DNA of 64,000 bases. It comes from Pegea sp. RAD2-039. Lineage: Eukaryota > Chordata > Thaliacea > Salpida > Salpidae. The stretch is taken from assembly GCA_034620365.1 (NCBI GenBank), contig JAQGEQ010000170.1, positions 868,001 to 932,000 on the forward strand, in the 5' to 3' direction. The position numbers and the translations under genes are program-made. Positions 1 through 64,000 of the stretch are shown here, piece after piece (the first letter of the stretch is position 1; each line of letters opens with the position of its first letter). The notes beneath the pieces are model-generated. The model saw nothing but the letters and a program-made list of their open reading frames with translations, made no database searches and was not told where the DNA came from.

Positions 1-5407
<5,407 letters not shown>

Positions 5408-8400
5408 TCTTTCTTCCTATGTTTTTGTGATTTAATTAAAAACAGTTTTTTTGCTTTTTATATGTTGCTAAAGTTTTCATCAAATTTTCTGATAAATATT
5501 CTTTCTAAAAACTGAATTTGAAACGGAACTCGTTCATCTGTGGAAGAAGAATTGTTTATGTCAAAATGTTTATATAAAATCATGATGAGATTACTTCTAG
5601 TTGTTATTTATTTTGAAAAAAATAAACTATTTTATTTAAAACGGTTTTATCTATGTTTAATTTAAAATGGGATTTTTGGTAAATGTTTAAAAAACAAATT
5701 ATTTTGTGGATTTGTAAATCAGATTTTAATAAAGTAAACGAACCAAATTAAGGATAAATATTTCTTTAAAATTGAAAAATATTAAATAAAATATTCAACT
5801 TCTAAATTATCTATTTCATGATTGACAAAAAATTAGTTATTTCGTTTGGAATTAACTAATAATAATTATAATTGATTTTTAGATTTAAAATATATGAGGA
5901 ATAAGGTAACAACTATTTTGATAAAATTGTTACAGTTGATTTGAAGCTGATATTTACTGTTTTTCCAAAGTAATTAAAATGTGAAATCCCTTCAAAACAC
6001 AGAAGTCTGCTGCAACCTAGATTACTAAATTACTAAAAAAGTATAACTTGCAAAACCTGTATTTAGTTACTCTATATGTTTTATTGCTAGCGTTTAATTT
6101 GAACCGGATTCATTAAGGTGTCGACACATAACATATTAAATATGCTACATATAGAAACGCCTCCTCTGCAACACTGCATCTATAATAAAAACTATTGGTT
6201 AGTGCTTTACTGTATTTCATTTATTGTATCTCTTTACTTTCTAATATTAACACAAGCTTTTTGAGTAAATCTTTTTTTAACCTATTTATTTAATATTTTT
6301 AACTTATTTAGCTTAAAAAAAAGACTTGATTTTTAAAATACTCAATCTAACCACTGCTCAACCTTATATACTGCAAATATGGTGAGTATTTTACTTTTTT
6401 TTTCAATAAAATAATTCAATGATTGAGAATATCAAGAAAAACTTTATGGGGAACATTTTATCTACCTCCTACTACAAGTTGGCATTTTGTTAAATCTACA
6501 AACAAATCTGATTTTTACTAAAACTTTCTTTCAGTCTAAAAAAAGAATGAAGTAGATGAAAATGATAAAAGTATGATTAAAAAAGATATTATCAAGATTG
6601 CTTCAAAAAGATATGATCAGGGCTTGCTTTCATTAAATATTTTAGAGTATTGTTTCATCAATTATAACTTTTGTGAGTAAGTTTAATTTTTATGAACTAA
6701 AATTTTAAGCAGCATTTATTCTTCCCCAGTTAAAACTAACGTTTTTAAATCTATAATTACCTCAAGGCTAGTTTCATTATAAAATTTTTATCATACTTAC
6801 TACTAATATTATTAAGACCTATTAATACTGTGCTAATATATGTCTATATATGTATTTCAATATACTGATACTATTAATACCCGGAGTTTTTGTTAACTTC
6901 AAAATTTGCGCTTAAATTCTTTCATTCATTTTTATACATTATAATTATTTTGACTATGTCGAACAATTAGATTTGTTTATAGAAGTATAACTTCTTGCTA
7001 GGCTTTGAAAGCTTTTTTACAAAAAGTTTAAAAATCATTTTTATCTAATATCATTTAAGTCGTAAAAGTAATCCATAAGAATAAGTTAAAGCAGTATGGT
7101 AAAGCAAATTTTGTATTTCTTTTTGAAATATACTGCAGACGTAGGAAACTTTATTTTGATTTTAATGTATATGTACCAAAATATTGTTTTTATATTTTAG
7201 ATCAATTATTTATATTAGATCGTAAGTGTTGATATTTGTTAACCTCACAATAGTTGTAAAAAACAAAGAAAAGTCTACAGCCCAGGTAGAAGAGCCTTGT
7301 TAATCAGTTTTTTGAAAACTCTTCTAGGAGATGCAAGACTCTTAATTTAAAGTCGGAGTTAGAGCCTCGTAGGCAGCTTATCATTCAGTGCCGTTCTGGC
7401 AGCTCCTGTGATTCCATCTAAGCATAGCCGTATTAGTTCTCTTCAGCTACATACCTTGTTGGTGTGGAGAATGGAATCCTGCTACATGAGCAACAGCTAG
7501 ATATCCATCATTTCTGTCCTGGCTTTGACAGCATAGCTGTTTTCGGCCGAATTATTATAGTCAGTTGTTAAAAATCATTATATATAAAATAACTGCTAAA
7601 AATATTTTTGTTATTAATAACCTATTAGTTTATATAAATAATTTAGTTTTTTTATTTTTATAGAAAAATAATATCTTTTATGTTTCATTTTAAAGATTTT
7701 TATTTAAATTATATGCTGAGGGTATTTTCAACAGCTTTTCGTTAGACTTCTAAGTATTGCTTACTTAGCTGTATTTCATAGAACGTCTTGTGCCAGTTTT
7801 CACTTCAAATATAGGAATGTTTTTTATTATATATTAATTATAATCATATTGATCTAATTAGTACTTCATTGAGATTATAAAAAACGAACGTTCATGTTTT
7901 GAATAGTTGTTTCTTTAAGCTTACCTGTACACTTAAAGAACATTTAGTTTGTTTATTCAAATATTTTTGTTTAACTTATAAGCTTATTTTTGGATAGAAC
8001 TTGTGGTTATTAGGTCTAAATTTTATAACTTTTATTAAAAAATTATTGACTATATTTGTTATTAGGTTTTTGTGTAATTATAAATTTATGTTTAATATTT
8101 ATTTAATAAAATGAATTTTTCCTTAGATTATTTTCTTGAATTAATTATTTATAACTGATTTTTTTTAATTTAATTTGTAGTTTATTTGAACTACTATAGA
8201 TTGTAAATATTATCTTAGGTAAATATCAGATTTGTTTTAATTGTTTGTTTACTTTTAAATTTTTTCATTTGTTTTGAGATAAATAATCTTTTATCTCACC
8301 TCATAAAATTTAAATAATATGAAAACTAAGCTGAGTATATTAGAATATTTTGTATTTAACTATGAAGCAATTAATTATTTTTTATACTTTGTACTCCAAT

Positions 8401-9059
8401 TTTTAATTATGTTTTTAATTACATTTAAATTATATTTGAAAGTATTTTTACCTATTTTTAATTTCCTTTTAATTGTTAATGATTTTTCATGGATGCAAAT
8501 TTAGTCAAGTACTAAAATACTGAATATTCAAATAGTTATTTTAATTAGTCAATAGAACTTTATTATTTTTGTGAATGAGTATATGAACTGTTTTGTTTAA
8601 TAAATATTTTTTAAATACTATTTTTAAGAAATTAAACCTGCTAAATGTAAAATGTCTTATTATTTGTGCTATAAAATATTTTAGCAAGAGTTTAAAAGTA
8701 ATAAATTTTATGAAATCATTTCATTTTCACATTATGTAAAAATAGAAAAAAAAATAATATGAAATCCCATGACCTTCTGTATCACCTCAAAATAAATAAT
8801 ATTAAAATAAATAAATTAAACCTTTTATTTATTTTATATTAATATTTAGTTAAAGAGCAAACTATTTTTACTGTTCTGATTACATAAAACTTTATCTTTT
8901 TTTTTGAAGTACTTTATAAATTTATCAATTTTAAAACTAATTTTTATAAAGTTTTTTAGATTTTATCTTCTTGTTATTTATCTATCATAAAAATGGTTGT
9001 TTTTGTAGAAAAAGCTATGTCAGATAATTACTTTTATTTTAGTTTACAATAAACTAAAC
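5408..9059. other. AT-rich spacer with one GC-richer island
   Basis: No gene recognised. The stretch is AT-rich with many poly-T and poly-A runs. An island at about 7263-7560 is clearly less AT-rich than its surroundings and is broken in all frames. It looks like the remnant of an inserted element, but I could not assign it to a family. The small open frame at 8319-8504 is AT-driven and unconvincing. Confidence 0.6.
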
Positions 9060-11988
9060 ATGATAAACCAAGATCAGCCTTATTTGGAAATAATTGATGA
9101 ACCTCAGCAGAGAGGAATGAGATTTAGATATGCTTGTGAAGGTAGAGCTGCTGGAAGTATTCCAGCTGAAAATTCAAGTTCAGAACACAAAAAGTGGCCG
9201 TGTTGTCAAGTTAGCTTCACTTTTATAAAGTTGTTTTTCTTTTCTAAACTTTCTCTAGTTATATGATGAATGATTCTAATTATGTGATAAAAATTTAAAT
9301 CAAAATATTTCTAATTAATATAGATTCGTAATTACCATGGTTATGCAATTATGAGGGTGTCACTGGTCACCAAAGACGACCCACCTCGTCCTCATCCTCA
9401 TAGCCTTGTTGGTCGTGATTGTAATAATGGAATTTGTGAAATTAAGTTAGAACCTTCTAGTCAATCAATTGCTGTGTAAGTTGATGAAATTTTGTATAAG
9501 TAATAAATGTAGTTACCAAAATATTACTTGATGAGTTAACAACTTGTTTGACTTTTTATCAATACTTTAAATAAAAGATGATTTACTATTTTAGTTTTCC
9601 GAATTTGGGAATACAATGTGTTCGACGAAAGGAAGTTCGTAGTGCCCTTATTGAAAGAGTCAATCGTTTCAACATCAACCCATTTTCAACATCTTTCATC
9701 CCCGATGAAATCCCTGATTTTGATCTCAATGTTGTTCGTTTATGTTTTGAAGCTTTTTTGCCAGATATCAACGGCGAACATTATTCTATTAGAGTTGGCC
9801 CAACGGTCTCAAAACCCATTTATGATAAAAGTGAGACAACCAAATCTGTTGAATAAAACAAATAACTAAATTATCTTGTAACTTTATCATATTCATGATG
9901 CTTTGTTTACTTATTTTTTATATTCTTTCAGAAGCGACTTGTTCGGCAATTTTGAAGATTTGTCGACTTGATCGACATCATGGTACTTGCCGTGGTAATG
10001 AAGAGGTTTTCCTGCTGTGCGATAAAGTTCAAAAAGGTACCAACTGATTCCACTACCATTTCTATTAACATTATTTGTCATTCGCAGAAGACATTGAAGT
10101 GGTCTTTTTTAAAGATGACTGGGAAGCTTATGGGGAGTTTTCACCAGCTGATGTTCACCGACAAGTAAGTCATATTATTGAAGTTTTTGATTTTACGCAA
10201 GAATTATCAACAAACAGATGTTTACTATTTGCTTGAATTAACTTAAAATAAAACATTTATTTTTGTAGGTTGCAATTGTATTTCGAACACCAGCTTACAA
10301 AGATGTACATATCACAAAAGAAACCATGGTACAGGTAAAACTACGAAGGCCATCTGATAAACAAGTCAGCGAGCCGTTGTTCTTCTACTACACACCAGAT
10401 AAGCTAAGTAAGTCAACAAGCTTATTTCTTACTACAAGCGTTGTTTACTTCGTAAATCTAAGCAGTTGTTGTTTATCGTAGCAGTTTAGTTATTTAAATC
10501 GTATTGAATTTGCTTTTCATCGTTTTAATTAAGTATTAGACAAAAGAGTAATGAGAAAATATCTTGATCGATACTTTTGTCTCTTATATGCATACCACAG
10601 GCATCGGTATGACGTTTCTAATTTCAATTAGAAAGTCTTTCAAGCACATGCTGTTATACTTCTTTTTGCTTCTATTAAATAACTTCTGAAATTGGTTAAT
10701 ATCATTTTACAACTTTGAATACTTTGTTCATATCTATTTTTAGAACTTATCGAATTTTATCACTATTCGAAAAATGTTATCTAAATTGTAAAGAGAATTG
10801 ATGTTGACATCTGTCGATGGGTAGATTTGTCTGTCAAAATTCTTCTAATCGATTATGATTTAGGTGAAGTTTGGAACCAACCTTTACCTTCCAATAAATT
10901 AAACCCTCTTCGGCCTCGGGAACAGCAACTAGTCAAAGATCGGATAAATCAAGAAGTAAATGCATCTAATCGAAAGAGGATATACGGTGAGTGATCACGT
11001 GATGAGATGTGAGTAGGTGATGACTTTTAAATCGTCTACAGAAAGCGACTTCTGTTTCAAGACTTATGACAACCAATGTATGAGTAAAAAACTTGATTGT
11101 AGACAAGATAGATCATTTCAATCAAAAGATCTTCGGTATACGGACACAACACCTGTTTTACATCCCTCGCATCCAGTTCGACCTTATACAACAAAAGAGG
11201 AACAACCACGAGCACACAGTTCCTCTTTACAACTTGCTCCACTGTACCCTCGTTATCTCAATCTAACTCCTCCTTTTATCAAAGAAGAAAAACCCTCATC
11301 ACAAGCTGCTCCTCTTTACCCCAACTGTATTCAACCATCGTTGATGTCAAACAGACCTGATTATTCAAACCAGTTTGCCCCAGCCCCCAACCATCCCTCG
11401 TACACACCTTACCAACATACCAACTACTCTACTAATTACTGGAATACTCCATCAAACCTTAACGGGTCCTCTGCCACCTGTTCAACCTTCAACCCCGGCC
11501 CTATCCTGCCCATCAACCCCAGCACCGAGGCCACGACATCGTTAGAAGAGATCGATTCAGTGACAGTTGAGAAGGTTTTGAACTCGGAAACAACCGACAC
11601 CATCAGCGACTTCTTCGGTAAAAAGCTCAGTTTTGAAGAACCTCATACTAACGACAATATGGTATCACTGCGGACACCGAACTTTCACCACAACCAATTA
11701 GCCTACAACCAACCGGACACATCTAGAGAATATACATGGCAACCATCACCCCATCCTCAAACGTCTTCAACTTTTCATCTTACTAATTATCAAGACACTC
11801 ATCCGAACTTGTCACAAGGTGGCAGTATTTCACGAAATGGAAATAACAACAATCAGTTAAGAAGTAGCCACCATTCGCCTTTAGTAGCAAGTATGTACAA
11901 CGAACAAGCCACTCAACATGAAGACGATCTTAATGATGAGGATTTTGATGTTACAGCTTTCGACTCTGCTTATATTGATAGGTTTTAA
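9060..11988 (+). CDS. REL: Rel/NF-kB transcription factor (class II, no ankyrin repeats)
   Basis: Eight exons join in frame: 9060-9209, 9324-9475, 9595-9830, 9932-10036, 10088-10164, 10269-10407, 10864-10986 and 11042-11988, giving 642 residues. Residues 1 to about 190 form the DNA-binding half of the Rel homology domain: [26 protein letters not shown] carries the recognition-loop Arg, Tyr, Cys and Glu residues (RSAG of other Rels is RAAG here), and FPNLGIQCV and [15 protein letters not shown] follow. The dimerisation/IPT half includes [36 protein letters not shown] and the LRRPSD phosphosite region. A basic NLS-like SNRKRIYE follows. The last exon is a long Pro/Ser/Asn/His-rich tail ending in an acidic segment, typical of an activation domain. 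No ankyrin repeats, so it is Rel/RelA/Dorsal type rather than p105. The start is the first Met before the domain, 17 nt after an acceptor-like TTTTAG. Regulation would be through IkB in the cytoplasm (family knowledge). Confidence 0.93.
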
Positions 11989-14900
11989 TTTTTGAAACTT
12001 GATTTACTTTTATATTAACAAACTAACTTTTTATCAAAATTATGCTAATTCCAACTGCCATAAACACCACAATAGTCGGTCTATAATGAAGCTTGTAATT
12101 ATATTACATTATTTAGTCAGATTCAATCAATATTTGTATTTTTCCTTTGTAGTTGTTTTGACAAACAAACTATAAATTTGAATATCTACAATTAAAAACT
12201 TTTGATATTTGTTTAGTTCGAATCCATACTTTCGCAACTTTATCTCATAATTTTCACTTTAAACAATTCTGGTTTTTCTGGTTTTATGCCTTCAAAAAGT
12301 TTCATGTTGACTCTCTGCAAATAGAACTCAGACTGCAAATAGAAACTCTACAAATCATTACTTTTCGAGGACATAATCAATTAGTTAAGATTTTGGGAAT
12401 ATCTTCAATTAACAAACCTCTCAAAACTCTTGTTGCATCTTCAAGGTCTTTGCATCTTGCTTTTTTATTAAATCATGTATTTTTCACTTATATATTGCAA
12501 CGTTTTTTTTTCAGTATTGCAACGTTTAACTCTAAATATTTTTACATGTTCTAATTGCATTATTTTAAACAGATCAAAATCAATTGTTGCAATTTAGTTA
12601 GTTTAATCATCATAAGTTATTTGTTATTTTCTGAATAATTATCATTAGTTTAGAAACCCTTGCCCTTGTTTATGAATTGTTTTCAATTTTCAGCTATTTA
12701 CCTTTTTTAAATCTATAAAAGCCATATTGACAGTACAACTTATCTCAAAACCATATATACACAAATTGCAACATTTTAGCAATCCATAAATCATCTTGAA
12801 CTCACTACTAACCGAGATATTCTCTTCTGATATCATTTTACATCAGTAGTTTGTAATTTGTAAGCTAAACTTGCTTATACCTTTCGCCTTCTACTACAAC
12901 TATGCATTTTCAACTATACCTTGATATAATCTACAAAATCTTGAAATACAGTCTCAACACGTTTGTAGCTATATAGTGTTGTTGAAGACAGTGGCCTTTA
13001 ATCAAGTTTGTTTTAGGCTAAAGTTTGTTCTTTTCAGTATTAATAACATTCAACAATCACTAAAAGGTTTTTGTCTTCTAATTTTTTGTTTCAAAATGTT
13101 GTACAAACTATGCTTTAAAGTTTTCAAGGTTTTATTATAAGTCCTTCGAGTATTTTCTATGTTTTTTTATTGAAATTTGTTTGTTTATTTCAATTTATCC
13201 CCCTTGTTATTTTAACAAGTAATTTCTCTCGTGTTTTGCTGCATGCCTTTTCAACTTTCTTTTCAACTTTGTGAAAACACTTTGAAAAATATTTCTATGA
13301 ATAAAGTATTGAAACAAAGAAAGAATATTTGATTGATGAGATAATAGAAAAGTTTGTTCCATCTCATTGCTACTGTTAATTGAAACGAACAAAGTAATCA
13401 TTTGAAGAATGTACTAGCTTATACGAGCTTCCCCGATGTGCCTTTCTTCTACGTTTCTACCGAGTTGTTGGAAGGCGTTTATGGTCAAGTTTAATTAGGT
13501 TGCTGCAAACATAACTATTCAAACAGCAGAATTAGTAAGATAATGACAATCAACCACAGGTCTTTGCTTACTAGATGCAAATAAGGTATTGTGTGGCAAG
13601 TTGGTAATTTGCTTCTTGTGGTTGGAGAACTGCGGGTTAAAAAACCCACTATAAATCCAAATGATGTTACTAACAAGTTCTTGTTAAGTTTTATTACTAA
13701 GACGCTAAAATAAGTAGTTGTGACAGATGACCAGAAAATGTTGAGTTTTTATTCATAGTAAACAAGAAGTTATTAGAAATTATTTCCGGTTTAAGTAGGT
13801 CGAAATATCACGAATTTGGAAAAGTTTGTAAATTAGAAGAAAGTTGGTAGTTTGGACTGAAATTGAGAAGTTAAGTTTTCAAATATTTATAATCCAATTG
13901 TATATTAGTATGAAAGTGTTTTTCAATATTTATTTTATTTCACATATTAAGAACTGTTTAGTCTAACTGTTTACTTTTGACAACTTACTTATTTATTTTA
14001 AAATAAATAAAAACTAAAGTATCTGACTTTTTAAGTGATAAGCTTACTAAATGGTTTTTCTTGAACAATTTATAACATAAATACAAAATTCAAAAACTTC
14101 TAAGGAATTTTATTTGAGATAGCATCATCTTAAAAAATATACTTTATATAACTCCGAGAAATAACTTAATTGACAATTATAGCAAGATCAAAAATTTAAA
14201 TTGATTCTAGATTTTCATAAAATCTTATTAAAATTATCATACTAAAAATATTGATTCTATTTATAAATTAAGCATTAGTTATTTGGTTTATATACGAAAA
14301 TAGAAAAAGACTTTAAATTGTTTAAAAATTATAAAAAATACTTTGCAAAAAATAAAGAAAAATCTTTTGATTAATTTTTGGAGTATATTTCGTTAATTAT
14401 TTCCAATGATCATAGATTCATTTTCACTTTTAACATTTCAAATATTTTAACTGAAAAGGATTTATAAATATATTTTATTTTTAGAAATTTCGTTACAACT
14501 CTGATAAAGTATCGTTTGAAAATCGTAACTTAAAATTAATAATAGAATCTTTTTTGTAAAATAAAATAAATTATTATAATTTTACTTCAATCAAGGAAAA
14601 TTACATTTATTAATACGAAACTTCAGTCCTCATACTAGAGATAGTTTTTCAACTTTTTAAATATCCAACTTATCTCGCTAATTAGATAACTTTAAGGACA
14701 TTTTAAATACAAAGTTTCTACTTTAAGATGATACAAACATAAAAGCGTGACTTCCTTTTAATAAGAATCTTTAATAAAATCATTGCAATTTAGAATGAAT
14801 AAAGCTACAACTAAACGAGAAGCACAAAGCTAACTGCATTCTTTTATTGATTACAAATAATATCTGTTGATTTTTAAACTGATCAATTGTTATAATGAAC

Positions 14901-15544
14901 AATTTTCTCTTCAAAGATAATATTCTGATTGTAAATTAGCTTAAAAGCTCAAAAATGAATAGTAAGCTAATTGCCAAACTTTATAATTGAGGACTTCATG
15001 CTTTAAGAATGAAATTTATTGAAAGATTTAAAAAATAATTCTTCAGAATGGAAGAAATTGTACCAAATGATAAAAGACCATTAGGTTTTTTAGACAACAT
15101 TTTATTTCAATTTCAGTATAAAGTTGTGCTGAGTATTTGCAGTAAGATAAATTTCCAATTTGTTAAAATTAAAATCCATAAAAAGTATTGAACGATTGTA
15201 ATGCTACGCATTTTAAAAGGGTAATATGTTCTTTCTAATATATCAGCATTAAATATTCATATAATTGTTTGGTCTTTTGCATGTAGTCATGCGGTAGACG
15301 ATGACGTCACTATTCATTTCAAAACTACTTTGTAAAGAAGGGTTAATCAAACTATGACAACTAATAGTATTTTTTATAAATTTCTTCTTTTAATCTTATT
15401 GAAAAATAAATTCACCGATTACAAATACTAGTGTGATCTAAAAAGCTTCTTCTTTTTTAGCTAAGCTTTATGTGTTGAAGCAAAGTATGAAAGAAAGTTG
15501 ATAGATGTAAATTGCTTCTGCGTGCACAAGGGCTTATATTATAT
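11989..15544. other. AT-rich spacer
   Basis: No gene recognised. Contains the Rel 3' untranslated region and low-complexity AT-rich DNA. A less AT-rich patch lies at about 13430-13690 and a CRE (TGACGTCA) at 15302-15309, followed by CTATT as in the promoters of the duplicated gene near 26.2 and 35.5 kb. Confidence 0.6.
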
Positions 15545-16017
15545 TGGGGGGTTACTGCTGAAACCAGGTAAGCTGTCTATAGACCCAAACAGTCCGTCGG
15601 CATCCAGCAAATGTCGTTACTGGAATAAAACTTGCACCAATTACATAGAAGATTGTGGATTGAATTAGACAGATACGAGAAAATTGGCAGCGCTTGTTAG
15701 CAGCACGGTCGAAGATGTGTACTAGTACTTTGAGTTACTTCAGTTGTCAGACTTATGTAGAAACTGAGTGGCGTTGAAACGGCTGTATGCAAGGAAACCA
15801 AATGAAGTCTATAGAAGAGTTTCATGCACTTAGCCAAGAACTGTGATTTTAAGAGTGTCACAGCAGCAGAACACAGGGATGGTATGATCAGGGGTTTATT
15901 TATAGATAGATTATCCTCATCAGATATAAGGCAGAGGTTGTTAAAGCGTGAAACTTTAACATTAGAAGAAGCTATTAACCAAGCAGTGACCGTGGAAAAT
16001 GCCCGGCGGAACAGCTA
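15545..16017 (+). pseudogene. Gypsy-type Gag remnant
   Basis: Frame-broken translation reads LLKPGKLSIDPNSPSASSK, RYWNKTCTNYIED and later LYARKPNEV. Then comes a 64-codon open stretch from 15824 with CDFKSVTAAEHRDGMIRG and LSSSDIRQRLL. This is the standard layout of the capsid-like Gag of Gypsy elements (W..F.NFI, YARHL, CDFKAVTAEQYRDEMIRD, LSSNDIRQRLLE). At least one stop and one shift separate the two halves, so no functional Gag can be made. Confidence 0.75.
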
Positions 16018-16093
16018 ATATTTTGGGGCTGATAGATCGGTCGAAGCTGCAGAAGAAGCAGTAAAATCAATGGAGCTCAAGGAGGACGAGTGA

Positions 16094-16640
16094 TTGGAAC
16101 CGAGAGTAGCGGCCATGAAAGGAGTTTGTGTTAAATGTAGAGGTAGCAAACTTTATGATTTTAAAAGATGCCGATCTCGTTCAAGCATATGTATCAAATG
16201 TGGGAAGAAGAGATACTATAGACGAGCCTGTCATTTTCAGAAGAGATCTGCCAAGAAACATTCGAGAAAGAAAAAAAATGAGAGAGCCGCAGTGAGCCAT
16301 GGACATGAAGTTACTGGATAGTCTAATAAATTAAACCATGCGATGGTGGAGGTCTCTATAGGAATTAGGGCATTCAAGGTGCTTATTGATAATGGATCCT
16401 CGAAGAGCTTTGCAAGTGGAAAGGTTGCTCGAAAAAATGAAAATAAACAGATTTTACAAATTCAACTTCTATCTGTTTGAAAACAGCACAGAAATATAAA
16501 TCTGTTTATCATGGAGGCATTGGTGTAGAGGTGGTGCTGGAAAGAGACTTCCTTAAAACTCATAAGAAGTTTGTGTTTGAGTTAGGAGGTCCAAAAAAGG
16601 ATTTGGTAGTACACATTAGATATGTAACGAAGAAACAAAC
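16094..16640 (+). pseudogene. Gypsy-type zinc-knuckle and protease remnant
   Basis: Two zinc-knuckle-like motifs are visible: CVKCRGSKLYDFKRC, and CIKCGKKRYYRRAC, in which the usual His of CX2CX4HX4C is Tyr. Downstream in another frame is VSIGIRAFKVLIDNGSSKSF, an aspartic-protease active-site region with DNGSS where DTGSS is expected. The protease end, VVLERDFLKTHKKFVFELGG, follows from 16516. Loss of the zinc ligand and the frame breaks show decay. Confidence 0.7.
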
Positions 16641-17556
16641 ACGAAATTGTCATGCCAAATGTTTTGGATGTTGGCATTATATTCATTCATGTGATGCCCA
16701 AATTGGGTCATGTAAGAAGCAGCCCCATAAGAAAATAAATAAGAGAAGAGCTGCCATGACGACCCAGACCAGAACTGAGTGTTTGTGCGTGACTCGGGTT
16801 AATGAAAAAGCATCCGGACGCTCTAGTTATTGTGAGATAGAAATTTATCTTCTGCATTTGTAATTTATTAATTAATTTAATTACTTATTTATTTATTTAG
16901 GTCGGTTGTATGTGGTGTGGAGTTTAACCGGCATATTTCTTGTCTTGCTGAAAGGTTTGATGATTTGGTATAAAGTTTGGTATAACTGATTCTGATCAAA
17001 AATATTATGTGGTGAGTCCATTTTAGTTGCCAGCTCAAAATAAATCTATCCTTTAATAGTCTTCATCAATTTACATTAAAAAAAACTTTAATCACTTGTC
17101 TGAAAATTTAAAAGACATATTAAACATAAAAATATTCCTATTTTAATCAATTTATTAGTTATAAGTGAAAATGTGTCTTTAAGGCTTACTAAGAAATTAA
17201 TATAAGGTTTAAATCACTTTTAATCAGTATGCAAATCTTTGGTAGAACAGCTCCGTACCATCTACAATTCTTTAGTCCATTGGATACACAAAAATGATCT
17301 TAAAGAATTGCAGTATATAGAGCAGAAGAACTTTGTGTGGGAAGATATACAATGAAGCCTGATCAGGTGAGCTTAAAACTTCTGATGGATCTTCAGCCCC
17401 TTACAAATTCAAACCGTCGTAGAGAGAGCAGAGAATTTTTTGGCTTAGTGAGATAGGTTTGTAAAATTTTGGATAAGGTCCATTAATTTTCTGAGAGGAG
17501 AGAGAGGCGATGAGTTTGATATCAAATGGGAGCCACAGTGGAGACTTGAAATAAAT

Positions 17557-17875
17557 ATCTAGAAGTACACCACTAGATCTATTATGTTAGGACTAGATGC
17601 TGCTGGAAACTACTGTATTGTTCAAGTTTAATTTGGAACAGATTTTTCCAACCATCCTAATATAGGTTTCTCTACTCATCAGACGTTGGCAGTCGGGAAA
17701 ATCTACTTAGAAGGCTTCAAACTACTTTCATATAATAATATTTGATCTTTGTTGTTGGCAGTTGTTTTAGAAATAGATTTGACCAAACAAGAAGAGAGAT
17801 TCATACTATCACTTAGAAGGAAGAGATGTTAAAAGTTCTTGCCCTTATTCTAACCAATAAACATAATAATGATAG
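17557..17875 (+). pseudogene. ARF-family small GTPase retrocopy, truncated and frameshifted
   Basis: Across three frames the sequence reads MLGLDAAG (P-loop region), then TTVLFKFNLEQIFPTIL and IGF (switch I), then DVGSRENLLRRLQ (DVGGQ region), IFVVG, RNRFDQTRREIHTI, and EEMLKVLALILTNKHN, ending where ANKQDLPNAM would continue. This is the order of an ARF GTPase (normally about 180 residues), with no introns visible and at least three frame changes plus stops. The N-terminal myristoylation segment and everything after the NKxD motif are missing. It lies between the reverse-transcriptase and integrase remnants of the Gypsy element. It is a pseudogene made by reverse transcription or captured by the element. 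Confidence 0.8.
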
Positions 17876-18389
17876 TGTAAAGAAGGTTGAACTACTGGAG
17901 GTAAACCCGATGTACGCGCGAGTCCGCTATCCGGATGGCAGGGAATCCACCGTCTATTAAAGATCCAGCCGGATGCCCAAATGCTAATCAACGGGATTGA
18001 AACGTTCATTCAGGACGGTGTAATAAAGAGGATAGTCTCCACAGGTTTCACCAAAGTGATATAAGGGAGAATCACGATGACATCATCATGATTACAGAGG
18101 AAGAAGAACACACAAGAGGAATCTAGTGTGCAATTTCCAATGGGGAAAAGATGGCAAGCTTCAGTGGTTTGGGTACCAGAATTGGTAACATCAGCCCAAA
18201 GAGCGAAGTCCCGAAGAGACGTTGTCATCTGGCAATATACTGTGTTGTGGATAGCGCGTATCGTTAGTATACTTATCACTGATGTTAGTAAATAATTTGA
18301 ATAAAGCTCGATATAACGAGTCATTATCAATGACTCGGTCGTCAAGCTTCAGCTTTTTTGGGATTGATACTAACATTTTTACTCCCAAC

Positions 18390-18600
18390 ACTGTCAGCTC
18401 ATCTACTTTACATAATCTATCAATTAATTACCGTAATATCAGATCTATGTCAAATAAGGCAGACTCAAAGTGAGCTGAACTATTGCTTCTCAATAAGTCT
18501 TGGCTATCTGATAAAGTTTCGAAGCCAATAGTCTGTCACTGTAGGTATGATATCAAAAGCGAGATGATGATGTGCTGGCTCACTTAATAGAAGTAACTTG
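18390..18600 (+). mobile_element. LINE endonuclease fragment
   Basis: The translation LSINYRNIRSMSNKADS, then WLSDKVSKPIVCHCRYDI, matches the start of the apurinic-type endonuclease of CR1/L2/Jockey-like LINE ORF2 (NIRS..NK, then the TWL and GY region), with a stop between the two pieces. The rest of the element is absent. A 5' fragment like this without a 3' end suggests later deletion rather than normal 5' truncation. Confidence 0.6.
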
Positions 18601-19521
18601 AAAGTTTAGGAATCATTAAAAAAATATTTTTGAAATTATTTATGTCGACTTTTTTAACTTGAAATCTTATTTTGTTTCATTTATTTTCCGTTTCTCACTT
18701 TTTAAAACAAATGGGAACGATCTGACATCAAAAATGTGATAAGGTGATTCTACGCCAAGTAACTTTCCTTTTTACTAGTCAGGAAATTTTATTCTTTCTA
18801 ACATAGATTGAACTTTTCCGTTACGTTTATATGATTTAGCTCATAACACCTTTCTCAGTTTTTCAAAGACATATTCTTTGCTCAGGACGTGAGACTTTGG
18901 GTCTTTTATATTATAATATCCCAGAACTTGACAAATTGCCACCTTGGTCAGTCAATTATTTTTTCACTTCCATCTGCGACCATTTTTATATTTTTTTTTT
19001 TTATCCATCTGCAGGTTGCCCTCAATAATCTATCTCTACAATCTTTCGACGACAATTTTATTCTAATTCTGACCAACTTTTGATGCAGCTTTGTTTCATT
19101 CAAATCTTTTTTTAAATTTCAATCCTATCAAAACTACGTCTCATATTAAACGCTTTTTAAATGAAAAGTATCTTTTGTACGAAAAATCTAAGACGGAAAA
19201 CTTATATACGACAAATTTCAAGTTTAAGTGTAATGAAATATGAAACTAATCAGTTAATAAATGGCACGATGAGAAAGAAAGGAACATTTGTGTCAACGAT
19301 TTATCGAATAAGTTTGTTAAAACTAAGTTAGATTCTTCCTCATCTATACCACTCTTTATTGATGAAAATAAAAAGTGACATACCATTGATTTTTAAAAAG
19401 TTGAACTTTTCAAATATATCTTTTAAAAAGTCTTAGCCCAAAGACAAAGATTATAAAAATATTATTCTGAAAAGTCATCATGATCCTGACATTTTACTTC
19501 CTTCATTACCATTTCCACAAC
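18601..19521. other. AT-rich spacer
   Basis: Nothing recognised. A poly-T run at about 18990 and short AT-rich open frames only. Confidence 0.5.
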
Positions 19522-20015
19522 ATTATTTATTATATATTGATTACAATAAATGCGAAGAGGGTACCTGAAGAGAGCACCTCCCGCTAACACGCATTTTCAC
19601 AAATAACATCTATTAAGTTAGAAATATAGAAAGCAAAAGATGTTACACATGGCATTTCAGTAGTCCTCAAAGCATATAACAGTGAAGAGTTATATAGAAT
19701 GAAAAGGAAAAATTCACAGTTTACAAATGGCAATGTTGTCAATATTATAACGGTTCAACTTCTTTTTGAACAACGCGAGTGATTCTGACATGACAATATC
19801 TGATGACAGCTGGTTCCAAGTACTAATTATGCGAAAAATTATGAGAACAAATTCGCTCTGATTAATGTACCAGGTGATATGGGTTTATTAAGATGTAATG
19901 TGTGTCGTCTGAGCTGATATAACTTGAGGGAAAGACTAATAGAAAAGAAATCATCAAACTGAAAGTCAATTGTGGATAATTTTAAAAATAAGTTTTAAGT
20001 CGTATTTAAAGACAA
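19522..20015 (-). mobile_element. CR1/L2-like LINE, 5'-truncated 3' end
   Basis: On the minus strand this is the last part of ORF2 and the 3' untranslated region of the LINE that is nearly complete at 30.8-35.1 kb. The reverse complement contains CTCAAGTTATATCAGCTCAG, the end of ORF2, and the shared 3' end GTGTTAGCGGGAGGTGCTCT, then a (AATA)n-like tail. It is close in sequence to the fragment at 47.3 kb. Coding is interrupted. The 5' end (near 20015) is where similarity stops. Confidence 0.8.
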
Positions 20016-21601
20016 ACTAACTTATACATTTGTGCAAACACTTTCTTACTTTGTAAAAGGTACTATTTATACCTTTATATAACCTTTATTTATCAATTTT
20101 CTTCATTTAATGTCACTTAAGATACATTTGGGCTCAGTACTTCCTTAAGAGATTAGATATTCACGCATATTTATTCGTTTGTTTTCATTTATCAATATTT
20201 CCTGATTGTGTTTAGTGCATTGAATCTCATTTATAATTTTTTTTTAAATATAACATTTTATTTAACTTAAAAATATATTAAAGATTAACCTTTAGGTATT
20301 TTAATATTCATATATATATAATATACATATTATACAATAATATGACAGTATATTTATAATATGAGTATAATAACATTATAATATAAAATAGTTAGATAAA
20401 TTGCACACTCTACCTGGTCAAATAAATTAAAAAACTTTCAATTAAAGTTCAAATAATCAAACAATCTGATTATGGTTTTTTTAATCAATTAGATTTTAGA
20501 TAATTTTATATAAACCACACTCTAGTATTTGAAGATACAGATGTGAATAAGTTTGAATGTCGAGCCAAACTAAATTGTTTCTATTTATCCAAAAACTTGT
20601 AATTTCATTTAGTTTGTTCATCTTTTACCACTTTTAGTTAATTAATAAAAAAAATAATAGATTTCAAATTAATCGGCTTATTCTTGTTGTAAAAGATACA
20701 AAACAATTAACATAACTTGCAAACAAACTCTTTCAGTTGCTGTTGCAAAGTTGGAGTTTTATAAATTGAAATTATTCTTTTGTATCTCAGATACATACTT
20801 GCTCTTTAGCAGAAAATTCAATTTTCCTATCCTTATATCATTAGCCAGTAAGATGCACTAAAATAATCATCTTCTATTTAACCCTAACAATTAAAATTAC
20901 AGCAGCCTACTACCACCAAGTACTTAAGTTTAAACAAAGTTTCCTGATTCTAAAAAACATATTCAACCTCAACTTAAATTGAATCATCAACTAGACGACT
21001 CGTAAACTTGATCAAAAAGTACAAATTCAGTAAATACCCATTTTCAAATTGCATCTACTCAACAATGAACATTTTGTCTAAAAAAATATGCAGCAAGTTC
21101 ATATTGTCTTATTTAATTAGTGATTTCATTGACAGATTTTGAAAACATTTTGCAAATTTGTTACAGCTAACAAACCGGCAGCATAGGTTTAAAAACTTTG
21201 AAATCGAGTTTCTATATCTGAAAAATTTTTGGTAAAATTTCACAAGCTTCAGGTTACTTTCGCAGACAAAGTAATGAACATTTGTTTGTCTGCTTGAGGG
21301 GTATCTACAAAAGAATAATTAGAAGAATCTCTTTGAAAGAAACTTATTGTCAAGTGTAAATGGATCATTACCTGCAGGTGAGGACTAATTACGAAAGAAG
21401 AAAGTTATTCAAAATATTTCTATGAGCGGTCAAAGTTGAATGGAAATAAATTTGATGGACATCAAAAGATGCACAACTTGCAGTTGAACAAAAAACACAG
21501 TCCTTCTTATAAAAATGCAAAAATATTAGAAACAAGAGTAAAAAGCAGCACTTTAAAAGAGCTGAATTTTTAATTAGAACAAATTTCAAGTTTATTCAAA
21601 T
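20016..21601. other. AT-rich spacer
   Basis: Very AT-rich, including TA-rich runs near 20.3 kb. No gene recognised; the short minus-strand open frame at 21389-21589 has no recognisable content. Confidence 0.5.
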
Positions 21602-23245
21602 TTAGGATTCAGACGTAAAATTAAGATGATGAGACGAACCAATTGATTTCTGTAACGATAAACAGGGTCACTTTTAACTCAAGTATCCATCAACTCAACT
21701 TACATCGATTTTAGAGAAAAGAGCTTTGTTGGATCGAATGGGAGATGGAGCCTCTGGAGATAGAAGTGTATCTTCAATTTGTTGCATACGTCTCGGGGAT
21801 CCTGTTGGAGTAATCTGGCGGCTTGCATTCAAATCATAAGAGGACTTAGACATCCAATTTTGAGATGAACCACTAGCGCTGTTTTCTTCATTGATGATTG
21901 TCAAAGCATGACCTCTTGTGCCTAACAAATCGTCAGATGGTCCACAAGTTGTGGGACTTTTTTCACTCCAGCAAGAAGGGTAAGGATTTCCCATAGACAT
22001 GGCATTATCATCACGACGAAATTGGTTTCTGCTATCATACAAAAGCTTAGTAGAAGCGAGTTGAAGTGATTCTGTTTGTGGAGGTTGGTTGATTTCCATC
22101 ATATCTGTCTCATTGTTGTCTTGTACTGAAAATGGGTTATTGTGTTTGTTGGAATCGAACACGCCCCCTTCTCCTCCAAAACTAGCAAATTGTGACATTT
22201 GTTGGGTGACACCAAGAAGTCCTCCGGCTTCGACGGTTATGATAACCCAAATCACATCTAGTTACAAAAAAAAACTTTTACAAATCTGTCAACAGCAAAT
22301 ACCAACTTTTTTCACCTCCAAATGGGACTAAAGATTGACTGAACATCTTCCATTGACCTTGATAAATACCAGGAAGAGACGGACTCCTCATTTTAACTGA
22401 AACATTTGTGACTTCTCCTGGACGTAGAGCACCGACCGATACCCAGTCAGGTGATTCCATTTTATCACCATTAACAAACCGTAAAGTACAATTAAATGGC
22501 CAACTCTCGTCACCTACAAATGATGAGTTTACAAAAAGCACAACTAAACAAGCATTGATTGTTAAAAGTAACAAACCAGTATTTTGGATTTGCCATGTCT
22601 TGATGAAGTTAGTATTTGGTGGTATTGATTCGCCCTCTCCTATTGTAACATCACTAATAAATGCCATCTGAGGAGTTTTGATAGTTGGTGTTTTGTAATC
22701 ATAATATGCTCCAATTGCAGCTTGTAAATTCCTACAATGACAAAGAAACTTCAAAAATCTTTGTTAATTGATGATTGAATAATTGTAGAATTAATTCAGC
22801 TTAAAAATGAGTTCATTTAATGAACAATAAAGCTGTTAAAATATTATGATTTTATTTACATTCTAAACACAGTTTTATAAACAAAACCCTTTTTCAATGA
22901 AATATAAAACATCTTATTATTTTCTAAACTGTTCAATACTAATTCATTTTAAATCTTTTAAATCAAGAATGTTTAAGAACTGATTTTAAGAATAATAAAA
23001 TAAACAAAGTTAAGCAAAAAATTTATAGCAGATATATGCAAATCTAAAGAACAAATAATAAAACTAAAACCTTACCAATTATTCATCTCTAAGAAAAACT
23101 CGCATGTATTTGAATCAACTTGCATGCCTAGCAGACTTCCAAACTCAGAAATTAATACATCTTTATCAGTTGTACCCATAGAACTAAACTTTCCTATCAA
23201 ACATTGGTCTACATCCATACTATCACCATGGCTTGTTTCTTCCAT
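21602..23245 (-). CDS. ILRUN: ILRUN (UBA-like and NBR1-like domain regulator)
   Basis: Five exons on the minus strand join in frame: 23245-23076, 22731-22577, 22513-22316, 22257-21704 and 21649-21602, giving 374 residues. Residues about 10-75 are the UBA-like domain (FSSMGTTDKDVLISEFGSLL, NNWNLQAAIGAYYD). About 80-190 are the NBR1-like immunoglobulin-type domain (FISDVTIGEGESIPPNT, FIKTWQIQNTG, SWPFNCTLRFV, LRPGEVTNVSVKMRSPS, GIYQGQWKMFS, DVIWVIITVEAGGLLGVTQQ). The remainder is a disordered Ser/Asn-rich tail. In mammals ILRUN (C6orf106) restrains IRF3- and NF-kB-dependent transcription by acting on p300/CBP; that role here is inferred. The tail is longer than the mammalian one. Introns are 63 nt or less except the first (344 nt). 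The start Met is one base after an acceptor-like TTTCAAG. The final 16-codon exon is inferred from splice sites and is the least certain part. Confidence 0.9.
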
Positions 23246-26147
23246 GCTTGAAACAAACTTAAAACAAAACTTTTAAAAATTAAAGCAGTATCTATAGTTT
23301 GAAAAAGATATATAATTAATTACCAAGTTTGAAATATATAGAAAAATAGTTAAAACTAAATTGTATTGATGTAACACCTTGAACAAGTATAAAATTAAGA
23401 ATAACTAAGTAGAATAATAAAGAAAATTTGAAAAATAATCTTTGAAAAAGACAAATTTAACAATAGCATTGATTCTACAAAATATCTTTTAAAATAATAA
23501 CAGCATTTACTAATAAATAAAAGCATTTAATTGTATATATAATTAATTTGGTTACTCTTACCTGTTTCAACAACTATTTAGATTAAGTTTAAAGGTGTTA
23601 AAACTGTTTTATAAAAATAAAGTATAAATATAATTATTACATGTTTATAACATTATAAGGAAAAAAAGAGATAAATCTATTAAAAAACAAATCAACATCT
23701 TTTAATTTAAAAAAGTCACAAATTTAAAGGTAAATTATATCTAGTAAGTACTCTAATGATTAAAACGCTTTTATTTTATATAAAATATAATGCATAAATA
23801 CATCATTTGATTTAAAAATAATATTTATATCAACTTATGATATGAATTATGGTAAAAATGTATACAATTGACTATAAAAATAATATAAGCAGTTTAAAAA
23901 TGGTACAAAACTATAAGTAGTTTCAACATCATCAAGAAAACTTTTTTAAACTATTTATTTAAAAATGTTAATAATCAAACTTAAAATATTTTTACAGTCC
24001 TAATTTCAACTTTATCAGACGTATCAATAAAAACGATAAAAACTATAAGAGAAAAATGCAAATAATACCATAGTTCTATAAAATAAACTAATAAAAATGT
24101 AAACAATATCTGAAAAATATTATCTTCTTGTGAAGTTATTCAAATTTGATGAGCCTAAAAACATTTCTAGTAAAAAATATCATTACATAATTATTGCTAA
24201 CAGTGAATCACATAAAATGCAAAACAAGAATTTGATAAGTTTAGCGCTCTCACCTTAATCAGCTAATAATGACTAACTGTTACTTAAAAATATTTGAACC
24301 ATGTTTATACAAACTCTTTATAAAAGAAAAAATTTAGAAAATCTACTTTTGTAGTACAATGTTACTTAAGTTTTGCCTATGAACCTCTCATTTAGGTATT
24401 GATGCTAAGATAAAAAATTAAAAAATCGATAAAAAACTACTAATTAAAAAATAAGATATGCAAAAATATATTGTAGTGAAACAAAGAACTGTAAATGTAG
24501 TCATCATGAATGCCAAAAACTAGTTCACAAATTTTCTACTATAGTGAGATAAAATATGTATTTGCCAAATCCTAAATATTTATATAAAAAATGTTTGTCA
24601 TTCAAATAAGAATCTATTTGAAATAATTTATAAATTACGTATAAAGAGGAAAATACTACAGATGTGTTTATGACTAAATATAAGTTATACTTATTTACAT
24701 TCAAAACGGCACGTATAAATGCGACAATAAAATATTTTATTCAAAATTAATTTGAAATAAATATCTTAAAATATCTATCAAATTAAATAGAATTTTAAAG
24801 AGTAAAAAATGAACAAATACTTATTCAGATGAAGTTAAATAAATTAAGTTAATAACCAGGTCAATAACTAACTCTTAAATATTACACCAAGTTTTACCGG
24901 ACTACTATAAAGTGAAGTTAAATAAGCTAGCACATTAACAATAGTGGTGACTTTTTTAAGCCTCTAAATTAAAGTTTGAAATAAAAGAAATATTTAACAG
25001 AGATTAAAAGTTGAAAATTTTTACTTACTATTCATTTTAAAAAATTTAAATTTATTTTTTTGAAAACATTTTAAGTCAAAGTAATAAAAAAGCTTAAAAC
25101 TTATCCTAAGGAGCTGTACTGGTTTCATGACTCGAAAACTGTAGAAAAGTAAAGAAACTACGATGAAAATAACTTGCATAAAATATGTTTTTGTAATCAT
25201 CAAGTATAATCATGTATAATGGCTTAGAGAAAAATCACTGATAAGTAATCACTGTAGAAACTATTTTTTGGTAATAAACTGTAAAAGAAAGAAAATTGTT
25301 TAGTCTTGATAAATTGCATTATAAAAAACTACCTATTAAAAGGAAACCATTTCAAAACATTCAGTCAAATATTGGTCAGCAAGTTTTACATCAAAATTTA
25401 TTAAGAGATTTTAATCTTCCTATATGAATTAACTTATTTTCTGTTTAAGTGATTCACCTTATTACATTTTTCTCAAATTTTCAAATGAAAATGAACTAGT
25501 TCAATGTATACATAAACCCACACGCTCAAAAGATCACATTTTAGATCTTTAATTATGCAATACCCAAGGACTTCCCTTTTCTTCTACCCGAAACTATTTT
25601 ATTATTATTTTTATTGTTCAATTGAGTTCATCTGCAAATATCTCCGGTGATAATTACTATCCTAAGTTCTATATGGCCGATTTTAAAAGAGATCAATTCT
25701 ATTATTATTACAAATTACATTATTAGATCACAAAGAAGGTAGAAATAATCCATTAAACTACTAGTCAATCCTCTCACGATCTGCTCCTCTCGAATTTTTG
25801 AATCAATTTTTTCCACAACAAACTCGGATTTATTTTTCCAAGGACCTACTTTCTAAATATTAATTAAGGCTTGTTCATCTAATATCTTCCCATGATCAAC
25901 TGTTGTCTTGTTTCACCTGGTGGATATGTTCCTCAGTAAGTAATCAAACAATTAATATGAAAGATCTTTGCGTTAAAAGCCTTTTCTCCGATCTCGCATT
26001 TCTTACCTCAACTTTAGTGATTCAGTTATAAATCACTTTATTTTTAATATCGTCTCTCCAATCATATCCTGCAAGGCCGTTCTTAGCCTAAGCAGGCTCC
26101 TGTTATGATAGTTGAGATTTTATTCTACTAAAATATTTAAAAAGTTT
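23246..26147. other. AT-rich spacer
   Basis: No gene recognised. Long AT-rich tract with only short random open frames (for example 25021-25203 minus). The stretch 25.5-26.1 kb is less AT-rich and frame-broken; it may be an old element, but I could not name it. Confidence 0.5.
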
Positions 26148-26310
26148 AAACAAGCGTTTGGGATATCTCACTGAGATTGCCGATGCCTCTGACTATTTTG
26201 ACAATGAGCTCAGTTGTTACCCAATTCAATTATGACGTCACTATTAAACCTTTTATCGTTATACTTTCGCCAAGTTTTAACACATTTTATCATTAGTATT
26301 CGGCACGCAT
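26148..26310 (+). promoter_or_regulatory. Conserved promoter block of duplicated gene, copy 1, with CRE
   Basis: This 163-bp block upstream of the start codon is nearly identical to 35471-35633 and has the same length. It contains a perfect palindromic CRE, TGACGTCA, at 26233-26240, 78 bp before the ATG, followed by CTATTAAACCTTTTATC. Similarity between the copies begins abruptly at AAACAAGCG. The CRE suggests CREB/ATF-type control; that is inference. Confidence 0.7.
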
Positions 26311-27264
26311 ATGAGCATTTCACGAATTTCTAAAATGAGTCTTTCAGTGAAGCCAAGTTTGAATGATTATAGAGTCAGCTCTCATTGTAATCGTTTACTC
26401 GAAGATAAAATCGAGTTGTGGGAGTTTCTGGCCCTTGAAAAAATTTGTCTTCAGGAAGATTTTAACATCGACGATGTTGAAAAAATAAACCTGAATCGAG
26501 ATGGTAATTCTCGACCAGACTCTGCTCCACCCTTGCTGGTGATGAAAAGTCATAAAGAAACTAACTTGCTTCGAAGAAGAAGTTATTCACTAGATAACCT
26601 TAAAATTGGTTGTAACAAGCCCTACAAACATATTAATGGACTTCCACCTTTGTGGATTTCTACACAGAAACCTAAAGTCAAAAAAAGTAAGAAGGGTTCT
26701 AAGAAAAATAAAAAGAAGATTCAGTTGAGTAAAAAAAGAAATTTAGCTGTAACAAAAGCTGAGTTTAAGAATCAACTACGAAATCTTAGTATACCGCCTT
26801 GTATTCCCGAGTTAGTTGAAGACATTATATCAACTAGCTCTGAAAGTAGTAATACTTATGGTGCTTGTGATGGAGATGGTGATAGTTTAAACTCCATAGA
26901 TGAAATAAAAAGCATTGATTCGTTTTATGCTGGAGGTGATGGCAATAACAATGAAATAATAAAGAAAAGTATTGAGCAAAGCTTTCAATATATGCCATTT
27001 AAAGAAACCATCAAAACTACACCGATTAAAGCAAGAAGCTCATCTAGTTTTCGTAACTTGCTTATGAAGAAGAATCGGGTTTCACCATTAATTATAGCTG
27101 CTGAACCTAAATCTCAGAAAAAGTCAGTTTGGAAAAGTTTGAAAAGCAAGCTTAGCATTTCTTGCAAAAGTTCCATTCTTGACAAAACCTTCTATTATAT
27201 GGGTGCTGCATCCTCAAAATTAATATTTCCTTCATTTAACTTTGCCTTATTAATTGTAAAATGA
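26311..27264 (+). CDS. Unrecognised single-exon protein, duplicated gene copy 1
   Basis: A 317-residue open frame without introns and with no family I recognise. Visible parts: an N-terminal region LNDYRVSSHCNRLLEDKIELWEFLALEKICLQED; a phosphosite-like RRRSYSLDNL at about residue 95; a Lys-rich block (KPKVKKSKKGSKKNKKKIQ) that could be a nuclear signal; an acidic/Ser middle; and a basic C-terminal half with SSSSFRNLL and KKSVWKSLKSKLSISCK. No signal peptide or membrane segment. A second copy lies at 35634-36608 in the same orientation. By eye the two proteins differ by about 16 substitutions plus a 7-residue duplication, with about 11 silent changes, and both stay open, so the reading frame is under some constraint. 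The start is fixed by conservation of both the frame and the 163 bp before it. Confidence 0.8.
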   Translation: MSISRISKMSLSVKPSLNDYRVSSHCNRLLEDKIELWEFLALEKICLQEDFNIDDVEKINLNRDGNSRPDSAPPLLVMKSHKETNLLRRRSYSLDNLKIGCNKPYKHINGLPPLWISTQKPKVKKSKKGSKKNKKKIQLSKKRNLAVTKAEFKNQLRNLSIPPCIPELVEDIISTSSESSNTYGACDGDGDSLNSIDEIKSIDSFYAGGDGNNNEIIKKSIEQSFQYMPFKETIKTTPIKARSSSSFRNLLMKKNRVSPLIIAAEPKSQKKSVWKSLKSKLSISCKSSILDKTFYYMGAASSKLIFPSFNFALLIVK

Positions 27265-28250
27265 ATTGAATTATTGTGGATGTTTGCAAACATCGTAAAA
27301 ACTTCAATGTAGGAATATTTGAGAGAAAGCTCTTCAAATATTTCCAAAGAAAGTGCTTATGAATACGCTGATTTATTCGTAGTCTTTGAACGTTCTGTTA
27401 TTAATCTGTATTATTGCAAACTTTTCAACGTTTTCACGATTTTTGATATTATTTCATTCAATAAAAAAAATAAAAGTTTAAAAGTTTGATTCTATCTTCT
27501 CTTTTTGACAAATATATCAAGTCAAATATCATTGAGAAGCATAATTCTTGTCTGAAATTAATTTTTGCAATATTCTAAATAAATACAAGTTTGTTTTTTA
27601 TACAAACAAGCTCAAAATAAAATATTCAAGACTTTTTCAACAGCTCAAACATTAATTCCATTAAGTTTAGAATCTAAAGACTCTCTTAACACTTTTCAAC
27701 TTTTTACAGAAATATATGATTATTCAAATTGTAATTATACTTGTAAAGTATCCAGCATATAAACTATACAGTACTTTAAATGATTTTAGACAATTTATCT
27801 GAAGGCTTTTATCTTTATATCAATTAAAGTTACTTTTGACAGATTTAACCTATTTTATTTTTTAATATATATTTTTTCTAAGTTATTTTCTCTTATTTAA
27901 ATAACAAAAGCAAATAAGATAACAGTTGTAAAAACGCTTACATCAGTTTCTAATATCTTAATTACTTTCAATTAAGACTTTGAGACATATGCTAACTTTC
28001 AGATGCTTCTAGTTACAAATTATCATTTAGTTTTTCCAAAAAGCAGCCCTAAAATAAATATTACTCTAAAATCAAATTTACTCCAATTAATTTCAACTGA
28101 TTTTATTCTAACTCAAAACTCCAGATCAAATTTGAAGTTGTTTTAAGTTTAACTATTTTTGAAATTGGTTCAAAACATACTAAATTCTCATTTCAACATA
28201 AAGTTTATTTAAAAGCTTTATTCACACAACAAAACCGAATTTTGATTAAA
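27265..28250. other. AT-rich spacer
   Basis: 3' flank of the duplicated gene and AT-rich DNA; similarity to the other copy stops about 20 bp after the stop codon. An AATAAA-like signal lies near 27460. No gene recognised. Confidence 0.5.
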
Positions 28251-29000
28251 TCAAACTTTCAAAATCCAAATTTCATTTCGTCTTTCGTACAAACGCATCG
28301 GACTATCATAACCAGCAGCGTAAAAAAATCCAAGATTTAGTTCACTATCACTAATACCATCAGCATTTAACGAGTCATGAAGCTTAGAAGCCTCTGTTAA
28401 CCATTCATTACCATCCGTAAAAGCTCCAAAAGTTCTACGAATAATTTGATAAATACAAGCCTATATGTAAATTAAATCACTTGACATAAATTTGCATCTC
28501 TTGAAGATCCACCAATGAAGTTTCATCTACAGTTGAAGCAGGAGGGCTTGAGATTGAGTTGGATATAAGAAGCATCATTGTGTAGGTATTGTTACAAAAG
28601 GAACATGGTCTTGTTGGAAACTTCATGATAATAGGAGTAGTCATCTCCATCTGCAGGCCTACAAGCAATAAAGTTTTACTTTTTATCTTTTGGAAACACT
28701 TTTTCATATTCTTACTTTCGCTGTTTGCACCTTCAATATAATCAGAAAGTTTCGAGAACATTTCAAACTGTACCTCTCCAAGAATAGCACCGCTCATACT
28801 GGTAGAGACCCACTTAGTCACATTATAGCTTCGTACTTCGTATTAATCATTCTGAGGATTAAATAACTTAAACTAAATTTATTTTTTTTAGTTTCACCAA
28901 CTTTTTCTACAAGTGTGTAATCAGGAGTTTCATAACCATTGTAAGTTCCAGCAACAGCTACAGAGATAATTGAAGCAAAAAGAAAAATGAACAGTTCCAT
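28251..29000 (-). CDS. HEBP2: Secreted SOUL-family haem-binding protein (HEBP2-like)
   Basis: Four exons on the minus strand join in frame: 29000-28898, 28835-28716, 28658-28481 and 28434-28251, giving 194 residues. A signal peptide (MELFIFLFASIISVAVAG) leads into the SOUL domain: YETPDYTLVEKV, VRSYNVTKWVSTS, FSKLSDYIEGAN, LQMEMTTPIIMKF, MQIYVKTFGAF, then GFFYAAGYDSPMRLYERRNEIW at the C-terminus. This is the order of vertebrate HEBP2, near its usual length (about 205). SOUL proteins bind porphyrins or haem loosely; substrate and role here are unknown. The signal peptide predicts secretion, unlike cytosolic HEBP1/2 of mammals. Introns are 46-62 nt. The first splice junction is the least certain because TACGAAG is repeated in tandem at the acceptor. 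Confidence 0.87.
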
Positions 29001-29629
29001 GTTTGTAGTTCAAAATGAATTAATATCTTCTTACCCATAGTTATATACTCCATTCTAACTACGTGACTTCTTATTATTTCTACTTATGAATTTATTCATT
29101 AGTGAGTTTTTTCTTTCTTACGTGAACTTCTTTTAAAATTTATTGCTATCATTAAGATATTAGTTTATAAAAACAAACAACTTTACTTTCTCTAATAATG
29201 ATTTTCAATAATAATTATTTTCAAATTAAATAATAATCACAACTTTATGTTACAATTAAGTTGTGAATAAGATCAAATTTTTATTAAATTATTCACTTTA
29301 AAACATCAACAACATTATCTGTGTATATTCAAAATTCAGTAATTAAAAGAAAAGAAGGAAATATTTTGTTTTTAAGTCGTAATAGTTATTTGCGTGGAAC
29401 ATGAAAATCAGTAGAAACATTTTTTCGGAAAACTTCTTTCTTGAAAGTAATTGCTCTTCATTATTCAAAAGACTTAATTGTTTATTATTTTTCTTTCTAA
29501 AAATAATTATATTCAAACTTAAGTCATTCATTAGATGAAGCCATCAACAGTTTGAGAAATCATTCAATCATCAAATGTATTTTTTGATTAAATAATAGTG
29601 GGTAAAATTTAGATTTTGTAATACTGGCT
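29001..29629. other. AT-rich spacer
   Basis: Upstream region of the SOUL gene and AT-rich DNA; nothing else recognised. Confidence 0.5.
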
Positions 29630-30610
29630 GTGTTGAAGAGATGAAAGCAAAGATGAAATTCAAAGGGCTTACAAGCTTGTAGTTTCTTCCTTCTGTTTGA
29701 AACTGGTTTTCTTCTCTCTTATTCAGTTGCTTGTTGAGTAGAGGACGATTTTGGGTGCAATCAGCTGCAATACCCTCCCAATTGCTGGTGAGTGATTCCA
29801 TATGACGGACATGTAGATTGGCAACGCCAGCTGTTACGTAAATATGCGACAAAGACAACAAAGATAAAAGGCGTTAAGTTTATTTTCGTAAACCCTCGAC
29901 AAACTCCAAGTTTCGCCAGTGTATAAAATCGTACTGCTGAAAAAAGCTCTAAAGATGGCAACGTTAGTTTTGATGGACAACTTTGGATTACCTTGAAGGT
30001 GAACCGTACAAGCGCACCAGATGTTTTACCGATGCAGCAGTTGATCTCGGCTTCTATTGATGCTGATGATGTTATTTTTGTGGCGAGATAGAAAAAATTA
30101 TTTACAGCCACAATGCCACAGCCATTGTTGTTGATTGGCTGTGGAACGTTAACACTTTGGCTAATAGCTGTTGTCTAAGAACTGAAGAGTGTTGGGGTAA
30201 GAATGTATCTCTGTTTCATTCCATTTTTGATGATAAATGGTTTAGATCTTTTTTATACCGATTTTCATCAAGGTCGTTTGCTTACATACATAGTTTACTA
30301 GGCTGTTGTCTTAGTGTTTGTGTGAATGGTTTCGCTATAGACTTAGTGCTCAGCCAATCTTCAACAGTATAGAAAACAGACCTTCCCTACTGACGAGGTC
30401 AAAAGCTTTAGTAAAGTCGATGAAGGCGATATACAAAGGCCTGTTTTGTTCTTTGCACTTTTCCTATAGTTGATGCAAACAAAAAATCATGTTCATGGTA
30501 GAACGTTTTCATCTAAAGTCACTTTGTGACTCAGGATATATTCTTTCATCCAATATTTGTAGGTGAGGAAGTAGCGAGTTCTCTGCCTACGATGTTAAGC
30601 AAAGATTCTA
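29630..30610 (-). mobile_element. Degenerate non-LTR retrotransposon, reverse transcriptase part
   Basis: Read on the minus strand from 30610 downward, pieces in shifted frames give STMNMIFCL, EKCKEQNRPLYIAFIDFTKAFDLVSREGLFSILLKIG (as consecutive short pieces), then VNNFFYLATKITSSASIEAEI, IGKTSGALVRFTFKV, and near 29.8 kb HVRHMESLTSNWEGIAADC. This is the order of the reverse transcriptase and C-terminal region of the widespread LINE type whose ORF2 contains FIDxTKAFDLVSREGL and SWEGLAADR. It is a different family from the CR1/L2-like element next to it. Many stops and deletions, including loss of the YxDD segment, show it is dead. Confidence 0.75.
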
Positions 30611-30955
30611 TTTGAATAAGGTTATTCAGGTTATAGGTTATTAGGATAACAAATTTATTCTGATATTGCTTATAAGCTTTGATAAAACTGTTTTCAGTAA
30701 AGGATTTGTATATTTTTTGTGATCATATCTGGATTAGAAATCAATTTGGACTTTTTATCATCTTCAATTTCTATATACTCTATTTGAATAACTGCTAATA
30801 ACCTGTGATTAAGTTTTGTGGTGTATTTATTTATTATTATTTATTATATATTATTAACTTGGTATATTTATTTATATATTTATTTATATACATATCACAT
30901 ACATTTATCTGACTTATAAATTTCATACTTTGGTGGGAGTTACTAAAAATCTATT

Positions 30956-31951
30956 ATGGAAACTATGGTAGATACAAATGGCAGGACCTTGCGGTCAAAA
31001 GCTCCAAAAAACCCAAGCAAACCAAGTTCTTCAAAACAAGCTTGCAATGGCAATTGCCAAGCTTGTAACAAACCTTGCTCTGGTGAAGATATGGCAATAG
31101 ATTGCATCAAATGCCTCTCTAGGTTTCACCTCACTTGTAGTGATGTGAGTAAAAAATTATATGATATATTTGAAAATAATAAAATGCAGCAAGTGGGATT
31201 TTGTTGGACCTGCATTAAATGTAGATCTATGGACAAAACAACTACCTCGTCCAACACTAACAAAAGCCTATTGTCCGACATCAGCAACACCATATCCACT
31301 GAATTGGCCAAATTAAAATCCGAATTTGGCAACGATGTTGCCAAAATCAATGAAAAGATTTCTATCTTATCCAAATCTATGGATGAACTGGATGCCTCCA
31401 CAAAGAAGCCTCTCACATGGACCTCAGTTGTTGGTAATTCTGGATCCGAAAAAAATACTAGCGTGGTGCAACTTCTTGCCAAGAAGGTTACTGACACGCA
31501 CAAAAAACTTACTCTGGACCGGGAGGATAGAGAAAACAATGTCATCATCTTTGGTGTCTCTGAGACTGATAAAGACGATGACATCAAGACTTTTAATCAA
31601 ATGTGCACTCAAAGCCTTGGTTTTGTGGACGCTCCAAAAGTTTCAATGACCAGACTCGGGGCAAAAAGAACAAATCATAAAAGACCGTTAAAAGTGTCCT
31701 TTCAAGAAAGATGGGACAAACGTAAGTTTCTTGCTAAGCTGTATAAGCTTAAGCAGGACGAAAAATTCCAGGGCATCAGAGTAGCACATGATATGTGTGA
31801 AGATGATCGCTCAGAAAATAAGCGTCTTCTAAAAGAGGCGTACAGCCGAAATCAGAAAGAGCAACTAACGGATTTCAAATACAAAGTTCGAGGTCCACCA
31901 TGGGCTTTAAAGATTGTGAAGGTATTTTCAAAAAACGGAAGTGCAAAATAA
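30956..31951 (+). CDS. LINE ORF1 protein with PHD-type zinc finger
   Basis: 331 residues. Residues about 30-90 hold a Cys/His pattern, CNGNCQACNKPC, then CIKCLSRFHLTC, then CWTCIKC, matching a C4HC3 PHD-like finger found in ORF1 of CR1-type LINEs. A coiled-coil-like stretch (ISTELAKLKSEFGNDVAKIN) follows. The C-terminal half (NVIIFGVSE, then RLGAKRTNHKRPLKVSF, FLAKLYKLK) resembles the RNA-binding, RRM-like part of LINE ORF1 proteins. It binds element RNA as a chaperone in related elements. The frame is intact. ORF2 could begin in an overlapping frame at 31900 or at the ATG at 32008. Confidence 0.85.
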   Translation: METMVDTNGRTLRSKAPKNPSKPSSSKQACNGNCQACNKPCSGEDMAIDCIKCLSRFHLTCSDVSKKLYDIFENNKMQQVGFCWTCIKCRSMDKTTTSSNTNKSLLSDISNTISTELAKLKSEFGNDVAKINEKISILSKSMDELDASTKKPLTWTSVVGNSGSEKNTSVVQLLAKKVTDTHKKLTLDREDRENNVIIFGVSETDKDDDIKTFNQMCTQSLGFVDAPKVSMTRLGAKRTNHKRPLKVSFQERWDKRKFLAKLYKLKQDEKFQGIRVAHDMCEDDRSENKRLLKEAYSRNQKEQLTDFKYKVRGPPWALKIVKVFSKNGSAK

Positions 31952-32007
31952 CCACTGGACCCACATCATCCTTATTCAACCTCTCTTCGCACAAAATTAT
32001 TAATACT

Positions 32008-34940
32008 ATGCTTCCAGCCCAAGATACCAGTACACAGAAGCCTACCACCAAATCTTACAAGTGTCAAAAAGACAATTTTTCTATTATATTAGGTATGTTT
32101 TTCAACGCACGGTCAATTGTCAACAAAATTTTCGAATTGAAAGCTCTTTTGCTTTCTCAAGATTTTACATTTGTTTTCATTACCGAAACTTGGTTGAAAC
32201 CCTTTTATCCTGACTCCTTTCTGGATGACAGTGACCTTTTTCGTGCTTTGCGCTGTGACAGACTGTTTGATAGAGGCGGCGGTGTTTGTGTAATCTATAA
32301 AACATCACTGGCACCCATGATTTCAAGAATTAAGATAAATACAATTGATTGCCCAGGATTTGAGATTATTGCTTTCAATTTTCATTACTCAAAGTCTAAG
32401 TTTTCCCGCTTTATATCTACCTACCACCGTCTAAAATTAACGATGAGGTTACTATTAAGGCCTTATTGAAGGTTCTGAAAAGCCTAGTTTGTCCTGAGAT
32501 TTATATTCTTGGGGATTTTAATTTTAGTAGAATTGATTGGAATAACCCAAATTTAGCATTCAATGGAAAATTGTTTAATTTAAATGGAGACAAAACTAAT
32601 TTAGTCAATCTGAGTCATGTCTTTGTAAACTTCCTTGATGCCAATAATCTATCTCAGATGGTTACTTTTCCCGCCCAAGTTAGTGGTAATACTTTGAATC
32701 TTCTCATCACATCAAAACCTGAGAACGTTATCTACGTTGATCAAAATGAACCTTTTGCTCTGACATGCGATCACAACATGATTGAATTCAAGCTCCAACA
32801 AACTTTTTCTACGAACGTTAAAACTCCAAGCATACGGAACTTTTATCGTGGAAATTATAACAGTATAAACAAGTTTTTATCAGGTGTTGACTGGATCTTT
32901 GTTTTTAACTCTACCGAAGACATCAATGATATCTACTCGAGGTTTACTAACATTGTTAATGAGTCAATTAAAAAGTTCATACCTTTATATAGAGTCAACA
33001 AAAAACCACACTTGCCAAGATATTTAAGGAATTTACAGCATTTGAAAAACCTCTTATACAAACAAACTAAAGCAGATCCTTCCATCAAACCTCTATACAA
33101 AGATCTTTGTCTAGTCTACAAGAAATCAGTTTATAGCTTCTATTTAGGAAAAGAAAGTGCAATCTTATCTTCACCTAGCAAGAAAACGTTTTTTGGCTTT
33201 ATCAATCACAAGCTTAAGGCGAGATCTCATCTACCTCCCTTGCTTGATAACGCTAATCAGCTGGTGATGGAACCAAAGAATAAAGCTGAATTGCTAAACA
33301 AACAACTTGAAAAGGTTTTTATAACCGATGATGGCAATACTCCTACTATTTCCTACTCCAATATCCTTTCAAATATCTCTGAGATGGTAGATCTAGACAT
33401 AACAGTTGATATAGTATCTAAGGCTATTTCTTCTCTAAAATCAACAGTTTCCAACACCCCAGATCAAATCCCAGCTTTATTTTTAAGAAAAAGTACTCCT
33501 TCTTTAGCGCTACCCTTATCGCTACTCTTTAACATGACTCTTAAGCAGGGAAGACTTCCACAAATTTGGAAGAATGCTATTATTACTCCAATTTATAAGA
33601 AGGGTCCCAGAAACACTGCACTTAACTACAGACCAGTTTCGCTGACTTCGGTTATCTGCAGAACTCAAGAACACATCATTCACAACCATATAACTAGCCA
33701 TTTGACGGAGCATCATCTAATATCTGATGTCCAGCATGGCTTTGTTAAGCAAAGATCTTCTTTGACTCAAAATCTCACTTTTTTCAATGAGCTTACAGCT
33801 CATTACGAAAGTAATACTCCATGTGACATCATATACCTTGATTTTGCTAAAGCTTTTGATTCTGTTCCACACAACAAGCTCATTACTGTATTGAAAAACA
33901 TAAAAATCAGCAACTCTATCTTAAAATGGATTGAAGATTTCTTATCAGGTAGAACCCAACGAACCCGTGTAGAAAGATCTTTATCTACTCCTAGTAAAGT
34001 CACCAGCGGCGTTCCTCAAGGTTCCGTCCTGGGTCCACTTCTCTTTTTGATTTTCATTGAAGACCTCATCAGAAGACTAATAACAGTAGACAATGTCAGT
34101 GTGTTTGTGTATGCAGACGACATCAAGCTATTATCTGGTTCTCACTCAAAACTCCAAACTGCACTAAATATTGTAGAAAACTGGTCTGCGAATTGGCAAC
34201 TTAAAATCCAGCCAACAAAGTCTGAAGTTATAACATTCTCCCGTAAGCCAGCTGCCAACTTCAGCAACCAATACTACATCAATGGATCTATTCTTGAACG
34301 AGTATCCTCAGTCATAGACCTCGGCATTACTCTGACATCTGACTTCAAATGGCACAGTTATGTTTCCAGAATCTTTGGAAAATCTATCAAGCTTGTCCAC
34401 CTCATCATAAAGACTTTTAATTCTAAAGATCCATGGTTTTACGTCAACTTTTTCAAACTGTACATACATATTCTTGAATACAATGTCAGTACATGGATGC
34501 CATATCAAGTTGGTGATATCAGAAAAATCGAATCTGTTCAGGCAACATTTACGAGATTGGTTTGCAGGAAACTTAATATCAAATACGAGAGTTATAAGCA
34601 TCGTCTCAGCTTCTTCAATCTAGATACTTTGGAAATCCGAAGAATTAAATACGACCTTATTCTGATTTTTAAAATTATTCACAACCTAATTGATCTTCAG
34701 TTTGATGACTTTTTCTCCATTAGTCCCTCCCTCAAGTTATATCAACTTAGAAGACATAAATTACATCTTAATAAGCCCACTCCACCAGCTACGTTAACCA
34801 GATTAAGTTTTTTCTCATACCGCACAATCAGTACATGGAACAATTTGCCATCAGAGATTGTCATGTCAAAATCACTTATGCTGTTCAAGAAAAAGCTGAA
34901 TTGTTATAATATCGCCAACATTGCCATTTCTAAACTGTGA
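32008..34940 (+). pseudogene. LINE ORF2 (endonuclease and reverse transcriptase), one frameshift
   Basis: The first part is open to 32469 and carries the endonuclease start (FNARSIVNKIFELKALL, FVFITETWLKP, DRGGGVCVIYK). The rest is open from 32466 to 34940 in another frame, with ILGDFNFSRIDWNN and the reverse transcriptase: LNYRPVSLTSVICR, IIYLDFAKAFDSVPHNKL, SGVPQGSVLGPLLF and the catalytic VYADDIK. The frame that belongs before ILGDFN (YLPPSKINDEVTIKALLKVL) starts at about 32410, so a single shift between roughly 32400 and 32425 breaks the endonuclease domain. Everything else is intact. This could be a real inactivating change or a sequencing error. Confidence 0.85.
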
Positions 34941-35104
34941 ATTTTTCTCTTTTACAATACTATGATTCTGTGCAATTCTTCATTGTCATATGCTTTTTCG
35001 TTTACACGTCAAATAGATCTAATTTGTGAGAATGTGTGTTAGCGAGAGGTGCTCTCTTTAGGCACCCTCCTTCACATTTATTGTAATAAATAAATAAATA
35101 AATA

Positions 35105-35470
35105 TTCTACTGTGATTGTTGCAGTGGCACTCTTGTTATTGTGTTGATACAAATATTTATTTACATTGATTTCACAAATATATGATTTGTTTTTGCTATG
35201 ATATTTACATCGCGCATGTTTTCTAGAATCTGCCAGTCAATATCAGTATGAAGAACTTTTCTGATTCATATATCGTGGAGAAAGGACAGAAGGCCAATTT
35301 CAGATTTATGATTTCAGATTATAATTATTTATTATTACAAGATTAAAGTTTAACTGAAGGATATTTACTTCACCCTTCAATGGTAGAAATCAAAAATTAT
35401 ATTTGATAAACTTTTTTATTGCATGTATAATAGCTGAAAGTTTATATTACTAGAATGTTTAAAAAAGAAT
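35105..35470. other. AT-rich spacer
   Basis: Short spacer between the LINE tail and the second promoter copy. Nothing recognised. Confidence 0.5.
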
Positions 35471-35633
35471 AAACAAGCGTTTGAGATACCTCATTGAGAT
35501 TGTCGATACCTCTGACTATTTTGACAACGAGCTCAGTTGTTACCAAATTCAATTATGACGTCACTATTAAACCTTTTATCTTTATACTTTCGCCAAGTTT
35601 TAACACATTTTATCATTAGTATTCGGCACGCAT
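35471..35633 (+). promoter_or_regulatory. Conserved promoter block of duplicated gene, copy 2, with CRE
   Basis: Counterpart of 26148-26310 with the same 163-bp length and few substitutions. CRE TGACGTCA at 35556-35563, again 78 bp before the ATG, with the same flanks (AATTA before, CTATTAAACC after). Confidence 0.7.
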
Positions 35634-36608
35634 ATGAGCATTTCACGAATTTCTAAAATGAGTCTTTCAGTGAAGCCAAGTTTGAATGATTATAGAGTCA
35701 GCTCTCATTGTAATCGCTTACTCGAAGATAAAATCGAGTTGTGGGAGTTTCTGGCCCTTGAAAAAATTTGTCTTCAGGAAGAAAAAATTTGTCTTCAGGA
35801 AGATTTTAACATCGACGATGTTGAAAAAATAAACCTGAATCGCGATGGTATTTCTCGACCAGACTCTGCTCCACCCTTGCTGGTGATGAAAAATCAGAAA
35901 GAAACTAACTTGCTTCGAAGAAGAAGTTATTCACTAGGGAACCTTAAAATTGGTTGTAACAAGCCCTACAAACATATTAATGGGCTTCCACCTTTGTGGA
36001 TTTCCACACAGGAACCTAAAGTCAAAAAAAGTAAGAAAGGTTCTAAGAAAAATAAAAAGAAGATTCAGTTGAGTAAAAAAAGAAATTTAGCTGTAACAAA
36101 AGCTGAATTTAAGAACCAACTACGAAATCTTAGTATACCGCCTTGTATTCCCGAGTTAGTTGAAGACATTATATCAACTATCTCTGAAAGTAGTAATACT
36201 CATGGTGCTTGTGATGGAGATGGCGATAGTTTAAAATCCATAGATGAAATAAAAAGTATTGATTCGTTTTATGCTGGAGGTGATGGCAATAACAATGAAA
36301 TAATAAAGAAAAGTATTGAGCAAAGCTTTGAATATATGCCATTTAAAGAAAACATCAAAACTACACCGATTAAAGCAAGAAGCTCATCTAGTTTTCGTAA
36401 CTTGTTTATGAGGAAGAATCGGGTTTCACCATTAATTATGGCTGCTGAACCTAAACCTCAGAAAAAGTCAGTTTGGAAAAGTTTGAAAAGCAAACTTAGC
36501 ATTTCTTGCAAAAGTTCCATTCTTGACAAAACCTTCTATTATATGGGTGCTGCATCCTCAAAATTAATATTTCCTTCATTTAAGTTTGCCTTACTAATTG
36601 CAAAATGA
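35634..36608 (+). CDS. Unrecognised single-exon protein, duplicated gene copy 2
   Basis: 324 residues, the second copy of the gene at 26311-27264. It is 7 residues longer because EKICLQE occurs twice in a row (21-bp tandem duplication, 35760-35801). Other differences from copy 1 are scattered substitutions, for example Ser to Ile in the acidic middle and Asn to Lys near the C-terminus. The RRRSYSL site, the Lys-rich block and the basic C-terminal half (KKSVWKSLKSKLSISCK) are kept. No introns. No known family recognised. Its nearest neighbours are the CR1/L2-like LINE on the left and a spacer on the right. Confidence 0.8.
   Translation: MSISRISKMSLSVKPSLNDYRVSSHCNRLLEDKIELWEFLALEKICLQEEKICLQEDFNIDDVEKINLNRDGISRPDSAPPLLVMKNQKETNLLRRRSYSLGNLKIGCNKPYKHINGLPPLWISTQEPKVKKSKKGSKKNKKKIQLSKKRNLAVTKAEFKNQLRNLSIPPCIPELVEDIISTISESSNTHGACDGDGDSLKSIDEIKSIDSFYAGGDGNNNEIIKKSIEQSFEYMPFKENIKTTPIKARSSSSFRNLFMRKNRVSPLIMAAEPKPQKKSVWKSLKSKLSISCKSSILDKTFYYMGAASSKLIFPSFKFALLIAK
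35760..35801 (+). repeat. 21-bp in-frame tandem duplication
   Basis: GAAAAAATTTGTCTTCAGGA plus one A occurs twice in direct succession in copy 2 and once in copy 1, adding EKICLQE without breaking the frame. Confidence 0.95.
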
Positions 36609-38246
36609 ATTAAATCATTGTGTAAATTATAAAATAGAGTAAATCTAAATCTTAATTAATTTTGAAGCAAAGCTCTTCAAAGTTTTCTCAAAAAAGTGAT
36701 CATTAAATGGTCTTCAAAAGCTTTTTCTGTGAACTGCATTATTGTAGTTTTCAAAATGTTTCTTTTATATCTTTTTACACTTATTTGGTAGTACTTCGCT
36801 CAATAAAACCAAAAAAAAAACTAAAAGGTCTATATTGACTTCTCCTATTAATAATTAAAGCTTATTGGTATTAAGCTAAATGAAAGCAATAATTTTAAAT
36901 CAAATTCGCTAAATGTACTTAATTCTAAACCTTAAATTAGTTTGTTTAAGTATTTGTTCAGATGGCTTAGCTTCTGTCTGAAGCAAAGTAAATGCGTTTT
37001 ATACTTTACTCATTTTATTAAAAAATTTTTATTACCAGTAAACTGCTTAAAAAGTTAGTATAGTCAAATATGCAGTAGATTTACTTAGTTTCAAAATATT
37101 TAATATAACAGACTATATGTTTAACTATACAAACTCGAAATAATCTAGATAATTTCTGCCGACTCCATTCTAGATATCTTTCAGTCTTAAGACTTTCTCA
37201 TCATTCACATTTATTTTAATTAATGGGTATCGATTACATAAATTGATTGCAATTGTATAAGATTAAACTGTTGTGAAAATATATGCTAGAATCATTAAAG
37301 AAAGAAAGCAACGAAATATCAGAATACGATGCAATAAATAATTGAAGTATTATACAACTTCAGCGAGTCTCAAAACTTTTTAATTTGTTTTCCGTCCTAC
37401 AGTTGGCAAAGGTAGTGACATAACTAATTTATCCTTTAAACAGTTTTTAAATGTAAAAGCTGATTTGTTTATACTGTTAAATAAGTCATTGAAATATCGA
37501 ATTGAATTTGCTACTAAAGATATTCACTCCCTCTCACTAAATTCTTGAATGTTATTGTGTTTATCCATATATCAACGGAAACATGTTTGAATGATTGCAG
37601 GAAAAAGTCTTATTAACCCTTCAAGTAGCAATCTACCCCAGTAAATTAGTGTATTAAAATAGCCTTACCGACTTTACTGAATCAATATTTTATGTACCTC
37701 TCAGAATCTGTGATAATATCTGATTAATGACTAACTAATGACAACATGTATAGTTCCTAAAAATAATACATGAAGAGATGGTGAAAACAAATTCAATAAT
37801 ATCAAACAACTATTATATATTTGTTATTTTATCGCTTTATATTTTGTATTCCTATAAATAATTTTATATTAAAAAAACTTGGTAACGTGTTTTGAACGTT
37901 TTGTTTTGATCGAACAACTGATTCAATTCAAAATAAAACCGCCAGAGTAAAGTTTCTGTTGGTTCGTTACTTTTCGCTGGAGACTTCATGCTAACTTAAA
38001 ATTTTGTTTGCAGACTTTTTATTTTATCAATCAAAATAAAAGTGTATTAATATATGTAATTTTAATTTATAAATGATTATTATGAAACATTATTCAGATA
38101 TAAAATATACTCATTAAGAATTTAAATATATTTGTGCTTATATATTTATAGATTAATTAGAAAAAACTTAGCACTAAATTAGACTGATAAATGATAAAAT
38201 GTTTAAGTTTTTTTTTCAGTTTTTTATAACAATCAGTTTTGGAGAT
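36609..38246. other. AT-rich spacer
   Basis: No gene recognised. The polypyrimidine run ending in CAG at 38219, just before the next gene, is acceptor-like. Confidence 0.5.
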
Positions 38247-41200
38247 ATGTCAATTATTTCTGATGAGAGTCTAATTTCACTTGGACAGCAAATCCAACAA
38301 CAATCTAAACAAGTTTGTTTAATTAATAAAGTGTTATTTAACTACAATTACAATTTATTTGTTTACTTTTAAAGTAGTATTTATTAAAATATCATAAAGA
38401 TAATTTTAACATCATCTTTTAAAAGTTTTTGTAATTTTAGAACTCTCCTCAGCAAAAGTATATTGATCTAAATGATCTCTCATTTTCAAAACTTGAACCT
38501 TCTAACAACCTTGGTATGTATATTTAGCTTTAAAAATTTGATGCAAGATTATTTTTTCAAATATTTATAGAAATTGGAGTTGACTTGTTAGGCAATATTT
38601 CAAATGTGTTAGAAAAAGATGATAATCTTTCATGTAGAGTCCACCGGTTGTTAGAAAGTGATGAAAGTTATAATGAAGATAAAGATGATATGGCTGTATC
38701 ACTTAGTTTTCATAAACTTTCTCCAAATAAGACTCAAACTGATTTCAGCTTTGTAGATCACCAAAGTATTGAAGCAAGTAATATATTCACAAGATTGGAA
38801 CCATTTGGAATCGTCGAAGCAACACCTTTTCATAAAACAACTCCACAACAAAATCAATTTGATAATTCACCACCAAAGTCTTATAAAGATGTAGATAAAG
38901 GTTCATCTGTTGGAAACACAACTATTGCAAGCTTAGATAATACTGAATATGATGAACTACCAAATTTTATAGACTTATCTGATGATTCTAACATAAATAT
39001 CAATCAATTAAGTGAAGAAAACCGAGTTGTCAGTAAAAAAAAAGTTGGGTTTAATTTGGATGAAAATAGAAGGCTTGATGGTAGTTATATAAATTCTAAA
39101 AGTTATAAGTTTGAAGCTTTGATAAATAGTCTTAAAGGTCAAAGTAAAGATGATGATAAATTGAATTTGTCTTTAAAACCAGATTTTTATCAAAATGATT
39201 CAATTTTGATTCCTCAAAAATATTCAATTTCAAAATCAGCTGCTGGATCAAATGTTCTTTACTCAAGCTTGTACTGTGATAAGAGTCCAGGAATATTGAC
39301 TAATTCTATAACAAGTGATGCTTTATTATGCTTAAAAAAAGATTGTAGTTCTGATAAGCCAAACAACTTAGTCTTGCCACCAGCAGTTTCAAATATCAAT
39401 ACTGATAAGCAAATGATTAATCATCTCCAATTAGATGAAGACACATTAAAAATACTTGATCCCTTACAGAAAAGTGAAGAAAACCTGAACATTAGCCAAG
39501 CTATGAGCAATGACTCCCTTGCAAGACAGGTCAAAGACTTACTTGAAGTTGATTCAGAAATTAGTTTTGATAATGAAAAGATTTTCAAAGATAAAACTGA
39601 GGCAGAAGTCAACAAAAGCTTGAATCTTAGTACTGCTCTTCATGAGTTTGAGAATACTGAGCTGTGGCAATATGTACAACAGTTCATGCCATGTTCTGAT
39701 CAACAAAATCAAAATTTGACGATCAAAAACACCTCAAATTACTCTGGAATTTTGGAATCTCTTGATTCACCTGTAAAACATTTTACTAAACCAGCTGCTT
39801 CTCATTCAAATGTTTTTAAGGATAAAAATATGAATCATTTTGATAAATTCAGTTCTGTTGATGAAGATCTAAAGTTTAATCCTCATAAATTAGTAGGGAC
39901 AGTTAACACTGAAGCAAATTATGATCTGAGTATTCAGCAAGAAGAAGTTTCTAATGATTTTGATGATTATATCAAAAAAACTTGTGAAAATTATTTAAAG
40001 GAACAAAAGTCTGCTGCTGATGGAAAAAATGTTTCTCAAAATCATATAGAGGCCGTTTCTGACGCTAATCTTTTTTCTGTTGATCAAAAATATTCACCAA
40101 ATCACAAAAATACTCCAATAAAGAACAATGTGGAAGTCAATTCTGCTTCAAATCACTTTTTTGATCAAGTGAGTTTTGATTCTGTTTGCTTTTAGCAAGA
40201 AATAGTTGAAATTGAAGTAGCTTTAAGTACCTCAATAAAGCTTTTTAAGCAAAATGAAAAGAATAAAATTTTATTTTCACAGCAACCAAATAATATAACT
40301 AAAGAGGCACAACGAATTTTAGACGAACTTGTTCATGTTGAAGGTGAACCTCATTTTCTAGTTTTAATTACAAATCCTCTCACACTTTTACTTGATTCTT
40401 TAAAACCAATTTATTATTTACTTTCAGATTCAATCAAAAAGTCATTGGAAAAAAATAAACATCCAATTAAAGTATATATTTTATGTTTCTGAAATCAAAG
40501 CTAATTTATTGTTTGCGTTAATCATATTTTTAATAATTCGTACTTATCTTAAAACTGACATTTTTCAATATGCTGAGTATTTTTTAAAGTATACTTATAT
40601 AACTTCAATATTTTTAAGTAACTAATTTAAGTTTTACATTTTTATCAATAATGTCCAATTTATATTTCAGTTATCAGACTGTAATTTTAAAACAAATGAA
40701 AAAAAGTTTGAAGATGCCAAACTCATAGAAATTGAAAATCCTGAAACAGGTAATTGCCTAACATTTTTATTTCCTGTTAATTATAACAACTAAATAAACA
40801 ATTATTATTTCAGAAGTGAAGAAGGTTAATAGTAGTTCAACCTACAAAGTAGACAACAGCACTTTGCCTTCGTATACAATTTCAACAAGATTAGAAAATC
40901 GACAAGTTGATGAAGAGTGTAAAAGCCCAATGATTTCAAACAAATCATTCAAACACACGAATTCAGCGAGTAATGAAAAACAAACTCACAAGATATCAGC
41001 TGACTCTAAGCAAACCTTCTCACAAATGAATCAATCTCTACCTGCAAGTAAGAAGCATGGCAACAAGTCTTGTAGAGATAAGGTGAAAGTTCTGCCAACA
41101 TTTGAAGAACTAGAAAAAAAGTTGAAATCAGAAGCTGATAAAAAATCAGCTGAGAATGAGTCTTCAGATGCAGTGAAGGATGATAGAAAAGGCGATCCGG

Positions 41201-42448
41201 TTGCTACTGATGATGTCACAACAGCTTCTCGTAATGTTGAAACCCAAACAGAAGATAACACTAGCTTAAAACAGATTTATATTTCGCGATCATTTGAGGG
41301 AGGAATTACAAAAGAGTCGTGTGCCAAAGAGGTACTTGCCAACCAGCAGCAAGAAAACCAACAAGAACCAACCATAAAACACCAACAAGAACCAACCATA
41401 ATACACCAACAAGAACCAACCATAAAATACCAACAAGAACCAACCATAAAATACCAACAAGGACCAACCATAAAATACCAACAAGGACCAACCATAAAAC
41501 ACCAACAAGAACCAACCATAAAATACCAACAAGGACCAACCATAAAACACCAACAAGAACCAACTATAAAACACCAACAAGAACCAACTATAAAACACCA
41601 ACAAGAACCAACCATAAAATATCAACAAGAGATATCAGAAAAAACTAACCATGAAACACCAACAAACACCAGTCGTTGGATCACCACAAATCAGTTCATT
41701 CTACAGCAGTTCAAGTAGATGAAACATCGATGAACGATCGAGGACAGATGTGTTTGCCAACTTCACTTGAAGAATTCAAATCATTTGATGATGAATCTCA
41801 AACTCAAATAGTTAAAGCTCTTTTACAACTATTTGAAGATGAAGTGCCCCCCGAAGCTAACTTTTCATCTAAATACCCCTTAGCTGCCTCTAATAACCGG
41901 ACTTCAGCTGAGCAAGATGCAGTTCAGCGTCTCCTGAAGAAGATAGAACGACAGAAGAGACTAATGACTAAGAAATCCAACAACAAGTGCGTGCCTCGAT
42001 CACTGATTCATAGTTTTATCAATTTTCTCGCAGAAAAGTTCGACACAACGATAAAAACGTCTTCCCACGAAAAGTTGTGATGAAAGATAACGAGAAAGAA
42101 GTAAGTTACAATTTATACAAATAAATGAAGTTGTATCAAGTTTTTAAACTATAGAAGAGTTTCTACTTGAAGTTGAGCGCAGGCGATCTTCAGACTTTGC
42201 TAGTTTCTAGATGTTCAACAGATTTCACTTCTAATCAGTAAGTCATCAAGCTCAATTAAAATTTGCTGAATTATTTAAATAATTTCTTTTCAGCAGTTCC
42301 AAACCCACCAAGAGTGGTCGAGTATTTGGTAAGTAACTCATAAACAAAGTTCAGAGCTAACAAAAGTTTTCTAGAAACTTCTAGTCCTGTTCAGCAGATG
42401 AAGGCAGGTCACGTGATTGAATCTCTACGAAGATTACTGAACAAATAG
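38247..42448 (+). CDS. Large unrecognised Asn/Ser/Lys-rich protein with coding minisatellite
   Basis: Exons by splice sites and open frames: 38247-38312, 38441-38513, 38571-40168, 40196-40343 (or from 40283), 40428-40471, 40671-40749, 40814-41986, 42034-42100, 42155-42237, 42294-42328 and 42375-42448, about 1,146 residues. I do not recognise the family. The long third exon is disordered. Two similar short helices occur, LSCRVHRLLESD and SLARQVKDLLEVD. The seventh exon has eleven 8-residue repeats (QQEPTIKH type). After them comes a better-ordered, probably conserved end: HSTAVQVD, MCLPTSLEEFKSFDDESQTQ, EQDAVQRLLKKIERQKRLM, NDKNVFPRKVVMKDNEKE and AGHVIESLRRLLNK. The open frame changes between 41655 and 41718 with no obvious small intron. 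The start Met follows an acceptor-like CAG by 27 nt. Poly(A) signal AATAAA at 42475-42480. Composition resembles large centrosomal or scaffold proteins, but that is a guess. Confidence 0.7.
41359..41622 (+). repeat. 24-bp minisatellite, 11 units, in coding exon
   Basis: Eleven consecutive 24-bp units of the type CAACAAGAACCAACCATAAA plus a variable last four bases (ACAC, ATAC, ACAC), encoding QQEPTIKH or QQEPTIKY. All variants keep the length, so the frame is preserved throughout. No GT dinucleotide occurs inside the array. Because units are a multiple of three and poor in stop triplets, several other frames are open too. Confidence 0.95.
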
Positions 42449-42577
42449 ATGCTCAACTGTGTTTCATAATTTTCAATAAACTATTTTCATAACTATCTCT
42501 GTGTGATTGACAAGGCAATTAGCGGCGGAGATTTATTCAGAGAAATGGGTAAATCGCAACATTGACAAAAACAGTAG

Positions 42578-45500
42578 TTAGTTCTTGCGACGCGTGCTTC
42601 GTCGAGGCAGCAAGTCATCTACGAAACAAGAAATTCGATTAATAGAAGCCTTTGATGTCACAATCGCGTCCTCACCTGTCGTATTCTTTACGGTTGGTTT
42701 GCTCTTTTTTGTAAGAACTGTAAAACAAGAAGTTAGAAGTTGGAATTTGTTATCAAAACCATTTTTTACCTGATGTTGATTTTTTCTTTTCACCAACTCT
42801 TTTACGATTTTGCTTTTTTTCTGCCTCGTCCAACTGAACTACCTTCTTACTTGCCACCTTCATTCCACCATTTTTACTTGCTGCTTTTGCATTGACTACA
42901 TTCTGGGCGTTTACTGTCTTGGTGCGCAGACGCTTCTTCAACGGGGGCGTCTTGGTTTTCATGGAGCTCTTCTTGATAGCTTCCTCCTCTTCTATCTTTT
43001 TAGGAGTCTTATTAATAACTACATAACAATCAAGTGATTTCACTGCAGATGGTTTATCTGTGGTCTTAGCATTTTTTAAGCTTTTATCACCATTTTCTTG
43101 GACTTTCTTTTTTTTAGCTTTTTGGGGTTGAGCTTCCTCAGTTGTTGATTTAACCTTTTCTGGCTCGCTTTTAGCAATTCTGGATCTTGTACTTTTTGTT
43201 CCGGCTGCTTTTTTTGTAGTGGTCACTACTTTAGATGATTTCTTGAACTTTTTAGCTGGGGGTGAATCAAATAGTTCAGGTTGAAAATATTGATCAGGGT
43301 TCATGGGTATGTCTTGGTGATCATTCATCAATCTTTTTAAACCAAACTTGTTTTCAACAGGAGTACCTTTCACTTTTTCTTTTGGTGTTTGCATCAGTCT
43401 TTTCAAACCAAGCTTTTCTTCAACAGGAAGATTTTTCACTTTTTCTTTTGGTGTTTGCATCAGTCTTTTCAAACCAAGCTTTTCTTCAACAGGAAGATTT
43501 TTCACTTTTTCTTTTGGTGTTTGCATCAATCTTTTCAAACCAAGCTTTTCTTCAACAGGAAGATTTTTCACTTTTTCTTTTGGTGTTTGCATCAGTCTTT
43601 TCAAACCAAGTTTTTCTTCAACAGGAAGATTTTTCACTTTTTCCTTTGGTGTTTGCAACAATCTTTTAGTACCAAGCTTTTCTTCAACAGGAAGATTTTT
43701 CACTTTTTCTTTTGGTGTTTGCAACAATCTTTTAGTACCAAGCTTTTCTTCAACAGGAAGATTTTTCACTTTTTCTTTTGGTGTTTTCATCAATCTTTTC
43801 AAACCAAGCTTTTCTTCAACAGGAGTACCTTTCACTTTTTCTTTTGGTGTTTTCATCAATCTTTTCAAACCAAGTTTTTCTTCAACAGGAAGATTTTTCA
43901 CTTTTTCTTTTGGTGTTTGCAACGGTGCTTCACTTTTCAATTTACTTTTATTTGAAGCACACTTCTTTTTCTTTGATTTTTTTCCAACTTTTTTAGGTTG
44001 ATCACAATCAACAGCTTTTTCTTTGATGTCTCCCATACCAGTTGTTACTTTTTTTGACTTCCCTGTCATAGGTGTTTTCACAAATATCTTTTTGGAACTT
44101 ACAGGGGAAGAAAAGTTATCTGTTTGAGTTTCGTCTCCAGCAGATGAAAATCGAACATTAAGATGCTCATTTTTCGTTGCATTTGAAGCCTTTAATATAC
44201 TGCTACTTCTTTTTAACAAATTCTTCTTTGATTTGCTTACTGGAGTAACAAACAATTCATTTTTGGAAGCTTTTGTTTGGCTTTCAACATCATCACTGGA
44301 TGAGCATTTTTCTGAAGCAACAACGTTTGCAACATCTTTCACTGATTTTGGAGTTTCAAACAAAGGAAGACTTCTATCAAAGTTTTCCTCCTCCGAAACC
44401 ACTTCTTCAGCTTCAACTTGTTGCTGTGGCTTTGAAAGCTGAAAATTAAAAATTAAGATTTTAATTTCACTAGCAACTAGTTATTTACTTCACTTTGAAT
44501 TCTACTTCTGGACTTCTTGATGTAAATTGTAGCAGGCGAATTTACATGACTTTGTGCCTTTAACTTTTTAGGGGTCTTACTTTTTGGAATTTTTGATGTC
44601 ATTGTTGATAAAACTTTTGGTTTCTGAAAAACAAATTGAAAATTAAATAGTAAAAATTTTATTAAATAATTAAATTCAATACTTTGTGATTGATCAAATT
44701 CTCTTTGCACGCTTTCTTAGGAGTTTTTGCTTGTTTCAAAACATTACTCCAAGTTTTAGAGGATGTTTTATTTCTAAAAGTTAACGAATTGAGTTATTTG
44801 CAGTGCTTGGCTAATCACTTACACTTCCTTATCTGCCACTTTTTCTTTATTCTCAACTACTTTTTTCATAGGTGTTTTCTGAAGTTTCTTTGGCTAGAAT
44901 TTTTTAAAAATCATTATATCCATGGTCAGGTAAAATATAAGCTACATAAAAGGTAGAACACTTTTACAATCAAACATCTAATTTGAGAAGTTTTACCTTA
45001 AGCAGCAGGCTACTAACCTCACATTGCAGGGAAGTCTGATCATTCTGAGCTTGTATGCAAGCTGTAAAAAATATTTATAAAACTAATTACACTTTTTATT
45101 ATTCATAAAACTGATAGTTTTATCAAAAAATGATCATAAAGAAGATAAATACCAAGTGCCTGTGCAGGAACTCCATCTTTTGAATCAGGATATAAAAACC
45201 TAAAATTCAATAAACTTTTACTTAAACTCTCTACTTTTGAAACAACAAAATTGTAATTTGTAATTCAACATTAATGACAAACCTAAAACGTCTATCAATA
45301 ATTTCAATCAAATCTTTATCTTTTAACTGAATTTGTTCTTTAACTGGAACTCCATTTACCTTAGTTAAACAATTCTGGAAAAAAATTAAATAGTTATTAT
45401 AAAAATGTTTAAAAAAAATTATAATTATTGAATGCCAACATTTTGAACTTTGAAAAGCAAGTTTAGTATTATAAATAAATCAAAATTTACCTTGTCAAAA

Positions 45501-45909
45501 TTCATTAGGGTGGATATTCCTGCCTTATAAACAATTTTACAATGATTGTTCTCAACTTTAGGTAACTGGACTCTAATATCACACTCAGGGTCCCTAAAAA
45601 TATTAGCAAATTCAAACAATAAGGAACAATTTATGATAAGTTTAGAATAATTAAATAAACTTGGCATTAAAATAAGAATTTAACATAATTCAAATAAATA
45701 TAAAATCATTCATATGACAAACACAAAACTGTTAAGTATATATATAAAACATTAAATAAATTACTTTATAAGTTGTTGCAGTCATAAAGTTAATTGTTTT
45801 AAAGTTTAAGATCTTACCTCCCAAATGAACATGATGGTTGATTTAAAGGAAACTCTGAACCATCTATGCCACTTCTTTTAATAACAACTATACTCCCAAA
45901 AACACCCAT
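42578..45909 (-). CDS. MKI67: Ki-67-like FHA-domain protein
   Basis: Ten minus-strand exons join in frame: 45909-45818, 45593-45491, 45374-45283, 45199-45153, 45061-45018, 44893-44823, 44773-44683, 44623-44489, 44438-42770 and 42717-42578, about 827 residues. Residues 1 to about 100 are an FHA domain very like Ki-67: VVIKRSGIDGSEFPL, CSFGRDPECDIRVQLP, NNHCKIVY, VNGVPV, IEIIDRRFRF. Residues about 305-308 are SILK and 320-322 VRF, a PP1-docking-like pair. Residues about 400-597 are nine 22-residue repeats (TPKEKVKNLPVEEKLGLKRL type), echoing the TPK/GLKRLM wording of vertebrate Ki-67 repeats but much shorter. PELFD follows at about 611. The rest is Lys-rich and ends RRSTRRKN, suited to chromatin binding. 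Ki-67 coats mitotic chromosomes and recruits PP1. It is far shorter than the vertebrate protein (about 3,000). Converges on the upstream gene with 129 bp between stops. Confidence 0.85.
43323..43916 (-). repeat. 66-bp coding tandem repeat, 9 units
   Basis: Nine consecutive 66-bp units encode 22-residue repeats beginning TPKEKVK. Variants: NLP or GTP at positions 8-10, LKRLM or TKRLL at the end, and a last unit with VENKFGL. Adjacent units 5-8 encode the same peptide, suggesting recent homogenisation. Confidence 0.95.
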
Positions 45910-47267
45910 AACTATTCCTGCCTAAAAATAATCTTTTAACGAGTACAAATTTAGAAATTAAATCATGAAATTAAATAATTTTAGCACTATTACATCTATA
46001 ACTATAAAATCTATTAATTTTAATCAAATCATTAGATGAAGAAATAATCTATAACATGAATAAAAATTAGACAATTTTTATTATGGAAAAGATAATTATA
46101 AAAAATATAGAAATTAATTAAATAAAAGCCACAAAAAAATGCAGGATATACTAACAAAAATAAATCGTAATGCGCTTGATAAGTGAAATATCCTATTACT
46201 TGATTATAAAACAAATTTTAGATTAAAAAGAAAAAAACTGCGTATAATTAAATGTTTTATAAAAATTATCATATGTCTTTAAAGAAAGTATTTATTAAAT
46301 TATAGGGAGTTCTAGATTATCATTCCAAAAAGAAATGCTTGCAGTCGTCCGCTAAAATTCAAAGCCTAAACCAAAAGAAAATAATTTATGAAAACCATTT
46401 TAGTTCACTATCAACTAGAAAAGAGTGATATATAGTGTTAAGTTTTATAAGTGAATTAAATGAACAAATCATTGATTTTTTTAATAATAGAAAAATTTTT
46501 GTTGTCAAAACTTTTGCAACAAATAATTTCTATTGAAAATTATTTCATCATCGTTTTTAAATATGAATAATATTTAGAAAATCTAAAATAATGAAGAAAT
46601 AAACTTATTAATCGCCCTACTTCAATAATTAATTTTCTAATAAGCTTGTCATATAAGATTTTACCATACAAATCTAAATAAAGAAATTTATTAGTAACAT
46701 TGCAAAGTAAGGCTGTAGGCAATATAAAGCAAGGTTAAATTATAAATAATTAACGCAAAATAATTAAAATTTTCCAATTAAAGATCGTATGAAACTTTTG
46801 TAGAATAAAAAATTAAGTATCCTAAAGAACGGTTTTTGATAAGATCAAGTCTAAAAATAAAACTTTAAAATGAATAATAAGACTTTATAATAAATGAAAC
46901 TGTAATACATATCAATTCTAAGTAAAAAGATGATTTGAACAACCATAATCAAATAAAAAGGTCTTCTATTAGATAGAATTGGCTATTGTCCACAACTAAA
47001 ACAACTGCAATGATCTTTTCAATATTGATGATAAAATCGTTGTATTCTTTTATCTCTTCCATAGACATGATGAACATCACATAAGATTATCACATACTTT
47101 AACCTTGAGACAATTTTCATTGGGAAAAGTGAATCACAGATGCTTAGACAATTTTAAAAAATTCCAGATTGAAGCCACTTATATTTTAAAAAGCCATTTT
47201 ATGCATACAGATAGTTTGAAATCAATATAATCAAGAAACCATTTCTTCATCTTTTCATTTTTCCCAT
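45910..47267. other. AT-rich spacer
   Basis: Upstream region of the Ki-67-like gene; very AT-rich, no gene recognised. Confidence 0.5.
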
Positions 47268-47697
47268 CAGTCCTTCCCTCGAGTTATATCAACTCAGACG
47301 ACATACATTACATCTTAACAAGCCCATCCACCTGGTACGTTAATCAGAGCAATTTTTTCTCATACCGCACGATTAGTACTTGGAACCAGCTACCATCAGG
47401 CATTGTAAAGTCAGAATCACTCATGTTGTTCAAGCTGAACTTGAACCGTTTTAATATTGCCAACAATGCCATTTTTAAAGTGTGATTTTCCCCTTTTTTG
47501 TACTATTAACATTCTATGTAATTGTTCACTGTTGTATACTTTAAGGACTACTGAAATGCCATGTGTTACATCTTTTGCTTTCTGTATTTCTAACTTAATA
47601 GATGTTATTTTTGACAATGTGTGTTAGCGGGAGGGACTCTCTTCAAGCAGCCTCCTTCGCATTTATTGAAATAAATAAACAAATAAATAAATTCATA
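47268..47697 (+). mobile_element. CR1/L2-like LINE, 5'-truncated 3' end
   Basis: Closely follows the last part of ORF2 and the 3' end of the LINE at 30.8-35.1 kb: CTCGAGTTATATCAACTCAG, then the SYRTIS region, then GTGTTAGCGGGAGGGACTCT and an AAATAAATAAA-type tail. The coding part is frame-broken. It is more similar to the inverted fragment at 19.5 kb (both contain ATGCCATGTGTTACATCTTT or close to it) than to the long copy, suggesting a subfamily. Confidence 0.85.
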
Positions 47698-49371
47698 AAA
47701 CAATATAGTTCGGTTCAACACATCTGGATTTAACAAAATTTTGTTTTTGATACATTTTTGACACAAGTAAAAATCTGCTTAAAATCATAGCTCTCCTTAA
47801 GACTAATAATAACTTTCCCGAAACATACTACTTAATTTATGGAAATTTCTTTTATAACTAAAGTTTTAGCAACTACTCTTAAAAGTATCTTTAGTTACTA
47901 TTTAATGTTTAAAGAAACAGTATTATAAAAGGCAGTTAAAATGTTGTTTTTATTTCAACATGTTAAAGTTTTGACTAAATAAATTCTTTCGTGGTTGCTT
48001 AGAACAAATCTACAATCACCATTCATTGGTTATGCGGGAAACCACTGCAATAACCTAAAAAAATAAGTTTTGTAGGTGTCAAGAAAGATTAGAGTTCCCC
48101 TTTCACTCAGCAATTGCATCCCTGTGGAAAAGTGTGGCCCGATGTGACATTTGAGTATTGATTTTTCTAGTGACAAGACTATCTGTTGGAAGGACAATAG
48201 AGTAGGGCCACATCTTTATACTATTTTTTTTCTGTCGCCCCTTCTTAGTATAACGTTTGCATTTGCTTCTTCTTCTCTTACTTCAATACTTGAAGCACTG
48301 TCTATTTATAACTTTTTACAACTCTACAGATTATTAAAAAATATTTTTTGAAGTATTGTGAAATTTAATAGTAAAACTTATAATAATTTGCTTAGGAAAG
48401 ATGATGATGTTTTTTTCATCATAGCTTTTGGTTTTTAATTCAAAGTTCATTTACACTACGACTAAATTACACTACAGAACTACAAGGTGAGATTACTTTA
48501 TGTTTTAACATGCTAAATTAAACAGTTATTATTGAGTTTATTTCTACACCTTTTCTACAGTTAATAATGTAGTAGCCAAAAAATGTAATAAATTGCTGGT
48601 AGTAGGTTTTGTGATTTTAACTTAATAGTTTTGAAAAGGGGGTTTTATGTTTCTTGACTTTTCCAAAATTACAAATATTGGTGAATTCATATGTAAAGAG
48701 AAAACATTTTTTTTATCTACATTATAAATTTTTAACTGTTAATCAACTAATTATAAGATTTTTATCTCGTTTTTTTAATAGCATTTTAATAAATTTGCTT
48801 TCTTGTTTTAAGCTTATAGTCATTCACTTATTGTGTTTTTACATTATTTAAAGTTAATAGATTCACAATGAACAGTTTTAGTAAATTTATAATATAGTTG
48901 TTTTTGGCTTTATGATATTTAATATTTCTATTGACTCAAATTAAAATGTCATTTTTTTTCTAAATTGCAACAAATTATTACTTTAATTAAGTGATTAACT
49001 TTAAACTAAATTATGAAAAATTTTAAACTAATTGAATATATGATTGATTTTGATACATCCTGTAATATTTGCTTTTTTTTATAATAAAGTTAAAGTAACT
49101 TTATATTTAATATAATTAAATTTAAACTCATTTTAGCATTTATATTTAAATTATGATAAAGTTTTTCTCAAATATAACTCATAAATATAAGTTTGTTGAT
49201 TAATCATAAAGAGCATTAAGTAGTTAAAAGCTCATCTCCCAAATATATCTTCTAAAAGTCTTTTAATATCTTTGTCCAGCATAGTAACATGTTAACTCTA
49301 TTATTTTATCTTTATCAAAATATTATTTATATTTTATCATAAGAACTTTACTCTTTGTTTCAGCTTTTTTC
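47698..49371. other. AT-rich spacer
   Basis: No gene recognised. A slightly less AT-rich patch at about 48.0-48.3 kb contains only short open frames. Confidence 0.5.
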
Positions 49372-50367
49372 ATGATGTTTCAATTAAAGAATTGTTTAGT
49401 TTCAAGAAATGTATATTCAGGTGAGGTTAGCAATAACCACAATTTGAATTGATTTTTTTTTTACAAATAGCTAAACAGCTGATCTTCAAATGTCAAATAC
49501 ATCAAAGTGAGTTTTTTTCCAACTCTCATAAAACTCAAGATGAAATTTCAAAACCTTTAACTGAAAATCAGAAGATAATTCCAATGGCAAATTACATCAA
49601 CAAAAACCCGAGAAATCTTGAACGCCTCAACATAGCAAGAGTAGATAGAGGTTGGGGTGAAGGAAGGGAAAGCTGCCCTGCTGCCAACTTTCCATCAAGA
49701 GCTTTCTATCATAGGTAGCTACTATTTGTACAGCAATTTATCTAATTGTTTTCATTTGAAGAGTACACATGGAAAAAACTGGAAAATATGTGTTGTTATA
49801 TCTGCAACATTACACTGGAGAAATTATTTTGGAAGCATCTACAAGAGAATTGTAAGTTCTTATATAACAGAAAACATTTGTTTGAAAACTTCTTTTTATT
49901 GAACCATGCTTGGGTTTGCACTATTAAACAGCTTTTATCTGTTCTTTCAAATAAATTTTTCTCAACTATATTTCACTTCTCTTAGTCTTCTAAAACATTT
50001 CACTTGCTTATAAAATAACTTAAACTGAAATACTCAAGTTTTAATGATTGCAAATATTTCAAATCTGTAACATCTTAAATTTATTATCAGCTTAATTCGA
50101 AAGCATCTCTACTCCGGAAATGACGTGGCCGCGTGTAGTAACGTCGCGCGAGTCTTAGCTGAAAGATGCTTACGTGCCGGAATATTTTGTGTTCATTGGC
50201 CTGAAGAAAAGAAATCTTCAGAGTCAGTTCGTGTCGCTCGCGAAGCTATGATCGGATGCGGAATGACTTTGACAGAAGCAACCCAAAGAGAATTTCATTA
50301 CAGAAAGCCTCATTGGATCAAGAAAGGCCCCACACCTTTTCATGTTGATAATATCAAAGAATTATGA
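49372..50367 (+). CDS. MRPL18: Mitochondrial large-subunit ribosomal protein uL18m
   Basis: Four exons join in frame: 49372-49420, 49471-49714, 49762-49851 and 50091-50367, giving 219 residues. The N-terminus (FQLKNCLVSRNVYSAKQLIF) is basic and poor in acids, suiting a mitochondrial import signal. The core matches uL18m: NRNP-like NKNPRNLERLNIARVDRGW, HMEKTGKYVLLYLQ, GEIILEASTRE, IRKHLYSGNDVAACSNVARV, LAERCLRAGI, ending with a MRPL18-like tail. It binds 5S-type RNA or tRNA at the central protuberance of the mitoribosome in other animals. Length is near the mammalian 180. Introns are 50, 47 and 239 nt. The start is the first of two adjacent ATGs, 8 nt after an acceptor-like CAG. Confidence 0.88.
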
Positions 50368-53052
50368 TGAGGTTGTCATGTTAGATTGAAATTATGATAT
50401 TGATTAAATTTAAAGTTAAAACTGAAGCTTATTCTACGAATGAAGCAAAGCTTTATGTTAATTGAGTTATTTTTGAAATATTAAAACGTAAGGGGACGAT
50501 GGAACCATAGGGCGGACTTTAGTGTCCAGTTTTTCTTTTAGTGAATATCGAGAGTATGAACTGCTTATAAAAACGTGTAAGTAGATAGATTTCAGTGATA
50601 GCAGAAATATAACTTCGGATATAACTGATTTATTCTTGAAACTAGTTGTTTAGAAATAAAAGATTCATAGTCATGTAAACTACGGATGTTACGTCAGTCA
50701 GCTGTTGCCTGTCATCAAAATAAAAGATGTCTTTCTTTCCTATTAGAATACATTTTGTTTCTGGAATAAGATCATAGAATTTTTAAAGACAACTAGCAGA
50801 ACTTAACCCTCTCTTACTTGTGATAATTACCAGGTAACTGAAATTAGTGTTAGCAACATTTTAGAATTGAATGAAAGCACACAACGTAAAAAAATTTTTA
50901 CATATCTCCAAGTATGCCATGATTTTCTTTATAGAAACAGATAAATATTCTGTATCTATAAATTCCTTAGAAATATTCTTAAAAGACACAGAATAGGAGA
51001 AACTGGGTAGTTTGGTCTTTCAGATAAATATTCAATTCGTTCTGTTACTCTAACATTACTTTGTTGAAGTTGTTTGGCTTTAAGTTAAGATATAAATATT
51101 ATCTATATAATCAAATCTAGTCGCTTTTTTATAGAAACTCATTTATTAAAGTAACGCTGTGTGCTACTAGGTACCCGGTCTTAACTATATCATTGAATTT
51201 TTTAGTATTTTGGTCATTTCATCATTTATTTACAAAAAAAAGATAAGATAGACGACATAATTAATATTTTTCATATATATCTCATTTAAAGAATTTAAAT
51301 TATTGCTTTGAAGCAATCCTATTTTAAACATTAAGTCAAACGTAAATAAGAAAAACTTTCAAAAGAAATCTTAAAAGTAATAGACATACAAATTACATGA
51401 ATCAAGTATAATTGTACCTAAATGCAAACCCAGTGCGATCAAAAATAATAATCTAATTTCTTATTATTACAAAATCATACCAGTTAAAAAATTTAGCTTG
51501 AGAACAATTCTATCAAAAGATCTTTAGATAAAATAATTTTTTAACTGTATAAATATTAACAGCATAACTATGAGCAATCAAAAACATATTTAAATTGATA
51601 TATAGTGTTTTAACGAACAGAGTTGAGGATCAAAATATTTTTATTACTACTTTTTGTATACGATAATAAATAAAATTATTTGGTTAACAAATCATTTAAA
51701 ATAAATTTGATATATATCTCACAAAATAGTTGGATTTTTTACTGATTTACAGGTGAACCTTCAATTATTGTTTGATTTAAAAATTGGTAATATATTTAAA
51801 GTTATTGACATTTATCTTGTTAATACTTGTTGAGTACGAATAGATTTATTAGAGGCTCATGTCATTTTTGTACAAACTAATAAATCTAGTTTTGTGTATT
51901 TGTTGACTTAAATGCTTTAGAGAGTCAATTTTTAAAAAAGTAATAAATTCATTTTGTTAGTTTATATTTTTCAACTAAAGGTTGTCAAAAATAAAATCTG
52001 CTAAACGTGAAACAATGTTCCAATAGCTATAACTCTATCGTTTAGCTTGTTGCTTCCACAGATTTTCACTATTTTATATATTCTATTAATAGTAATACAT
52101 TTAATATCTATTAAATTTACTCAATTTACGCGCACAACAAACAACTAAAACTAAATGACTTTTATTATTTAGATCTATTTATGTACTTTTTTGTAAAGCT
52201 TAAGCTTGAAGTTATGAATGAAAGTTCCATAAAATATTCATATAAACAAACGTTAAAGTAGGCATAAACAGAATAAACTATCTAAAAAACAGATCAAATA
52301 TTTTAAAACTAAAATAAAGTTAACTTATAAAAACCTTCTTATCACAATAATCTAAAAAACTAAAATTATATTTTTGTATGTAGCTAAAAAATCCTTTTTA
52401 GTTGTATTGATTACTTACACCACAATTTTGAGCTATTAACTAATTCTAAAAGAATCCTTTAGAATTGGTTAAATAATCACTTTAAAAAAACCTCAAGTGA
52501 TATTTTTAAGTAAAATTTTACTAGCTTAAAAATATCAAATCTTTTATATTTCTATTACATCTAATTTATTTGCCATGGGTTTTTTAACCTTAGCATTAAT
52601 CAATTTGTCTAATAATATCAGAAATCTTGACCTACAAGCCTATTAAAAAGTACTTTTATATGAAAAGAATAATTATTGTATTATATTCTGTAAAGTTTTT
52701 TGAATTACAATTATCATTGTTTTTTAAACGTGGACCAATAAAAAAGAACAATTTCCAATCTTATGCTTTTCGTGATATTATCTTCTATGCTTAAAATAAA
52801 TGCATTGGATAATTTTTTCTGATTATAATGGTATCAGATTGTGGTAAATAACGACAAATAAATAGCTGCAATTTCTACGAACTTTGAATTATAGTGTCAC
52901 CCATATGAATTTAATACTAGCGATAAATTATCCAATTTTATTTTAATATTTGATTAAATATTAAAGTTTAATTAAAACAGTTTAAACTCAAGAAAAAAGC
53001 GCCACCTGTTGAAATTTGTATTGTGATGACTAGCTAACCCGGTCGTTATCAG
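50368..53052. other. AT-rich spacer
   Basis: 3' flank of MRPL18 and about 2.6 kb of AT-rich DNA with no recognisable gene. Confidence 0.5.
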
Positions 53053-53071
53053 CCAATCACAGTTAGCCACC
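53053..53071 (+). promoter_or_regulatory. ERSE-like element upstream of PDIA3
   Basis: CCAAT, nine bases, then CCACC (CCAATCACAGTTAGCCACC). The mammalian ER stress response element is CCAAT-N9-CCACG, so spacing is exact and one base differs. It lies about 670 bp before the PDIA3 start codon, with a probable 5' untranslated intron between, ending at the acceptor CAG at 53714. ER chaperone genes such as PDIA3 are ATF6/NF-Y targets through this element in vertebrates. Function here is inferred. Confidence 0.5.
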
Positions 53072-53738
53072 CAATGCAAATCTTATGTTTAGGAAATTAA
53101 CTGATATTTGGTATAAACGAAGTGTTGTTGTTCATCCAGCTCCATTTGTTCATATATATGTTGTGATGCAGATTGATTTTTAGCGAAATCTTTCTACTAT
53201 CCGATGATTTTAAAACTAAATTTTTAATTTGATGTATTTACTTTCAGTTTAGATAAAAAATAATTTTTTATTTATAATTTTTTGTTTTCTTTGCTTATTG
53301 TTGGTTAATTTATCTTAAAATTTTATTTTTATGGTCACCACTTATTTGATTATCATCATTATTATTAAATAATGTTTTTGTGAACAACTGTTTTTTTGCA
53401 CTTGACTATTTTAAATCTAACTCTCAGGTTTTATCTAATTTAAGTTTGAAGTTGAAACTTTTTTATAACTATTTAATATGCTTTTAATTTATATTTTTCA
53501 TTATAATTTTAGATGATTTGAAAGCTTGTGAATAGTTTTAAACATTAACATTATTGTTAAAAAAAGAAAAATGTGAAAATATTTTGATATAAATTTTTGA
53601 TTCGTGTATACATACTTTTTATTTTTTTATTTTAATTATGTTTTAACCAAACTTGAATAAAAAAGATATAAAATTAAATATAATAATAAATGTTTTTGTA
53701 TTTTTAAATAACAGAAGATAAAAGTAATACTAAATAAA

Positions 53739-56122
53739 ATGAGGTTCTGGTCTTTGTTTTCTCTTGTTGCCTTCTTAACAACAGTTTCATTAGCCAGTGA
53801 CGTCTTGGAGTTCACTGATTCTAACTTTGATAGTGAAGTTAACAAACATGATTTCATTTTGGTTGAATTCTTTGCTCCTTGGTAAGTCTTTACTGTCTTA
53901 TTTAATCTGTTTTCAACATTTTATTTGTTGTTATCCAGGTGTGGTCATTGTAAAAAGCTAGCTCCTGAATATGAGAAAGCTGCTACTAGATTGAAGCGTG
54001 AGGACCCACCTATTCCAATCGCAAAAGTGAGTTCTTAAAAGTTTTTTGTCTACTCTGATTCTTTTTGGCTTTTATCATTCATTTGAGTAAAGCACTCCAC
54101 TATGGTTTAAGATCAATTGTAAAAAGTTTAAGAAGAGATGCAAGCAATCAGAAGTATGGGGTTACCCTCATATAAAAGCTTACAAATATGGAAAAGTCTT
54201 TGAAAGATTTAGGGGCCCTAGAACTAAAGGTAAACAAAATGGTTTTTTGTGAGAAGGATTTACAAGATAATGGGCTTGTGTGTTCGTAGTTGGTTTGTAG
54301 AAATGCCACGTGGCCATTTGTGGTTGGGTTTCAGCTGGTTTTAATGTTAGCTCTTTATTTTGACCACTGTTTACATTTATTAATAACTTAGATTTGTATT
54401 TTGTTGAGTGATTGTGGTGTTTGTAGGTGGATTGTACCGCTAATAGTGATGTTTGCTCAAAGCAAGGTGTTAGTGGTTACCCAACCCTTAAAGTGTTCAG
54501 AAATGGCCAAGCCAGCGATTACAACGGCCCTCGACAAGAAGGTAACATGTTTGTAAGCATCTTTGCTTGATAGAAGAGTGTTTGGACATTAACCAATCAT
54601 CTACTACTTATTTTCATCGATTTGTTTCACAGACGGAATTGTTAGCTACGTTTTGAAACAAGCCGCCCCAGCTTACAAGGAATTAGCAACACCTGCTGAT
54701 TTAGATAAGTTCTTACAAGGTCGTGACGGGGTTGTAGTCGGTAAGATCTCTTTCTCATCTTCTTCCTCACTTCATTCACATCCAAAATCTACTCAAAGGT
54801 TACTTCGATGCTTCTGAAACTTCTGATATCAACCTTTTCAAGAAGGCAGCTGAATCAATGAGAGAAGACTACCGATTTGGAGTTGCCACCAACGAAGATG
54901 TCCTGACCACCTACAAAAAGTTCGATTTCTAACCAACTTGATCAGTTAGTAATCCCTACATCCACAGTCAAGTAGTCTTCCATCGTCCACAAAGACTTGC
55001 TAGCAAGTTTGAGCCAGTTGAAGTGGTGATGCCTGAACAAAAACCCAACAGAGCCAACATTGCCGAGTTCTTACGAGTCAACTAGTAAGTCCCCCCTTCT
55101 TCCCAACCAACCAGGCATCTCATTTGCATAATCATCTCCTAGTTTCGGATTATGCGGTCATGCCACTCCCGACAACTTTGCGCGAATCAGCAAACCACTC
55201 GCGCTTGTTCTCTATGACGTCGATTACGATAAAAACTTGAAAGGAACTAATTATTGGAGGAACCGAGTCGTCAAGTTCGGCAAAGCTTATCGTGATGAAT
55301 TCACCTTTGTCATTGGCAACAAAGATCAAATGGCTGGACAAGTTCCTGCTGATCTTCCTGAGAATGATCCTAAAGAGAAGATCCCGAAACCTGTTGTAGT
55401 AGTGATTGATAAATCAGACAAGAAATATGTGATGCCTGAATTATTTGGGTAAGTAACCTTAGAATTGCTGTTTTATTTCAAATCTTTTAATGAATTTAAA
55501 AATATCCTCTAAATTATTATTTTTGTCAATTTTTTGTCCCAAATAATATCTAGCTCGTATCTACATCTTACAGTAAAGAGACCTTCCCCCAATTCCTCGC
55601 TGACTACTTGGATGGCAAAGTTGAACCTTATATTAAGAGTGAAGCGCTTCCCGAAAGCAATGATGATCCGGTCCAGGTAGTTGTCGGAAAGAACTTCGAT
55701 GAAGTTGTCATGGATGAAACTAAAGATGTCCTTATCGAGTTTTACGCCCCGTGGTGTGGACACTGTAAGAGTTTGGCCCCTAAATGGGACGAATTGGGCG
55801 AAAAGGTTTGTTGTTAAAGTACTTTGTTCGTCACTCATCGCGCGTTTGTAGATGAAAGATGAACCTGATGTTGTCATCGCGAAGATAGACGCTACTGCTA
55901 ACGATTCTCCATCACAATTCGCTGTTTCCGGATTCCCTACTATCTACTGGGCTCCAAAAGGAAATAAATCAAAACCTCAAAAGTACCAGGTTCGTAACCA
56001 CTAACAACTAACTTCTGGTTGTCGTTACTAACGCGATACTTCAACAGGGAGGTCGCGAGGTTGCTGAGTTCATCAAGTTCATCAAACAGAACGCATCTTC
56101 CAAGCTAAAAACTGAGTTGTAG
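53739..56122 (+). CDS. PDIA3: Protein disulfide isomerase A3 (ERp57), with alternative exon 3
   Basis: ER thiol-disulfide oxidoreductase for glycoprotein folding. Exons: 53739-53881, 53939-54026, exon 3B 54427-54541 (or 3A 54112-54229), 54633-54740, 54799-54919, 54968-55084, 55143-55448, 55574-55805, 55852-55989 and 56048-56122; 480 residues with 3B. Signal peptide [19 protein letters not shown]. The a domain has WCGHCKKL and GYP (cis-proline). The b and b' domains include [27 protein letters not shown] and [18 protein letters not shown], diagnostic for PDIA3. The a' domain has [36 protein letters not shown] and GFPT. The C-terminus is KTEL, a KDEL-like retention signal. The donor at 54920 (GTTCGA) is weak and inferred from frame. 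Poly(A) signal near 56354. All catalytic cysteines are present. Confidence 0.93.
54112..54229 (+). other. PDIA3: Alternative exon 3A of PDIA3 (mutually exclusive with 54427-54541)
   Basis: A 118-bp open segment between exon 2 and the canonical exon 3 encodes [27 protein letters not shown] and [12 protein letters not shown]. It aligns along its whole length with exon 3B ([35 protein letters not shown]): both cysteines, GYP, Lys after it, Gly and GPR are shared. Both segments start in phase 0 and end in phase 1, and both have a GTAAAC/GTAACA donor. Using both (118 + 115 bp) would break the frame, so they must be alternatives. Exon 3A has about 13 Lys/Arg and 2 Glu; 3B is near neutral. Its acceptor (TTTAAG) is weaker than that of 3B (TTGTAG). 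Confidence 0.75.
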
Positions 56123-57444
56123 ACACTCCTGTTACTACCACCTAATCCCTTCTCTATCAATTTCTTTTTTAACCATTTACGTGCAGTACACCAACAAACC
56201 AACCACCAAGCTAGCTGGTTGTCATGGTGATGATGGTGGGATCAGCTAGGCAATACTTGCTTCTTCTTGTTTACCTTCTTCTCTTACGCTCTTTACAAAT
56301 ATTCACAATTTGAAGCTAATATGTAACTTAGATGTAGTTTTCAAAGACGATTTAATAAAATATGGCTAGCCATATCACTTTCTAATATTGATTAGATGGT
56401 TAGCAAACTATCTACTTCAACTGCTTTTCATCTGTATGTGGTCATAGGTGAAGAACTTCCTCATTTGATTCCTTTCATAAACAGAGGTAGATGATTACCT
56501 TGAAGAGGAAGTAGTTGATGAGGTTTTTATTGTTTCAAGTAGATGGAAATGACACGTAACCTGATGTTAAAGGACTTTTGTAAACAAACCTTGAGGCTAT
56601 AGTCAAAATTGACCACTTTGAAAGTTAGTTCAAGTACAAGCATAAAGTACTTCATCCCCAACTTGATCAGCTACATGCATAAAATATTAGTTGATTTAAG
56701 ATCAACTTTCTGAATTTGTGGCTTTTTATCAAAACTTCTGAGTATAGTAATTAGTTGACAGTTGTCAAAGCTAAAAAGTAGCTTACAGGAAATTCACTTC
56801 ACTTATAACAGTTGCCACAAACAGGCTCGGGATAATCTTTAATGACTTTGAAGTTATGTCAGATTCTTTCTAAACTATAACTTCTTTCAAGATTTATATA
56901 CAATCTAGGTAAATAAACTGAATTCTATATAATGTAATGGATTAAATCAACTATTATCGTTTAATGGTTAATTGAGAAAATTACTTTTTTGATAATACAT
57001 TTTAAACCGATGATAAAGAAAGTATTTTCTATTTATTAAAATAGATGTTTCAGCATATTTGAAAATTTAATACTGAATTTAACTGCTTTTGATGAATTAG
57101 TTAAAAGTTTTATTTGAAAACTCATTTATAAGAAATATACATATTTACTAATAAACCACAAATGAAGTTTCCATAAACTAGTTGAAATAAGTAGTTTTGC
57201 ACATTCCAACTACTTTTCTCAATCAAACCAGATGTTAAATTCTTTAATCTCTTAAATAACTTCAATTCTAACACTTACTTCGTACTTTTTAAGAATTCCG
57301 TAATAAAAGTGCAACAAATGTTAATATAAAATAAGCAGAAAGTTCAGGTAAAAATGAAAAGCATTACAACAAACAAACTCCTTGATAAGAATGAACTAAA
57401 CTTTATCATATTGGTCAAAAGTGTCAAATATCATCGTTTGATCA
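56123..57444. other. Spacer, 3' flank of PDIA3
   Basis: Contains the PDIA3 3' untranslated region, with a poly(A) signal at about 56354, then AT-rich DNA. No gene recognised. Confidence 0.5.
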
Positions 57445-57630
57445 ACTAGTGAGTTTCTTGGAGAAGCATCCAGAAGTTGCTAGATAAATCAAAAGAAGTT
57501 AAAGAGCAAGCATCTGCTACAACTGAAGCAGTTTTAAATTAGCAAATTTGGGAGAAAATAGAAAAGGAAGGAGGAGATATGATAGTAGCAAGAAGAGTAG
57601 TTAAAAATGACCTCAAGAAAAAAGTTTAGA
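57445..57630 (+). pseudogene. Myb/SANT-like DNA-binding domain remnant
   Basis: In two frames: DQLVSFLEKHPEVAR, then, after a one-base shift, DKSKEVKEQASATTEAVLN, then WEKIEKEGGDMIVARRVVKN and DLKKKV. This is the order of the Myb/SANT-like domain found in NAIF1-like proteins and proteins of Harbinger-type DNA transposons (FVEKHPELARGK, LWEEIAEELN, KVWNDLKKK). A stop and a shift interrupt it and no neighbour domain is visible, so it is a fossil, probably of a DNA transposon or its retrocopy. Confidence 0.5.
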
Positions 57631-58159
57631 AATTTCAATAATTGATGTAACATTGCTTTAAAACAAGTCATAAACAAAGAACAACTACTTACAACAGGAA
57701 GTTTATTAAGATATGCAAACTGCTTTACAATGAATAAAATGATTTATTGCAATTTTAAAAATGAAACAAAGTTTACTGCAATTTAAAATATGATAAATAT
57801 CATGCAAGGTGGTAGATCTACAAGCATATGTAGGACGGCGTGGTGCTGTTTGAAGTGAGTTTTTAGTGCATGGGGTTTAGTTTGTTCATGGCTTCAAATA
57901 AAGTTGTTGCAAAGATAAAAAGCATAGATAAAAGTGAAAAAAATAAGGCAATGTAATTAAAATAAATTATCAGCTGATAATTGCAAAGTTTGATAATTAT
58001 GAAAACAATTTATTCAAAAAAAATTAATTTGCACAAGCAATAGAATGGTATAAAATTATAAAAATTAATAAATATGACTGCATTGGTGATAATTTGTAGA
58101 TAAGAAATAAAAAGCAAATAAAGTTAGTAAAATAAATACAAGAAACATTTCATCAGATA
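57631..58159. other. AT-rich spacer
   Basis: Nothing recognised; 3' flank of AIDA. Confidence 0.5.
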
Positions 58160-59841
58160 TTAGACCACCTCGGTGATATTCATTGTTAGATGAAGATAAA
58201 GAGGACGTGACGTCATCAGTTCGAGCTTTTTACGTCGCAAGCTGTGTCCGTTCTTCTTATATCTGCAAACACCTGATTGTTTGATAAGGACACAGATGAA
58301 AAGAAGATCTAACATTTCGAGGATGCAAGAACCGTCCTTCAGTTCATCTACTTCCATAAAACTAAGACATTTCACTTTTGTTGATCTATGCTTTCGTTTG
58401 TAGTGAAAAAGTTGGAAGAAGACAGCGGAGTTTGCCGGGAGGTGTTCCAGCGGGAGTTGTAGCTCCACATCGACGTTGAAGTGAAGATAAAGCGAGTCTC
58501 GTTGCCATGGTGTTGGAGTCGATTGCGCGGGACATAAATCAACACCGACTTCGTCTGTAGATCAGAAAAGAAACTTTAAAGGCGAAAGAATTTTATCATA
58601 GAAACCTTTGCATGTGATTTGGATAAAGGGGTCTTCAAGTTTATCAGCTTCTTTTAATCCCATCTTCATAATACGGATTGAAACATACTGCTTACCCGGC
58701 TCTGGGATCAGTTTTGGGAGCAAAGAAGAGTCTGGAGCAAATTCAGTTGATATTTTATTAATCTATTCTCTTTTGTAACTCACATTTTTGACTGAGAACT
58801 TCACAATTATTCTCTTCTGTTGATTTGGGACCTACTAAGCTGAGGTCGGGGAGCCTGAAAGCAAAATAGTTGATTTTGTAGACTAAGCGTTCACAAATTT
58901 ACATGAAGATTTTATGGAACAAAAACTAAACTTTTTTTTCTTAATCTTTGCATCAATGTCTTCAGGAAAGTCATTAAAGTTGATGTCATGAAGATTTTTC
59001 AAAACTGTAAAACTGCTTGATTAGCTTATTAGAAATTTTCCGTTAGGTAAAAACAAATCAATAATTCAGAGTAAGCTGAAGTTTTATTTTCAAAAAGTTT
59101 GTGGTTATAAGTAGAATGAAAGAAAAGTTTAAAAGTTTTTTATCTAGATGAACAAAAAAATACAATTCTTTTGTAAATAAGTTTGTAAACCAAACTAAAA
59201 ATATTTATAGCAAGTAACCAATTTGTAAAAATAATAAGTTTATTGACTTTATGTTAAAACTATTTAAAATAAATAAACCTGAAATTAGTGATCTGATATC
59301 TTCTATAGGTAGATCTACATCTGTACTTTTGCTTTGAATGTCTAATAATCGAATTTGAACACATAAAATAATCTTCCGAAGAATAATCTATTAAAAAAGA
59401 AAAAAGAAACTCAATGTTTGTATTGAATAGAAGCAGAATAATTTAAAAGAAAAACTAAATAATTAGAAATGTTATATGAAAAGTAACTAAAGTATTAAAT
59501 ATAATTAAATGAGAGTAAGTTCTACAAAATACTTACTAATTGATGTTTCTTCTCAACTTTAATAACATGCTGTTTAATCAACCGAATCAGCCTGTAAATA
59601 CATTAACATTTTCATTACAAAGTTGTACAGTTTTTTTTTAATAATAAAAAATGTAAATATGAACTTTTAATATCATCATTTATCAAAATAATTAATTGAT
59701 TCAATCATGAGATATCATATTAGTTGTAACATACTGATTATATTCTTGTTCAGCTTCAACAATTTGCCCCCAGGAATCAAAATCTGTCGCTTTTTTCAAA
59801 GATGCCTTCCAAGATAAAACAACTTTTTCATAAGAAACCAT
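58160..59841 (-). CDS. AIDA: AIDA (axin interactor, dorsalisation-associated protein)
   Basis: Eight minus-strand exons join in frame: 59841-59735, 59591-59537, 59387-59279, 59004-58932, 58854-58784, 58731-58606, 58554-58314 and 58262-58160, giving 294 residues (about 306 in human). The N-terminal helical domain is recognised from WKASLKKATDFDSWGQIVEA (human ATG-proximal ADFDSWGQLVEA). The C-terminal C2 domain reads YVSIRIMKMGLKEADKLEDP, QSTPTPWQRDSLYLHFNVDV, AVFFQLFHYKRKHRST, CLSFMEVDELKDGSCILEIY and RRKKLELMTSRPLYLHL, matching AIDA closely. In vertebrates AIDA binds Axin, blocks Axin-driven JNK activation and binds phosphoinositides through its C2 domain; the same role is inferred. The start ATG follows directly on an acceptor-like TTAG. 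A donor at 58931 (GTTTAG) is weak. Confidence 0.9.
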
Positions 59842-62348
59842 CTAATTCAAATAAATACAAATGAAAAATCATTTTATTATTATAAGTTAGTTTCTTTTAT
59901 ACAAAACAAATTTAGTTTTCAACTAGCATTTAAGAAATAATACATTATAATATAATATCAAGAAATAAACTTTCTAAAGTTTTATCATATCTTAAACAGT
60001 GCTTCTAAAAATTAACTGTAATTGTTATAACCCTTTTAGGTGGCTATAATATACCTACAAATATTTTTATTTAAAATCATTTAACAAGTCAATTTATACT
60101 CAGAGAATCTTGCTAATATTATCAATAAAACTCATCTGAGATAGTTTGTTATAGATTAATTACAAAAATTATTTAAAACTATTTATCAAATAAGTTAAAA
60201 GTTGTTTAAAAAATAATAAAGTACAATAAATATATTTAAATAATTTTTAAAATAGGACTGAAATATTCTAAGCGACAAATTGTTAGAAAATAATAATAAA
60301 ATATCTGATAAATAAGTGTTTTATACACATTTCATAAATTCAGAAGCAAAATTGTAAAGTATAAACATTCATGTAAATAATCGTTCCTAGGTGTTAATAC
60401 CACTTTCGCACCCTAAAGTAAAAGTGTAGCTGAAACCGCTAAAGTTCTATTGATAATGAAAAATAGATATTTTAAAACTAAAGTCAAACTCAGTTTGCTA
60501 GCCTCAATTATTTTATTTTTCTTATACTAATAATAATAGAGTTGATAATGATAACGTTTTATCTTGAAAAATGGTAATAGATCAAGCTACTATATCCATT
60601 ATAAACAAAATATAATTTACAAAATGTGTCTACAATTAAAGAATAAATTTACCTCAAATTTTGAAAAGAAAAGTTATTATTTCACAAATAGCCATAGTAT
60701 ATTTCTCAGTACTAAAGAAATTTAAATAAAATCAACTATCCTTTGATATTAAATATTGTAGTTCAACTATGCAGAAAGTTTCGTCTGATAAAACAAAAAA
60801 TGTACTTAAGATAACTTTATCGAAATTATTACCATATTAAAAACTAATTTTTATTAGGTACACTGAATTGTTGATTCATAAAAAACTTAAAAATTCTAAA
60901 CCCTAAAGTTTGAAAGTTAAACTTGTATGAAACTTTACAAAGTGTCATACAAGCTTCAAAAGTTACTTAAATGAGTAAAGGCATAGATAACAAGTGAAGT
61001 GTAATACTTTAAAATTTATAGGAAATTTTCTCGAAATAGCTAAATTTCTTTTTAATCAAGGTAGCTAAAATATTTTGGCAATAAAGGCAACAAACCTTTA
61101 ATTTTAGACAATCTTTGATATGAAATGTATATTGCTTTCACTTTTACTTTAAATGTATACCTTTAAACCAATTAGGCTAATTGTTTAAATTTTGAAACAT
61201 TATATTATGTAAGCGATTTAAAAAAAGAAGTTGTATGAAATATTTAGCTCCCTTTTATTTTTATAAGAAAATAGTTTTAATTAAAATAATTTATTTTTCT
61301 TTGGTATTTCTATTTTCAATAAAAAGTGATATCAAATTATATTTGAATTGAAGAAGTGAAGCTTAGTAGAGCTAATCATTTCGCTTAATTGTATCATTTT
61401 TAAATAAAATAATATTTCTACCGTCTATTGCTCACATAAATTATATGGCCTCGCCTTACTGTTTTTTGCAGTTATTTTACTAATAATTACAAACTAAACC
61501 ATCATATCGTTGCAAATAAAATAGATTTATATACGCAAACAATTATAAAAATTGATAAAGATAGAGGCAAGTGTTACGTTAGTTTATCTAAACAATATAT
61601 CAATCTGATGCTTTATTACTGTTGTATTTTGTTTTTTCTACATTTTGCAACTGTTGTCTAGCTAACTTGATTTTTAAACGAGAAACTGCTGTATTTTCAG
61701 TATATATAGTTTTCAAATAAGGGGATTTTTGCTTCAAACAAAATATCATAAACAATATAGATAATTTTTAATTGCTTTAACTGATACAAAAAGTGTAAAG
61801 GAAAATATCTCAAAATTTATCGGTTAACCAATGTCTTTAAATTGCTTTAGTAAAATTCCAATAATTTAATTTTATGTTAAAACCTGCTTAATTTTATTAA
61901 AGTTTTTGGGAAACTTGTTATTAAATGTCTTAATTAATGATAATTCTAAAGATACTTTCTAAATGTAACTTTAATATTTGTAATTTTTTGCTAGTTATCA
62001 TTTAAAAGTTAAGAAACTTGTTGAAAAAGTAAAATACTTCATAGATAAATTCAATTGTTTTTTTTTTGTCTTATTTTTTTAGATAAAAAACTTCTTGAAT
62101 GATTTTTATAAGTTGACTATTTGTAGTTGGCCAAAAAATAGTATCTTTATGATAAATGCAGAAAAATATTTCACTCCTTGCAAATAGTCTCTTATTACTT
62201 GTAGCCTGCTTGAAGAAGTTATAAATACATTTTGTTGCCTAAAAAACTCATAAATCTAAATTTATTGGTTCAGAAAGTTAACTTGAATGTCCAAAGTGAA
62301 ATTTATTTGGAATTTTAATACAATCAAAGGTAAATAAACACATAAATA
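59842..62348. other. AT-rich spacer
   Basis: About 2.5 kb of AT-rich DNA; no gene, RNA gene or element recognised. Confidence 0.5.
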
Positions 62349-63233
62349 ATGCAAAATGCAAATGAAGATGATCTAATGATGAATCCATTAGCCAGAAATC
62401 AGTTAAATGTCAATCAACAAGATGAAGATCAAAAAGATACATGCTGTACATCTATAAAAAAATCATTTGCTGACTTAGTGTTAGTCATGGATGAAGATAA
62501 AGTTAAATATCTCAAAAATTATAACTGTTTTCCTCCTCCATTCTTTATGCTACTTCTTTGTCTATCAGAGCTACTTGTCTTTATCTATTATGGAATAAAA
62601 ATTGAAAGAAAAAATTGGCTAACGATGGATGAAGCATTGTTAAAATCTCCTCTAATATTTGATCCTTATAAAAGAGAAGAAATTTGGAGATTTTTGACAT
62701 ATATGTTTCTCCATGCTGACCTGGAGCATATTATTAGCAACATTCTGCTACAATTAAGTGTAGGGATAATGCTTGAAATGGTTCATAAAAGTTTTCGTGT
62801 TTTTCTAGTTTTTATGAGTGGTGTCCTTGCAGGTTCACTTGCTAGTTCAGTTTTTGATCCCTATATCTATCTAGTTGGTGCATCTGGTGGAGTTTATGCT
62901 TTATTGGGAGGTTTTCTGATGAATGTGATTCTGAATTGGGAAAAAATGGCATTTAATGGATTACATTTGTTATATATAAGTTCAATTATTATTGCTGATG
63001 TTGGGTTTTCTATTTGGAGGCGAGTTATTAAAGAAGTTGTAGCTGTTTCATTAGTGGCCCATGTTGCTGGAGGGTTTGCTGGTATCTCTATCGGTTGTGT
63101 TGTTTTCCGAAAATTTGAGGGAAATTTAATAAAAGACCCATCCTGGTGGGTTAGTGTTGGAGCTTTCTCGTTTTTTCTTTGTTTTGTTATTCTATGGAAT
63201 TTGTTTCTATCACCTGTTGGTTCAGTTATATAA
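62349..63233 (+). CDS. RHBDL2: Rhomboid intramembrane serine protease, RHBDL2-type
   Basis: A single-exon 294-residue protein. After a soluble N-terminus (residues 1 to about 60) come seven hydrophobic segments. The rhomboid signature is complete: EIWRFLTYMFLHADLEHIISN (WR motif and the His/Asn of TM2), EMVHKSFRVFLVFMSGVLAG, SLASSVFDPYIYLVGASGGV with the catalytic Ser of GASGG, and AHVAGGFAGISIG with the catalytic His. GxSx and AHxxG spacing is normal, so it should be active. Secretase-type rhomboids cleave membrane proteins such as EGF-like ligand precursors. The wording around KREEIWRFLTYM and LKSPLIFDPYKREE is closest to RHBDL2/RHBDL3 and Drosophila Rhomboid. No calcium-binding EF hand is visible at the N-terminus. 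Lack of introns is unusual beside its intron-rich neighbours and could mean a retrocopy. Confidence 0.92.
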   Translation: MQNANEDDLMMNPLARNQLNVNQQDEDQKDTCCTSIKKSFADLVLVMDEDKVKYLKNYNCFPPPFFMLLLCLSELLVFIYYGIKIERKNWLTMDEALLKSPLIFDPYKREEIWRFLTYMFLHADLEHIISNILLQLSVGIMLEMVHKSFRVFLVFMSGVLAGSLASSVFDPYIYLVGASGGVYALLGGFLMNVILNWEKMAFNGLHLLYISSIIIADVGFSIWRRVIKEVVAVSLVAHVAGGFAGISIGCVVFRKFEGNLIKDPSWWVSVGAFSFFLCFVILWNLFLSPVGSVI

Positions 63234-63849
63234 CTTTTTTTTAATCTGAAAAAGTAGATTTAGATATAATACTTTGAAATCAAATACTTTTATACAAAAT
63301 TTTTGTAATTTTTTTCAAATCTAGATCATTTTTATGAACAATTTCATGCAATTGTACTTTTTTATTTTCTGATATTGAGCAATGAACATTTTTGAAACAT
63401 TTTTTAATTAACAAATATAATTTTTTAGAGTCTGATTTAGTTTCTTGGCAGTATTTACTTATATTTTTAATAATTGTTTTTTTATTTAGAGTTATGTTAA
63501 TATGTTTTCTTATTTGCTTTTTATATTTTTTAAACATTATTAATAGTTTGTTGATGGTTTGAATTAAATCCCAGTAAATTGTTTGGTTTTTATTTTGTTG
63601 AAAAACAATTTGAATGAAAACAAAATTTGGAATAAACTTTTTTTTGAATATTTTGTGAATTACTTTTAGCTTCTTAATTAAGGTTTAAATTGATAATCAT
63701 AGATTAAAAGTGTTCAAGTTAAAAGTATTTGAGTGGATAGTAATAATAGGACTGTTTCAACATGAGAACGGCCACGCTGCATGTGCTATGAATGATTATA
63801 ATAAAACACAGTGAAATGCAAAATAAAAGTTGTTAGAGTTTCTTTTCTT
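63234..63849. other. 3' flank of the rhomboid gene
   Basis: AT-rich 3' untranslated region and spacer. The minus-strand open frame at 63280-63537 is Lys/Ile/Asn-rich, as expected from AT bias, and is not called. Confidence 0.5.
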
Positions 63850-64000
63850 TGAAGCTGTTGTTTCTTCTCCATTCTTTACTTGTTTGTGGACTAGAGAGCG
63901 CTATTTGGAGCGATTCCATATTGCGCTTGCAAGTATCCTTAAAGAGGAAACAAGGACGGTTAATATTGTATTTGTGTCTTGATAGCTTCCCATACAACAA
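63850..64000 (-). mobile_element. LINE ORF2 C-terminal fragment
   Basis: The minus strand reads CFLFKDTCKRNMESLQIA, then KEWRRNNSF. This resembles the C-terminal end of LINE ORF2 proteins (GRPKLRYKDVCKRDMKAL, SWE..AADR..WR), the same type as the dead element at 29.6-30.6 kb. It runs to the window edge. Short and diverged, so only moderately certain. Confidence 0.5.

Follow-up and report, generated by a model that had tools for sequence, protein, structure and literature searches.

The protein disulfide-isomerase (PDI) family (PDIA1-6, TXNDC5, ERp44 and ERdj5) has diversified by gene duplication; its members share a and a′ thioredoxin domains and are tuned by changes in the CxxC dipeptide, and one of them, PDIA3/ERp57, binds calnexin and calreticulin through b′. 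In the genome analysed here (assembly of 105.7 Mb in 387 contigs), by contrast, variants of PDIs appear to arise through alternative exons within one gene. Exclusive exons that arose by tandem duplication, as characterized in passages of PMC5740500 and PMC9741552, are neighbouring internal exons of similar length and identical frame, with homologous products and loss of frame on joint use, and the two exons of PDIA3 that we designate 3A and 3B resemble them in all these respects. The terms P4HB, PDIA and disulfide are absent from the main text of both papers. A further parallel is the helminth coq-2a/coq-2e switch, in which, according to passages of PMC7434440, two exclusive internal exons likewise exchange part of an enzyme core and the switch is tied to a change of substrate; the enzyme is a different one, and its exons both measure 134 nt, whereas those of PDIA3 measure 118 and 115 nt. 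The human set has been validated by junction reads (PMC5740500) and the coq-2 switch by RNA sequencing and function tests in C. elegans (PMC7434440), whereas the PDIA3 pair is known from the gene alone. The original prediction, which knew of no described PDIA3 switch of this kind, agrees with the literature on splicing of PDI, PDIA3, ERp57 and thioredoxin, where we found, mostly at the level of abstracts, no homologous-exon switch in PDI genes; it has to be qualified by one human PDIA3 event, assigned to the rMATS MXE class in microglia, in passages that do not mention homologous exons (PMC11346782). The type of splicing is thus a known one, and its use as an exon switch in PDI genes is undescribed within these abstracts and passages, which also mention no CVHC or CKFC form of PDIA1.

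The locus lies in a 64-kb stretch of DNA with a G+C content of 30%, hereafter the window, and comprises a complete PDIA3/ERp57 gene of ten exons on the + strand (53739-56122; Table 1). With exon 3B the product has 480 aa and the a-b-b′-a′ architecture of PDIA3/ERp57, with two CGHC sites encoded by exons 2 and 8; the Trp codon of APWCGHC spans the exon 1/exon 2 junction, and the KTEL end is a probable ER retrieval signal. Compared with PDB sequences, this isoform scores 474-482 bits against PDIA3 chains, which we take to be human, and at most 309 bits against the other PDIs listed. Both full-length isoforms are open, and both exceed the cut-off of 344 bits for TIGR01130 (NCBIfam ER_PDI_fam), with 510 bits for the 3B form and 471 bits for the 3A form. 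The search found a single copy of the PDIA3 locus, and neither a second copy of 3A nor a second allele was found in the genome, where the only other match to 3A is weak (E 0.9, contig C116). Calreticulin-family matches were found in the same genome. Upstream of the gene, positions 53053-53071 of the window read CCAAT-N9-CCACC, one base off CCAAT-N9-CCACG, which we take to be the ER-stress element.

Table 1 Exons of PDIA3 (window positions) and alternative exons of P4HB (positions in locus L017)
Feature	Position	Strand	Description
PDIA3 exon 1	53739..53881	+	start codon, signal peptide, beginning of domain a (gene model)
PDIA3 exon 2	53939..54026	+	CGHC active site, domain a; phase 0 end, ...IPIAK (gene model)
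PDIA3 exon 3A, alternative version	54112..54229	+	118 nt, phase 0 to 1; donor AAG/gtaaac, weak acceptor gtttaag
Intron 3A-3B	54230..54426	+	197 nt (gene model)
PDIA3 exon 3B, conserved version	54427..54541	+	115 nt, phase 0 to 1; gtaaca after
PDIA3 exon 4, common downstream exon	54633..54740	+	phase 1 start (gene model)
PDIA3 exon 5	54799..54919	+	gene model
PDIA3 exon 6	54968..55084	+	gene model
PDIA3 exon 7	55143..55448	+	gene model
PDIA3 exon 8	55574..55805	+	CGHC of domain a′; PF00085 match at C25:923671-923808
PDIA3 exon 9	55852..55989	+	gene model
PDIA3 exon 10	56048..56122	+	KTEL end, then stop (gene model)
P4HB a1	L017:3464-3661		domain a, CGHC (exon model)
P4HB a2	L017:3701-3904		domain a, CVHC, GC donor (exon model)
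P4HB b1	L017:4417-4509		near b/b′ boundary, upstream version (exon model)
P4HB b2	L017:4592-4696		near b/b′ boundary (exon model)
P4HB c1	L017:5361-5545		domain a′, CKFC (exon model)
P4HB c2	L017:5636-5814		domain a′, CGHC (exon model)

Between the common exons 2 and 4 lie two homologous open segments, 3A and 3B, each with AG before and GTAA after, at precisely the coordinates that the original prediction had given. As it had further claimed, both segments fit the phase in which exon 2 ends and that in which exon 4 starts, their products align end to end with 11 of 38 positions identical, and the net charge is +11 for the 3A product and 0 for the 3B product. The cysteine pair (C-x6-C), GYP and GPR are indeed kept in 3A; we take the first to be the structural disulfide and the second the cis-proline motif, and the arginine of GPR presumably helps set the active-site pKa, with a lysine partner that would sit in common exon 2. 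Joined to exon 4, 3A reads GPRTKDGIV, where the PDB PDIA3 alignment has GPRTADGIV. The BLOSUM62 score between the two products is 58, a value reached in none of 5,000 shuffles (mean -24.8, s.d. 8.6, maximum 13). The Pfam Thioredoxin profile matches 3B at positions 56-93 (E 2.4e-8) and 3A at positions 56-94 (E 6.6e-4), the latter with 20.1 bits, under the curated cut-off of 23.5. In phmmer searches of PDB sequences, 3A matches TXNDC5 with an E-value of 1e-7 for the whole chain, which sums three thioredoxin domains; the best single TXNDC5 domain gives only 13.1 bits (E ~1). Exon 3B is a close match to PDB ERp57 (50 bits, against 13 bits for 3A).

The frame logic proposed for the pair also holds, because 118 and 115 nt together shift the frame. 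A message that includes both exons stops 5 codons beyond 3A, and one that skips both ends in ...IPIAKTELLATF-stop; exactly one of the two must therefore be used. As neighbouring internal exons of similar length, with identical phases and significantly similar products, 3A and 3B have the properties of tandem exons, and their joint inclusion would be unproductive through loss of the frame. Crowding was considered as the cause of exclusivity and ruled out, since the 197-nt intron between them is long enough for splicing. Where 3A came from is less clear-cut: it scores 70 against 3B and 69 against the first domain of PDIA4, and with such near-equal closeness a duplication in place is favoured by position only, so that 3A may derive from another PDI gene, for example from that PDIA4 domain.

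To place the splice sites of the pair on a scale, we used 23 donors and 23 acceptors inferred from gene models rather than from transcripts; nine homeobox introns were kept, while joins in L026, L028 and L029 were dropped as due to chance, and so was the second choice in L040. The 3A acceptor scores 2.1, with just 3 of the 23 reference acceptors lower, and the 3B acceptor 6.3; a score as high as that of 3A is found at 29% of 2,714 AGs on the + strand at window positions up to 50,000. Equally weak acceptors precede conserved exons of P4HB (1.8 for a1 and 1.2 for c2). The 3A donor, at 5.7, lies above 7 of the 23 reference donors, and both P4HB domain-a donors (a1 and a2), at 3.1, lie under all 23. 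The scores of 3A would suit an exon that is minor or regulated, but also one that is ageing. Among the three introns around 3A and 3B, a search for RNA docking of the Dscam type gave no pairing beyond chance: for the three intron pairs, 92%, 57% and 83% of 300 single-base shuffles each yielded a duplex energy as strong or stronger. The 3A-3B intron also contains, at window positions 54305-54314, the palindrome GCCACGTGGC, which resembles the motif that we take to be the G-box.

Outside the window, a tblastn search of thioredoxin loci revealed tandem homologous exon pairs in the PDIA1/P4HB gene (locus L017, contig C23), the product of which has protein disulfide-isomerase as its best PDB match (555 bits). 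Three pairs, a, b and c, were modelled (Table 1), and all eight of their combinations are open across the modelled exons, L017:2886-6005. The products of a1 and a2 are identical at 31 of 65 positions and those of c1 and c2 at 24 of 59, with scores that none of 5,000 shuffles reaches in either case; b1 and b2 are weakly alike, with 7 of 31 positions identical and a score of 19 against a shuffle maximum of 17 (0 of 5,000). Together with the common next exon, b1 aligns with PDB PDI, its own share being the last ~22 residues and the score coming mostly from the next exon. Joint use of c1 and c2 breaks the frame, and the a and b pairs keep it when both versions are used. At 39 nt, the gap between a1 and a2 is below the shortest (46 nt) of 19 inferred introns (7 from PDIA3, 3 from P4HB and 9 from homeobox genes), so the two exons may be too close for joining; the b pair could be an ordinary cassette. 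It is unlikely that P4HB is a dead gene in this genome, because the modelled shared exons run without a break. These independent pairs strengthen the idea of an exon switch and are the strongest new evidence for it. Downstream of the modelled exons, L017:6379-6660 is an open segment, acidic and coiled-coil-like by eye, with KEEL before the stop, which is possibly an unusual PDIA1 C-terminal extension or the end of a separate gene.

We conclude that 3A and 3B are probably a tandem-duplicated pair that takes part in mutually exclusive exon switching in PDIs (probability about 0.75), and both would then be spliced in living cells. It is unlikely that 3A is instead a decaying duplicate exon, its splicing lost and its open frame and splice dinucleotides left over. 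The weak 3A acceptor would suit such a relic, and with the composition of 3A itself, 39 codons would be open by chance in 3% of cases, which is low but not negligible. In a neutral-decay simulation, 3B was evolved neutrally to the observed nucleotide identity of 51%; with one genome, the result hinges on how the divergence is split between the branches. If all of it is placed on the 3A branch, 0.8% of 4,000 runs stay open with AG/GT, and in none of the 4,000 are eight core residues, picked after 3A had been inspected, kept as well. A profile of 14 thioredoxin segments from the same genome, with 3B included and 3A and the P4HB alternatives left out, gives 3A 24.3 bits; under the same split the simulated open copies attain at most 16.2 bits, and 0 of 1,500 reach 3A on a profile that favours them, because 3B, their source, is part of it. 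If half of the divergence is placed on the 3A branch, 9.4% of runs stay open with AG/GT, 2 of 4,000 also keep the core residues and 470 of 1,500 neutral copies score as high as 3A, so that the test loses its power to separate 3A from decayed copies. Most of the divergence likely sits on the 3A branch, because 3B closely matches PDB ERp57, and under this split the profile scores argue against decay, as do the core residues. Three more open pairs in P4HB would also all need to be relics. The ratio dN/dS between paired exons (~0.5 for PDIA3, 0.75 for c1/c2 and 0.84 for b1/b2) is uninformative, because dS is high or, for a1/a2, infinite.

Rather improbable, in our assessment, is a role of 3A as a regulatory 'poison' exon, by which joint or faulty splicing would destroy the message and tune the level of PDIA3, for example in ER stress, with no second protein made. 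Inclusion of 3A together with 3B leads to immediate stops, the intron between them can be spliced, and the weak 3A acceptor is possibly a regulated one, all of which such a device could use; yet it would need neither thioredoxin-like residues nor the exact phases 0 and 1 at its two ends nor a splice-compatible length, and 3A has all three. A poison role would not apply to pairs a and b of P4HB, which keep the frame when both versions are used. A chance resemblance, or a locus misassembled from two genes, would be conceivable with a single assembly as the source, but we hold it to be highly improbable: none of the 5,000 shuffles attains the 3A/3B score, the locus and 3A were each found once in the genome, apart from the weak match to 3A on contig C116, and the join to the flanking exons, phases included, is consistent on either side.

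If 3A and 3B are indeed exclusive alternatives, joining of exon 2 to 3B would yield ordinary PDIA3, and joining to 3A a PDIA3 with a strongly basic second half of the first thioredoxin domain. The part exchanged would extend from the β-strand that follows the CGHC helix to the conserved arginine and include the cis-proline loop. Exclusivity would come from the frame, nonsense-mediated decay and regulated recognition of the weak 3A acceptor rather than from crowding or RNA docking, and a trans-acting factor at that acceptor could set the ratio of 3A to 3B. The swap may alter substrate choice or redox behaviour, as originally suggested; a basic surface beside the retained CGHC would be expected to change the binding of substrates or partners more than the thiol chemistry. 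In PDIA1, the same device might operate at three places, twice by swapping the active-site exon (CGHC for CVHC or CKFC), and as this swap reaches the CxxC dipeptide, redox potential would be its natural target. More tentatively, and with the odds somewhat against it, the disulfide-folding machinery as a whole could be splice-switched, with up to eight forms of PDIA1 and two of PDIA3 that exchange CGHC, CVHC and CKFC sites, the cis-proline segment and the b/b′ boundary, perhaps in coordination for special secretory cargo or a particular stage.

Such a switch, if real, would let one gene change redox behaviour or substrate choice while the rest of the enzyme is expressed as before, and would bring exon swapping into the catalytic thioredoxin domains of two PDIs, PDIA1 and PDIA3, in a family thought to have diversified by gene duplication. 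The natural domain variants (CVHC, CKFC and a domain a whose second half is highly basic) would then offer a means to test which residues in the PDI fold determine substrate choice and reduction potential.

Our scan for comparable pairs compared neighbouring open segments of 30-300 aa that lie on the same strand within 800 nt of each other, 25,138 pairs in all, taken from 57 sources that total 301,800 bases and overlap in part: the window and 14 thioredoxin-family, 30 homeobox, and 12 ERO1 and calreticulin loci. The homeobox genes of the genome (+ strand matches) are, we presume, posterior Hox, Dfd-like and caudal, which would point to a bilaterian animal; the spliced genes mark a eukaryote, and the assembly has no COX1. 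A score of at least 48 is found for 117 pairs before the complexity filter, by which pairs of less than 3.2 bits of entropy were dropped from the list. Among the pairs listed, the window has only two, 3A/3B with a score of 64 and a Lys/Arg-rich pair with 54. Beyond 3A/3B and the P4HB pairs of domains a and a′, no other convincing pair is present among those listed from the 57 sources; the remainder read as the Lys/Arg-rich pair of the window, repeated DNA, and thioredoxin domains in succession or the antisense of such domains. The P4HB b pair scores under the threshold of the scan, which may therefore have passed over further weak pairs, and of 43 PF00085 matches in the genome, three (on contigs C1, C11 and C21) lie outside the loci scanned.

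Further candidate exon pairs in L012, L013, L014 and L015 were rejected, being read as successive domains with alternating first and second halves, by eye for ERdj5 (L015) and from the order of matches only for L012, L013 and L014. One of these loci (L013:2967-5805, contig C374) is a TXNDC5-like gene with several thioredoxin units, in which three first-half exons are partly near-identical, suggesting a recent amplification of exons or domains. The palindrome TGACGTCA is ~45-fold over-represented, with 70 copies where 1.6 would be expected, counted over 45 sequences that total 262,883 bases and overlap in part; 27 copies are in the ERdj5 locus, and in the window it occurs at 3867, 15302, 26233, 35556 and 58208. 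The window also contains, at 30947-34940, open frames that resemble a non-LTR retrotransposon; as read by eye, one starts much like a PHD finger and another has motifs of an endonuclease and a reverse transcriptase. They lie between two near-identical open frames of 327 and 334 aa at 26281-27264 and 35604-36608.
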